From the NCBI GenBank assembly GCA_014860355.1, contig JACZJV010000126.1:1-57205 (forward strand): DNA of 57,205 nucleotides. Direction: 5' to 3'. Positions 1 through 57,205 of the stretch are shown piece after piece. A model generated the notes under the pieces. It did not search any database. It saw only the letters and a program-made list of their open reading frames with translations, and was not told the origin of the DNA. Origin of the DNA: Burkholderiales bacterium. Lineage in GTDB: Bacteria > Pseudomonadota > Gammaproteobacteria > Burkholderiales > SG8-39. Position numbers and translations under genes: made by a program. The first letter of the stretch is position 1; every line of letters begins with the position of its first letter.

Positions 1-160
1 GCAGGCGTGGCAGCCGCGCGCCCGCCGCCGCCTCGGGCGCCCGCCATGAGGCTTGATCGGCCCGGTAGGCGAGGTCGAGTGGGCTGGCGCCGGCGCGACC
101 TGCCGCGGCCATGCCCATAGTGGCGGCGACAAAAGCGAGCAGCGGCAGAGAAATTTTCAT
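1..160 (-). CDS. Partial secreted protein of the exopolysaccharide cluster (C-terminus outside window)
   Basis: A minus-strand reading frame starts with ATG at 160 and runs open to the window edge, giving 53 codons. The N-terminus is MKISLPLLAFVAATMGMAA followed by small residues, which has the shape of a Sec signal peptide. The rest (ASPLDLAYRADQASWRAPEA and onward) is too short to place in a family. The gene lies 55 bp downstream of the export lipoprotein gene on the same strand, so it probably belongs to the same exopolysaccharide operon. I see no strong ribosome binding site. The function is unknown. Confidence 0.5.
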   Translation of the reverse strand, partial: MKISLPLLAFVAATMGMAAAGRAGASPLDLAYRADQASWRAPEAAAGARLPRL

Positions 161-215
161 CGCTAGTCACTTTTTGAGAACACGGGTGTGCGCCGCGGAC
201 AGGCAAGCTCCCGGT

Positions 216-830
216 TCAGAAGAAGCTTTCTCCGACGGTGATCGCGTCGCCGGGACGGACGTAGGTATTGAGGTCGGCCTGGACAGGTGTGTTGCTGGCG
301 TCGCCGTCGCGCACGATGGTGATTTTACTCAAGGAGGCGCGCTCCTTGAAACCACCGGCTATGGAGACGGCCTTGCGCACTGTCAGGCCCGGCTGGTAGG
401 GAAAACTGCCGTTATTGTTGACCTGACCGCTGATGAAGTACGGCCGGTATTCGTCGATGGTCACCGACACGCGCGGGTTGACCAGGTAACTCCCGCGCAA
501 TCCATCGGTCACGAGTTTTTCCAGCTCGCCGACAGTCTTGCCGCGAACCTGAATTTCGCCCAATACCGGATAGGAAATGGTGCCGGCATCGGTGAGCCGG
601 ACCTTATCCCGTTTCAGGTCATCTTCGCCGTAGACGATAATGCTGATTACGTCGCCGGTCGACAGTTTGTATCGGGAAAGCGTGTCGCCGTTCGAATTCG
701 AATCGGTATTGGCAGGCGGCGGCGTAGGCGTATCGGCGGCTGCGTTGGAGAGCACCGGCGCCTGCGTGCAGGCGAGCGCTCCGAACATGCAGAAGCAGAC
801 AAGGAGAATGATTGAGCCGTAACGCGCCAT
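216..830 (-). CDS. Polysaccharide export lipoprotein (Wza/EpsE type)
   Basis: This is a 204-residue outer-membrane or periplasmic polysaccharide export protein. A hydrophobic N-terminus ends at Cys21 (GALAC), a plausible lipoprotein cleavage site, and a Thr/Pro/Asn-rich spacer follows. The poly-export domain begins near residue 53 with YKLSTGDVISIIVYGEDDL. A SLBB-like beta-grasp segment follows (VSVTIDEYRPYFISGQV, then PYQPGLTVRKAVSIAGGF). The family forms the channel or its periplasmic part through which exopolysaccharide leaves the cell. Its neighbours, an EpsL-like barrel and a polyprenyl sugar-phosphate transferase, fit this role. It is shorter than Wza (about 380 residues), as is normal for the EpsE branch. 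Confidence 0.88.
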   Translation of the reverse strand: MARYGSIILLVCFCMFGALACTQAPVLSNAAADTPTPPPANTDSNSNGDTLSRYKLSTGDVISIIVYGEDDLKRDKVRLTDAGTISYPVLGEIQVRGKTVGELEKLVTDGLRGSYLVNPRVSVTIDEYRPYFISGQVNNNGSFPYQPGLTVRKAVSIAGGFKERASLSKITIVRDGDASNTPVQADLNTYVRPGDAITVGESFF

Positions 831-888
831 ACGAATTTACACCCCGTACGTGCAGATTAGCATCGGATCTGAGGACCTTTTGATTCTA

Positions 889-2175
889 TCAGAGGGTCGC
901 ATGGAGGAATAGCATGAACACGTTGCGCCGATAGTCGAAGTCGCCATCGTTTGAACGCCTCACCGAGTATGCATAGTCGCCGCCCAAACTCAGCCAGCGC
1001 CGCATCTTGTAGTCTGCCCTGAAGCCGTAGTTCTGGATTTTGTCCGTCCGTTGCACGCCTTGATAGGCTTCGTTCAGGTAGGAAGCTCTGGCCTCAGTGG
1101 CAAGCCGGCTATTCCATTCGTGCGACCAGCGCGCCCCGGTTGAGGTCCTGTCGATGAAATCGCCGACTCCGCCGGTGGTCTCGGACGGCGCCCGGGTGAA
1201 ATCCAGATCGACATGCGAATAGGTTCGGGGGCTCCAACGCACCGCTCCCAACCACCCGACGGACGTATAGCTGTCCCGGGCGCTGTCATCGAACGTTTTT
1301 CTCACCGGGCCTAACCTGAACGTGCCAGAGGTTTTAGCGCTTGCTTCCCAGGTCCCGCCCAAGAGCAGGGCGCTTTCGACGCTGCCCAGTGTGGAGGTGG
1401 GGTCGGCGTAATCTATGTTGCTGTGCTTGCCCTGAAACAGTAGCGTGGTCTTGGGTCCGATGCGCCAGTTGAAGGTAGCGCCGAGGTCGTCGATCACGCG
1501 GTCGCTCGCGGCGGTGGTCTCGCGGTTGTTCAGGTAGTCGCGCTGCAAGCGCCCGAGTTCGAAGTCGACGCGCCCGCGCGCACCTTGTGCACCATAGGAA
1601 AAAATCCCCCGGCCACGGGTCTGGCGATAATGATCGGGCGTGGCGGATATCGGGTTGTTGGTCGAGCCGCGCGGGTCCACGCCGTCCAGGTAATCGGCCT
1701 CCAGACGGGTGCGCAGGCGCGTACCCAGATCGAAATCGGCAACGCCGTTCACATTGGTATTTGAATAGTTGTCGGCAGTGCTTTTCTGGTACCGGCCCAT
1801 GGCCGAACTCATGCTCAGACTGAAAGTGTTGGTTCCCTGCCTGGTCTCAAGCCGCAGCGCCGGAGTCAGCACCAGGATCCGGTCGGCACTCGGGTTGCTC
1901 GATTCGAGATAGATATTGTCGTCGTGCCGCACATCCACATTCACCGATAGCTCAACGCTAACCAGCATACCCATGAGCTTCAGGGTGATCCCGCCAGGTT
2001 CTGCCATCCCCCCCTGAGCTGCCGCCGCGGCCGAGGGCGAATAGGGTATCGACGGGGCAGCCGCGCCGTTGAGCGTTTCCGGGGCAAACTGCTGCGGCCA
2101 CGCTGCCAAGCTCAGCATCGCCAGGGCAACGAGGGCAATGATCGGCGCAGGATTCAGGTATCCAGGTTTGCGCAT
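889..2175 (-). CDS. Outer-membrane beta-barrel protein, EpsL-like exopolysaccharide operon protein
   Basis: This is a 428-residue protein with a signal peptide (MRKPGYLNPAPIIALVALAM, then small residues). After it come alternating polar/aromatic strands typical of an outer-membrane barrel, for example DNIYLESSNPSADRILVLTP, TFSLSMSSAMGRYQKSTADN, and paired strands to the C-terminus (RRNVFMLFLHATL). The DNIYL start and the LTPALRLETRQG strand resemble EpsL proteins encoded in betaproteobacterial exopolysaccharide operons. It sits between the export lipoprotein gene and the sugar-phosphate transferase gene, all on the minus strand. The exact role of EpsL is not established. A general porin is less likely given the context. 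Confidence 0.75.
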   Translation of the reverse strand: MRKPGYLNPAPIIALVALAMLSLAAWPQQFAPETLNGAAAPSIPYSPSAAAAAQGGMAEPGGITLKLMGMLVSVELSVNVDVRHDDNIYLESSNPSADRILVLTPALRLETRQGTNTFSLSMSSAMGRYQKSTADNYSNTNVNGVADFDLGTRLRTRLEADYLDGVDPRGSTNNPISATPDHYRQTRGRGIFSYGAQGARGRVDFELGRLQRDYLNNRETTAASDRVIDDLGATFNWRIGPKTTLLFQGKHSNIDYADPTSTLGSVESALLLGGTWEASAKTSGTFRLGPVRKTFDDSARDSYTSVGWLGAVRWSPRTYSHVDLDFTRAPSETTGGVGDFIDRTSTGARWSHEWNSRLATEARASYLNEAYQGVQRTDKIQNYGFRADYKMRRWLSLGGDYAYSVRRSNDGDFDYRRNVFMLFLHATL

Positions 2176-2285
2176 TGCGTCCTGATGCAGGTGTTAGACC
2201 CGTAGCGTCCGAAAAATATTTCGGGCGGCGAACAATTCTAGCTTAGGAAATATCCCGCGCGCGTAGTGCGCGTCGGGGGGGATTG

Positions 2286-3362
2286 TCAAATTTTGTGTTC
2301 CACCGCTGCCGCTGAACGGCCAACGGCGAGGCGCCACAGGCCCAATTGCACCAGAAGAATATACAGCGCGAACACCGCCATGGCGCTGTAGAACATGACA
2401 TGCTCCCGTATCCCGAGGGCCCAGCCGGCGACGCCCGCAGCGGCGAGCACGAACGCGATGGCGAGGATGAGCGCAACCGCGCTCCCCGCGGGCATGCCCA
2501 GATCGATCAGGATATGGTGCAGATGGGTACGGTCGGCGCGGAACGGGCTCTGTCCACGAAGCAGTCGCCGGCTCATGCACACGATAGTGTCGCTGATCGG
2601 GATCGCCACCAGCCAAATCGCGGTAACCGGCGCGAACAATTGCGCCCGCGGCTGGGCCGCGTCCACGGTGAGCCAGGCGACGACGAAGCCCAGCGACAGG
2701 CTGCCCGCGTCGCCGAGGAATATGGTCGCGCGGCTGCGCCAGGGCGAGCGCAGGTTGAACGCGAGAAATGCTGCAGTGCAGCCCAACAACCCCAGCGGCA
2801 GCGTGACCGGGCCCGCCTGGGCCGTTGCCGCGCTCATCACCGCGATCCAGAACACCGCGATGAAAACCAAGCCGCCTGCGAGGCCGTCTGCGCCATCGCA
2901 GAAGTTGACCGCGTTTACTACGCCGATTACCGCAAACACCGTCAGCGGCACGGCCAGCCGTCCCAGCGTCAGCGGCTCGGTGCTCACCAGATTGCCGAGG
3001 GAATGCAACATCCGTCCACCCCAGTACACCATGAGCAGCGCAGCCGCAATCTGCGCCGCGAATTTGATCGCAGGCTGTAGTTCGAGGATATCGTCCGCGG
3101 TGCCGGTCAGCGCGAGCAGCAGCAGTCCGGCCCAGAACGCCGGGTGCATTTCCGCGGCGAATTGTCCCAGCAGTGCCGCCAGCGCCAGCCCGGCAGCGAC
3201 CGCCAGGCCGCCGACGGTGGGGGTGGCGCCGCCGTGATCCTTGCGCCCGGCACCTGGATGATCGATCAACCCCCAGCGCTCCGCTCTGGGCAGGAGCAGG
3301 CGGATCAGGCCCAGCGTCAGGCCGAAGCCCAGTACGGGGGCGAGGATCGCTGCGGTATTCAT
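2286..3362 (-). CDS. Polyprenyl-phosphate N-acetylhexosamine-1-phosphate transferase (WecA/MraY family)
   Basis: This is a 358-residue integral membrane glycosyltransferase family 4 enzyme. It should move a sugar-1-phosphate from a UDP-sugar to undecaprenyl phosphate, the first step of polysaccharide assembly. Family motifs occur in order: [19 protein letters not shown] near the N-terminus, the Asp pair in [37 protein letters not shown], and the cytoplasmic ADRTHLHH. About ten hydrophobic segments separate them. I chose the ATG at 3362 because it overlaps the plsY stop by four bases (ATGA), which suggests translational coupling; a longer frame upstream is antisense to plsY. The HLHH form points to WecA/TagO rather than MraY. 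The sugar specificity cannot be read from the sequence. Confidence 0.9.
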
Positions 3363-3976
3363 GATGGCTCCGTTTTTTTTGCGCCGATGCGGCTCTCGGT
3401 GCCTGCGAGCAGGCGCCCGATGTTTTCCCTGTGACGGTAGATCAGCAGCGCTGCCAGTGCGGCCACGGCGGGCAGCAGCGGGCTCGCGCTGCCGAAGAGC
3501 CATGCGGTGTACAGCGGCGCGAACACGGCGGCTATGATGGAAGCGAGCGAGACCATGCGGAAGAACAGCATGATCATGAGCCAGCTTGCCAGCGTCGCCA
3601 GGCCCAGCCAGATGTCGATTGCGCACAGGATGCCTAGCGCGGTGGCCACGCCCTTGCCGCCCTTGAAACCGAAAAACACCGGATACACATGGCCGAGGAA
3701 AACCGCCAGCGCCACCAGCGCAATGCCGCTCGCGTCCACGCCGTAGCCGGCGGCGAAATGTTTGGCGAGGAGCACCGCCAGCGCGCCCTTGCCGGTGTCA
3801 CCGGCGAGCGTCAGCGCGGCGGCGAGTTTCTTGCCGGTGCGCAGCACGTTGGTGGCCCCAGGATTGCCGGAGCCGTAGCTGTGCGGGTCGGGCAGGCCGA
3901 AGGCCCGGCTCACGATCACGGCGAATGAAAGCGAGCCGATGAGATAGGCTGCAACGGTGAAGACGATGGTCGGCAT
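3359..3976 (-). CDS. plsY: Glycerol-3-phosphate acyltransferase PlsY
   Basis: This is a 205-residue inner-membrane acyltransferase that uses acyl phosphate to make lysophosphatidic acid, the first step of phospholipid synthesis. The PlsY signature motifs are present: [20 protein letters not shown] with [17 protein letters not shown], the glycine-rich [20 protein letters not shown], and the C-terminal [15 protein letters not shown]. Length and hydrophobic profile are normal. It is divergent from folB, a common betaproteobacterial arrangement, and overlaps the following glycosyltransferase gene by four bases. Confidence 0.95.
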
Positions 3977-4056
3977 CTAAGGGCCTGTTAGAATGTGCTG
4001 CCCATTTTACGCGGGAATCCTGCCCCGTCCCAACTCGCTATCCCAACTGCTCCGAC

Positions 4057-4410
4057 ATGGACATCATATTCCTGCGTGAAATCAGGCTGGACGCGCGCAT
4101 CGGCATCTACAAGCGCGAAAAGACCATTACCCAGACGGTGGAGCTGGACCTGGAGATTGCGCTGCCCGACGATCGCGTGTTCAAAAGCGGCAAGGTCGCC
4201 GACACCATCGACTACGCCGTCGTGATCGAACGCATCCGCACGGTCCTGGTCGAACAGCACTACGGCCTCGTCGAGAACCTGGCCGAGCACGTAGCGCAAA
4301 TTTTGTTGGGGGAATTCCGTTCGCCCTGGGTGCGCGTGAGCATTGCCAAGGTCGGCGCCCAGCGCAGCGCGCGGCGCGTAGGCGTGGTGATCGAGCGCGG
4401 CAGGAAGTAG
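4057..4410 (+). CDS. folB: Dihydroneopterin aldolase
   Basis: This is a 117-residue FolB protein that converts 7,8-dihydroneopterin to 6-hydroxymethyl-dihydropterin and glycolaldehyde in folate synthesis. The start MDIIFLREIRLDARIGIYKR is typical: the family begins with a strand and then a (I/V)G(I/V)xxxE/K turn. The central DTIDYAVVIERI and the VENLAEHVA region carry the active-site Tyr and Glu positions. The C-terminal strand VRVSIAKVGA is also typical. Length is normal. The 80 bp between it and plsY must hold both divergent promoters; I see no convincing -35/-10 pair there. Confidence 0.92.
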   Translation: MDIIFLREIRLDARIGIYKREKTITQTVELDLEIALPDDRVFKSGKVADTIDYAVVIERIRTVLVEQHYGLVENLAEHVAQILLGEFRSPWVRVSIAKVGAQRSARRVGVVIERGRK

Positions 4411-4450
4411 GGGCGCGACGGCGCGCGGGTGTGGTCAGTGGTGGACGCGA

Positions 4451-4476
4451 TGTTCGCGAGCAAGCTCGCTCCTACA
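4451..4476 (-). repeat. Single REP-like palindrome of the Pseudomonas type with GTAG foot
   Basis: Read on the minus strand, this starts TGTAGGAGCGAGC and continues TTGCTCGCGAACA. It is a 6-bp perfect stem (GCGAGC/GCTCGC) preceded by the GTAG tetranucleotide that marks REP sequences mobilised by RAYT/TnpA-REP proteins. It lies between the convergent 3' ends of folB and ybaK. I saw no second copy and no RAYT gene in the window. Confidence 0.65.
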
Positions 4477-4510
4477 GCGGCAATGCGGTGGTGCTGCGGC
4501 CCAATAATGC

Positions 4511-5002
4511 TCAATCTTCGAGCGCCACTTCGACGCCCCTGGCATCCAGCAGCCGCAGCAGCACTTCCGGAGCTATGCCCACCAGGTAACCGCGCCGGCC
4601 GCCATTGATGTATATCCTGTCCAGCGCGAGCACGCTTTTCTCCACATAGACCGGCAAAGGCTTTCTGGTGCCGAAGGGCGAGGTGCCGCCGACCTGATAG
4701 CCGGAATGGCGATAGGCGGCCTCGGGCGTGCACGGCTCGACTTTCTTCACGCCGATTTGCCGCGCCAGGTTCTTGGTCGAGACTTTGCGGTCCCCGTGCA
4801 TCAGCACGATCAAGGCCCGCTTCGCCTCGTCTTCCATCACCAGCGTCTTCACCACCGCGTGCTCGGGCACGCCCAGTTCGCGCGCCGACACCGCCGTGCC
4901 GCCGTGTTCCTCGTAGGCATAGACGTGTTCGGTGTAGGCAATGCCGCGCTTTTTCAGCACTGCCGTCGCCGGCGTTTCGGAGACATGTTCTTTCTTGGCC
5001 AT
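4511..5002 (-). CDS. ybaK: Cys-tRNA(Pro)/Cys-tRNA(Cys) deacylase YbaK/EbsC family
   Basis: This is a 163-residue YbaK-like editing protein that hydrolyses Cys-tRNA(Pro) made in error by prolyl-tRNA synthetase. Family features include the N-terminal TPATAVLKKRGIAYTEHVYA and the VVKTLVMEDEAKRALIVLMHG strand pair. Also present are KVSTKNLARQIGVKKVEPC, the GYQVGGTSPFGTRKPLPVYV core and the YINGGRRGYLVGIAP ending. I chose the ATG at 5002 because the longer open frame upstream runs into the composite hairpin element and its translation there has no family similarity. The gene is transcribed away from that element. Confidence 0.9.
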   Translation of the reverse strand: MAKKEHVSETPATAVLKKRGIAYTEHVYAYEEHGGTAVSARELGVPEHAVVKTLVMEDEAKRALIVLMHGDRKVSTKNLARQIGVKKVEPCTPEAAYRHSGYQVGGTSPFGTRKPLPVYVEKSVLALDRIYINGGRRGYLVGIAPEVLLRLLDARGVEVALED

Positions 5003-5041
5003 GGGTTTTCCATGCGGTGGCTTGAATTGCGTTTCGCGTTG

Positions 5042-5243
5042 CTGCAGATCTGCGCTGTTGCGCGGACGAGAAACCGTCCGCGCGGATCGTTGCTTGTGCA
5101 CGGATGAAAAGCGTATCCGTGCACAAGCAACGATCTTGGTTAGACCCCGCCACAGTGTGATTGTGGACTTATCCATAACCGTGTCTTCTGGACGGATGGC
5201 TCTTATCCGTCCAGAAGACACGGTTGGCGCGCGCAGCGCGCAA
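5042..5243 (+). repeat. Composite nested-hairpin element, copy 1
   Basis: The parts in order are as follows. CTGCAG lies at 5042-5047. Hairpin A has arms 5060-5068 and 5075-5083 (GCGCGGACG/CGTCCGCGC, loop AGAAAC). Hairpin B has 21-bp perfect arms 5085-5105 and 5115-5135 (loop GAAAAGCGT). A 41-nt linker spans 5136-5176. Hairpin C has 21-bp perfect arms 5177-5197 and 5205-5225 (loop GGCTCTT). Hairpin D lies at 5224-5243 (TTG, bulged G, CGCGC, loop GCA). No reading frame here looks coding. The element lies upstream of ybaK and downstream of xerD. Copies 2 and 3 are at 8862-9063 and 17148-17370. Confidence 0.85.
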
Positions 5244-5289
5244 CTCCTTCGTTTTCATTCGCCAGCCCTTGATAGGACGCCGCATATCG

Positions 5290-6192
5290 CTATCCGCGCG
5301 GGTGGTGTTTCTGGTGCAGCTGCTTCAGGCGCTCGCGCGCGACATGCGTATAAATCTGCGTGGTTGAGATGTCGGCATGGCCGAGCAGCATCTGCACCAC
5401 GCGCAGGTCGGCGCCGTGGTTGAGCAGATGCGTGGCAAAGGCATGGCGCAGCGTGTGCGGCGACATCGGCTTGCCGGGTACCGAAGCGCGCGCATGCTTT
5501 TTTATGAGATACCAGAAGGCCTGGCGCGTCATAGCCCCGCCGCGTGCGGTGACGAAGGCCGCATCCGACTGGGCGCGCGCGAGCAGGCGCGGACGCCCGT
5601 CTTTCAGGTAGCGCGTGAGCCAGTCCGAGGCTTCCTCGCCCATCGGCACCATGCGCTCCTTGTTGCCTTTGCCGAACACGCGCACTACTCCCATGTCCTG
5701 GCTGATTTCGATCAGCTTCAGCGCCACCAGCTCGGATACGCGCAGCCCGGTGGCGTAGAGCATCTCCAGCATGGCGCGGTCGCGCAGGCCCAGCGGCGTT
5801 GCCGCATCCGGCGCCGCGAGCAGCGCTTCCACGTCCGTTTCTGTGAGCGACTTGGGAAAGCGCTGCGGTTTTTTCGGCGTATCCAGCTTGAGCGTCGGGT
5901 CCGCGGCAAGCTTGTTCTCGCGCAAGGCGAACTGGAAAAAGCGCTTGAGGCTTGAGTGCAGCCGCGCCTGCGAACTCGCGCGCAGCCTTGCCTGGGTATA
6001 GCGAAAGGCGAAATACGCCGACAGGTCCTGTTCGCGCGTATCGAGCAGGGCCTGGGCTCGTTCGCGCGCCAGCCACTCGGCGTACAGGCTCAGGTCGCGG
6101 CGGTAGGCTTCGAGCGTGTTCTTCGACAGGCCGTCTTCCAGCCACAGATGGTCGCAGAATTCGTCTAGCAGGGCGGCGTCGTTTTCAGTCAT
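5290..6192 (-). CDS. xerD: Tyrosine recombinase XerD
   Basis: This is a 300-residue site-specific tyrosine recombinase. With XerC it resolves chromosome dimers at dif. The N-terminal SAM-like domain (LLDEFCDHLWLEDGLSKNTL, ending near residue 110) binds DNA. The catalytic domain carries Arg in ATGLRVSELVAL, Lys in GKGNKERMVPMG, His and Arg in HTLRHAFATHLL, His in LLGHADISTTQ, and the nucleophile Tyr in IYTHV. The C-terminal RLKQLHQKHHPRG is typical of XerD. I chose the ATG at 6192 because it gives the normal XerD N-terminus and overlaps the ogt stop by eight bases. No phage genes are nearby, so this is the housekeeping recombinase and not an integrase. Confidence 0.95.
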   Translation of the reverse strand: MTENDAALLDEFCDHLWLEDGLSKNTLEAYRRDLSLYAEWLARERAQALLDTREQDLSAYFAFRYTQARLRASSQARLHSSLKRFFQFALRENKLAADPTLKLDTPKKPQRFPKSLTETDVEALLAAPDAATPLGLRDRAMLEMLYATGLRVSELVALKLIEISQDMGVVRVFGKGNKERMVPMGEEASDWLTRYLKDGRPRLLARAQSDAAFVTARGGAMTRQAFWYLIKKHARASVPGKPMSPHTLRHAFATHLLNHGADLRVVQMLLGHADISTTQIYTHVARERLKQLHQKHHPRG

Positions 6193-6721
6193 GCGACCTG
6201 CGCCGCGCACTCAGGATATCCGGCTGCTCGTGCGCGAGCAAGCGGCGCTTGACCTCGAGCAGGTAGCCGCCGCTCGCGTGGGCGAAGCCGCCCAGGCCCG
6301 TGGCCGCGACCACGCGGTGGCAGGGTATCACCAGCGGAAAATAATTCGTGCCGCAGGCCTGGCCCACTGCGCGCGGCGCGGAGCGCAGCGAGCGCGCAAG
6401 CTCGCCATAGGTTCTGGTTTCGCCACAGGGTATCGCGGCTATCTGGTCCCACACGCTGCGCTGGAAGGCGGTGCCCAGCTGTTTCAGCGGCAGCTTGAAT
6501 GGGTAGTCCGGATCGGCCGCATATTTTTCGATCTGCATGCAGGCGCGCTCGGAAAGCGCGTCCGTGGGCGCCAGGGTGCCGGCGCTGCGCGGCAAATACA
6601 CGATCTCCGCCAGGGCGGCGCCTTCGGTGCGCACGCCCACCAGGGCGAACGGCGTGTCGAGTTTGGCCTGAAACCGCGGCAATGCTGCAATGGCCTCGTG
6701 TAACTGGATGGTTTTTAACAA
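6185..6721 (-). CDS. ogt: Methylated-DNA--protein-cysteine methyltransferase (Ogt/MGMT)
   Basis: This is a 178-residue suicide alkyltransferase that repairs O6-alkylguanine by taking the alkyl group onto a cysteine. The active site is the PCHRV motif in YFPLVIPCHRVVAATG. The helix-turn-helix region RTYGELARSLRSAPRAVGQA and the following asparagine hinge (GTN) are present. The only usable start is TTG at 6721: the codon before it is a stop, and no ATG occurs before the conserved core. A minus-strand TATAAT lies 37 bp upstream. The stop overlaps the xerD start, so the two repair and recombination genes are probably cotranscribed. Confidence 0.92.
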   Translation of the reverse strand: MLKTIQLHEAIAALPRFQAKLDTPFALVGVRTEGAALAEIVYLPRSAGTLAPTDALSERACMQIEKYAADPDYPFKLPLKQLGTAFQRSVWDQIAAIPCGETRTYGELARSLRSAPRAVGQACGTNYFPLVIPCHRVVAATGLGGFAHASGGYLLEVKRRLLAHEQPDILSARRRSHD

Positions 6722-6758
6722 TTAAATCCGGTGGCAACGCCGCCGCCGGAGGTGCGGG

Positions 6759-6764
6759 ATTATA
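6759..6764 (-). promoter_or_regulatory. Candidate -10 box for ogt-xerD
   Basis: TATAAT on the minus strand, 37 bp upstream of the ogt TTG start. No matching -35 box is visible at 16-18 bp, so this is a weak assignment. The 6722-6969 interval is a divergent control region shared with typA; apart from this box nothing else in it is convincing. Confidence 0.35.
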
Positions 6765-6969
6765 CTATTCGACCGGAAAAATGGGCTCATCGGCAAGAAT
6801 TATGCTAACATATTGAATTTTCTGGCCTTCCAAAGCCGCCGTCGGGGCAGCTCTGGTCCAGGTATTTCAACCTAGGTTAGAGCAAGCTCAGGCCGGGGCA
6901 AGCGCTAGTTTGCCGCTCATTGCCGTCCGCTTGCGACACGACCTGCGATTCTCTTTAGACTGTTTCCTC

Positions 6970-8826
<1,857 letters not shown>

Positions 8827-8861
8827 GCGATAGTCGTCTGACGGCAATCTTCTCAGGCGAC

Positions 8862-9063
8862 CTGCAGCATGTAGAAAAAACCTGCGCGGACGAACAACCG
8901 TCCGCGCGGATCGTCGATTGCGTACGGACGAAAGGCCGTCCGTACGCAATCGACGATCTTGTATGAAACCCCCGCGACGTCCTTGTTGTTAACCATAACC
9001 GTGTTTTCCGTACGGATGGTTTTTATCCGTACGGAAAACACGGTTGGCGCGCGAAGCGCGCAA
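8862..9063 (+). repeat. Composite nested-hairpin element, copy 2
   Basis: Same order as copy 1. CTGCAG lies at 8862-8867. Hairpin A is at 8884-8892/8899-8907 (identical arms, loop AACAAC). Hairpin B is at 8909-8930/8937-8958 (22-bp perfect stem, loop AAAGGC). A 38-nt linker spans 8959-8996. Hairpin C is at 8997-9017/9025-9045 (21-bp perfect stem, loop GGTTTTT). Hairpin D is at 9044-9063. It lies between the convergent ends of typA and the flavoprotein gene and fills most of that 316-bp gap. Total length equals copy 1 (202 bp). There is no U-tract after any hairpin, so it is not a standard intrinsic terminator. Confidence 0.85.
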
Positions 9064-9142
9064 GTCGCCGCAAGGCATGCGATTCCATTGGAGACGCCCT
9101 GTCCGGCTGCAACATGTCGGGAGATCCCGACCTCATGGGCTC

Positions 9143-10852
9143 TCAACTCACCAGACTCTCGCCCGGTTTCACGCGCGTAAATTCCACCGCTACACGGCTG
9201 ACGCTGAAACCCTCGCCCGCGGCCTGCACCAGGCTGTAGGTCGAGCTCGCCAGATCGCCTGCATCGGGAAAATCCTCGCGATAGTGCGCGCCGCGCGAAT
9301 TCTCGCGCACCAGGGCCGCCTCGCAGACGGCGCGGCTGACCAGAATCAGGTTATTGAGATTCATCCAGTCGTGCCAGGCGAGGTTGTAGCGCAGATCAGT
9401 CGCATCCACGCCGATCGCTTCGAGGCGCGCCTGCAGTGCGGAGAGCGCGCCGCGCGCGCGCGCAAGACCCCGGGCGTCGCGCACTATGCCGACGTCGTCC
9501 CACATCAATTCGTACAGCGCCTGGCGCACGCCTTCGAGGTCGCCGGCGGGTCTGGCGAGCGGCGCGCGGCAAGCCGCCACGACCGCGGCGATTTCTTCGC
9601 AATCGGCTTCGTGCAGCGCGCCCTGCGCTCGCACCCAGGCCGCCATTTCCTCTCCGGCCACGCCGCCATAGACCGTGGAGTTGGCAACGCCGTTGCCGCC
9701 GAGGCGGTTGGCCCCGTGCACCCCGCCGGTATCCTCGCCAGCGGCGAACAGGCCGGGCAGCGCGGTGGAGCAGTCTGGCCTGAACGCAACCCCGCCCATC
9801 ATGTAGTGCGCGGTCGGCACCACTTCGACCAGGCCGCCGGCGAGATCGAAACCGCTGTCGGCGCAGCGATCGACCATGCCCTTGAACTGCCTGGCCACGT
9901 TCTGCGGCCCCAGGTGCGCCATGCTGATATGCACGCCGCCGTTGGGCGTGGTGCGGCCCGCGCGCATTTCGGCGTAGATCGAGCGCGACACGATGTCGCG
10001 CGTGGCGCGCTCCAGCCTGTCGTCGTAGTTGCCCATGAAGCGCTGGCCCTCGCCGTTCAGGAGGTAGCCGCCTGAGCCGCGCAGCCCCTCTTCCAGCACC
10101 GTGCCGGTCATGCGTGTGTGCGTGCCAGCGAGCAGGCCCGTGGGATGGAACTGCACCATTTCCATGTCGCGCAGGCGCAGTCCGGCGCGCAGGGCCATGG
10201 CGAGGCCGTCGCAGCTTTTGTCGCCCGAGGGCGTGTGGTATTTGTACATGGTCGGGCCGCCGCCGGTGGCAAGCAGCACGGCTTTGGCGCGAACGAAACT
10301 GAATTCGCCGCTGCGCATGTCTATCATCAGCACGCCTGCGAGCGTGCCGCCGTTCTTCGCCTTGATCAAGGCCACCGCGCGATGCTCTTCCAGTCGCGCG
10401 ATGTTGCGCGCCCATACCTGCTCGGCCAGGCGGTTGATGATTTCGATGCCGGTGAGATCACCCTTGTGCACGGTGCGATCGAAGGTTTGCCCGGCGAAGG
10501 CTTTCTGGTGGATGCTGCCGTCCGGGTTCCGGTCGAAAAAACAGCCCAGCTCATTCTCCAGTTCGTGGACGCGTTCCACCGCCAGGGTCACCAGCTTCCA
10601 GGCGAGATCCTGGTCGGGCAGCCACTTGCCGCCCTCTATGGTGTCCATGAAGTGGCGCTCCACCGAGTCGCCGGCGGCGAGCGCGACGTTGTAGCCGCCC
10701 TGTACCATGCGCGTGCAGCCGCACTTGCCCAGCAGGCCCTTGACCGCGATGGTGATGGAAAGCTCGGGCGCCACCTGGTGCGCGTGCAGCGCGGCGAACA
10801 GTCCGGCGCCGCCCGAGCCGAGTATCAGAATGTCAGTGCTGAGCTCACGCAT
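9143..10852 (-). CDS. FAD-dependent fumarate reductase/succinate dehydrogenase-type flavoprotein
   Basis: This is a 569-residue flavoprotein of the SdhA/FrdA/NadB family. The dinucleotide fold is ILILGSGGAGLFAALHA at the N-terminus. Substrate-site residues of fumarate reductases are kept: MVQFHPTGL, EEGLRGSGGYLLNGEGQRFM, VVPTAHYMMGG and GANRLGGNGV. The His that carries covalent FAD in SdhA (SHT-x-x-x-QGG) is Cys here (GCTRMVQGGYNVAL), so FAD is probably bound non-covalently. No iron-sulfur or membrane-anchor subunit is next to it. It follows the TRAP permease gene by 21 bp, so the imported compound may be its substrate or product, or a related acid. This is an oxidoreductase of unknown substrate. 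Confidence 0.85.
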   Translation of the reverse strand: MRELSTDILILGSGGAGLFAALHAHQVAPELSITIAVKGLLGKCGCTRMVQGGYNVALAAGDSVERHFMDTIEGGKWLPDQDLAWKLVTLAVERVHELENELGCFFDRNPDGSIHQKAFAGQTFDRTVHKGDLTGIEIINRLAEQVWARNIARLEEHRAVALIKAKNGGTLAGVLMIDMRSGEFSFVRAKAVLLATGGGPTMYKYHTPSGDKSCDGLAMALRAGLRLRDMEMVQFHPTGLLAGTHTRMTGTVLEEGLRGSGGYLLNGEGQRFMGNYDDRLERATRDIVSRSIYAEMRAGRTTPNGGVHISMAHLGPQNVARQFKGMVDRCADSGFDLAGGLVEVVPTAHYMMGGVAFRPDCSTALPGLFAAGEDTGGVHGANRLGGNGVANSTVYGGVAGEEMAAWVRAQGALHEADCEEIAAVVAACRAPLARPAGDLEGVRQALYELMWDDVGIVRDARGLARARGALSALQARLEAIGVDATDLRYNLAWHDWMNLNNLILVSRAVCEAALVRENSRGAHYREDFPDAGDLASSTYSLVQAAGEGFSVSRVAVEFTRVKPGESLVS

Positions 10853-10873
10853 GACGCATGTATACGCCTGCGC

Positions 10874-12913
10874 TCAGACAGGCGCAACCGGCGTCGAATT
10901 GCGTCGGAAGAACTGCAGCGCGAGCGCCGCCAGCACGAAGCCGAATCCGATCATGTCGGCGATACTCGTAGGGTAGACCAGCGCAAATCCGGCGACGATC
11001 AACATCCAGCGCTCGAGCAGGTTGGTCTTGATCAGCGCCCAACCCTGGAAGCCGGCGGCCAGCGCGGCGATGCCCACGGCCGCGGTCAGCGTGACTTCGG
11101 CGATAGCCCACCAGTTGGCCGAGGCGAGCGCCTTGGTCGAGCCCATCAGCAGCAGGCCCTGGCCGCTGGGGTCGAGCACGAACATGAAGGGCACCAGAAA
11201 CGCGGGCACGGTGTACTTCCAGCACTGCAGCGTGGTCTTGTACGGGTCGCCGCCGGTGATCGCGGCGGCCGCGAACGGTGACAGCGCCGTCGGCGGCGAG
11301 ACTTCGGACAGCACCGCGTAATAGAAGATGAACATGTGCGCGGCGAAGTCCGGCACGCCGAGCTTGATCAGCGCCGGCGCAGCGATTACCGCGCAGATGA
11401 TGTAGGAGGCGGTCACCGGCACTGCAAGGCCGACGATCCACACCACCAGCGAGGTATACACCGCGGTCATCAGGAGCGAGCCGCCGGCCAGATCGATCAC
11501 GATCGAACTGAACTTGAGCCCGAGCCCGGTGAGCGTCACCACGCCGACGATGATCCCGGCGCCGGCGCAGGTGGCGGCGACGTTCAACACGCCGATCGAG
11601 CCGCCTTCCATCGCCTTGACGAAAGGTGACTTGAAAATCAGCGGGAGCAGCGCACCCTTGCGGCGGAACAGGTCGTAGGAAATGAGCGCGGTGTCGCTGC
11701 GCAGGAAGCTGGTGAGAAAGGACACTACAGTGGCCCAGAACACCGACAACACCGGCGAAAAGCCGTACAGCATGAAGGCGACGATCGAAATCAGCGACAG
11801 GAAGTGATACCAGTAGTGGCGCGTGAGGTGCCACACGGTGTCGACCTTCTGGATCAGCAGCTCGTGCATGTGAAACTTGCGCGCGTCGATTTCCACCATC
11901 AGGAAGAGCGCGAGGTAGAACAGGATGGTCGGAATGCAGGCCATCAGCAGCACGTCGAGATAGGAGATCTTGAGGAATTCGGCAATGAGGAAAGCCGCGG
12001 CGCCCAGCACCGGCGGCGAGATGATCGCGCCCAGGCCGCCCGCGGCGAGCAGGCCGCCCGCTGCGTTCTTCTCGTAGCCCGCCTTGGCCAGCATCGGATA
12101 GGCGACCGCGCCCAGGGTCACTGTGGTCGCGACGCCCGATCCCGAGGGCCCGCCGAGCAGGAACGAGGCGAGCACCACCGTGCGCCCGGCGCCGGTGGGC
12201 TTGCCGCCCATCGCCGAGAAGGAAAAGTCGATGTAGAACTTGCCCGCGCCCGAATACTGCAGGAAGGCGCCGAAGATGGTGAACAGGATGATGAGCGAGG
12301 ACGATACATCCACGGCCACGCCGTAGATCCCCTCCAGGGTCATGTACATATGCCCGATCAGGCGGCCGACTTCGTAGCCTTTGTGCGTCCACGGGTGCGG
12401 CAGGTAGGCGCCGAACAGGGCGTAGACTATGAACGCGCTGGTGATCACGGGCATGATCCAGCCGTTGGTGCGGCGCATGACCTCCATCACCATCAGGATC
12501 AGGGCGACGCCGAAGAAAATGTCCCAGCTGTTGGGCGAAGTGTTGCGGTCGGTGAAGTCGTCCCCGCCCTGGATCAGGTATACAGCAACGGCAACCGACA
12601 GCAGCGCAAGCATCCAGTCCCACCACATGATGCGGTGGCGGTAGCGCTGCGCCACCGGAAACACCAGAAAGCCGAGAAACAGCACCCAGGCGACGTGCAC
12701 CGGACGCAGCGTCTGCGTCGCGAGGATGCCGTAGGCGGTGTACAGGTGGAACGCGGACATCGCCACCGCGGTGAAGGTCACGAAGGCCGCGAGCCAGCCG
12801 GAGAGCTTGTTGGCTGCGCCCTCTTCCTCCTCGATGAATTCCTCGGCCTTGCGCAGCGCTTCGTCGCTGATGACGGGCTCGAGGTCGTCCTCCGGCTTGT
12901 TCTGCTCGCTCAT
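10874..12913 (-). CDS. TRAP transporter fused permease (4TM/12TM, DctQM type)
   Basis: This is a 679-residue inner-membrane protein combining the small (DctQ) and large (DctM) permease subunits of a TRAP transporter, the form that works with TAXI-type binding proteins. After a charged cytoplasmic N-terminus (DDLEPVISDEALRKAEEFIE) come DctQ-like helices up to about residue 115. The DctM domain follows, with conserved GPSGSGVATTVTLG and GAIISPPVLGAAAFLIAEF loops and the repeat ALSPFAAAAITGGDPYKTTL near the C-terminus. It uses an ion gradient to import an organic acid. It lies 91 bp after the binding-protein gene, with an intrinsic terminator in that gap, and 21 bp before the flavoprotein gene. 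Confidence 0.93.
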   Translation of the reverse strand: MSEQNKPEDDLEPVISDEALRKAEEFIEEEEGAANKLSGWLAAFVTFTAVAMSAFHLYTAYGILATQTLRPVHVAWVLFLGFLVFPVAQRYRHRIMWWDWMLALLSVAVAVYLIQGGDDFTDRNTSPNSWDIFFGVALILMVMEVMRRTNGWIMPVITSAFIVYALFGAYLPHPWTHKGYEVGRLIGHMYMTLEGIYGVAVDVSSSLIILFTIFGAFLQYSGAGKFYIDFSFSAMGGKPTGAGRTVVLASFLLGGPSGSGVATTVTLGAVAYPMLAKAGYEKNAAGGLLAAGGLGAIISPPVLGAAAFLIAEFLKISYLDVLLMACIPTILFYLALFLMVEIDARKFHMHELLIQKVDTVWHLTRHYWYHFLSLISIVAFMLYGFSPVLSVFWATVVSFLTSFLRSDTALISYDLFRRKGALLPLIFKSPFVKAMEGGSIGVLNVAATCAGAGIIVGVVTLTGLGLKFSSIVIDLAGGSLLMTAVYTSLVVWIVGLAVPVTASYIICAVIAAPALIKLGVPDFAAHMFIFYYAVLSEVSPPTALSPFAAAAITGGDPYKTTLQCWKYTVPAFLVPFMFVLDPSGQGLLLMGSTKALASANWWAIAEVTLTAAVGIAALAAGFQGWALIKTNLLERWMLIVAGFALVYPTSIADMIGFGFVLAALALQFFRRNSTPVAPV

Positions 12914-12959
12914 GGCTGCGGCGCCTCAGATGCCGGACGGCTGCGCGCCCGGCTGGATG

Positions 12960-12986
12960 AAAAAAAACCCCGCCAAGCTGGCGGGG
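12960..12986 (-). terminator. Intrinsic terminator between the TAXI binding-protein and permease genes
   Basis: On the minus strand a perfect 7-bp stem (CCCCGCC/GGCGGGG, 5-nt loop) is followed by eight T residues. It starts 18 bp after the binding-protein stop and precedes the permease gene of the same operon. Partial termination here would make more binding protein than permease. Confidence 0.9.
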
Positions 12987-13004
12987 TCGGTCCGGACATG
13001 GGCC

Positions 13005-13970
13005 TTAGTTGAGCTTGATGCCCTGTTCGGCGAAGTACTTCACCGCGCCCGGGTGGAACGGGATGGGCGAGGCCGAGGCCTTCTGGTTCTCGAGCTTGAA
13101 GTTCGCCGCTTCCTTGTGCACATTGATCAGGTCCTGGCGCTTGTCGAATATGGTCTTGACGATGTTGTAGGCGGTCTTGTCGTCCATGCTCGCGTTGGCG
13201 ACCAGGATGTTCATCACCGTGGCCTGCTTGTTGTCGGCGTCCATGCCGCGATAGGTCGATTTCGGGATGGCGTCCTCGACATAGAGGTTGCCGTACTTCT
13301 TGTTCATCGCCGGCACCAGGTCGGCGTGGTCGATCATCCTGATCTTGGTGCCGGGCGTGTTGGCGAGGTCGGTCACGCCGGCGGTAGGCAGTCCGCCTAC
13401 CCAGAAGAAGGCGTCGATCTTGTTGTCCTTCATCGCGTTCACCGACTCGGCCACGCCCAGGCGCTCGCGCTTCATGTCCTTGTCCTTGTCCAGGCCGGCG
13501 GCTTCGATCACGCGAAAGGCCATCACCTCGGTGGCGCTGCCGGGCGATCCGGTGGATACGTGCTTGCCCTTCAGGTCGGTGATCTTGTTCACGCCGCGGC
13601 CCTCGACCGACACCACGTGCATGCGGTTCGGATAAAGGATCATCAGCGTGCGCACGGGAACCTTGTTGCCTGTGAACTTGCCTGAGCCGTTGTAGGCGTC
13701 CAGTGTCGCATCGACCATGGCCAATGCGATATAGGGCTTGCCGCTGCCGATCAGCTTGAGGTTGTCGACCGAGCCGCCGGTGACTTCGGCGGTGGCTTCC
13801 ATGCCGGGAACATACTTGGACAAGGCCGCGGCCATGCCGCCGCCCATGGGGTAATAGACTCCGCCGGTGCCGCCGGTGGCGATGGAAATATTGACCTTGT
13901 CCTGGGCCGCGAGCGGCGCGGACAGGCTGACCATCGCGGCGACGCCCAGTGCTAGCACGAACTTTTTCAT
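13005..13970 (-). CDS. TAXI family TRAP transporter solute-binding protein
   Basis: This is a 321-residue periplasmic binding protein. The signal peptide is MKKFVLALGVAAMVSLSAPL with cleavage near AAQ. The mature start KVNISIATGGTGGVYYPMGG is the diagnostic TAXI signature. Other family regions are AEVTGGSVDNLKLIGSGKP and KHVSTGSPGSATEVMAFRV. I chose the ATG at 13970 because GAGGAG lies 7 bp upstream and the signal peptide starts there; the longer frame adds six residues. It should capture the solute for the fused permease encoded next. The substrate is not predictable from sequence; dicarboxylates or amino acids are usual for the family. Confidence 0.93.
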   Translation of the reverse strand: MKKFVLALGVAAMVSLSAPLAAQDKVNISIATGGTGGVYYPMGGGMAAALSKYVPGMEATAEVTGGSVDNLKLIGSGKPYIALAMVDATLDAYNGSGKFTGNKVPVRTLMILYPNRMHVVSVEGRGVNKITDLKGKHVSTGSPGSATEVMAFRVIEAAGLDKDKDMKRERLGVAESVNAMKDNKIDAFFWVGGLPTAGVTDLANTPGTKIRMIDHADLVPAMNKKYGNLYVEDAIPKSTYRGMDADNKQATVMNILVANASMDDKTAYNIVKTIFDKRQDLINVHKEAANFKLENQKASASPIPFHPGAVKYFAEQGIKLN

Positions 13971-13999
13971 CTCGAACTCCTCATACACGGTTGATGTAA

Positions 14000-14049
14000 A
14001 TTGCGGAAAGCGGACCGCGGTTGGGTGAACCGCAATGTGGGCGATTATA
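14000..14049 (-). promoter_or_regulatory. -10 box and 5'-end competing hairpins of the TRAP operon leader
   Basis: TATAAT on the minus strand (14049-14044) lies 73 bp upstream of the TAXI gene start. Directly after the expected transcription start there are two mutually exclusive stems: 14030-14036 with 14000-14006 (ATTGCGG/CCGCAAT), and 14028-14033 with 14017-14022 (AACCGC/GCGGTT). A 5'-end hairpin could stabilise the mRNA or act as a switch. No clear -35 box is visible. Confidence 0.4.
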
Positions 14050-14195
14050 TATGAAGTTCACTGCGCATTCCGGAACCGGCTAGCGGCTATACTGCCGTTC
14101 TTTCGTTGGAATTCCTCCATCATGGGCGCTTTGAACCGGATTGTTTCTGCCGCATCGCTCCCGGCCGGCATCGCGACCGCGCCGCCTGAGCGTGC

Positions 14196-15377
14196 ATGAG
14201 AAGCGTAGTCCTGCCGCTGGCGATCACTCTCGCGGTGCAGGCGATCACATCGATGGCGATGATCGCACCCTCGGTGATGGCTCCGGTCGCAGCGACGGAG
14301 CTGGGTGTTTCAGCCCAGGCCATAGGCTGGTTCGTGGCGCTGGAATATCTGTTCGCCATGCTCACCGGACTCGCCTGCGGCGCGCTGATCGTCCGCTACG
14401 GTCCGGTGCGCGTGTGCCAGATTTCGGTATGCCTCGCCGCGGCAGGCCTGGTTGCCGGGACCGGCGCGGTGCTGCCCGTGGTGTTCGCCGCCGCAGCCCT
14501 GATCGGCTGCGGTTACGGCCTCGTGAATCCGGTGAGTTCGCACATACTCGCGCGCGCGGCACCGCCGCGCATGATGTCGCTGATTTTTTCGATCAAGCAG
14601 ACCGGCGTGCCCATCGGGGGCGCGCTCGCCGGCGTGCTGGTGCCGCCGCTGGTTCTGGCCTTCGGCTGGCGCTGGGGCGCGGTGGCGGTGGCGCTGCTAT
14701 GTCTTGCGGTTGCGCTCGCAATCCAGCCGGCGCGCGCCCCGGACGCGACTGCGAATCGCGGCGGCGGCAGCGGCTCCGCGCGGGAGTTTTTCGCCCCGCT
14801 GGGCCTGGTGCTCGCCAATCCGCCGGTGCTGGAACTGGCGGTCGTCTCGATGATATTCGGCTCCGCACAACTCGCGCTCATCGCCTACTTCGTTTCCTAT
14901 CTGAATCTCGAGCTGGGCTTCGGCCTGGTCGCCGCGGGCCTGATCTATTCCTCGGCGCATATGGCCGGTATCGTCGGACGCATCACCTGGGGGGCGGTGG
15001 CCGATCGCTGGCTGTCCCCGCGCAGCATGCTCGGACTACTGGGGGTGATGATGGCGCTCTCCGGCATGGGCGTGGCGGCTTTCAGCGCGCACTGGCCGCT
15101 GCCCGCAGTAATCGCGGTGAGCGCGCTGTTCGGCGCCTCCGCCGTAGGCTGGAACGGCGTATATCTGGCGGAGGTGGCGCGCCGCGCTCCCCCCGGTCGG
15201 GTGGGCGCAATCACCGGCGGCACGCAGTTTTTCACGTTCATCGGCGCGCTGGCTGCACCGCCCATTTTCGGCGTGGTCGTCGGGCTGGCCGGGAATTACG
15301 GCAAGGCGTATTTCATCTTTTGCCTGCTGCCGGCGCTCGCCGGCCTGCGCCTGCTGCTGAGCGCGCATCGGACCTGA
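14196..15377 (+). CDS. MFS transporter
   Basis: This is a 393-residue major facilitator with twelve predicted helices. After the second helix comes the usual loop (ALIVRYGPVRVCQ), and the second half has RITWGAVADRWLSPRS, the matching 2/3-type loop of the C-terminal bundle. Helix 1 starts LPLAITLAVQAITSMAMIAP. The substrate cannot be inferred. It begins 225 bp from the divergent TRAP operon and is followed two bases later by an alpha/beta hydrolase gene, so the two are cotranscribed. Confidence 0.88.
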   Translation: MRSVVLPLAITLAVQAITSMAMIAPSVMAPVAATELGVSAQAIGWFVALEYLFAMLTGLACGALIVRYGPVRVCQISVCLAAAGLVAGTGAVLPVVFAAAALIGCGYGLVNPVSSHILARAAPPRMMSLIFSIKQTGVPIGGALAGVLVPPLVLAFGWRWGAVAVALLCLAVALAIQPARAPDATANRGGGSGSAREFFAPLGLVLANPPVLELAVVSMIFGSAQLALIAYFVSYLNLELGFGLVAAGLIYSSAHMAGIVGRITWGAVADRWLSPRSMLGLLGVMMALSGMGVAAFSAHWPLPAVIAVSALFGASAVGWNGVYLAEVARRAPPGRVGAITGGTQFFTFIGALAAPPIFGVVVGLAGNYGKAYFIFCLLPALAGLRLLLSAHRT

Positions 15378-15379
15378 AT

Positions 15380-16057
15380 ATGGGGCCGGACAGGATCGAA
15401 CCCGCAGGCGCAGCCGTCATCCTGGTGCATGGGCTGTGGCTGGGCGCCTGGACCATGCAGGGCATGCGCCTGCGGCTTGCGCGCCGCGGCTATGCGGCCC
15501 ATACCTTTGCTTACCCCTCGTTGGCGCACAGCCTGGACGAACATGCGCGGCGGCTCGCAGCGCGCATCGACGAACTGCGCGAGCCGGTGATCCATCTGGT
15601 CGGCTACAGCCTGGGCGGCCTGGTGGTGCTGCGCTGCCTGCGCAACCACGGAGAGCGGCGCATCGGCCGCGTCGTGTTGATCGGCTCGCCGGTGCGCGCC
15701 TGCATGGCGGGGCGGCGCCTGGAGCAGTACGCCGCAGGCAAACGGCTGCTGGGCGCGAGCCGGGATATCTGGCGCAGCCTGCCCGAAGCGTTCCGGCCCA
15801 GCTGCGAACTGGGCGTGATCGCCGGCAGCCGACCCTGGGGCCTGGGTCGCATGCTGATGCGCCTGCCGGGCACAAACGACGGCGTGGTGCGGCTGGAAGA
15901 GACCGGGGCTGCGGGCATGTGCGACCGCGTCGTGCTGCCGCTCAGCCACAGCGGCATGCTTATTTCGGCACAGGCGGCGCGCCAGGTTGCGGCATTCCTC
16001 GAGCGCGGCGCCTTCGAGCGCGACGGACTCGGCCCGTCCGGACAGGGGGAGTATTGA
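15380..16057 (+). CDS. Alpha/beta-fold hydrolase (lipase/esterase-like)
   Basis: This is a 225-residue alpha/beta hydrolase. The oxyanion strand is VILVHGLWLGAWTM. The nucleophile elbow is LVGYSLGGLVVL (GYSLG, Ser as nucleophile). A downstream acidic position lies in LPGTNDGVVRLEET and the catalytic His in LPLSHSGMLIS. There is no signal peptide, so it is cytoplasmic. I chose the ATG at 15380, three bases after the MFS stop, since the longer open frame upstream is a shadow of the MFS gene. The stop shares one base with the next start (TGATG). The substrate is unknown. Confidence 0.85.
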   Translation: MGPDRIEPAGAAVILVHGLWLGAWTMQGMRLRLARRGYAAHTFAYPSLAHSLDEHARRLAARIDELREPVIHLVGYSLGGLVVLRCLRNHGERRIGRVVLIGSPVRACMAGRRLEQYAAGKRLLGASRDIWRSLPEAFRPSCELGVIAGSRPWGLGRMLMRLPGTNDGVVRLEETGAAGMCDRVVLPLSHSGMLISAQAARQVAAFLERGAFERDGLGPSGQGEY

Positions 16058-17100
16058 TGCGCCTGCTGCTGCTGCTCGCCGCGCTCGCGCCCCTGCTCGG
16101 GGCTTGCGCTACCACGAGCTACTACTCGCAGGTGGTGCGCGGGCAACTGGACCTGCTGCGCCGTGCCACGCCCATAGAAGAGGAACTCGCGCGCGATACG
16201 GTACCGGATGCGCTCAAGGCCAAGCTGCGTTCGGTATTGGCGATCCGCGAGTTCGCCAGCCGCGAACTCGCGCTGCCCGATAACGGCAGCTACAGGAGCT
16301 ACGCCGACCTGGGTCGGCGCTATGTCTTGTGGAACGTGTTTGCCGCGGCGGAATTCTCGGTCGCGCCGCTCACGTCCTGCTTTCCCGTCGCCGGCTGTGT
16401 CAGCTACCGCGGTTACTTCAGCGAAGCGGACGCCGAGGCCGAAGGCGCCGCGCAGCGCGAACGCGGCTACGACGTCCATATCGGCGGCGTGCCGGCCTAC
16501 TCGACCCTGGGCTGGTTCGACGACCCGGTACTCAGTACCTTCATCCACTATCCCGAGGCCGAACTCGCGCGCCTCGTGTTCCACGAGCTCTCGCACCAGT
16601 TGCTCTATGTAAAGGACGACACGCGCTTCAACGAATCCTTTGCCGCGACGGTGGAACAGGCGGGCGTGGCGCGCTGGCTCGCGCAGGGCGAAAACGCTAG
16701 CCAGCGCGCCGGATACGAGCGCCTGCGCACAATCCGGCAGGAGTTCGTCGCGCTGTTGCTCAAGTACCGCGGAATGCTCGAACTCTATTACCGGCAGGAC
16801 CTGCCGCCGGAACAGATGCGCCTGGGCAAGGCGCAGCGCCTGGCCGAAATGGACGAGGAGTACCGCCGCTTGAAGGCCTCCTGGGGCGCTTACGCCGGCT
16901 ACGACCGCTGGTTCGCGGGCAAGCCCAACAACGCGACCCTGGCCTCGGTGGCGCTCTACACCGAGCTGGTCCCCGCGTTCACTGCGCTGCTCGAGCGCGA
17001 AGGCGGCGATTTGCCGCGCTTCTACACCGCGGTGCAAAAACTGGCCAAACTGCCCAAGGAAGAACGCGACGCGCGCTTGCGCTCCTTACTCAAAAACTGA
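16057..17100 (+). CDS. Putative zinc aminopeptidase lipoprotein
   Basis: This is a 347-residue protein with a lipoprotein signal: MRLLLLLAALAPLLGACATT, lipobox LGAC. A metallopeptidase motif HELSHQ (HExxH) occurs near residue 180, with a further Glu in RFNESFAATVEQ as a likely third ligand. It matches the family annotated as putative aminopeptidase (Pfam Aminopep, PF10023). The segment before the motif (CVSYRGYFSEADAEAEG) is well conserved in that family. Start and previous stop overlap as TGATG, which suggests coupling to the hydrolase gene. The true substrate is not known. Confidence 0.85.
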   Translation: MRLLLLLAALAPLLGACATTSYYSQVVRGQLDLLRRATPIEEELARDTVPDALKAKLRSVLAIREFASRELALPDNGSYRSYADLGRRYVLWNVFAAAEFSVAPLTSCFPVAGCVSYRGYFSEADAEAEGAAQRERGYDVHIGGVPAYSTLGWFDDPVLSTFIHYPEAELARLVFHELSHQLLYVKDDTRFNESFAATVEQAGVARWLAQGENASQRAGYERLRTIRQEFVALLLKYRGMLELYYRQDLPPEQMRLGKAQRLAEMDEEYRRLKASWGAYAGYDRWFAGKPNNATLASVALYTELVPAFTALLEREGGDLPRFYTAVQKLAKLPKEERDARLRSLLKN

Positions 17101-17147
17101 AGCGGAATGCGCTGGCTTGTACGGTGCGTTGCATTCGACGAAAAACC

Positions 17148-17370
17148 TTGCGCGCTGCGCCGCGAAGCAAGTCCTCCTGGGGGACGCGCGCCAACCGTGT
17201 TTTTGTGCGGATGAAAAGCGCATCCGCACAAAAACACGGCTACGGGTAAAAACAAAAGACGGTTCGGGGCTATACAAGATCGCCGATTGTGCGCGGATAT
17301 GCTTTTCATCCGCGCACAATCGGCGATCCGCGCGGACGGGTCGCCGTCCGCGCAAGCCCGGTCACTGCAG
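17148..17370 (-). repeat. Composite nested-hairpin element, copy 3 (inverted, with insertion in D)
   Basis: The orientation is opposite to copies 1 and 2. Reading on the minus strand: CTGCAG at 17370-17365; hairpin A at 17353-17345/17338-17330 (same arms); hairpin B at 17328-17308/17298-17278 (21-bp perfect, loop GAAAAGCAT); a 38-nt linker at 17277-17240. Hairpin C is at 17239-17221/17213-17195 (19-bp perfect, loop CGCTTTT). Hairpin D is at 17194-17148, with about 27 nt more between its arms than the other copies. It lies between the convergent ends of the peptidase and bdhA genes and fills most of that 355-bp gap. Confidence 0.85.
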
Positions 17371-17403
17371 TTCGATTATCGTCCTGGGTCGATTGATGTC
17401 AGC

Positions 17404-17427
17404 GCGCGGACGGCTATTCGTCCGCGC
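17404..17427. repeat. Solitary hairpin A of the composite element family
   Basis: Arms GCGCGGACG (17404-17412) and CGTCCGCGC (17419-17427) are identical to hairpin A of all three composite elements, with a 6-nt loop GCTATT. It stands alone 50 bp beyond copy 3, next to the bdhA stop. It may be a remnant of a second element or an independent unit. Confidence 0.7.
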
Positions 17428-17455
17428 CAGGTCTTGATCGCGGCGGGACGGACAA

Positions 17456-18229
17456 CTACCTTGCGGTCCAGCCCAGATCCATGGTCAGCGCGGCGCCGGT
17501 GATCACGCCCGCGCTCTCGCTGCACAGATAGGCGGCGAAGTCGGCGACCTCGGCCGGTTCGATCAGGCGCTTGACCGCAGCCGGCTCGAGCATGATTTTC
17601 TCTATGACTTCCGCGGGCGGGATGCCGCGGGTGCGCGCCTGGTCGGCGATCTGCGCATCCACCAGCGGCGTGCGCACGTAGGCCGGGCAGATGGCGTTGG
17701 CGGTGATGCCGAAGGCGCCGCCTTCGAGCGCCGCGGTCTTGGTCAGGCCCACCAGCCCGTGTTTGGCGCTTATGTAGGAACTCTTGTTTGGCGAGGCGAT
17801 CAGGCCGTGGATGGAGGAGATGTTGATGATGCGGCCCCAGCGTTGCGAGCGCATCGCGGGCCAGACGTATTTGGTCAGCAGAAACGGGGCGGTCAGCATC
17901 ACTGCCTGCATCCTGTCCCACACGTCCTCGGGAAAAGCCTCGATGGTTTCGACGTGCTGGAAGCCGGCGTTGTTGACCAGGATGTGCACCGTGCCGTAGG
18001 CGGTGAGCGCCTGGTCGACGAGCGCGCGGCAATCGGCGCGCCTGCCCATGTCGGCTTGCACGAAGGTAGCGCCGAGCCGCGCCGCCGCGCTTTTGCCCGC
18101 ATCCGCGTTGATGTCGGATACCACCACCTTGGCGCCGTCGGCCGCGAAGCGCTCGGCAATCGCCAGGCCGAGGCCGCTCGCCGCGCCGGTGACCACGGCG
18201 ATCTTGCCCTTGAACGGTAATTGGGCCAT
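17456..18229 (-). CDS. bdhA: D-3-hydroxybutyrate dehydrogenase
   Basis: This is a 257-residue short-chain dehydrogenase that oxidises D-3-hydroxybutyrate to acetoacetate with NAD, for use of storage polymer or external hydroxybutyrate. The NAD site is [10 protein letters not shown], with NNAG in [15 protein letters not shown]. The catalytic Ser and YxxxK lie in [35 protein letters not shown] and the end MDLGWTAR are characteristic of this enzyme rather than other SDRs. I chose the ATG at 18229, which gives [15 protein letters not shown]; the longer frame is antisense-like sequence across the GST gene. Acetoacetyl-CoA synthetase at 31178 supplies the next step. Confidence 0.9.
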
Positions 18230-18234
18230 GGCTG

Positions 18235-18855
18235 TCAGTTCAGCGGCAGCAGCACGCTTTTCACGAACGCTTCGCGCTCGGACAGGCGCTTGAACCAGGC
18301 TTCCACGTTCGGCCGCGACGGCCGTTGCATTTCTATGCCGAACCAGCGCCAGCTGATGGTGCCCAGCGGAATATCGCCTATGGTGAGCTGCTTGCCCGCA
18401 ATGTAGTCGCGGCCCTCGAGCGCGGCGTCGAGGATTTTCAGGATCTCCGCAGCCTTCTGGCGCGAAGCCTCGATAAGTTCCGGATTGCGCTTTTCCGGCG
18501 GCGTGCGCACCAGACCCCAGAACACCTCGCGCATCGGCGGCCAGTACACGGTCGCGCACCAGTCCATCCATTTGTCCGATTGCGCCCGTGCCGCCGGATC
18601 TTCGGCCCACAGCGTGCCCTTGCCATATTTCGCGCCGAGGTAGCGCACGACGGCGTTCGACTCCCATATCACCGTGCCTTCATCCTCGAGCACCGGCACC
18701 AGGCCGTTAGGGTTCATCTTGCGGAACTCCGGCGTGTTGACTACGCCGTACTGCATGCCCGCGTCGATGCGTTCGTAGGGCAGCTTCAGTTCCTCCAGGC
18801 ACCAGATCGCTTTTTGCACATTGACCGAATTATTGCGCCCCCAAAGTTTCAACAT
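18235..18855 (-). CDS. Glutathione S-transferase family protein
   Basis: This is a 206-residue cytosolic GST. The thioredoxin-like N-terminal domain is [20 protein letters not shown], with the cis-Pro region [20 protein letters not shown] including the Glu-Ser pair that binds the glutathione gamma-glutamyl group. The all-helical C-terminal domain starts near residue 85. The Ser/Asn near residue 9-10 is the likely catalytic position. It is five bases upstream of bdhA and likely cotranscribed. The adjacent gamma-glutamyltransferase gene on the same strand also concerns glutathione. The substrate is unknown. Confidence 0.88.
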
Positions 18856-18989
18856 ATTTGCTCCTCGTCAGTGCCAGATCGGTTTTTCGGCAGGGGTGAA
18901 ACCCAGTCCACGCGAACAAAGGGGGGCGCCCCCTCTGCATATCCCCCCGCGGACCCGTGCTTGCCGGTTTCTGAAATCGGTTTTTCCGT

Positions 18990-20579
18990 TCAAAATCCCA
19001 CTGCTTGCCCGTCGCGGCGCGGGTCGGAGGCGCCCAGATAACCGTCTTCGAGCTTGTAGATCAGCTGCGCGCTGCCGAAATCCAGGTAGCCCTGCGTCAG
19101 TTCCTCGAGCTGGTGGCCGCGGCGCTCCAGTTCGGCCAGCGTATCGCTGGAAAATCCCGGCTCGACGTTGACGCGCATCCCTTCGACCACGCGATAGCGC
19201 GGGCCGTCGGCGCAGGTCTGCGGGTTCTGCCCGTAGTCGGCGAGCCGAACCATGACCTGGGCGTGGCCCTGCGGCTGCATGCTGCCGCCCATCACGCCGA
19301 AGCTCATCACCGGCTGCCCGTCCTTGGTGACGAATCCGGGGATGATGGTCTGGAACGGGCGCTTGGCCGGCCCCACCTGGTTCGCATGCCCCGCCTGCAG
19401 ACTGAAGGAGTGGGCGCGATTCTGCAGACTCACGCCGGTGCCGGGCACCACCACGCCGGAGCCGAAGCCCATGTAATTGGACTGGATGAAGGACACCATC
19501 ATGCCGCTCGCATCGGCGGCGGTGAGATAGACCGTGCCGCCCTTGCCCGGCGTGCCGTGGCTGAAATTGCGCGCGCGTTTGGGGTCGATCAGCTTTGCGC
19601 GCCCGGCGAGGTACGCCGGGTCGAGCAGTTCGGCGTTGCGCACCGTCATGGTCCTGGGATCGGACACGTGGCGGTAGACGTCGGCGAAGGCGACCTTCAT
19701 CGCCTCTATCTGCAGGTGCAGGCTGTCGGCCGAATCCACGGGGTGGCTCGCCACATCGAAATGCTGCAGGATGCCCAGCGCCATCAGCGCGGCGATGCCC
19801 TGGCCGTTGGGCGGAATCTCGTGCAGGGCGTAACCGCGGTAATTCTGCGCCAGCGGCTCTACCCAGTCGGACAGATGCGCGGCGAAATCGGCTGCGATCA
19901 TCAGTGCGCCGTGGCGTTTCGCGTGCGCGGCGATCTTGCGCACGATCTCGCCACGGTAAAAAGCTTCGCCATGGGATTCGGCAATCAGTTCGAGCGTCTT
20001 CGCCTGGTCGGGGAAGCTGAATTTTTCCCCCGGCAGCGGTGCGCGGCCGCCGGGCATGAAAGCTTCCGCGAAGCCGGGCTGCATCCGCAGTTCCGGCAAC
20101 TGATTGGCCCATTGCCTGGCGATGGTGGGCGACACCAGGTAGCCGTCGCGGGCATAGCCGATGGCCGGCTCGAACAGGTCGGCGAAAGGCAGCTTGCCGA
20201 ATCGTCCCGACAGCGTCGACCAGGCATCGACGCAGCCCGGCACGCTCACCGTGTTCCATCCGCGCACGGGCATGGTCTTGTGGTCTTTGAAGAATTCCGG
20301 CGTCCAGGCGGCGGGTGAACGGCCCGAGGCGTTGAAGCCGTGCAGCTTTTCACCGTCCCAGATGATGGCGAAAGCGTCGCTGCCTATGCCATTGGAAACC
20401 GGCTCGAGCACCGTCAGCGCAATGGCGGTCGCCAGCGCCGCATCCACGGCGTTGCCTCCCCGTCGCAGCATGTGCAGGCCCGCCTGCGCAGCGAGCGGCT
20501 GTGACGTCGCCACGATATTGCGGGCGAGGACGGGTTTGCGGTAGGAGGTATAGGGAAACTGCCAATCGAAGGCCGACAT
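18990..20579 (-). CDS. ggt: Gamma-glutamyltransferase family protein
   Basis: This is a 529-residue Ntn-hydrolase precursor that should self-cleave into two chains and move or hydrolyse gamma-glutamyl groups. The large-chain start has NIVATSQPLAAQAGLHMLRR and GGNAVDAALATAIALTVLEP. The new N-terminus after cleavage is probably the Thr in KGGTVYLTAADASG. The small chain has the NRAHSFSLQ and FGVMGGSMQPQGHAQVMV regions typical of the family. I see no signal peptide, so this is probably a cytoplasmic paralogue rather than the periplasmic enzyme. The 134 bp between it and the GST gene hold no recognised signal. Confidence 0.85.
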   Translation of the reverse strand: MSAFDWQFPYTSYRKPVLARNIVATSQPLAAQAGLHMLRRGGNAVDAALATAIALTVLEPVSNGIGSDAFAIIWDGEKLHGFNASGRSPAAWTPEFFKDHKTMPVRGWNTVSVPGCVDAWSTLSGRFGKLPFADLFEPAIGYARDGYLVSPTIARQWANQLPELRMQPGFAEAFMPGGRAPLPGEKFSFPDQAKTLELIAESHGEAFYRGEIVRKIAAHAKRHGALMIAADFAAHLSDWVEPLAQNYRGYALHEIPPNGQGIAALMALGILQHFDVASHPVDSADSLHLQIEAMKVAFADVYRHVSDPRTMTVRNAELLDPAYLAGRAKLIDPKRARNFSHGTPGKGGTVYLTAADASGMMVSFIQSNYMGFGSGVVVPGTGVSLQNRAHSFSLQAGHANQVGPAKRPFQTIIPGFVTKDGQPVMSFGVMGGSMQPQGHAQVMVRLADYGQNPQTCADGPRYRVVEGMRVNVEPGFSSDTLAELERRGHQLEELTQGYLDFGSAQLIYKLEDGYLGASDPRRDGQAVGF

Positions 20580-20831
20580 GCAAATAATCCTGTCTGGAAG
20601 CTGGCGAAACAGCGCGGATTGCGCTGCTACGCCGCGTCACCGGCGTGGCGCGGACGAGGCTGCATTCTAGCAGCTTGGTTCAGGGCCAGGGCGCGGCGCA
20701 GGCGCGTTTCGCGGCTGCAGCGCCCCGGCAGCGCAGGACCCGCTGCCCGAACTCGCAAAAATCCAGCCCAGGGCCATGGCCGCGAGCCGGGGTCGCGTTC
20801 GGGCGGAAGTAATAGCGAGATCGGACGCCGC

Positions 20832-21314
20832 CTAAGCTTCCAGGATGCCAAGCAAGGATTCGTCGATCAGGCGTATGGTGGGGTACAGCACTTTGTCTTC
20901 TATCTTTTCATGGTATTTGAGGCGCCTCGCCAGGCTCGCGATCGCGCCGTTCTTCTCTTCGTTCGCGCGCTGCAACAGCGCTTCGGTCGCTGCACTCAAG
21001 CCCCGATGGTGGTCGCGCGAGGCATCGTGGAATTCGCCTAGCTGCGCAAGCATGGCGTTCCTGACCCCGGTATCGAGTCGCGCACGACCGGCCATCACAT
21101 CGTGCAGCATTCCGAAGGCACGGAAAGCGCTGTCCTCTTCCTGTCTGAAATGCGGCATGCACATTTCCATCAGTTCCCTCACGGCCACTCCCAGCGCACC
21201 GGGCTCCCTGGCTGCTCGCGCGAATCCGGCGCGTAATTCATCGTGCGCATGCGTTAATTTCTCGGGAATGCCGAGTTTTTCGTCTGCCAGGTAAGGCAAC
21301 AACGTCCTGTCCAT
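20832..21314 (-). CDS. Hemerythrin HHE domain protein
   Basis: This is a 160-residue four-helix hemerythrin-like protein that would bind a non-haem di-iron centre. Likely ligands are His in LTHAHDELRAGFA, His and Glu in MCMPHFRQEEDSAF, His in FHDASRDHHRGLS, and His-Glu in RLKYHEKIEDKVLYPT. The frame can be extended to two TTG codons, but the ATG at 21314 has GGAGG 8 bp upstream. It follows the bacteriohemerythrin gene by 56 bp on the same strand. Possible roles are oxygen, NO or iron sensing or storage; the sequence does not decide between these. Confidence 0.85.
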   Translation of the reverse strand: MDRTLLPYLADEKLGIPEKLTHAHDELRAGFARAAREPGALGVAVRELMEMCMPHFRQEEDSAFRAFGMLHDVMAGRARLDTGVRNAMLAQLGEFHDASRDHHRGLSAATEALLQRANEEKNGAIASLARRLKYHEKIEDKVLYPTIRLIDESLLGILEA

Positions 21315-21370
21315 CAACAAACCCTCCTTTCAAAGGCAGATCCCGGCCGCAAACTCCCGCTTCAATCGGC

Positions 21371-21826
21371 TCAGCAGACCACTTTGCCAAGCTTGGTGCC
21401 GGAGGTACCTGCTACGGCGGACGATTGCCCGTCGTACAGTTCGAGCGCGTACTGCGCTAGCCATTTGTCACCGGTCACGATATGGCCGAGCAGGCAGCCG
21501 CGCATTTGTCGCGCCAACTCGCCTCTAGCGCTTTCATGCCCCGTTTGGCACTCAAGTCGCTCGAGGCGCTCGATTTCGCGCAATGTGTTTCGATGTTCGG
21601 CAGCATGCGACTCTGCGTCCGGATAGGGAAGCAATTGCATCAGGCACTCTTCGACGCGAAAGTGGAATTCCACGAATGTCCTGGCGCGGGATATGAGACC
21701 TGGCACATAGTTCCGCCCCGAGCGGTTCTCCCCGGCCTGTTCGAACAAGTTGACGAATTCGACGATGGCGCGATGCTGTTCGTCGATGTTGCGTATGCCT
21801 GTTTCATACTCGGCTTTCCATAGCAT
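21371..21826 (-). CDS. Bacteriohemerythrin
   Basis: This is a 151-residue bacteriohemerythrin, an oxygen-binding di-iron protein. The start MLWKAEYETGIRNIDEQHRA gives the first ligands (DEQH). Next come HFRVEECL (His, Glu), AAEHRNTL (His) and the last ligand pair in GHIVTGDKWLAQY (His and Asp). All are in the canonical order and spacing. I chose the ATG at 21826, since the longer frame adds 24 residues before the invariant W-x-x-x-Y/F-x-T/V-G-I start. A second hemerythrin-fold gene is directly downstream. Confidence 0.9.
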   Translation of the reverse strand: MLWKAEYETGIRNIDEQHRAIVEFVNLFEQAGENRSGRNYVPGLISRARTFVEFHFRVEECLMQLLPYPDAESHAAEHRNTLREIERLERLECQTGHESARGELARQMRGCLLGHIVTGDKWLAQYALELYDGQSSAVAGTSGTKLGKVVC

Positions 21827-22365
21827 GCTCGGCGTTCCAATCCATATTGAGAAGTCGGCCCCGCCTGAGCAGGCCCGGTCATTGCAGCGGGATCTCATTT
21901 AGAGTCGCGCCCAAAATCGAAAGTTCCGGCCATGCTGCTTACGCGCGTACAGATTGTCGAAGTCATCTGCGCGGCGCGGCTGCCGCTAGCCTGGATCGAA
22001 CTACGGATTCCAGTCGTTGGCGCGCTTCCTTGCGCGTCGCCTGGCGCTATCGTAGGCGTCCTACCAGCGCAACTGAGCAATCCCCGTGCCATAGGGCGTT
22101 TGTCCCTGTTTTCAGGTGCTTGCGCGATAGGCTATGCCATGGATCGGGTTCCGGCCAGCCAATTTGTCGCCTTGCCCCGACAGTTCGTCCCGCGCTCGAA
22201 GACATGAGGAGCATTAACAGGGGCTTGCATTGTCGCTGGTCGACGACGGCGTTTTCCGGGTGCAGCGGAAGACGGTCACCGCTTCCGCGCAAAGCGCGGC
22301 AGCATCGTCAGTTTCCCGGCCCGCCGTATGGCGCTGAACGCGTACGGCATGGTGATTTCGTTTGC
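21827..22365. other. 539-bp interval without a convincing gene
   Basis: This lies between the bacteriohemerythrin start and the metY stop. A 91-codon plus-strand frame (21932-22207) is open, but it has no ribosome binding site and no recognisable domain. I see no hairpin with a T-tract, no FNR-like inverted repeat, no tRNA and no match to the composite element. The promoter of the hemerythrin genes must lie here. The rest could be a decayed gene. Confidence 0.5.
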
Positions 22366-23673
<1,308 letters not shown>

Positions 23674-23796
23674 TCAGGAACACTGCCGTTCGCAGGTGGC
23701 AGGACGAAGCATCTGCGTTTTTACGACTTAGGAAAGGCAGATTCCTCGCCGCGTCCGGAATGACAGGATCGGAATCATGATCCTTGCCTTTGCGCT

Positions 23797-24270
23797 CTAG
23801 TAAGACAACCATCGCGGCCGCTTCGCCGAGATTACCTTGGTGTTCACCCCCGCCCAGTTCAAGCCGCCGAACAGACGCGCGTGCTCGATTTTCACGCAAC
23901 GGTTGAGTACTGCGTCCAGCCCCGCGGCTAGCGCTTTGCGCGCCGCAGCTTCGTTGCTGACGCCCAGCTGCTGCCACAGTACCCTGGCGCCGATGGCGAT
24001 GGCGTCCTCGGCGATCGGCAGTATCTCTTCGGTCTTGCGAAAGCAGTCGACGATGTCCACTTTTACCGGGATGTCGCGCAGGCTCGCATAGCATTTCTGT
24101 CCCAGCACTTCCTTGTACGCGGGATTGACCGGAATGATGGTGTAGCCGTGCTCCATCATGTACTTTGCGGCGAAATAGCTGGGGCGGTACCAGTTGGCCG
24201 ACAGCCCGACCACGGCAATGACGCGGTTCTCGTGCAGGATGCGGCGCAGGGTGGGGATGTCGTTGTGCAT
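23797..24270 (-). CDS. CoA-binding domain protein (YccU-like)
   Basis: This is a 157-residue single-domain protein with a Rossmann CoA-binding fold: IAVVGLSANWYRPSYFAAKY for the first strand and loop, then HGYTIIPVNPAYKEVLGQK and VDIVDCFRKTEEILPIAEDA. The C-terminal half has the family segment VLWQQLGVSNEAAARKALAA, a degenerate NRCVKIEHARL. The role in the cell is not established. I chose the ATG at 24270; the much longer frame upstream is antisense to the ThDP enzyme gene. It is divergent from that gene with 84 bp between them. Confidence 0.88.
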   Translation of the reverse strand: MHNDIPTLRRILHENRVIAVVGLSANWYRPSYFAAKYMMEHGYTIIPVNPAYKEVLGQKCYASLRDIPVKVDIVDCFRKTEEILPIAEDAIAIGARVLWQQLGVSNEAAARKALAAGLDAVLNRCVKIEHARLFGGLNWAGVNTKVISAKRPRWLSY

Positions 24271-24354
24271 GAGCGGCGGAGGACGAGTGCGGGAAGTGGC
24301 CAAATTGTAGCGTAAAATCGGGGCGTCCTTTTTTCTCTTCGTGCCATCCACGCC

Positions 24355-26049
24355 ATGAAATCCGAACCGAAATCCCGCACCGGCGGACAGCTGCTGGTGG
24401 ACGCGCTCAAGGTGCACGGCGTCGATACCGCGTTCTGCGTGCCGGGTGAGAGTTATCTCGCCGTGCTCGATGCGCTCTACGACGCGCGCGAGGCGATCAA
24501 GCTCATCGTCTGCCGCCAGGAAGGCGGCGCCGCCAACATGGCCGAGGCCTACGGCAAGCTCACCGGCAAGCCCGGCATTTGCATGGTGACGCGCGGCCCC
24601 GGCGCGAGCAATGCGGCCGTCGGCGTGCACACTGCGTTCCAGGACTCCACGCCGATGATCCTGCTGATCGGGCAGGTGGGCAGCGACTTCGTCGAGCGTG
24701 AAGCATTCCAGGAAGTGGACTTTCGCCGCATGTACGGGCAGATGGCCAAATGGGTTGCCAGCATCGACCGCGTCGAGCGCGTACCCGAGTACCTGAGCCA
24801 CGCGTTTCACTGCGCCATGTCCGGGCGCAAGGGCCCGGTGGTGCTGGCCCTGCCCGAAGACATGCTCACCCAGAGCGCCATCGTCGCGGACACCGGTCCC
24901 TATCAGGAGGTGGTGGCCCACCCCGGCGCCGGCGATATCGCCAGGCTGCGCGCGATGCTGTCGGCGGCGCAGCGTCCGCTGGTGATACTCGGCGGCAGCG
25001 GCTGGAGCGCCGGGGCCTGTGCCGACATGCGCGGGTTCATAGAGGCGAACGGCCTGGCCGCGGGCTGCGCGTTCCGCTTCCAGGATCTGTTCGACAACTC
25101 CCATTCGAATTACGCCGGCGACATCGGCATCGGCATCAATCCGAAACTGGCGCAGCGGGTGAAGGACGCCGACCTGTTGCTGGTCATCGGCGCGCGCATG
25201 GGCGAGATGACCACCAGCGCCTACACCCTGTTGACGGTGCCGCGGCCGGCGCAAAAACTCGTCCACGTGCACGCCGGCGCGGAAGAGCTGGGACGGGTGT
25301 ACCAGGGCGAGTTGCTGATCAACTCGGGCATGCCGCAGATCGCCGCCGCGCTCGCCGCGATGGCGCCGGTGGAGGCCGGCGCCTGGCGCGCGTGGACGCA
25401 GGCAGCGCATGCGGACTATCTCGAGTGGACCGGTGCGCGCACCATGCCGGGCAAGCTGCAGCTCTGGGATACCGTGGACTTTCTCAGGCGGCGGCTGCCC
25501 GCCGACGCCATCCTCGCCAACGGCGCGGGCAATTTCTCGGGCTGGCTGCATCGCTTCTACCGCCACCGGGGCTTTCGCACCCAGCTCGCGCCCACCAGCG
25601 GCGCCATGGGCTACGGCGTGCCCGCCGCGATCGCGGCCAAGATCGTGCATCCTGAACGCACCGTGGTGTCCTGGAACGGCGACGGGTGCTTCCTCATGTG
25701 CGGGCAGGAACTCGCGACCGCGGCGCAGTACGGCGCCTACGTGATTTTCATCGTGGTCAACAACGGCATGTACGGCACCATACGCATGCACCAGGAGCGC
25801 GAATATCCGGCGCGGGTGCACGGAACGGCACTCGCCAACCCCGACTTCGTCCTGCTCGCGCGCGCCTACGGCGCGCACGGCGAGCTGGTGGAAGAGACCT
25901 CTCAGTTCGCCGCCGCCTTCGAACGCGCCCTGGCCGCGGCCGGGGCCGGCGCAAAAGCGGCGCTGATCGAGTTGCGCATCGATCCGCAGGCAATCACGCC
26001 CAATACCACGCTGGATGCGCTGCGCGAGCAGGCGCTGAAGCGGCGCTGA
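24355..26049 (+). CDS. Thiamine-diphosphate-dependent enzyme, acetolactate synthase large-subunit-like
   Basis: This is a 564-residue three-domain ThDP enzyme. The N-terminal domain has the catalytic Glu in IVCRQEGGAANMAEAYGKLT and the loop VTRGPGASNAAVGVHTAF. The middle domain starts near residue 190 (LVILGGSGWSAG). The C-terminal domain has GAMGYGVPAAIAAK and the ThDP/Mg site SWNGDGCFLMCGQELATA followed by VVNNGMYGTIRMHQ. No regulatory subunit (IlvN) is adjacent and the protein lacks the usual IlvB ending, so it may not be the biosynthetic acetolactate synthase. Related decarboxylases are possible. The next gene encodes a thiamine-binding-type protein. Confidence 0.85.
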   Translation: MKSEPKSRTGGQLLVDALKVHGVDTAFCVPGESYLAVLDALYDAREAIKLIVCRQEGGAANMAEAYGKLTGKPGICMVTRGPGASNAAVGVHTAFQDSTPMILLIGQVGSDFVEREAFQEVDFRRMYGQMAKWVASIDRVERVPEYLSHAFHCAMSGRKGPVVLALPEDMLTQSAIVADTGPYQEVVAHPGAGDIARLRAMLSAAQRPLVILGGSGWSAGACADMRGFIEANGLAAGCAFRFQDLFDNSHSNYAGDIGIGINPKLAQRVKDADLLLVIGARMGEMTTSAYTLLTVPRPAQKLVHVHAGAEELGRVYQGELLINSGMPQIAAALAAMAPVEAGAWRAWTQAAHADYLEWTGARTMPGKLQLWDTVDFLRRRLPADAILANGAGNFSGWLHRFYRHRGFRTQLAPTSGAMGYGVPAAIAAKIVHPERTVVSWNGDGCFLMCGQELATAAQYGAYVIFIVVNNGMYGTIRMHQEREYPARVHGTALANPDFVLLARAYGAHGELVEETSQFAAAFERALAAAGAGAKAALIELRIDPQAITPNTTLDALREQALKRR

Positions 26050-26079
26050 GCGCGGGCGCAGCCGCGCCGCTTCCCCGGC

Positions 26080-26388
26080 TCAGGTCGACAGCTTCCTGCC
26101 CAGCGTGCTTTCTATCGCGCCGATTTTGCTCTTCAGCCGCCCGCTTTTGCCGGCGCGATAATCGATCTTTATCGAGGTTGAAATCCGGTTGCAGTCCTGG
26201 CTCATGGTTTTGTAGCAGGCGGCGACCAGCGCCATCACCTCGTCCCACTCGCCTTCGACGATGGTTCCCATCGGCGTCAGCTGATACGGCAGTCCGCTCC
26301 TGTCGATGATGTCGAGCGAGCGCGCCACGTACCGGCTGAGGCTTTCGCCCTTGTCCAGGGGCGACATGGAAAATTCAAGCAGCACCAT
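26080..26388 (-). CDS. MTH1187/YkoF-type thiamine-binding protein
   Basis: This is a 102-residue protein of the small ferredoxin-like MTH1187 family, members of which bind thiamine-related ligands. Diagnostic segments are MVLLEFSMSPLDKGESLSRY, the IDRSGLPYQLTPMGTIVEGE strand pair, and WDEVMALVAACY. I chose the ATG at 26388 because GAGGAG lies 7 bp upstream; five more residues are possible. It converges on the ThDP enzyme gene with a 30-bp gap, a suggestive but not decisive link to thiamine. Confidence 0.85.
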   Translation of the reverse strand: MVLLEFSMSPLDKGESLSRYVARSLDIIDRSGLPYQLTPMGTIVEGEWDEVMALVAACYKTMSQDCNRISTSIKIDYRAGKSGRLKSKIGAIESTLGRKLST

Positions 26389-26536
26389 ATGCGGTCTCCT
26401 CAATCAAACGGACCTATTCGAACTGGGCCTATTCGAACCATACACCGTTTGACGGGTCGCATATAATCGACGGAGCCGCAAGGCCTAGTGCCGGGTCGCC
26501 GCGTAGGCCGAACCGAAAAACCGGGAGACTGAAGCT

Positions 26537-26920
26537 ATGATGCGCGAAATCCGAGGTGTCGCCCAGGACGGATCCGGGGTGCAGCGACGCTGGTTTCACG
26601 ATGATTATTTCGATCTGTTTGTCTGGCACACCGATCAGGGCGAGACCACTTCGTTTCAGCTTTGTTACGGCGCCGACGCGCAAGAGCGGGCGCTGGAATG
26701 GCGCAAAGACCAGGGCTGGTTCCTCGACGGAAAATCGAGCGCCGAGGCGGCAGAACCGATTGCCTCGCGATTCGAAATCGCCTCGGGGGAATTGCCGGAT
26801 TCCATACGCAAGGCGGTAGCGGCAAGACTGCGGGAGTATGCCGAGCAGGCGAGCGTCACCGCTCGCCGTTCCAAAGTCCGGCGGGCAGCGTGGCAGAAGG
26901 ACATGCCGGGGTCGGGTTGA
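26537..26920 (+). CDS. Conserved hypothetical protein
   Basis: This is a 127-residue cytoplasmic protein of unknown function. The N-terminal half is rich in aromatic and acidic residues (RRWFHDDYFDLFVWHTDQGE, then FQLCYGADAQERALEW) and looks like a small beta-rich domain. The C-terminal half is helical and basic (SIRKAVAARLREYAEQASVT). The start is a double ATG, with GGGAG 8 bp upstream of the first. It is alone on the plus strand and converges on gltL. I do not recognise a named family. Confidence 0.7.
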   Translation: MMREIRGVAQDGSGVQRRWFHDDYFDLFVWHTDQGETTSFQLCYGADAQERALEWRKDQGWFLDGKSSAEAAEPIASRFEIASGELPDSIRKAVAARLREYAEQASVTARRSKVRRAAWQKDMPGSG

Positions 26921-26938
26921 CCTTGTACACTACTGGCG

Positions 26939-26974
26939 GGCGCGCGGCGAAATCAGCAAGGGCGAGCGCGCGCC
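26939..26974. terminator. GC hairpin between convergent genes
   Basis: An 8-bp perfect GC-only stem (GGCGCGCG at 26939-26946 with CGCGCGCC at 26967-26974) lies between the hypothetical gene and the gltL stop. There is no T-tract on either side, so any termination role is uncertain. Confidence 0.3.
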
Positions 26975-26975
26975 T

Positions 26976-27704
26976 CTAGTGGTGCAGGATCTTGGACAGG
27001 AACAGCTGCGCCCGTTCCGAGCGCGGCTTGCCGAAAAAATCCTCCTTGGTGGCGTCTTCGACGATGTTGCCCTCGTCCATGAAAATGACGCGGTGCGCCA
27101 CCTTGCGCGCAAAACCCATTTCGTGGGTCACGCACATCATGGTCATCCCCTCCTGGGCGAGTTCGACCATCACGTCGAGCACCTCGTTGATCATTTCCGG
27201 ATCCAGTGCCGAGGTCGGCTCGTCGAACAGCATGGCGATCGGGTCCATCGACAGCGCGCGCGCTATGGCCACGCGCTGCTGCTGGCCGCCGGAGAGCTGC
27301 CCCGGGAATTTGTCCTTTTGCGCGATCAGGCCCACGCGGTCGAGCATTTTCAGCCCGCGCTCCCTGGCTTCGTCCGGGCTGCGGCCGAGGACCTTGATCT
27401 GGCCGAGGGTCAGGTTCTCGGTGATCTTCATGTGCGGGAACAGCTCGAAATTCTGGAACACCATGCCGATCCTGGCGCGCAGCTTGGGCAGGTCGGTCTT
27501 CGGGTCGCCCACCGAAATGCCGTCGACGATGATTTCGCCCTTCTCGAACGGCTCGAGCGCGTTGACCGTCTTGATCAGGGTCGATTTCCCCGATCCGGAC
27601 GGGCCGCACACGACTACCACCTCTCCCTTGTTGACATGGGTGCTGCAGTGATTGAGCACCTGGAAACTGCCGTACCATTTGCTGACGTCTTTTATCGAGA
27701 TCAT
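26976..27704 (-). CDS. gltL: Glutamate/aspartate ABC transporter ATP-binding protein
   Basis: This is a 242-residue cytoplasmic ATPase of the polar amino acid uptake family. Walker A is [10 protein letters not shown] near residue 34, the signature is [15 protein letters not shown], and Walker B is [16 protein letters not shown], with the H-loop in [32 protein letters not shown] is the usual start. It is the last gene of the four-gene operon gltI-J-K-L, 22 bp after gltK, and drives import of the solute delivered by GltI. Confidence 0.93.
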
Positions 27705-27726
27705 GCGTACTCCTGATTCTTGGTCT

Positions 27727-28413
27727 CTAGCGGATTACCGCCACCCTCTGCTGCAGCTGCTTCACCAGCGTCGAGAGCGTGTAGGACAGGAAAAAATAGA
27801 TCAGCGCGACGAACACGTACATCTCGACCAGTCGGCCGTCGCGCTGCGCGGTCTTGACCGCGGCGCCGAGCAGGTCGGTGATCGAGAGCACGTATACGAG
27901 CGAGGTGTCCTGGAACAGCACGATGGTCTGGGTGAGCAGGATCGGAATCATGTTGCGAAACGCCTGCGGCAGGATGACCTGGGCCATGGACTGAAAGTAG
28001 GTTAGGCCGAGCGCGTACGCGGCGGAGACCTGGCCGCGGGAGACGCTCTGGATGCCTGCACGCATGATTTCGGAGTAGTACGCCGCCTCGAACATGATGA
28101 AGGTGACGAGCGCGCTCTTCTCCGGGCCGACGTGCACCGGGGAGGAGGCGCCCATCACCGACTGCAGGATCAGCGGGACGAGGAAATAGAACCAGAAGAT
28201 CACCAGCACCAGCGGAATGGAGCGGATGCCGTTCACGTAGACGGTGGCCGGCAGATTCAGCACCCTGTGGCTGGAGAGGCGCATCATCGCCAGCAGCGTG
28301 CCGAGGACGATGCCGCCCGCCATCGCCGTGAGCGTCAGCTGCACCGAGTACTGCAGGCCCTTCCACAGAAAGGGCAACGCGCGCTGGATGACAGCGAAGT
28401 CGAACGCCCCCAC
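27727..28413 (-). CDS. gltK: Glutamate/aspartate ABC transporter permease GltK
   Basis: This is a 228-residue inner-membrane permease of the HisM/GltK family. The amino-acid permease signature with the EAA loop is [20 protein letters not shown] followed by [15 protein letters not shown] chose GTG at 28413 because it follows the gltJ stop by one base, has a G-rich stretch just upstream, and gives the family start [19 protein letters not shown]. The longer frame upstream overlaps gltJ. It pairs with GltJ to form the membrane channel. Confidence 0.9.
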
Positions 28414-28414
28414 C

Positions 28415-29170
28415 TCAATGCCCCCCGCCCCGTGCGCCGGTGCCGATGAAACCGGGTACCTGGACCTTTTTCTCCAGCCGGCGCATGCCGTACACAACCA
28501 CCAGCATGACCGCGACGTAGAGCACGGTTGCCGCGGTAAACGCCTCGAAAGTCTGGAACGTGTATTCCGACATGTCGCGCGCGCGCTGCGTCAGTTCGAG
28601 CAGACCGATGGTCAGCGCCACCGACGAGTTCTTGATGATGTTCATGAATTCGGAGGTGAGCGGCGGGATGACGATGCGAAACGCCATCGGCATGGTCACG
28701 TAGCGATAGGTCTGCACCATGGTGAGTCCGATCGCGGTTCCGGCCAGGGTCTGGCCGCGCGGCAGCGACTGGATGCCGGCCTTGACCTGCTCGGCCACGC
28801 GCGCCGAAGTATAGAAGCCCAGGCAAAGCACCGCCGGCAAGAACGTGGCCCAGGGCGGGTCCATCTGCTTCATCGCCGTGCCCAGGCCCAGCGGCAGGAA
28901 TTCGGGCAGCACGAAATACCACAGGAACATCTGCACCAGCAGCGGTATGTTGCGGAACAGTTCCACCCAGGCGTTGCCCAGGCGTACCGGCCATTTGAAC
29001 GGCGTGGTGCGAACGACGCCGATCGCCGAGCCCACCACGAGCGCGATTATCCACGCCAGCAGGCCCGTGGCGAGCGTCCACGCCAGCCCCGAGATCAGCC
29101 ACTCCCAGTAGACGCCGCTGCCGGCCGCCACCGGGTCCCAGAAGATCTTCCAGTTCCAGTTATAGTTCAT
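28415..29170 (-). CDS. gltJ: Glutamate/aspartate ABC transporter permease GltJ
   Basis: This is a 251-residue inner-membrane permease. The start MNYNWNWKIFWDPVAAGSGV is characteristic of GltJ. The EAA loop is LPRGQTLAGTAIGLTMVQTY with VTMPMAFRIVIPPL, and the subsequent NSSVALTIGLLEL is typical. It follows gltI by 78 bp, and that gap contains an intrinsic terminator. The end of the protein is a Gly-rich tail (GTGARGGGH). Confidence 0.92.
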   Translation of the reverse strand: MNYNWNWKIFWDPVAAGSGVYWEWLISGLAWTLATGLLAWIIALVVGSAIGVVRTTPFKWPVRLGNAWVELFRNIPLLVQMFLWYFVLPEFLPLGLGTAMKQMDPPWATFLPAVLCLGFYTSARVAEQVKAGIQSLPRGQTLAGTAIGLTMVQTYRYVTMPMAFRIVIPPLTSEFMNIIKNSSVALTIGLLELTQRARDMSEYTFQTFEAFTAATVLYVAVMLVVVYGMRRLEKKVQVPGFIGTGARGGGH

Positions 29171-29202
29171 CCGCCCGCGGGTTCTTCGGCGCCGTGTACA
29201 AA

Positions 29203-29231
29203 GAAAAACGGGAGACTGCCGTCCCCCGTTT
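29203..29231 (-). terminator. Intrinsic terminator between gltI and gltJ
   Basis: On the minus strand, AAACGGG-G-GAC pairs with GTC-T-CCCGTTT around the small loop GGCA, and the run continues TTTTTCTTT. It lies 18 bp after the gltI stop and before the permease gene of the same operon, as in the TRAP operon. Confidence 0.85.
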
Positions 29232-29248
29232 GTACGCTGAGGCGGTGC

Positions 29249-30136
29249 TCAGGCGCCCTTGTCGTTGGGGTGCGCGATCGCCTCTTTCAGGCCGTCGCTC
29301 ATCGGGAACTTCAGGTTGTTGCCCTTGGGCGGAATCGGATTCTCGAACCATTTGCTGTAGATCTTGTTGATCTCGCCGCTTTTCATCAGGCCGCCGATGA
29401 CCTCGTCGCCGAATTTCTTGAACGCCGGGTCGTCCTTGCTGATCATGATGGCGTAGGGGTCGTGCGACAGGAACGCGCCGACGATTTCGAATTCGCCCGG
29501 GTTCTTCGAGTTGTTGATCAGGCCGGCAAGCAGGATGTCGTCCATGGGGAAGGCGACGGCGCGGCCGCTGTCGACCGACAGGAAGGATTCGGCGTGGTCC
29601 TTGGACGGGATGAATTTCATGCCGAGGTTTTCCTTGGCGTCCAGTTCCTTGATGGCGCGCTCATTGGTGGTGCCGTTGGTCACCACCACCGCCTTGTCCT
29701 TGAGGTCCTTGTAGCTCTTCACCCCGGACGATTTCTTCACCAGCAGCTTGGTGCCGGTAATGAAGGTGGTGTTGAGGAAGGCGACCTGCTTTTGACGCTC
29801 GACGCTGTTGGTGGTCGAGCCGCATTCCATGTCGATCGAGCCGTTGGCGATCAGCGGAATGCGCGTTTGCGAGGTCACCGGGTTGAGCACGACCTTGAGC
29901 TTGGGCATTTTCAGCTTGGTCTTGAGGGCGCCGACGATTTTCATGCACAGGTCCATCGAATAGCCGATGGGCTGCTGCTTGTCATCCAGATAGGAAAACG
30001 GAATCGAGGCGTCGCGGTGGCCGATGGTGATCGTGCCGGTTTCCTTGATTTTCTTCAGCGTATCTGCGGCGAAAGCCGGGGCGGCAAACGCGGCGCACGC
30101 GAACAGCGCAACAATCACAGAGGCAATGCGTTTCAT
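29249..30136 (-). CDS. gltI: Glutamate/aspartate-binding periplasmic protein
   Basis: This is a 295-residue family-3 solute-binding protein. The signal peptide is MKRIASVIVALFACAAFAAP with cleavage after AFA. The mature start DTLKKIKETGTITIGHRDAS, then PFSYLDDKQQPIGYSMDLC, is the usual GltI/YbeJ pattern. NTTFITGTKLLVKKSSGVKS and YSKWFENPIPPKGNNLKFPM are also typical. GGAGC lies 6 bp before the ATG. It is first in the operon and should be the most highly expressed member because of the terminator that follows. Confidence 0.93.
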   Translation of the reverse strand: MKRIASVIVALFACAAFAAPAFAADTLKKIKETGTITIGHRDASIPFSYLDDKQQPIGYSMDLCMKIVGALKTKLKMPKLKVVLNPVTSQTRIPLIANGSIDMECGSTTNSVERQKQVAFLNTTFITGTKLLVKKSSGVKSYKDLKDKAVVVTNGTTNERAIKELDAKENLGMKFIPSKDHAESFLSVDSGRAVAFPMDDILLAGLINNSKNPGEFEIVGAFLSHDPYAIMISKDDPAFKKFGDEVIGGLMKSGEINKIYSKWFENPIPPKGNNLKFPMSDGLKEAIAHPNDKGA

Positions 30137-30207
30137 GAAATGCTCCTTCGTCGATGGAATGCCCGGCTCGATCGGCGGCCGGATTCTCGGGGGGTATTGC
30201 TCGGTTC

Positions 30208-30237
30208 ATTTTACGCATATGGCCATGCTTTGTACAA
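30208..30237 (-). promoter_or_regulatory. Sigma-70-like promoter of the glt operon
   Basis: On the minus strand, TTGTAC (-35, 30237-30232), an 18-bp spacer and TAAAAT (-10, 30213-30208) lie 71 bp upstream of the gltI start. Both boxes are close to consensus. Downstream of the aspartate racemase stop, so the glt genes can be expressed independently of it. Confidence 0.6.
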
Positions 30238-30279
30238 GATCGCAGCGCCGCCTTGATTCTTCCTCGCACTCGCCCGGCC

Positions 30280-30984
30280 CTAAGCGTTCTCCATCGACCA
30301 TCGTATGCAGGCGTCGGCCAGGGCGGCCGTCGCATCGACGCAGCGGGGCAGCTGTGGCGCGGCGACGGCTTCCAGCGCGAGCGGGGTCTCGGTGCAGGCG
30401 AGGATGACGCGCTGCGCGCCGCGCTCGAACAGCGCCGCGAGGGCCTGCTGCAGCAGGGCGCCGCCGCCGCGCACCTCACCGGCCTTGACCAGGGCGATGC
30501 CGGGTATGACCCAGCCCTCGATCTCGTCCTGCCGGCTGGTGAGGCATTGATAGCCGCGCGCGGCCAGCCGCTGCTGGTAGAAGCCTGCGGCCAGGGTACC
30601 CGCAGTCCCCAGCAGCCCCACGCGCACCACCTCGTTTCCCAATGCGGCGCAGGCGCAGTCGGCGATGTGCAGCAGCGGCACGCTGCAATCGCGCGCGAGC
30701 TCTTCATGCCAGTGGTGGGCGGTGTTGCAGGCGATGGCAATGGCCTTGGCACCGGCGCGCTCGAGCATGCGCACGCCGGCTTGCATCGCCGGCAGGGGCG
30801 AATCGCCTCCGGCCAGGATGGCGCCGACGCGGTCCGGGATCTGCGGCACCGAATAGACCACGAGCGGCACATGCTCCTGGTCGCTCGCCGCGGGGGTGCG
30901 CTCGACCAGCTTGCGCAGGAAATCCACCGTCGCCAATGGCCCCATGCCGCCGAGTACCCCGATCATTGCGCTCATACGGCGCAT
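30280..30984 (-). CDS. Aspartate/glutamate racemase family protein
   Basis: This is a 234-residue PLP-independent amino-acid racemase with the two-cysteine mechanism. The first catalytic Cys is in IAIACNTAHHWHEEL and the second in VILACTETPLALEA. The start MIGVLGGMGPLATVDFLRKL is the aspartate racemase signature. Starts at 30984, 30975 and 30966 are all possible; I used the longest of these. The gene stands 143 bp upstream of the glutamate/aspartate transporter on the same strand, which suggests a role with D-Asp or D-Glu imported or made from the same pool. Confidence 0.85.
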   Translation of the reverse strand: MRRMSAMIGVLGGMGPLATVDFLRKLVERTPAASDQEHVPLVVYSVPQIPDRVGAILAGGDSPLPAMQAGVRMLERAGAKAIAIACNTAHHWHEELARDCSVPLLHIADCACAALGNEVVRVGLLGTAGTLAAGFYQQRLAARGYQCLTSRQDEIEGWVIPGIALVKAGEVRGGGALLQQALAALFERGAQRVILACTETPLALEAVAAPQLPRCVDATAALADACIRWSMENA

Positions 30985-31177
30985 GCTAACAGGCCCCGGG
31001 CGGCGGCGCTGCTCGCCTACGGCGTGTCCCTGCTCGTCGATCTGGTCGCTGCCTGATGCGCGGGCGCCGACGGCGCGAACGCGTCCGAAACCGCTGCGCG
31101 GCATACGCCTGCCCATTCCATCATGCCCTGCGGCCAGCTACTATATCGCCACGACTTTCAAAGTAACGGTGCAGATC

Positions 31178-33145
31178 ATGTCCGAACCGGTGATGTGGAC
31201 GCCGAGCCAGGCGCTGTTGGAGCAGGCCAATGTGACCGCGTTCGCGCGCCGCGCGATCCGGCGCTGGAAGCTCGGCTTCAACACCTATCCGGAATTCCAT
31301 GCCTGGAGCGTGGACTGCCCCGAGCAGTTCTGGGAGTCCGTATGGGACTATTGCGGCGTGATCGCCGCGAAAAAAGGCGGGCGCGTGCTCGTCGACGGCT
31401 CGCGCATGCCCGGCGCCAGCTGGTTTCCCGATGCGCGCCTGAATTTCGCCGAGAACCTGCTGCGCCGGCGCGACGCGACCGACGCCTTCGTGTTCTGGGA
31501 CGAGACCGGTTATCGCCGCCGCATCAGCTATGCCGAACTGCACGCGGAAGTATCGCGCGTGGCGCAGGCGATGCGCGCGGAAGGGCTCGCCGCTGGCGAC
31601 CGCGTCGCCGCCTTCATGCCCAATATGCCGGAGACGGCGGTGCTTGCGCTGGCGGCGATTTCGATCGGCGCGGTCTGGTCCTGCTGCTCGCCCGATTTCG
31701 GCAGCGACGGCGTGCTCGACCGCTTCGGACAGACCGAACCCAAGCTGTTGTTCACGGCCGACGGCTATCTCTATAACGGCAGGACGCACGACTCGCTCTC
31801 GCGCGTGCGCGAGATCGCGGCCAAGCTGCCGAGCCTGCGCCGCGTGGTGGTGGTGGCGCATCTGGGGGAGTTGCACACCGCGACCGGCATCGCCAATGCG
31901 CGGCGCTACGCCGACTGGATCGCGCCTTATGCGCCGGGGGCGATCGAGTACGCGCAGCTGCCCTTCGACCATCCGCTCTACATCCTGTTTACCTCGGGCA
32001 CCACAGGCAAGCCCAAATGCATCGTGCACGGCGCCGGCGGGACGCTGCTGTCCGGGCTCAAGACCTACAAGCTGCAGTTCGACGTGCGCCCGCTCGACCG
32101 TTTCTTCTACTACACCACCTGCAACTGGGTGATGTGGAACCTGCTGTTCCAGGGACTGCTCGCAGAGGCGAGCCTGATGCTCTACGACGGTTCGCCCTTC
32201 GCGCGCGACGCGGCGATACTGTTCGACTACTGCGACGCCGAGCGCTTCACCCAGTTCGGCACCTCGGCCAAGTTCATCGACGCGATCGCCAAGCGCGGCC
32301 TGAAACCGGCGAAGACGCATAGCCTCGCCTCGGTGCGCACCATCATTTCCACCGGCTCGCCGCTGGTGCCCGAGAGCTACGATTACGTCTACCGCGAGGT
32401 CAAGCGCGACGTATGCCTGTCGTCGATTTCCGGCGGCACCGACATCATGGGCTGCTTCGCCGACGCCAATCCCATCCTGCCGGTGTACCGCGGCGAACTG
32501 CAATGCCGCAGCCTGGGGATGAAGGTGGAGGTCTGGGACGACGAGGGCCGCGCGCTCGTCGGGCAGAAAGGCGAACTCGTCTGCACGCGCGCGTTTCCGT
32601 CCATGCCGGTGGGCTTCTGGAACGATCCCGGGGGCAGGCGCTACCACGAGGCCTATTTCGCGCGCTGGCCAAACGTTTGGTGCCACGGCGATTACTGCGA
32701 GCTGACCGAACGCGGCACCATGATCGTCTACGGGCGCTCGGATGCCACCCTGAATCCGGGCGGGGTGCGCATCGGCACCGCCGAAATCTACGCCCAGGTC
32801 GAGAAAATCGACGCGGTGGAGGAGTCCGTCGCCATCGGCCAGTTGTGGCCGCCAGAGCAGCCCAGCGACACGCGCGTGGTGCTGTTCGTCAAGCTGCGCG
32901 AGGGGCTTACGCTGGACGCGGCTCTGGAGGAGCGTATCCGCCGCCGCATCCGCGAGCACACCACGCCGCGCCACGTGCCGGCGCGCATCGTGCAGGTGCC
33001 CGACATCCCGCGCACCAAGAACGGCAAGGTGGTGGAACTTGCGGTGAAGGCCATGGTGCACGGCATGCCGGTGACCCACACCGACGCGCTCGCCAATCCG
33101 GAGGCGCTGCTACTGTTCCGCGACCTGCCCGAGCTGCGGGCCTAG
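31178..33145 (+). CDS. aacS: Acetoacetyl-CoA synthetase (acetoacetate--CoA ligase)
   Basis: This is a 655-residue adenylate-forming ligase converting acetoacetate, CoA and ATP to acetoacetyl-CoA. The N-terminal linker has [20 protein letters not shown] and [16 protein letters not shown], which distinguish it from acetyl-CoA synthetase. The P-loop is [20 protein letters not shown], other core motifs are [15 protein letters not shown] and [20 protein letters not shown], and the catalytic Lys is in [13 protein letters not shown] chose the ATG at 31178, as the longer frame is antisense to the racemase gene. With BdhA (17456) it gives a route from 3-hydroxybutyrate into central metabolism. Confidence 0.93.
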
Positions 33146-33206
33146 GCAGGCAGCGCGCGCGGCCGGCCGCGGCATCCACTCGCTCCCGCGGCGGCGAATC
33201 AAGGTG

Positions 33207-33596
33207 TTAGCCGGCGATCTTTGCTCCCTGTTCGGCCAGCAGCGCGCGCAGTATCGAACGATGACAGCGGGACTCGTCCTGGCAGTAGCAGCCCACGGAA
33301 AAATTCGCCTCCTGTGACAAGCGAGCCAGGAGTTCTATGGTCCGCGCGGCTTCGGGTTTCTGCATCTCCGTTCGATAGCGCTTCGCGAACGCATTACACT
33401 TCGCTGCATCGTCCGCCTGCTGGCCCAGTTTCATGGTTTCGACGCTGGGCGCAAGGTAGGGATACCAGACGTCGTACCAGTTCTGACTGGCGAACTGCGT
33501 CCTGGGTACTCCGCGCGGCGGGCGTCTTACAGTTCCGATCCTGAGGCCTTCGTCCTGCGCCCTGGCGCTGCCCAGTCTGACGATACGAATTGCCAT
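33207..33596 (-). CDS. DUF488 family protein
   Basis: This is a 129-residue cytoplasmic protein of the DUF488 family. The start [20 protein letters not shown] and the segment [14 protein letters not shown] are typical. The family Cys/His motif is seen as [21 protein letters not shown] catalytic or metal function is suspected for that motif but not known. I chose the ATG at 33596. It follows the MarR gene by 17 bp on the same strand, so the two are likely cotranscribed. Confidence 0.85.
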
Positions 33597-33613
33597 GGAT
33601 ATTCCTCCTTCGA

Positions 33614-34084
33614 TCAGCGTGGCGGATTTCCCGACAGCATATTGATGGCCGCGGACAGTTGCGTCGCAAGTTCCGGGTTCAGCTTCGCGGCGAGCGCCTG
33701 ATGCGCGCTGCGCCATAGTGGCAAGGCCTCGACCAGGCGCATCAAACCTGCTTCGGTAAGCCACATTGCCCGCCGCCTGCGGTCTTTGATGGCGGTGGCC
33801 ACCTCGACCAGGCCGGAGCGCGCAAGCACGTCGACGTTGCGCGACATGGTCGATTGATTGAGCCCGGCGCGTTCTGCCAATCCGCCCACCGTATCGTCCG
33901 GGGAAGATGCGATCAGGCACATCAGTCCAAACTGGGTGCTGGTCAGACCCGATGCCGCTAGACCCTGGTCGAGTTCGGCTGTCAGCAGTCTGGAGGCGAG
34001 CCGGGAATGCCATCCCAGATCCTGTTCCAGGGCCTGCGCGATGTCCCGGTGCAGGGAAAGATTGAGTTGTTTTCTGTCGACCAT
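33614..34084 (-). CDS. MarR family transcriptional regulator
   Basis: This is a 156-residue winged-helix regulator. The DNA-binding domain is LTSTQFGLMCLIASSPDDTV, GGLAERAGLNQSTMSRNVDV and LARSGLVEV, followed by the wing KDRRRRAMWLTEAG. The flanking helices form the dimer interface. It is divergent from the thioesterase gene with 52 bp between starts, and a palindrome TGCAT-ACA-ATGCA (34102-34114) lies there, so it probably represses both itself and the thioesterase/glycosyltransferase genes. The ligand is unknown. Confidence 0.92.
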   Translation of the reverse strand: MVDRKQLNLSLHRDIAQALEQDLGWHSRLASRLLTAELDQGLAASGLTSTQFGLMCLIASSPDDTVGGLAERAGLNQSTMSRNVDVLARSGLVEVATAIKDRRRRAMWLTEAGLMRLVEALPLWRSAHQALAAKLNPELATQLSAAINMLSGNPPR

Positions 34085-34101
34085 GAGCTATTATACGCAT
34101 C

Positions 34102-34114
34102 TGCATACAATGCA
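34102..34114. promoter_or_regulatory. Candidate MarR operator
   Basis: The perfect 5-bp inverted repeat TGCAT-ACA-ATGCA lies midway between the divergent MarR and thioesterase starts, in AT-rich sequence. It fits the size and position expected for a MarR-family binding site. Confidence 0.5.
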
Positions 34115-34136
34115 TCTACATTAAAAGGATCCGTAT

Positions 34137-34613
34137 ATGACCTCGTATCGTTACGGCTTGCCCGACCCCGAAGAAACTGCGTCGCTGAGCGGGAAGGCGC
34201 TGTTGCAGGCCATTATTGACGGCAGTCTGCCGCAGGCTCCGATTTCGCAAACGATGTCGTTCTGGCTAGTTGAAGTGGGCGACGGCTTTGCCGCGTTCGA
34301 GGGCGAACCCGGACGCCAGCTGCTCAACCCCATGGGTACGATACACGGCGGATGGGCGCTGACCCTGATAGACAGTGCCGCAGGCTGCGCCGGCCTGAGT
34401 TTGCTTGCACCCGGGGCCGGCTATATCACTGTGGAGACCAAAGGCAATTTTTCCAGGCCCATAGCACACGACGCGGGGCGGGTACGCGCCGAGGCGAAGG
34501 TAGTCTCGCAGGGGCGCCAGATCATATCCGTGGAGGCCAAAGTCCTGGCGCAGGACGGACGGGTGCTCGCACACGGTACGTCCACGCTCCTGGTGCTTTC
34601 CGCCGGTCGGTAG
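34137..34613 (+). CDS. PaaI family hotdog thioesterase
   Basis: This is a 158-residue hotdog-fold thioesterase. The active-site region is GRQLLNPMGTIHGGWALTLI (HGG motif), with DSAAGCAGLSLL as the hot-dog helix, and later strands are YITVETKGNFSRP and GRVRAEAKVVSQGRQIISVE. AAAAGGA lies 7 bp before the ATG. It is divergent from the MarR gene, so it is likely under its control. It should hydrolyse a small acyl- or aryl-CoA; the identity is unknown. A glycosyltransferase gene follows 21 bp later. Confidence 0.88.
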   Translation: MTSYRYGLPDPEETASLSGKALLQAIIDGSLPQAPISQTMSFWLVEVGDGFAAFEGEPGRQLLNPMGTIHGGWALTLIDSAAGCAGLSLLAPGAGYITVETKGNFSRPIAHDAGRVRAEAKVVSQGRQIISVEAKVLAQDGRVLAHGTSTLLVLSAGR

Positions 34614-34634
34614 ACGCCACGGCGATACGCGTAG

Positions 34635-35942
34635 ATGAAAATAGGCATACAGACCTGGGGCAGCACCGGCGACATAAATCCTTTCATCGCCCTGGCAGCC
34701 GGACTGGTCAAGGCAGGCCACGCGGTGACGCTGGTCATCACCGGTGCCGAGCGCAGGGACTATGCCGAAACCGGCGCGCGACTCGGTTTCCGGGTGGTTC
34801 AGGCCGGACATATAGGCGAGAGTGAACAGGCACTCAACGATATCGGCCGCAGGCTCTTCGCCATAGGCAATCCAGTGGCGCAACTTCGCTTCATCTTCGA
34901 GCAGATGTTCGATCCCGGTGTTGCGGCGATGTATGCGGCAGCACAAACGCTTAGTGCCGACCATGATTTGATCGTCGGCCATTTCATTGTGCACCCGGCG
35001 CAACTCGCCGCAGAGCAGGCCGGCAAGCCTTATGTGACGGTGGCCCTGAATCAGGGCGGGATACCGACCCGCTATGTGCCGCCCTCGCCGCTGCCCAACC
35101 TGGGCCACTGGTGCAACGGCATGTTATGGAAATTGGCCGAAAAGATGATCAACGGCATGGTGCTTCCGTCTGCCAACAGCTTGCGCATTGCGCATGGCAG
35201 CCATCCCTTGACGAGTTACCGGCAAATCTGGGAGTCCGCGGCCTGCAACCTGATCGCCGTCAGCCCCGTACTCTGCCCGCAATACCCGGACTGGGGCGAG
35301 AACCAGCGCGTATGCGGTTTTCTCAATGTGCCGGAAGAGGCGAGCGACTGGCGCATGCCGGACGATTTGGCCCGCTTTCTGCAAAACGGCGAGGCGCCCG
35401 TATACATTGGATTCGGCAGCATGATCGGGCTGGCACTGCCCAACGCCGACCTGGATGATGCCACCCGGCTCATGCTGGGGGCCGTGAAACTGGCTGGTTG
35501 CCGCGCTATCGTTCAGTCGCATTGGGACGTAGTGAACACCATGCCGGAAGATGCGCAGATATACCGCCTGAGTTCTGCGCCGCATACGCAAATTTTTCCG
35601 CTCTGCGCCGCCATCGTCCATCACGGCGGCGCGGGAACCACCCAGACTGCACTGCGCTGCGCTCGGCCGTCGGTGGTGGTGGCACATATAACCGACCAGT
35701 TCTTTTGGGGTGACACGCTCAGGAAGCTGGGAGTGGCGCCGGCAGTGCTGAACCGCCGCAAGACCACCCCGGCAAAGCTCGCGGCGGCAATTCGCGCGGT
35801 GCTGGCTTCACCGGCGATGCGATTCGCTGCCGAGGAGGCCGGCAGGAAGCTGCAAGCGGAAAACGGTGCGGCCGCGGCAGCGCGCATCATCGAAACGCGC
35901 TTCGGTCATCAGCGGAGCCAGCCGCTGCGGTTCATTCCCTGA
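34635..35942 (+). CDS. GT1-family glycosyltransferase (UDP-glycosyltransferase-like)
   Basis: This is a 435-residue GT-B enzyme. The N-terminal acceptor domain begins IGIQTWGSTGDINPFIALAA, a start shared by lipid/sterol glucosyltransferases and RhlB-like enzymes. The C-terminal donor domain has PVYIGFGSMIGLALPNADL and the donor-binding VHHGGAGTTQTALRCARPSV with HITDQFFWGDTLRKLGV. The acceptor is unknown; sterol, hopanoid, carotenoid or hydroxy-fatty-acid acceptors are possible. It is probably cotranscribed with the thioesterase gene under MarR control. Confidence 0.87.
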   Translation: MKIGIQTWGSTGDINPFIALAAGLVKAGHAVTLVITGAERRDYAETGARLGFRVVQAGHIGESEQALNDIGRRLFAIGNPVAQLRFIFEQMFDPGVAAMYAAAQTLSADHDLIVGHFIVHPAQLAAEQAGKPYVTVALNQGGIPTRYVPPSPLPNLGHWCNGMLWKLAEKMINGMVLPSANSLRIAHGSHPLTSYRQIWESAACNLIAVSPVLCPQYPDWGENQRVCGFLNVPEEASDWRMPDDLARFLQNGEAPVYIGFGSMIGLALPNADLDDATRLMLGAVKLAGCRAIVQSHWDVVNTMPEDAQIYRLSSAPHTQIFPLCAAIVHHGGAGTTQTALRCARPSVVVAHITDQFFWGDTLRKLGVAPAVLNRRKTTPAKLAAAIRAVLASPAMRFAAEEAGRKLQAENGAAAAARIIETRFGHQRSQPLRFIP

Positions 35943-36744
35943 GCGCGCTAATCAACAAGGCCGGCATCGTGAACGCGACCTTGCCCGCGGCGTCGACGTA
36001 GGGCCTGAACACCTTTTGCGCTTCGCGCAGCAGCAGTTCGAATTGCGCATCGTCGAGCAGGCCGCCCAACGTCCATACGCAGGCCCGCTCGGTGGACACC
36101 AGCGCGTCGATCGACGCAAAGCGGGCGGTGCCGTCGTGGCGCAGGATGCGCGCATTGCCTATGCCTGCCTCGGCGCATAGCGCGCCCAGACGCGCGGCGT
36201 CGCCGAGCACGAACGGGGCGCGAAACGCATCGGCAATGCGTTTTCCGAACAGCCGCTCGAGCAGCCTGGCAAGCTCCGCGTAGCCGGGCGAGTGCTCGAC
36301 GGCATCGCAGACGGCGACCGCCAGCCGGCCGCCCGGGCGCAGCACCCGCTGCATTTCCCGCAGCGCCGCCGCGGGCTCGTCAAAGAACATCATGCCGAAC
36401 TGGCTGACTACGGCATCGAAGCTCGCGTCGGCGTACGGCAGCGCCTCGGCCCGGCCTTCGTGCCAGTCGATGTCTGCGCGTTTGCGCCGAGCCACCGCGA
36501 GCATCTGCGGGTTGGCATCGAGTCCGAGTGCGGCGCCCCCGGGCCGAACCCGGTCGGCCAGCGCGAGCGTGAGGGCGCCTGTGCCGCAGGCAACATCTAG
36601 CGCACGCATCCCCGGCACTATGCCCGCCGCGTCGCAAAGCACCGGGCCGAATTGACTGAACAGGGCCGGCACGAATTGCTCGTCGTAGATCTCCGCCGGC
36701 GAACGCGCTGCGCGCTCGATTGGGTGCTCCAATATCTGGTCCAT
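35932..36744 (-). CDS. Class I SAM-dependent methyltransferase
   Basis: This is a 270-residue methyltransferase. The SAM motif I is ALDVACGTGALTLALADRV, motif II has GLDANPQMLAVARRK, and the post-I region ALPYADASFDAVVSQFGMMF is typical of UbiE/COQ5-like methyltransferases. I chose the ATG at 36744 because AGGAGG lies 8 bp upstream. The stop overlaps the glycosyltransferase 3' end by 11 bp (convergent). It is divergent from an AraC regulator gene with 43 bp between starts. The substrate is unknown. Confidence 0.88.
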   Translation of the reverse strand: MDQILEHPIERAARSPAEIYDEQFVPALFSQFGPVLCDAAGIVPGMRALDVACGTGALTLALADRVRPGGAALGLDANPQMLAVARRKRADIDWHEGRAEALPYADASFDAVVSQFGMMFFDEPAAALREMQRVLRPGGRLAVAVCDAVEHSPGYAELARLLERLFGKRIADAFRAPFVLGDAARLGALCAEAGIGNARILRHDGTARFASIDALVSTERACVWTLGGLLDDAQFELLLREAQKVFRPYVDAAGKVAFTMPALLISALRE

Positions 36745-36787
36745 GGCCTCGCCTCCTTTTACCGATGGGCGTAGCATCGTCTATGCC

Positions 36788-37840
36788 ATGAACGAACACC
36801 ATGACCGATCGTCCGTATCGCATGCCGCGGCGTCCGGCGTCGATGTCCTGTCCGATGTGCTGCGCTCGGTGCGCCTCACCGGCTCGATGGTGTTCCTCGT
36901 CAATGCGACTACGCCCTGGCTTGCCTGGGCGCCGCAGGTCGAGGCCTTCCGCCGGCTGGTGCTGCCGGCCTCGCAGCACATCGTGTCCTACCACATCGTC
37001 ACCGCGGGGCGCTGCTGGGCGGGGTTGCGCAACGCGCCGCCCGAACGATTCGAAGCCGGCGACATCCTCGTCGTGCCGCACGGCGATGCGTACTTCCTCG
37101 CCGACGAACCCGGCACCGAACCCGCCTACGGTCCCGCGGAAGCGGTCGCGTTCTTCCGTCAAATGGCTGCCGGCGACTTGCCCTCCGTGGTAAATGTCGG
37201 CGGCGGGGGAGCGCAGCAGACGCAGTTCATCTGCAGTTTTCTCGGCTGCGACCTGCGCCCGTCGAATCCGGTGCTGGCGACGCTGCCGCCGATGATACAC
37301 ATGCACGCGGCGGCGCAATCGACGGACCGGGTGCGCCACCTGATCGAGTTTGCGCGCTGCGAGTTGAGCCAGCGTTCTGCCGGTGGCGATGGTGTGCTGC
37401 TGCGGCTGGCCGAACTGATGTTCATCGAAGTCGTGCGGCGTCATCTCGAAACTTTGTCCGCAGCGCAGCCCGGATGGCTGGCCGGCTTGCACGATCCGCT
37501 GGTTGCGCGTGCCCTGGCGCTGCTGCACGGCGCACCGGCGCGGCGCTGGTCGCTGGAAACGCTCGCAGCGCAGGCGGGCGCGTCGCGCTCGGCCCTGGCC
37601 GAACGCTTCGCGCACTATGTCGGCCAGCCGCCGATGCAGTACCTGACGCATTGGCGCATGCAGCTGGCGACCCTGCGGCTGGCCGAGCCCGGCTGCAAGG
37701 TCCTCGCGGCCGCGCAAGCGGTGGGATACGAATCGGAGGCGGCGTTCAGCCGCGCCTTCAAAAAGTGCCTGGGTGTCGCGCCTGCTGTTTGGCGGCAGCG
37801 CAGCGCGATGAGCGCTGCAGGTCACGGCTGCGAGGACTAG
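36788..37840 (+). CDS. AraC family transcriptional regulator with cupin sensor
   Basis: This is a 350-residue regulator. An N-terminal cupin sensor (AraC_binding/cupin_6 type; VSYHIVTAGRCWAGLRNAPP and FEAGDILVVPHGDAYFLADE) is followed by two helix-turn-helix units at the C-terminus. These are SLETLAAQAGASRSALAERF and VLAAAQAVGYESEAAFSRAF. I chose the ATG at 36788 because the earlier one (36743) lies on the methyltransferase start. It probably activates or represses the divergent methyltransferase gene. Confidence 0.88.
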   Translation: MNEHHDRSSVSHAAASGVDVLSDVLRSVRLTGSMVFLVNATTPWLAWAPQVEAFRRLVLPASQHIVSYHIVTAGRCWAGLRNAPPERFEAGDILVVPHGDAYFLADEPGTEPAYGPAEAVAFFRQMAAGDLPSVVNVGGGGAQQTQFICSFLGCDLRPSNPVLATLPPMIHMHAAAQSTDRVRHLIEFARCELSQRSAGGDGVLLRLAELMFIEVVRRHLETLSAAQPGWLAGLHDPLVARALALLHGAPARRWSLETLAAQAGASRSALAERFAHYVGQPPMQYLTHWRMQLATLRLAEPGCKVLAAAQAVGYESEAAFSRAFKKCLGVAPAVWRQRSAMSAAGHGCED

Positions 37841-37869
37841 CTATCGAGCTGTCAGATTCTTGCCTCCGC

Positions 37870-40698
<2,829 letters not shown>

Positions 40699-40739
40699 GA
40701 TTCTGACTGGCCTTGGGCGCTGGCCGGGGATTCAAACCT

Positions 40740-40758
40740 GCTAATATACGAGATTAGC
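40740..40758. promoter_or_regulatory. Inverted repeat in the uvrA/MFS divergent region
   Basis: GCTAAT (40740-40745) and ATTAGC (40753-40758) form an inverted repeat around ATACGAG. AT-rich -10-like hexamers for both directions overlap it (TAATAT plus, TATATT minus). It could be an operator or simply the back-to-back -10 region. Confidence 0.3.
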
Positions 40759-40782
40759 CTGCGCTTACGCCACTCCCAATTT

Positions 40783-42039
40783 ATGTCGCCTGTTTCTTCC
40801 AACCGCATGTCTCCCCTGGAAATCCGCGCAAGTCTTTCTCTTGCCTCGATTTTTGCGCTGCGCATGCTGGGTTTGTTCCTGATTCTGCCGGTGTTCGCAG
40901 TGCATGCCGCGCACCTCAAGGGCGGCGACAACCATACCCTCGTGGGCATCGCACTGGGCACCTACGGCCTGACCCAGGGGATGCTGCAGATCCCCTACGG
41001 CATGGCCTCGGACCGCTACGGGCGCAAACGCATCATCATTCTGGGATTGATTCTGTTCGCCCTGGGCAGCTTCATCGCCGCCATGGGCAACAACATATAC
41101 GTCATCATCGCCGGCCGCGCGCTCCAGGGGGCAGGTGCGATCTCCGCGCCGGTAATGGCGTTTTTGTCGGACCTCACGCGGGAACAGCACCGCACCAAGG
41201 CGATGGCGCTGGTCGGTTCGAGCATCGGCTTGATGTTCGCGCTGTCGCTGGTCGGCTCGCCTTTGCTTTACCGGTACATCGGCATGGGCGGCATATTCAT
41301 TCTCACCGGCGTGCTCGCGCTGGCGGCGATATGGGTGGTGGTGAGCGTAGTTCCGCAGGAGTCGCTGGCAAAGATCGAGGAAGAAGAACACGTCGAGCCG
41401 GCCCGGCTCGGCGATGTGCTCAGGAACCCGCATCTGCTGCGGCTCAATTTCGGCATTTTCTCCCTGCATGCGGTGCAGATGGCGATTTTCGTCGTTGTGC
41501 CGCTGGCCCTCATCAGCGCCGGTGGAATTCCGGTGGCGCAGCACTGGAAGATCTATCTGCCTGTGGTGCTCGGGTCTTTCGTCCTGATGGTGCCGGCGAT
41601 TTTCTACGCCGAGAAGAAGGATGCGATCAAGCCCGTGTTCCTCGCCAGCATCGCGCTGATGGCGGCAGTGCAGCTGGGTTTTGCGTTTTCCTTGCAGAAT
41701 TTCACCGGGCTTGTCATCCTGCTACTGGGCTTCTTCGTTGCTTTCAACATACTCGAGGCGAGTCTGCCCTCGCTGGTGTCGCGCACGGCGCCGGCGAGTG
41801 CGAGGGGGGCGGCCCTGGGTGTGTACAACACCACGCAATCGCTGGGGCTGTTCGTCGGTGGCGCCGCGGGCGGCTGGTTGATGCAGCATCACGGGCAAAT
41901 GCCGGTGTTTGCGTTCGGCGCGGCACTGATCGCGTTTTGGGGGATCAGCGCCGCCGGAATGCGCGTCCCGCAACGTGCGCAAAAACGCGGCGCGGGCACG
42001 GTCGGAGGCGGGGCCCTGGGCGATGGAGCGGCCAGGTAG
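40783..42039 (+). CDS. MFS transporter (YajR-like)
   Basis: This is a 418-residue MFS protein with twelve helices. Motif A is [20 protein letters not shown]. The N-terminus [20 protein letters not shown] and the [19 protein letters not shown] helix match the YajR-like group commonly placed between uvrA and ssb in betaproteobacteria. I chose the ATG at 40783; the longer frame is antisense to uvrA. It is followed by ssb after 32 bp. The substrate is unknown. Confidence 0.9.
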
Positions 42040-42071
42040 CACTGGATACAAAACTGACAGGGAGACATGAA

Positions 42072-42524
42072 ATGGCATCGGTGAATAAAGTGATAGTCGT
42101 AGGCAACCTGGGCAAAGATCCCGAATCGCGCTTCCTGCCCGACGGCAAGGCGGTGTGCAACTTCTCCGTGGCGACCACTGACACCTGGAAGGACAAGGCC
42201 ACCGGGGAGAAGAAGGAGGCGACCGAATGGCACCGGATCTCCACCTTCGGCAGGCTCGCCGAAATATGCGGCGAGTACCTCAAGAAAGGCAGCCAGGTCT
42301 ATATCGAGGGCAAGCTGCGCACGCGCAAATGGCAGGACAAGGAGGGGCAGGACCGCTACACCACCGAGATCATCGCCGACGCGATGCAGATGCTGGGGTC
42401 CCGCAGCGGCATGGGCGGGGGCGAATCGCGCGAAATGCACGAACCGGCCGCAGCCGGCGAGTCCAGACCGGCGAAAAAGCCCGTCGGCCAGTTCCAGGAC
42501 ATGGACGACGACATTCCATTCTAG
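42072..42524 (+). CDS. ssb: Single-stranded DNA-binding protein
   Basis: This is a 150-residue SSB. The OB fold starts [20 protein letters not shown] and includes [20 protein letters not shown] and [21 protein letters not shown] flexible linker follows, and the C-terminal tip ends MDDDIPF, the acidic tail that binds repair and replication partners. GGGAGAC lies 6 bp upstream of the ATG. Its place after uvrA/MFS is typical for the group. Confidence 0.97.
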
Positions 42525-42619
42525 CCATGCCGGCCGCGGCGCCGGCCAGACTCCCGCTAGCCCCTTGAAAAGGCAGGTTTTGCCCGCATATTGTGGATGG
42601 GAGAGCGCCGCTTTTCCGT

Positions 42620-42625
42620 TATAAT
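42620..42625 (+). promoter_or_regulatory. -10 box upstream of the fmdB-like/DUF502/aspS genes
   Basis: A perfect TATAAT lies 30 bp upstream of the fmdB-like GTG start. No -35 box is visible at the usual 16-18 bp spacing; TTGTGG at 42591 is 23 bp away. Confidence 0.5.
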
Positions 42626-42655
42626 CCACCTCTTTTTTGCCGCTTGGAGGCCATC

Positions 42656-43057
42656 GTGCCTATATACGAATATCGTTGCTCAGCTTGCGCATTTCAGAAG
42701 GAGTACCTGCAAAAGGTGAGCGATCCGCTGCTAAGCGTCTGCCCCGAATGCGGTCAGGAGACCTTCGGCAAGATGCTTACGGCTGCCGGCTTTCAGCTGA
42801 AAGGTGGCGGTTGGTATGCCACTGATTTCAAGAACAATGGAGCCAAACCTGCGGCCAAGCTGGCAGGTGGGAACGGAGCCGCAAGCGAGGCGGGAAGCAA
42901 GTCCGCGAGCGCGGGCGAGAGCAAGGGCGAGAGCAAGGGCGAAAGCAAGGGCGAAAGCAAGGGCGAGAGCAAGGGCGATAGCAAGGTTGAAGCCAAACCC
43001 GCGGCTGCCGCGACTGCGGCCGGTACTGCCACAGCGAGCGCCTCCAAAACGGAATGA
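42656..43057 (+). CDS. FmdB-type zinc-ribbon protein with GESK repeat tail
   Basis: This is a 133-residue protein. The first 55 residues are the FmdB zinc ribbon: MPIYEYRCSACAFQKEYLQK with CPECGQETFGKML, the four Cys ligands in CxxC pairs. The start is GTG at 42656, with GGAGG 5 bp upstream. The C-terminal half is low-complexity, with six near-identical Gly-Glu-Ser-Lys units (residues 87-110) and then an Ala-rich end. The family function is unknown; the name comes from a formamidase regulator. It overlaps the DUF502 start by four bases. Confidence 0.88.
   Translation: MPIYEYRCSACAFQKEYLQKVSDPLLSVCPECGQETFGKMLTAAGFQLKGGGWYATDFKNNGAKPAAKLAGGNGAASEAGSKSASAGESKGESKGESKGESKGESKGDSKVEAKPAAAATAAGTATASASKTE
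42914..42985 (+). repeat. 12-bp tandem repeat (six units) in the fmdB-like gene
   Basis: Six in-frame copies of GGCGAGAGCAAG (units 3 and 4 have GAA for GAG, unit 6 has GAT) encode Gly-Glu/Asp-Ser-Lys. Length can be expected to vary between strains without breaking the frame. Confidence 0.9.
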
Positions 43058-43677
43058 AGAAGTACCTCATCACCGGGCTGCTGATCTGGATCCCGCTGGT
43101 CATTACCATCTGGGTGCTGAAGCTTGTGGTCGATACCCTCGACCAGAGCCTGTTGCTGTTGCCGCCAGGATTACGCACCGAGAGCTGGCTGGGCTTTCAC
43201 ATGCCGGGCATGGGCGTGCTGCTGACGCTGCTGATCGTCATGCTCACCGGAGTGGTTACGGCGAATTTCGTCGGCCAGCGCCTGGTGCATTTTTGGCACG
43301 AAATCCTGCACCGCATTCCGGTGGTGAGTTCGATCTATTCCAGCGTCAAACAGGTGAGCGACACGCTGTTTTCCTCCAGCGGCGAGGCATTTCGCAAGGC
43401 GCTGCTGGTGCAGTGGCCGCGCGAAGGCATGTGGACCATAGCCTTTCTCACCGGAGCGCCCGGCGGCGACGTCACGCGGCACCTGCAGGGCGACTATGTC
43501 AGCGTCTACGTGCCTACCACGCCCAACCCCACCGGCGGCTATTTCGTGATGATGCCGCGCAGGGACGTGATCGAGCTCGACATGAGCGTGGACGCGGCGC
43601 TGAAATACGTGATTTCCATGGGCGTGGCCGCGCCGAACGGAAACGGCAGGCGGAAAAAGGAAACGCTGCCCGCATAA
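43054..43677 (+). CDS. DUF502 family membrane protein
   Basis: This is a 207-residue protein with two N-terminal membrane helices (KKYLITGLLIWIPLVITIWV and GVLLTLLIVMLTGVVTANFV) and a soluble C-terminal domain. Family segments are IPVVSSIYSSVKQVSDTLFS, GDYVSVYVPTTPNPTGGYFV and MMPRRDVIELDMSVDAALKY. The function is unknown. The ATGA overlap with the fmdB-like gene indicates coupling. It sits between the fmdB-like gene and aspS, as is usual in betaproteobacteria. Confidence 0.92.
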   Translation: MKKYLITGLLIWIPLVITIWVLKLVVDTLDQSLLLLPPGLRTESWLGFHMPGMGVLLTLLIVMLTGVVTANFVGQRLVHFWHEILHRIPVVSSIYSSVKQVSDTLFSSSGEAFRKALLVQWPREGMWTIAFLTGAPGGDVTRHLQGDYVSVYVPTTPNPTGGYFVMMPRRDVIELDMSVDAALKYVISMGVAAPNGNGRRKKETLPA

Positions 43678-43682
43678 TGTGC

Positions 43683-43721
43683 AATGGGCAATGAGTGTAG
43701 CCGCCTGACTCATTACCCATT
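43683..43721 (+). promoter_or_regulatory. Long imperfect hairpin in the aspS leader
   Basis: Arms AATGGGCAATGAGT (43683-43696) and ACTCATTACCCATT (43708-43721) pair with one mismatch around an 11-nt loop, 24 bp before the aspS ATG. There is no T-run directly after the stem (TTCTC), so it is a weak terminator at best and may control read-through or translation of aspS. Confidence 0.5.
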
Positions 43722-43745
43722 TCTCATCACGGCTCACCAATAATT

Positions 43746-45521
43746 ATGCGTACGCTCTATTGCGGAGAGGTCAACACCGCGCAACTCGACCAGACCGTCA
43801 CCCTCTGCGGCTGGGTGAATACCCGGCGCGACCACGGCGGGGTGATTTTCATTGATTTGCGCGACCGCGAAGGCCTCGTGCAAATCGTGTGCAATCCGAC
43901 GCGCCCGGAAGTTTTCGCCGTGGCGGAGAAAATCCGCAACGAATTCGTGCTCAGGGTGGCAGGCAAGGTGATCCGGCGTGAGCCAGGGCTGGTGAATCCC
44001 AAGCTGAAAAGCGGCGAGGTCGAAGTGCTGTGCCACGAACTCGAGATCCTCAACCCGGCGGTGACGCCGCCGTTCCAGCTTGACGAAGAGAACCTTTCGG
44101 AGACCACGCGCCTCACGCACCGCGTGATCGACCTGCGCCGGCCGCAGATGCAGGCGAATCTGCGCCTGCGCTACAAGGTGTCGATGGCAGTGCGCCGGTA
44201 TCTGGACGAGGCCGGATTCATCGATATCGAGACGCCGATGCTCGCCAAGTCGACCCCCGAGGGCGCGCGCGACTACCTGGTGCCCTCGCGCGTGCACGAG
44301 GGCATGTTCTTCGCGCTGCCGCAGTCGCCGCAGCTGTTCAAGCAAATGCTGATGATCGCCGGCTTCGACCGCTATTACCAGATCACCAAATGCTTCCGCG
44401 ACGAGGACCTGCGCGCCGACCGCCAGCCCGAATTCACCCAGATCGATATCGAAACCTCGTTCCTGGCGGAGCAGGAGATCCGGGGCATCATGGAAGCGCT
44501 GATGCGCACCGTATTCAAGCAGGCGCTGGACGTGGATCTGCCCGACCCGTTTCCGGTCATGGCCTATGCCGAGGCAATGGCGCGCTACGGCTCGGACAAG
44601 CCCGACCTGCGCGTGGCGCTGGAATTTACCGAGCTCACCGACGTCATGAAAAGCGTCGAATTCAAGGTGTTCGCCGGCCCCGCCAATGCCGCCGGCGGGC
44701 GCGTCGCGGGCCTGCGCGTTCCCGGCGGCGGCACGCTCACCCGCGGCGAGATCGACGCCTATACCCAGTTCGTCGGCATCTACGTCGCCAGGGGCCTCGC
44801 CTATATCAAGGTCAATGATGTCGCCAAGGGCCGCGAAGTCCTGCAGTCGCCCATCGTGAAAAATCTTTCCGATGCGGCGCTCGCCGCCATCGTCGAGCGC
44901 TCCGGCGCGAAAGACGGCGACCTGGTGTTTTTCGCCGCTGACAAGGCCAAGATCGTGAACGATGCGCTGGGCGCGCTGCGGGTGAAAATCGGCCACGAAA
45001 AGGGCTATGCGCTTGCCGGCTGGAAGCCGCTGTGGGTGGTGGACTTCCCCATGTTCGAATACGACGAGGAAGCCAAGCGCTGGGTCGCCATGCACCATCC
45101 GTTTACCGCGCCCAAGGACGGGCATGAGGACTACCTCGCCAGCGATCCTTCGAAGGCCGTGGCCAAGGCCTACGACATGGTGCTCAACGGGTCTGAAATC
45201 GGCGGCGGTTCGGTGCGTATCCATCGCGAGGAAGTGCAGTCCAAGGTGTTTCGCGCACTTGCAATCGACGCTGCCGAAGCGAAGCTGAAATTCGGCTACC
45301 TGCTCGACGCACTGCAGTACGGCGCGCCGCCCCATGGCGGCATTGCCTTCGGTCTGGACCGCATCGTCGCGATGATGGCGGGCACCGAATCGATCCGCGA
45401 CGTCATCGCCTTCCCCAAGACCCAGCGCGCACAGTGCCTGCTGACGCAGGCGCCGAGCCCGGTGGACGAAAAGCAGCTGCGCGAGCTGCACATCCGGCTG
45501 CGGCAGCGGGAAAAAGACTAG
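43746..45521 (+). CDS. aspS: Aspartyl-tRNA synthetase
   Basis: This is a 591-residue bacterial-type class II synthetase. The anticodon-binding OB domain is residues 1-105 ([20 protein letters not shown]). Motif 2 is [20 protein letters not shown]. The bacterial insertion (GAD) domain lies around residues 290-410, and motif 3 is [14 protein letters not shown]. The flipping and Asp-binding regions [13 protein letters not shown] and [20 protein letters not shown] are present. Whether it is discriminating cannot be told here. Confidence 0.97.
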
Positions 45522-45556
45522 CTGGTTTTCGGCGCAAGGGCGCAAAGGCAGGGACG

Positions 45557-45928
45557 GTGAAACGACTGGTTTGGGCACTGCTCGCGCTATGGCTTGTCAC
45601 GGCCGGCGCGTCGATCGGCGCGACGCCGGTCGGCGATGTCCTGGCGGCGGATTTGCCGGGCGAAGCGCGCGCGACCCTGGCGCTGATCAAAGCCGGTGGA
45701 CCGTTTGCCTACGCCAAGGACGGCAGCGTGTTCGGCAACCGCGAAAAACTGCTGCCCCCGCGCGAGCGCGGCTACTACCGCGAATACACGGTGAAGACGC
45801 CGGGCGCGCGCGACCGCGGCGCACGGCGCATCGTCGCCGGAGCCGGCGACTTGGGCGTAGAGCGCAGCTCCGGCGAGTACTATTACAGCGACGATCACTA
45901 CAATTCCTTTAGGCGCATACGTGAGTAA
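45557..45928 (+). CDS. Secreted barnase-like ribonuclease
   Basis: This is a 123-residue guanyl-specific ribonuclease of the barnase/RNase N1-T1 family. The start is GTG at 45557, with GGCAGGGAC just upstream. The signal peptide is MKRLVWALLALWLVTAGASI, so the mature enzyme is about 100 residues. The catalytic set matches barnase: general base Glu in YYREYTVKTPGARD, Arg in GARRIVAGAG and His in YYYSDDHYNSFRRIR. The next gene overlaps by eight bases and encodes a barstar-like inhibitor, so the pair acts as toxin and immunity protein or as a scavenging RNase with its cytoplasmic guard. Confidence 0.9.
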   Translation: MKRLVWALLALWLVTAGASIGATPVGDVLAADLPGEARATLALIKAGGPFAYAKDGSVFGNREKLLPPRERGYYREYTVKTPGARDRGARRIVAGAGDLGVERSSGEYYYSDDHYNSFRRIRE

Positions 45929-46364
45929 CTTTCTGCAGCAAACGCTGGAGGACAAGGACAAGGCCGGCGTCTACCTGGCCGGCCCGGACACGCGGCTCAT
46001 CGCCGCAGCCGCGCAGGCGGCCGGGCTCGCCTTGTGGCGCGTGGACATCGGCCACGTGCACGACCAGCAGGGTTTCACCGGTCTGGTGGCGAAGGCGCTC
46101 GCTTTTCCGGAATGGTTCGGCGGCAACTGGGACGCCTTCGAAGACTGTCTCGGCGATCTCTCCTGGCAGCCGGCCCCGGGCTATGTGCTGTTGCTGGAGC
46201 ACGGCAAGCACTTCGGCGCCGGGCACAAACATGAGTTCGTCACCGCGGTGGAAGTGCTGGCAGCCGTGGCCGAGTACTGGCGGGGGCAGGGCAAGCCGTT
46301 CTGGGCGATCGTCAGCGGTCCCGAGGGCTGGGATGCGGGCTTGCCGGCATTTGCGCCCGCGTGA
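45921..46364 (+). CDS. Barstar-family ribonuclease inhibitor
   Basis: This is a 147-residue protein with a barstar domain at its C-terminal two-thirds: VDIGHVHDQQGFTGLVAKAL, then FPEWFGGNWDAFEDCLGDLS, the loop-helix region that in barstar plugs the RNase active site (the acidic residues are present), and VLLLEHGKHFGAGHKHEFVT. It has no signal peptide, so it would neutralise the RNase in the cytoplasm. The start is GTG at 45921, inside the end of the RNase gene (8-bp overlap). The N-terminal 40 residues are an extension relative to the 90-residue barstar. Confidence 0.88.
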   Translation: MSNFLQQTLEDKDKAGVYLAGPDTRLIAAAAQAAGLALWRVDIGHVHDQQGFTGLVAKALAFPEWFGGNWDAFEDCLGDLSWQPAPGYVLLLEHGKHFGAGHKHEFVTAVEVLAAVAEYWRGQGKPFWAIVSGPEGWDAGLPAFAPA

Positions 46365-46485
46365 GCGCTTGCGCGTCATTCCTGGCAGCGCCCGGCATCC
46401 GCTACTCGTACCCGAACCGCAGATACGCCGGGAAGCGCCCCGAAGGACTTGCTCCCGGAGTACGCCCTTCGCATGAAACGGCGCC

Positions 46486-46947
46486 ATGAGCCCGAATTTC
46501 AAAATCCCGCGTTCCGTGCTGGTGGTGATCTACACTACCGAGCTGCTGGTGCTCATGCTGGAACGCGCGGGCTGGCCGGGCTTCTGGCAGTCGGTCACCG
46601 GCAGCATCGACTACGAAGACGAGCCGCTGCGCGAAACCGCAGCGCGCGAAGTGCGCGAGGAGACCGGCATCGATGTCCTGCAATTCCGGCTGGAGGACTG
46701 GGACGTGGAAAACAACTTCGAGATCTTCAAGAGGCATCGCAGCCGCTATGCCCCCGGCGTGACCCATAACCTGGAGCATGTGTTCGGACTGGAACTGCCC
46801 GCAGTCGTGCCGGTACGGCTGGATCCGGCGGAGCACCTGCGCTATAAATGGCTGCCGTGGAAAAACGCCGCCGAGCGCACGCCGTCCTGGACCAATCGTG
46901 ACGCCATCCTGCTGCTGCCGCAAAGGCAGCGCCCGCGCCCGGGCTAG
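46486..46947 (+). CDS. nudB: Dihydroneopterin triphosphate diphosphatase (Nudix)
   Basis: This is a 153-residue Nudix hydrolase. The Nudix box is GSIDYEDEPLRETAAREVRE followed by ETGI. The start KIPRSVLVVIYTTELLVLML and the GVTHNLEHVFGLELP segment fit NudB, which removes pyrophosphate from dihydroneopterin triphosphate in folate synthesis. Its place after aspS is the classic one. The 121 bp before it hold no signal I recognise. Confidence 0.88.
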   Translation: MSPNFKIPRSVLVVIYTTELLVLMLERAGWPGFWQSVTGSIDYEDEPLRETAAREVREETGIDVLQFRLEDWDVENNFEIFKRHRSRYAPGVTHNLEHVFGLELPAVVPVRLDPAEHLRYKWLPWKNAAERTPSWTNRDAILLLPQRQRPRPG

Positions 46948-46985
46948 GGTAGCCCTGCCTTGTGCGAACCCCGGGGGCGGGTCCC

Positions 46986-47015
46986 TTGCGGCGGAAGCGC
47001 CACGGCGTACATAAT
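46986..47015 (+). promoter_or_regulatory. Promoter-like boxes upstream of the nicotinate phosphoribosyltransferase gene
   Basis: TTGCGG (46986-46991), an 18-bp spacer and CATAAT (47010-47015) give a good sigma-70-like pair. The leader would start near 47022 and run about 137 nt to the ATG at 47159. Confidence 0.45.
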
Positions 47016-47040
47016 GGGTGCATAGACTGCAACAAAACGA

Positions 47041-47095
47041 GGGGATACGCCCCGAAGGTCTCGATCCCCCTTGAGGGGAAAGTCCCCTTGGGGGA
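47041..47095 (+). promoter_or_regulatory. Structured leader of the nicotinate phosphoribosyltransferase gene
   Basis: A small hairpin GGGG-ATACG-CCCC (47041-47053) is followed by a two-level stem. The outer stem is TCCCCC (47065-47070) with GGGGGA (47090-47095), and the inner stem is AGGGGA (47074-47079) with TCCCCT (47083-47088), loop AAG. No T-run follows. It could be a leader control element or an alternative termination structure. I recognise no riboswitch class. Confidence 0.4.
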
Positions 47096-47158
47096 CCTCC
47101 CCAGAGCCGGACCGCGGCAAAGCGACTTTTACCGCGCGTGCTTGATCGGAAAGCTGCC

Positions 47159-48391
47159 ATGAACAAGCCTTTGGATTTGCAAGCCGAAACGGAGCGCAGC
47201 GAGCGCACCGAATACGTGCTCTCGCGCACCGACAAGTATTTCACCAAGACGCGCCAGATCGTGGACAAGTTCGGCGACATGAGCGTGACCTACGGCGTGT
47301 TCCTGCGCCGCGGTACCATATGCGCCGTCAACCCGGCGCTGGAAATTCTGCGCGAATACTATCCACCCGATGCCGTGCCGCTGAAGATCACGCGCCTGTA
47401 CGAGGAGGGCGCATTCGTCCCGGACCAGAAGCCGATATTCACCTACACCGGTTCGTTCTCCGCGCTCGCCGAACTGGAGACGCTGGTCCTGCGCCGGGTC
47501 GGCACCGCCTGCGTGTCGGCCTACAACGCCTACAAGATGGCAACCGACCTGCCCAAGGTGGCATTCATCGACATGCATGCGCGCCACGCCTGCGGCGATG
47601 ACCTGTCCATACTCGCCGCATACGGCGCCTCGGTCGGCAGCCGCATCGCCAAACTATCCGGCGCGGTCGGTTTTCTCGGCTCCTCGCAGGATCTGACCGC
47701 GCATTTCTACGGGCAGGAAAGCGGCATGGGCACGATGCCGCACGCCATCGTCGGCTACGCCGGTTCCACCCTCAGGGCGGCGCAAATGTATGCCGAGACC
47801 CACCCGCAGGACAACCTCACCGTGCTGGTCGATTTTTACGCGCGCGAATTCAGCGACGCGCTCGAGGTCTGCCGCTGGTGGTACAACGACATCCTGCCGG
47901 CCGATCCGGCGAGCGAGCGCACGCTGGCGTTTCGCATCGACACCCATGGCGAGCGATATGCCGAGGGGCTGGATTACGAGCAGTCGGTCGAACTCGTGGC
48001 CGACTGGCTGCATGTGCTCAACGAGTACGAGGCGGTGCGGGTGGTGATGGGCGAGGAAGCCTACGATTCGGACACGCTCAACATCGTCAAGGACCGGGTG
48101 CGCAAGGTGCTGTTCGGCACCGGCGTGTCGGTCGCCAGCGTGATCAAGATGCGCGAGACCCTGGATGCGGCCGGATTCAACGCCGCGCGCATCGTCGGCT
48201 CGAGCGGGTTCACGCCGTTCAAGTGCAAGATGTTCGGCCATGCGCGCGCGCCGGTGGACGTGATCGGCACCGGCTCGTTCATTCCGGAGGCGTTCGGCGA
48301 CACTTTCGCCACCGCCGACATATTCAAGTACGACGGGAAATTCCTGATCAAGGTCGGGCGCGAGAAGCTGTTCCAGGGCCTGAAGCGCTGA
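47159..48391 (+). CDS. Nicotinate phosphoribosyltransferase family protein
   Basis: This is a 410-residue NAPRTase-type enzyme joining nicotinate to PRPP in NAD salvage. The N-terminal region is SRTDKYFTKTRQIVDKFGDM, with core GSFSALAELETLVLRRVGTA and FIDMHARHACGDDLSILAAY, and the phosphoribose site lies in RIVGSSGFTPFKCKMFGHA and VDVIGTGSFIPEAFGDTFAT. I chose the ATG at 47159; the longer frame adds seven residues. Substrate assignment (nicotinate over nicotinamide) rests on family similarity only. Confidence 0.82.
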   Translation: MNKPLDLQAETERSERTEYVLSRTDKYFTKTRQIVDKFGDMSVTYGVFLRRGTICAVNPALEILREYYPPDAVPLKITRLYEEGAFVPDQKPIFTYTGSFSALAELETLVLRRVGTACVSAYNAYKMATDLPKVAFIDMHARHACGDDLSILAAYGASVGSRIAKLSGAVGFLGSSQDLTAHFYGQESGMGTMPHAIVGYAGSTLRAAQMYAETHPQDNLTVLVDFYAREFSDALEVCRWWYNDILPADPASERTLAFRIDTHGERYAEGLDYEQSVELVADWLHVLNEYEAVRVVMGEEAYDSDTLNIVKDRVRKVLFGTGVSVASVIKMRETLDAAGFNAARIVGSSGFTPFKCKMFGHARAPVDVIGTGSFIPEAFGDTFATADIFKYDGKFLIKVGREKLFQGLKR

Positions 48392-48434
48392 TTTTGGCCA
48401 CGGCCTCAGCCTGGCAGCGCCGCGTGGGGTAGGA

Positions 48435-49175
48435 ATGAAGCTGCGCCTCGCAACATACAACATCCACAAGGGTTTTTCGCACTTCAACCGGCGCATGATG
48501 GTGCACGAGCTGCGCCACCATCTGCGCCTGCTCGATGTGGACCTGGTGTTCCTGCAGGAAGTGCAGGGCGAGCACGAGCACCACGCCAAGCACATGCACA
48601 ACTGGCCGGTGGGGCCGCAGTACGAGTTCCTCGCCGACGAGGTGTGGGCGGACTATGCCTACGGCCGCAACGCGGTATACGACCACGGCCACCACGGCAA
48701 CGCGATACTCAGCCGCTTTCCCATCATCAGCGCGGAGAATCAGGATGTGTCCGCGCACCGCTTCGAACAACGCGGGCTGCTGCATTGCGAAGTCGCGCTG
48801 GGCACGACCTGCCTGCATTGCCTGTGCGTGCACTTCGGTCTGCACGAGCACGGACGCAGGCGCCAGTTGTCGGCGCTGACCGAGCGCGTGCAGCGCCTGG
48901 TGCCGCCGGACGCACCGCTGGTCGTCGCCGGCGATTTCAACGACTGGCGCAATTCCGCCGGGCGCCGCCTGGTGGGGGAACTGGGACTGAGGGAAGTGTT
49001 TCGCGACCAGCGCGGGCGCCCGGCGCGAACCTATCCGAGCACCTTCCCCTTGCTGCGCCTGGACCGCATCTACGCGCGCGGCTTCGACGTGCGCCACGCC
49101 GAAGTCCACCACGGCCTGCCGTGGTCGCGCATTTCGGACCATGCCGCCTTGAGCGTCGAACTGGAACTGCTGTGA
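48435..49175 (+). CDS. Endonuclease/exonuclease/phosphatase family protein
   Basis: This is a 246-residue EEP-superfamily phosphoesterase. Motifs are LATYNIHKGF (Asn), LVFLQEVQGE (metal-binding Glu), VVAGDFNDWRNS (Asp and Asn), LDRIYARG and the catalytic SDHAALSVEL (Asp-His). There is no signal peptide. The stop overlaps the clsB GTG start (GTGA). It is often found before clsB in the group, so it may take part in phospholipid turnover, but that is an inference. Confidence 0.87.
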   Translation: MKLRLATYNIHKGFSHFNRRMMVHELRHHLRLLDVDLVFLQEVQGEHEHHAKHMHNWPVGPQYEFLADEVWADYAYGRNAVYDHGHHGNAILSRFPIISAENQDVSAHRFEQRGLLHCEVALGTTCLHCLCVHFGLHEHGRRRQLSALTERVQRLVPPDAPLVVAGDFNDWRNSAGRRLVGELGLREVFRDQRGRPARTYPSTFPLLRLDRIYARGFDVRHAEVHHGLPWSRISDHAALSVELELL

Positions 49176-50326
49176 CGCTGGAGTTCCTGGGCGGCAACCA
49201 GCTGCAGTTGCTGACCAATGGCAGGGGCTATTTCCCGGCGCTGCAAAAGGCGGTCGACGCGGCGCAAAACGAGATCTATCTCGAGACCTACATTTTTGCC
49301 GACGACCACACCGGCAGGCGCATTGCCGCCGCCCTGGTGCGCGCGGCCGCGCGCGGGGTGAGCGTGCACGTGCTGGTCGACGGCTTCGGCTCCAAGGGCA
49401 TGTTCGAGCAGACGCGCAAGCTGCTCGACGCGGCCAATATCGAGGTGCTGATATTCGGCCCCAAGACCTCGCCCCTGACCCTGCGCCGCAACCGCCTGCG
49501 GCGCCTGCACCGCAAGCTGGTGGTGGTGGACGCGCGCGTGGCCTTCGTCGGCGGCATCAACATCATCGACGACATGCATACGCCGCGGCATACGCCGCCG
49601 CGCTACGACTACGCCGTGCGCGTCGAAGGCCCGCTGGTCGCGAGAGTGCTGGAGCAGACCGAGCGCCTGTGGCGGCGCGTAGCCTGGGCCAGCCTGAAGC
49701 GCGGCATGGAGCGGCATGCATCGGTCGCCGCCGCCGAGACCGGCACGCAGCACGCGGTGCTGGTGGTGCGGGACAATTTTCGCCATCGTTCCGACATCGA
49801 GGACGCGTATCTCGAAGCAATCCGCGAGGCACGCAAGGAAGTCATCATCGCCAATGCCTATTTCTTTCCGGGCACGCGCTTTCGCCATGCTTTGCGCGAG
49901 GCGGCCGGGCGCGGCGTGCGCGTGGTGCTGCTGCTGCAGGGGCGGATCGAATACCTGCTGCTGCACTACGCCTCGCGCGCGCTGTACGGTTCGCTGCTCG
50001 ACGCCGGGGTGGAGATCTACGAATATCACCGGAGCTTCCTGCATGCCAAAGTCGCGGTGATCGACCGGCACTGGGCCACGGTGGGCTCTTCCAACATCGA
50101 CCCCTTCAGCCTGATGCTGGCGCGCGAAGCCAATATCGTCGTCGAGGACCAGCAATTTTCGCAGGAGCTGCGCCGCAGCCTGCTCGACCATATGAAAACC
50201 GGCGCCAAGGTGGTGGCCAAGCGCCAGTGGCGCCGCCAGCCCCTGTGGCGGCGCCTGCTCATCTGGAGCGCTTACGGCTGCACCCGGCTGCTGATGGGCG
50301 TGGCCGGCTATGGCGGGAAGCATTAG
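49172..50326 (+). CDS. clsB: Cardiolipin synthase B (phospholipase D family)
   Basis: This is a 384-residue PLD-superfamily enzyme with two HKD motifs, HRKLVVVDARVAFVGGINI and HAKVAVIDRHWATVGSSNID. The N-terminus FLGGNQLQLLTNGRGYFPAL and the ETYIFADDHTGRRIAAALV segment are typical of ClsB (YbhO). It makes cardiolipin from phosphatidylglycerol (with phosphatidylethanolamine or another donor). The start is GTG at 49172, overlapping the previous stop by four bases (GTGA). No long N-terminal membrane helices are present, unlike ClsA. Confidence 0.92.
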   Translation: MTLEFLGGNQLQLLTNGRGYFPALQKAVDAAQNEIYLETYIFADDHTGRRIAAALVRAAARGVSVHVLVDGFGSKGMFEQTRKLLDAANIEVLIFGPKTSPLTLRRNRLRRLHRKLVVVDARVAFVGGINIIDDMHTPRHTPPRYDYAVRVEGPLVARVLEQTERLWRRVAWASLKRGMERHASVAAAETGTQHAVLVVRDNFRHRSDIEDAYLEAIREARKEVIIANAYFFPGTRFRHALREAAGRGVRVVLLLQGRIEYLLLHYASRALYGSLLDAGVEIYEYHRSFLHAKVAVIDRHWATVGSSNIDPFSLMLAREANIVVEDQQFSQELRRSLLDHMKTGAKVVAKRQWRRQPLWRRLLIWSAYGCTRLLMGVAGYGGKH

Positions 50327-50327
50327 C

Positions 50328-50966
50328 ATGAAACTGACGGAGCAGGATCTGGAGCGCATCAGCGCGCTCACGCTGGAGCACTACAATCAGCGCGCCGGCG
50401 ATTTTTTCGCGGGCACGCGCGATCACGATGTCAGCCAGAACATCGCCGCGCTGCTGGCGCACATCGAGGGCGAACCGCCGTACGCCATCCTCGATTTCGG
50501 CTGCGGGCCGGGCCGCGACCTGAAAACGTTTGCCGGTCTGGGCCATATCGCCGTGGGCCTGGACGGCGCCGCGCAGTTCGTCCAAATGGCGCGCGCCTAC
50601 AGCGGCTGCGAGGTGTGGCAACAGGACTTCCTGCGACTCGAATTGCCGCCGGAGCGCTTTGACGGCGTGTTCGCCAACGCTTCGCTGTTTCACGTCGCCA
50701 GCCAGGAACTGCCGCGGGTACTGCGCGAACTGCACGCCACGCTGAAACCCGGCGGCGTGCTGTTCAGCTCGAATCCGCACGGGCGCAACGACGAAGGCTG
50801 GAACCGCGGCCGCTATGGCGCCTACCACGATCCGGACACCTGGCGTACCCTGGTCGCGGGCGCGGGATACACCGAGCTGGCGCACTACTATCGTCCGCCC
50901 GGCCTGCCGCGCGAGCAGCAGCCCTGGCTGGCGAGTGTATGGCGCAAGCAAGGCGCCGGTTCATAA
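50328..50966 (+). CDS. Class I SAM-dependent methyltransferase
   Basis: This is a 212-residue methyltransferase. Motif I is ILDFGCGPGRDLKTFAGLG, followed by VGLDGAAQFVQMARAY and FDGVFANASLFHVASQELP. The final segment with LPREQQPWLASVWRK contains a hydrophobic substrate-side strand. I chose the ATG at 50328, two bases after the clsB stop; the longer frame adds six residues. It is probably cotranscribed with clsB. The substrate is unknown. Confidence 0.85.
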   Translation: MKLTEQDLERISALTLEHYNQRAGDFFAGTRDHDVSQNIAALLAHIEGEPPYAILDFGCGPGRDLKTFAGLGHIAVGLDGAAQFVQMARAYSGCEVWQQDFLRLELPPERFDGVFANASLFHVASQELPRVLRELHATLKPGGVLFSSNPHGRNDEGWNRGRYGAYHDPDTWRTLVAGAGYTELAHYYRPPGLPREQQPWLASVWRKQGAGS

Positions 50967-50984
50967 GGCTGAGCCGGTGGATTC

Positions 50985-51443
50985 CTACTCGCCCGGACTG
51001 CGGCGGCGGAACATGCCCACGCCCGACATGTGCATCACCAGTTCGCCGTGCTGGTTGTAGACTTCGGAGCGCGCGCGCACGGTACCCATGTCGGGGCGGC
51101 TCGCCGAGGCGCGCGTTTCCTGCACCGCGACTTTCAGATGCAGCGTGTCGCCAGCGCGCACCGGCTTCACCCAGCGCACTTCGTCCACCCCCGGTGATCC
51201 CATGCTGGCCGACTCGAGCAGGTAGCTGTCGCAGATCATGCGCATGCAAAGACCGGCCGTCTGCCAGCCGCTCGCGATCAGGCCGCCGAATACGCTCTGC
51301 GTCGCTTTCTCGCGGTCGGTGTGGAAGGGTTGCGGATCGTACTTGCGCGCGAACTCGATGATCTCTTCCTCGCTGAGACTGAGCCCGCCTGTCTCGAACA
51401 CCTGCCCGGGGTAAAAGTCCTCCCAGTAATACTTGTAGCTCAC
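50985..51443 (-). CDS. MaoC-like dehydratase domain protein (paralogue 2)
   Basis: This is a 152-residue hotdog-fold protein. KYYWEDFYPGQVFETGGLSL and YDPQPFHTDREKATQSVFGG include the hydratase-2 type active-site Asp and His (D-P-Q-x-F/Y-H), with IASGWQTAGLCMRMICDSYL following. The start is GTG at 51443; the previous gene stops 10 bp upstream. About half of its residues match the neighbour at 51454-51909, so the two arose by tandem duplication. It would hydrate an enoyl-CoA; the substrate is unknown. Confidence 0.85.
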   Translation of the reverse strand: MSYKYYWEDFYPGQVFETGGLSLSEEEIIEFARKYDPQPFHTDREKATQSVFGGLIASGWQTAGLCMRMICDSYLLESASMGSPGVDEVRWVKPVRAGDTLHLKVAVQETRASASRPDMGTVRARSEVYNQHGELVMHMSGVGMFRRRSPGE

Positions 51444-51453
51444 GTGAGCACCG

Positions 51454-51909
51454 CTAGGCCGGCGTGCGGCGCAGGAACAACTGGCGACCGCGCATGGACA
51501 GCACCACTTCGCCGTTCTGATTGAGCGCTTGCCAGAGAAACAGTATGGTGCCTCGATTGAGCTGCTTGGCCGAGGGCGTGGATTCGATCACCGTCGTTTT
51601 CAGGTGCAGCGCGTCTCCGGGACGCACGGGCTTCAGCCAGCGCAGCTCCTCGAGGCCGGGAGATCCGACGCAGGAGGACTCGAGCAGATAACCGTCGCAC
51701 ATCTGGCGCATCATGACGGCACAGGTTTGCCAGCCGCTCGCGATCAGCCCGCCGAAAGGCGAACTGCGCGCCGCTTCCACATCGGTGTGGTAAGTCTGCG
51801 GGTCGTACTCGCGCGCGAAGCGCACGATGTCCTCTTCCGACAGCGCGCGCGCGGCGGTTTCGAACACCCGGCCCGGTGTGAAGTCTTCCCAGTAATATTT
51901 GATCGCCAT
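51454..51909 (-). CDS. MaoC-like dehydratase domain protein (paralogue 1)
   Basis: This is a 151-residue MaoC-like hotdog protein. KYYWEDFTPGRVFETAARAL, YDPQTYHTDVEAARSSPFGG and IASGWQTCAVMMRQMCDGYL align without gaps to the next gene. The active-site Asp and His of the hydratase-2 family are kept. Its ATG shares one base with the stop of the aldehyde dehydrogenase gene (TGATG). The pair may form a heterodimer, as some two-gene enoyl-CoA hydratases do. Confidence 0.85.
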   Translation of the reverse strand: MAIKYYWEDFTPGRVFETAARALSEEDIVRFAREYDPQTYHTDVEAARSSPFGGLIASGWQTCAVMMRQMCDGYLLESSCVGSPGLEELRWLKPVRPGDALHLKTTVIESTPSAKQLNRGTILFLWQALNQNGEVVLSMRGRQLFLRRTPA

Positions 51910-53345
51910 CAGACCTTGGCTTCCGGCTTGAGTTGCAGGGACTTGTACTCGAGGAATTCCTCCAGCCCGAAGCGGCCGAGTTCGCGCCCGTTGCCCGACT
52001 GCTTGTAGCCGCCGAAGGGCGCGCGCAGGTTGAACGGACCGCCATTGATGTCCACCTGGCCGGTGCGCATGCGCTTCGCCACTTTTTTCGCATGTTCTTC
52101 GTCTTTCGACCAGACGCCGCCGCCGAGGCCGTAGGGCGTGTTGTTGGCAATCCTCACCGCCTCGTCTTCGTCCCTGTAGGTGATGATGGACAGCACCGGC
52201 CCGAAGATTTCCTCCTGCGCGATGCTCGAGTCGGGCCGGACCCGGCCGAATATGGTGGGCCGGACGTAATAGCCCTTGGGCAGGCCCTCGGGGGCATCGG
52301 CGCCGCCGGTGAGCAGTTCCGCTCCGCTTTCCATGCCTTTCCTGATGTAGCCGCGCACGCGTTCGCGCTGCGCTTCCGATACCAGCGGGCCGAGCTTGGC
52401 CGCGCCGCCGTAGGGATCGCCGACGGTGAAGCTTTTGGCCACTTCGGCCGCGATTTTCGCGACCTCCTCGTATTTGCTCTCCGGCACCAGCAGGCGCGTG
52501 TGCGCCGAGCAGGTCTGGCCGGAGTTCAGAAAGCAGGCGTTGATCGTACCTTTCACCGCGGCGGCCAGGTCGGCGTCCTCGAGCACTACCGCGGCCGACT
52601 TGCCGCCCAGTTCCAGGGCCACGCGCTTCACGGTCGCCGAAGCGAGTTCGGACACGCGCTTGCCGGCGCGGGTGGATCCGGTGAAGGACACCATGTCCAC
52701 TTCCGCGTGCGCGGCCATGGCCTCGCCCACCACCGGGCCGTAGCCCGTGACCAGGTTGAACACGCCCGCGGGCAGTCCGGCGGCGTGGATGATTTCGGCC
52801 AGCACGAAGGCGTTGAGCGGCGCCACTTCGGATGGTTTAAGTACCACCGTGCAGCCGGCGGCGAGCGCCGGCGCGACCTTGGCAGCGATCTGGTGCAAGG
52901 GATAATTCCACGGCGTGATCGCTGCGACCACGCCGACCGGCTCGCGCAGGACGAGTGAATTGCCGACCTGCTCTTCGAAGGCGTAGCTGGCGAGCATTTT
53001 CGCGTACATGCCGAAGGTGGCCGTGGGCGAGCCCGCCTGGATCATGGTGGCGAGCTTCACCGGCATGCCCACCTCGCCGGCGATGAGCTTGCCGATCTCT
53101 TCCGCGCGCGCTTTCAGCCCTTCGTGGATTTTCTGCAGGTACGCGGCGCGTTCGGCCGCAGCTGTCGCGGCCCAGCCGTCGAAGGCGGCGCGCGCGGCGG
53201 CGACTGCGGCATTGACGTCATCGGCCGTACCTTCGGGAACGCGTCCCATGACCTCCTCGGTCGAAGCGTTGATCACATCGATTGACTTGCCGTCTTTGGG
53301 CGCGGCCCACTGGCCGTTGATGTATAGCTGGTCGCGGACTTGCAT
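51909..53345 (-). CDS. Aldehyde dehydrogenase family protein
   Basis: This is a 478-residue NAD(P)-dependent aldehyde dehydrogenase. [20 protein letters not shown] binds the cofactor, [16 protein letters not shown] follows, the Glu of [16 protein letters not shown] activates water, and the nucleophile Cys is in [14 protein letters not shown]. The end [19 protein letters not shown] is normal. I chose the ATG at 53345, which gives [16 protein letters not shown]; the longer frame adds 24 unconserved residues. It forms an operon with the two MaoC-like genes. Confidence 0.92.
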
Positions 53346-53454
53346 GATTTTTCCCATGGGAGAAGAAAGCGCAGGAGCGCCCATTTTAGCGGATAGGCCG
53401 GCGCGCGTGGCGGGCACGGCAGCAACAGCGCAGGCGTGTGCGCCTTCGTTTATG

Positions 53455-53919
53455 CTATGCCGGCGCGGACGAGTGCTCTACACCGGTCAGGGGAATCAGC
53501 CGCTCGTACGCGCTGATCTTCCGGCGCAGCTGCTCAGGCAGGGGAGCGGATTTCTTGGTCGCCGGATCGGCGTTCACGTATATCAGCTCGCCGCTGACCA
53601 AGTGGGTGTCGCCGCGCCAGATCTCGAGCAGGAACTGCATGCTCGAGCGCCCCAGGCGCGCGGTGCGGCCGTGTATGTCGAGGAAGTCGTCGAATTCGGC
53701 CGAGCCGTGGTACTCGGCCGTGGCCTTGACCGCGTACATGTCGGTGCCGAAGTCCTTCACGAAACCGTCCGGATAGTCGATGCCGATGCTGCGCCAGTAC
53801 TCGGTGATGGCGACGTCGAAATAGAGGAAATAATTGCCGTTGAACACGATGCCCTGCCGGTCCACCTCAGCCCAGCGCACCCGCAGCCTGTGGCAGAAAA
53901 CAAATTGCTCGCGTGACAT
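53455..53919 (-). CDS. Acyl-CoA thioesterase (4-hydroxybenzoyl-CoA thioesterase/YbgC type)
   Basis: This is a 154-residue hotdog thioesterase. The catalytic Asp is in [20 protein letters not shown], with [12 protein letters not shown] as the long helix. Later strands are [20 protein letters not shown] and [10 protein letters not shown], then [20 protein letters not shown]. The gap to the aldehyde dehydrogenase start (109 bp) contains no strong signal. It may belong with the acyl-CoA genes downstream. The substrate is unknown. Confidence 0.87.
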
Positions 53920-54101
53920 TGCCGCTATCCTGATGAAGAAACTCGGAGCGCCGTACTATAGGCGCAACAGCGCTCGCGGGCAAGAACACCCAGCGACAGA
54001 AGTCCCCTGGACCCAAGCGGCGTGGCCGAGCCGCCGGGTTTGCGCATATACTGATGCGCGCCAGCGTTCGACGCATGAAAAGCAAAGCGAGCCCCGGATT
54101 T

Positions 54102-54707
54102 ATGGACGATATCGTCATCCGCGCCATGGCCAAATGGCCGAACCTGCCGGCGGTATACGGCTGGCTTGCGCTGGATCGCCGCGGGCAATGGTCGATCAAG
54201 AATGACTCGCCCGGCGGCAGCGCCCGCTTCGATCCAGTCGTTAACACGAAGCTGATCGAATTCATCGGCCGCAACTATGCGCGCGACGAAGCCGGATGCT
54301 GGTATTTCCAGAACGGCCCGCAGCGGGTCTACGTCGGCCTCGACTACACGCCGCTCGTCTACCGCATCGCGCGCGCGCATCCGCTCGCGTTCGAAACGCA
54401 CACGGGAGTCGCTTGCGCGAGCCTGCAGGCGGCGTACATGGACGAAGACGGCAACCTGCTCCTCGTGACCGAGCACGGGCCCGGGATGCTGATCGACCGC
54501 GACCTGCCGCGCGGGCTCGAAGCGCTCTCCTACGCCGACGGTCATGCGCTGGAGGAGGAGCGCTTGCTCGCGCTGATCGAAGAGGGCAGCGATGCGGCCG
54601 GGGTGTATTTCAACACCGGCGCCCTCAGCCTGCCTCTGACGCTGATCAGGTCCGAGGAGGCGCCGCAGCGCCTGGGCTATGTGCGCGAGCCGCGGCCCGC
54701 GGGCTGA
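54102..54707 (+). CDS. Conserved hypothetical protein
   Basis: This is a 201-residue protein of unknown function. It starts MDDIVIRAMAKWPNLPAVYG, WLALDRRGQWSIKN, and has further conserved-looking segments FIGRNYARDEAGCWYFQNGP and RVYVGLDYTPLVYRI, with an acidic central region. I chose the ATG at 54102, where similarity to other betaproteobacterial proteins appears to begin; upstream ATG codons at 54054 and 54075 are possible. No membrane segment or catalytic motif is clear. The gene stands alone between convergent or divergent neighbours. Confidence 0.72.
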   Translation: MDDIVIRAMAKWPNLPAVYGWLALDRRGQWSIKNDSPGGSARFDPVVNTKLIEFIGRNYARDEAGCWYFQNGPQRVYVGLDYTPLVYRIARAHPLAFETHTGVACASLQAAYMDEDGNLLLVTEHGPGMLIDRDLPRGLEALSYADGHALEEERLLALIEEGSDAAGVYFNTGALSLPLTLIRSEEAPQRLGYVREPRPAG

Positions 54708-54711
54708 ATTC

Positions 54712-55689
54712 CTAGCCCGGAACCAGGACGACCTTGCCCTTGACCTTGCGCTCCATGACGTCATTGAGCGCGCGTGCCGCCTGCGCCAGCGGATAGGCGG
54801 CGCTGACCAGCGGTTTCAGCCTGCCGCTGGCGATCCAGCCCAGAAGTTCGCGTACGTTCGCCTCGTTTTTCTGCGGCTCCTTGCGCGTGAAATTGCCCCA
54901 GAACACGCCGACGATGGAAAAGCCCTTCAGCAGCGGCAGGTTGAGCGGAATCTTGGGGATTTCGCCGCCGGCGAAACCGATGACCAGGTAGCGCCCGCCC
55001 CAGGCCATGTCGCGCATCGCCGGCTCGGCGAATTTGTCGCCCACCGGGTCGTAGACCACGTCCACGCCCTTGCCATCGGTGATGCGCTTCACCGCCTCGC
55101 GCAAATCCTCGTTCGCGTAATTGATGGTGGCGTCGGCGCCCAGTTGCCTGCACGCCGCTAGCTTGTCGTCGCTGGAGGCGGCGGCGATCACGCGCGCGCC
55201 CATCAACCTGCCCAACTCGACCGCGGCGCTGCCTACGCCACCCGCGGCGCCGAGCACCAGCAATGTCTCACCCGCCAGGAGCCGCGCGCGGTCCTTGAGC
55301 GCGTGGTAGGAAGTGCCATAGGTCATCATGAACGAAGCGGCCACCTTGAAGTCCACCCCCGGCGGCATCGGAATGCAGGCGCGCGCGTCCACGGCTATCT
55401 CCTCGGCATACGCGCCCCAGCCGGCATAGGCGATCACCGCGTCGCCGGCTTTGGGATGTGTCACGCCTGCGCCCACTGCTTTCACCACCCCCGCAAGCTC
55501 GGTGCCGGGCGAGAACGGGAACGGCGGCTTCGCCTGATACTTGCCCTGAATGATCAGCGCATCCGGGAAGTTCACCCCTGCCGCCTTCATGCTCACCAGC
55601 ACCTGGCCGGCTGCAGGCACCGGCGCAGGGACGTCCTCTACAACGAGCGTGTCGGGCAAACCGTATTGCTTGCAAAGCACTGCTTTCAT
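54712..55689 (-). CDS. Zinc-independent NAD(P)H:quinone oxidoreductase (MDR family)
   Basis: This is a 325-residue medium-chain reductase of the QOR type. The catalytic domain is MKAVLCKQYGLPDTLVVEDV and AAGVNFPDALIIQGKYQAKP, where the zinc-ligand Cys of alcohol dehydrogenases is absent. The NADPH site is LLVLGAAGGVGSAAVELGRL and VVYDPVGDKFAEPAMRDMA. The C-terminus is NDVMERKVKGKVVLVPG. I chose the ATG at 55689, with AGGAGA 8 bp upstream. The stop lies five bases past the converging hypothetical gene. Confidence 0.92.
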   Translation of the reverse strand: MKAVLCKQYGLPDTLVVEDVPAPVPAAGQVLVSMKAAGVNFPDALIIQGKYQAKPPFPFSPGTELAGVVKAVGAGVTHPKAGDAVIAYAGWGAYAEEIAVDARACIPMPPGVDFKVAASFMMTYGTSYHALKDRARLLAGETLLVLGAAGGVGSAAVELGRLMGARVIAAASSDDKLAACRQLGADATINYANEDLREAVKRITDGKGVDVVYDPVGDKFAEPAMRDMAWGGRYLVIGFAGGEIPKIPLNLPLLKGFSIVGVFWGNFTRKEPQKNEANVRELLGWIASGRLKPLVSAAYPLAQAARALNDVMERKVKGKVVLVPG

Positions 55690-55803
55690 GAAATGGATCT
55701 CCTGGCGCTGGGTGGTTTGGGGAGAATGATACCCGTGTTCTTCCTGCCGGCTCAATTGTCAGAGCCGCCGGTATTCGTGTTTCTTGTTGCGCTGCCAGGC
55801 AAA

Positions 55804-55828
55804 CAAAAAAGCCGGCCTGGGCCGGCTT
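55804..55828 (-). terminator. Intrinsic terminator of rhlE
   Basis: On the minus strand, AAGCCGGC pairs with GCCGGCTT around the loop CCAG and continues into a run of Ts (TTTTTTG). It starts 21 bp after the rhlE stop and is a strong rho-independent terminator. Confidence 0.85.
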
Positions 55829-55848
55829 CTGCAGTGCAAGGAGTTCGC

Positions 55849-57168
<1,320 letters not shown>

Positions 57169-57205
57169 GTAATGCTCCTGGTATCGGCCTGTCGACGATT
57201 GGTTA

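Follow-up and report, generated by a model that had tools for sequence, protein, structure and literature searches.

Three intergenic spacers of the window (the whole 57,205-nt stretch of DNA that was analysed) are rich in hairpins, and the question is what kind of element they hold. A preliminary description had read them as the same ordered set of parts and had suggested, among other possibilities, a non-autonomous mobile family. We confirmed that all three copies are present: the three spacers are copies of one dispersed repeat, and the order of the parts (A-B-linker-D-C) is identical in each. We put a probability of roughly 85% on the element being a bacterial MITE, that is, a gene-less, non-autonomous mobile repeat akin to ERIC, Correia, or CIR. 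The element's many copies, its terminal inverted repeats (TIRs), the TA dinucleotides that border it, and the sites in relatives where it is missing support the idea of a mobile family; we describe each of these below.

Copy 1 is on the forward strand. In the alignment of cores, its core (TTGCGCGG...GCGCGCAA) runs from 5058 to 5243 (186 bp) and contains hairpin A (5060 to 5083), hairpin B with a 21-bp stem (5085 to 5135), hairpin D, also with a 21-bp stem (5177 to 5225), and the terminal hairpin C (5227 to 5241). A scan for TIRs extends this copy to a full-length element at 5009 to 5286 with degenerate ends: the 5' TIR (5009 to 5031) has 7 mismatches to a 23-base consensus, and the 3' TIR (5268 to 5286, terminating in GGACGCCGCATA) has 9 relative to a 24-base consensus spanning it. 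Copy 2, also on the forward strand, has a 182-bp core (8882 to 9063), with hairpin A at 8884 to 8907, hairpin B at 8909 to 8958, and hairpin D at 8997 to 9045; its 5' flank is of another type, in which no 5' TIR was recognised. Copy 3 is on the reverse strand, and its 208-bp core (17148 to 17355) has an additional stretch within hairpin C. (Four more of the 42 copies that we aligned are likewise extended in hairpin C or in the loop of this hairpin.) Copies 1 and 2 had been noted as equal in length (202 bp), but this is an artefact of the cut points, as the three cores are 186, 182, and 208 bp. In contrast, the junction between hairpins A and B that had been called invariant, CGTCCGCGCGGATCG, is indeed present in all three window copies, and it is also found in 35 of the 42 aligned genome copies. 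A solitary hairpin A-like palindrome (17404 to 17427, GCGCGGACG...CGTCCGCGC, strand not assigned) lies about 50 bp from copy 3 and outside any full element.

The repeat is abundant in the source genome (5.09 Mb in 202 contigs). A DNA search with copy 1, in which the best 40 of 113 candidates were scored, gave at least 41 further near full-length matches with 72-81% identity, including the other two window copies. We aligned 42 cores from the source genome (alignment A1; 181-212 bp, mean pairwise identity 78%), built a model (R1) from them, and ran it on 73 stretches of that genome. This gave 68 rows at E ≤ 1e-30, or 57 distinct sites once 11 same-site antisense rows were removed; 46 of the sites score at least 170 bits, and four of those 46 were absent from model building. 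As the whole-genome search scored the best 150 of 4,851 candidates, 57 sites is a lower bound. The 41 further matches, together with a structure that beats every shuffle (see below), put the repeat far beyond chance. The preliminary description had proposed searching this and related genomes with a model built from the copies, and had named the absence of further copies, or a match to a catalogued family, as the outcome that would count against it. Copies turned out to abound (at least 57 sites in the source genome), and no Rfam 15 family reached its gathering score on the window. A permissive Rfam scan of copy 1 returned only microRNA-precursor models, far under their cut-offs.

Element doublets were seen at several places in the genome. 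Some tandem doublets (L083, L087, and L011, which is the C22 pair) are joined via a palindromic junction of the type GCGCAGGTTTTGGCAAAACCTGCGCGG, which looks as if dimers might form by a defined route.

The similarity between copies extends past the core into the aligned flanks. In the best-preserved copies, the core lies within imperfect TIRs (TATACGTGGCGACTTGAAT... / ...ATTTAAGACGCCGTATA) and the total length is about 277 bp; full-length copies start with TATACGTGGCGACTTGAATCGCG and finish with ATTTAAGACGCCGTATA, and these two ends are inverted repeats of each other, though imperfect. With up to 3 mismatches allowed, the 5' TIR pattern was found in 11 of the 14 genomes of the genus, and the reversed control was found in none. 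At 23 of 30 fetched TIR loci, the hairpin A pattern (up to 3 mismatches) lies at +44 to +54, mostly at +48 or +49. The other seven are without this pattern, and L195, L200, L207, and L216 read as internally deleted elements. TA is found just outside the 5' end in 26 of 51 cases and just outside the 3' end in 22 of 39 cases, versus a background of 1.8%. The 5' TIR is not recognisable in many copies; because these have other 5' flanks, the core also exists in truncated or rearranged settings, including window copies 2 and 3.

CTGCAG had been proposed as the natural end of the element. All three window copies do carry this motif a short distance outside hairpin A, but it is not the end: 5 of 42 copies have it exactly and 16 of 42 have it when one mismatch is allowed (versus 2.6% of background windows), the region varies among copies (about GTTGTTGCAGAGTTGCGAT), and full-length copies reach about 48 bp beyond hairpin A. 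L070, L076, L158, and others have a 5' flank of a second class (about TTCGAACTGCAGCG...AC ahead of TTGCGCGG), which is frequent in the second units of doublets. Some of the CTGCAG motifs derive from this flank class.

The core (181-212 bp) consists of hairpin A, hairpin B, a variable linker, hairpin D, and hairpin C. In the 42-copy alignment, the stems of B and D are 21 bp and the stem of A is 9 bp. The core is roughly symmetric, as the loop types of B and D are reverse complements of each other in most copies. Among the 42 cores, 97.2% of 2,391 cells are paired, and 26 of 57 pairs have changed on both sides (161 cells); these values were reached by 0 of 500 shuffles. Kinship among sequences can exceed such shuffles, so we note that pairing falls to 21-42% when the partner is offset by one to three columns, which retains the kinship. 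All 26 compensated pairs are within B and D, while A and C are nearly invariant. Paired drift of the B and D stems is also seen between copies that occupy the same site. (Pair counts from A3, an alignment of relatives' rows, were set aside as evidence of covariation because it mixes sense and antisense, which inflates double changes.) The DNA fold of copy 1 has z = −10.7. The fold of the most intact copy (L219, in G005) pairs both TIRs as a closing stem around the hairpins, also with z = −10.7.

The remaining mismatches bear on whether the folded molecule is RNA or DNA. One transcribed RNA strand should favour G.U pairs in both helices. We counted 27 G.T versus 40 A.C mismatches in the 42 source copies and 26 versus 25 in 45 distinct rows from relatives (from the 50 best rows of A3, all sense, in an alignment fitted to the structure). 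The pooled counts are 53 versus 65 (P = 0.31, binomial test, with cells treated as independent though they are not). Split by helix, B favours A.C (46 versus 21) and D favours G.T (28 versus 12). If B and D are instead read along the direction of the loop, then they agree: mismatches lean 74 versus 33 towards G.T on the strand with the CTTTTC loop (A1 and A3). This pattern is unlike one structured RNA strand, and either a strand-specific DNA hairpin or chance of descent could fit it. The opposite leans of B and D come largely from a small number of loop-proximal pairs and were possibly inherited from a few ancestors.

One way to account for these stems is that the long palindromes are renewed in DNA: B and D drift, and each of their arms is corrected against its partner by hairpin-templated repair, or else one hairpin strand is the substrate of an unrecognised kind of transposition. 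Mismatch leans that are opposite in B and D, but that agree in the loop direction, would fit such a strand-specific DNA hairpin. If DNA-level renewal were true, then the structure would be inherited while the sequence would be free. We consider this idea tentative and, on balance, unlikely.

Another alternative is that the element is a structured RNA, or a bidirectional transcript-end element, that is selected for its RNA folding, and that mobility is secondary or absent. Besides the strong covariation, the gene setting could be taken this way. A rough ORF caller placed 16 of the 42 copies between convergent genes, 24 between co-directional genes, and one between divergent genes, with one undetermined. 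(Tandem copies were each counted separately. The caller misplaced copy 1 as convergent and copy 3 as co-directional, which leaves the totals unaffected, and some of the neighbours are hundreds of bases off.) By these rough calls, a gene 3' end lies on at least one side of 40 of 41 scored copies. As convergent and divergent gene pairs are expected to be about equally common in a genome, the ratio of 16 to 1 suggests a bias towards gene 3' ends. Perhaps the simplest reason for this bias is selection against insertions in promoters. All three window copies had been placed at gene 3' ends, and copies 2 and 3 do lie between convergent genes, but copy 1 has the 3' end of a gene on one side (xerD-like) and the 5' end of a gene on the other (with a tRNA-editing domain). 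Also, four of the seven terminator-like sites in positions 4900 to 9300 are inside element copies. However, seven such sites is not far from the 4.3 (sd 2.5) found in shuffles, G.T and A.C mismatches are about equally common overall and favour G.T only in D where RNA should favour G.U in both helices, and the element's presence at orthologous sites is patchy. So, it is quite unlikely that the element is primarily an RNA.

It also seems unlikely that the element encodes a protein. At least one frame is free of stops in 38 of 42 cores, and copies 1 and 3 are crossed by some ORFs, but each individual frame is open in 23 of 42 at most. These stop-free ORFs are probably by-products of high G+C.

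How widely is the element distributed? R1 matches were found in all 14 genomes of the genus, and 11 of these have at least 42-44 matches each (the best 44 candidates were scored). The others have few (7 in G007, 4 in G004, and 3 in G012); all of these counts may include antisense rows. The low-copy genomes are scattered and do not form a single clade in a weakly supported tree of bipA. Across the family, 24 of 98 genomes match R1 at E ≤ 1e-10, including 14/14 in the genus, 3/4 in g19, and 1/2 in g15. (Weaker R1 matches in g13, g6, and g8 may be generic palindromes, and we did not take them as members.) Among other genomes of the order, 1 of 24 matched, with E = 8.8e-4. In one genome per species (84,980 genomes), a 39-base pattern with one free position found 28 stretches, all from isolates or MAGs titled Proteobacteria, Betaproteobacteria, or Burkholderiales. 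A 22-base pattern had no matches in viral contigs, copy 2 had no match in plasmids and phages in a distant-mode search, and among 20,395 E. coli records a full-length copy matched none at E ≤ 1e-3. The repeat is spread through the genomes of a group of uncultivated Betaproteobacteria.

We also searched for a transposase that might move the element. The 5' TIR was found at 0 of 12 DDE_3 (IS630-type) loci and 0 of 21 Y1_Tnp loci of the genus (fetched with up to about 1.5 kb on each side); the same rule gives 10 hits in 165 shuffles. With up to 4 mismatches allowed, the 3' TIR string was found at 1 of these 33 loci (L321), versus about two expected by chance. Furthermore, neither transposase tracks the copy number of the element. 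DDE_3 is absent from 7 of the 14 genomes of the genus, and six of these have at least 42-44 element matches. Y1_Tnp matches 11 of the 14, but it is missing from G003, which has at least 42-44 element matches, and it is present in G004 and G007, which have few copies. The partner transposase may be extinct, may belong to another family, or may be missing from the fragmented assemblies.

The Y1_Tnp genes raise the possibility that the hairpins are palindromes of the REP/REPIN type, which a RAYT (Y1/HUH) transposase would move by recognising hairpins in single-stranded form. Like the GTAG and CGTC types of REP/REPIN, as described in one paper (PMC3733652), the element comprises dispersed palindromes and inverted pairs that lie mostly downstream of genes. 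The core is roughly symmetric, as in a REPIN (TTGCGCG at both ends and a D loop that is the reverse complement of the B type), the hairpins are in inverted order, doublets of the element occur, Y1_Tnp is common in the genus, and the wobble lean on the CTTTTC-loop strand looks as if one strand of the hairpin were the substrate. But REP/REPINs are shorter and tagged, with stems of 5-13 bp (GTAG) or 8-9 bp (CGTC) in that paper (PMC3733652), versus 21 bp in B and D. The element's TIRs lie outside the hairpins, and it has no tag: reading the 42-copy alignment by eye, we saw no GTAG foot, in line with the preliminary description, and no CGTC foot beside the hairpins. Nor did we find a link to RAYT, given the lack of the 5' TIR near the 21 Y1_Tnp loci, the lack of short-range flanking hairpins at two Y1_Tnp genes of the source genome, and the mismatch between Y1_Tnp and copy number in G003, G004, and G007. 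We therefore consider this explanation very improbable.

If the element is mobile, then some relatives should lack it at orthologous sites. Empty sites were part of the check that had been proposed, and each of the seven sites open to comparison is empty in one or more congeners. (C84:23414, where the contigs of the relatives end or differ, and window copy 3 are outside this comparison.) The site of copy 1 is filled in the source genome and in G010, while G004, G007, G012, and G013 have spacers of 2-34 bp. The site of copy 2 is filled in the source, G008, and G002; G012, G009, and G003 have an unrelated spacer of 58-128 bp, and G001, G004, G005, G007, G010, and G013 have other sequence after bipA. 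C36:4146, a shortened copy, is filled in the source and G013 and empty in G008, G001, and G012. C36:6715 is filled in the source and G008 and empty in G013. C36:12118 is filled in the source and G008 and empty in G011, G012, and G013. C84:28814 is filled in the source and empty in G008. Finally, the C83 site of G005, which we picked for its intact copy, is filled in G005 and empty in the source, G008, G009, G003, and G007. This last site includes a near-exact empty site: G005 reads TGTCAT-TA-element-TA-GTTC (281 nt) where G008 reads TGTCAC-CG-GTTC (2 nt). G008 is the closest of the 13 congeners to the source (bipA is 94.8% identical over 1,261 bases), and two of the source sites (C36:4146 and C84:28814) are empty in it.

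The sites of copy 1 and C36:4146 show that loss or repeated insertion also occurs. As the low-copy genomes are scattered on the bipA tree, and copy 1 is common to genomes that are not sisters, some of the empty sites may be losses. We give little credence to an old, non-mobile spacer repeat with vertical descent, many losses, and homogenisation between copies by gene conversion, which would suit the sharing of copy 1 by non-sister genomes, the presence of C36:4146 in the source and G013 but not in G008, and the divergence at C36:6715 (between the source and G008, the element and downstream sequence are 82.6% identical and the gene just before is 97.2% identical), but does not suit the near-exact empty site with TA borders, the restriction of C36:12118 to the sister pair of the source and G008 among five comparable genomes, or the inverted ends with TA.

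Returning to the MITE explanation, we propose that the element is moved in trans by a TA-targeting cut-and-paste transposase, presumably IS630/Tc1-mariner-like or another TA-targeting type. Insertion would duplicate TA, judging from the one near-exact site, where the relative reads CG instead of TA. The palindromes would be kept at the DNA level, either because DNA folding is important for movement or because each arm corrects its partner; the paired drift of the B and D stems would need selection on folded DNA or arm-to-arm correction. That most of the copies examined neighbour a gene 3' end may reflect selective removal of insertions elsewhere. We count the lack of an autonomous partner, the many copies without a 5' TIR, and the atypical length and G+C as points against a MITE.

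Larger MITEs exist. Most bacterial MITEs are under 200 bp and A+T-rich, according to a review (PMC2229807), whereas the full-length element is about 277 bp and the G+C content of the core is 53-64%. The element does resemble MITEs in having many dispersed non-coding copies (at least 57 sites), TIRs in the full-length copies, and filled and empty sites. By the descriptions in the same review (PMC2229807), several known families are similar but distinct. ERIC (IRU, RU-1) of enterobacteria is also gene-less and intergenic, with TIRs, TA ends, target duplication, and long stem-loops, but it is 127 bp and enterobacterial, while the element has no match in the E. coli records. The Correia or NEMIS repeats of Neisseria are MITEs with TIRs, TA ends, target duplication, and length variants due to an internal segment, but their lengths are about 107 and 155 bp and their TIRs are 24 bp, and on this description the four hairpins and length of about 277 bp set the element apart. 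CIR of Caulobacter and Brucella has two long stem-loop arms and a linker, like B-linker-D of the element, but it has GANTC at or near the loop and no TIR; GANTC is in 5 of 42 cores, and the full-length copies have TIRs. RUP of Streptococcus pneumoniae is a TA-targeting MITE and provides a model in which IS630-Spn1 moves it in trans (PMC2229807). It shares TIRs with a known IS, whereas we found no such partner for the element among the 12 DDE_3 and 21 Y1_Tnp loci. In the open-access literature (subscription papers were outside our scope), we found no description of this hairpin repeat family, and the matches to an 11-base string from the element look unrelated.

The element would thus be a large MITE family for which we found no description and whose multi-hairpin interior is unusual, and it would account for hairpin-rich spacers in uncultivated Betaproteobacteria. 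Because the number of matches varies from 3 to at least 42-44 among congeners, its spread and loss can be studied. As its stems covary without the wobble pattern of a one-strand RNA, the family could also be used to test the means by which long palindromes persist in bacterial DNA. MAG assemblies may also break at repeats of this kind.

A few loci have further peculiarities. In G013, G004, and G009 (L144, L147, and L141), the spacer after bipA holds a different repeat, of the type GTGGGAGCGGCGCCCTCGCCGCGATCAG, at the position of copy 2. In L126 (G002), hairpin C has apparent nested insertions (CCCCCGGGAGGACTTTCCCCTCAAGGGGGATC...), as if a smaller repeat had entered it. L103 and L084 are apparently the same site in two MAG species; they have hairpin B in common, but most of D is gone from one of them. 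This difference and the absence of hairpin A from some TIR loci together suggest that hairpins are lost as units.
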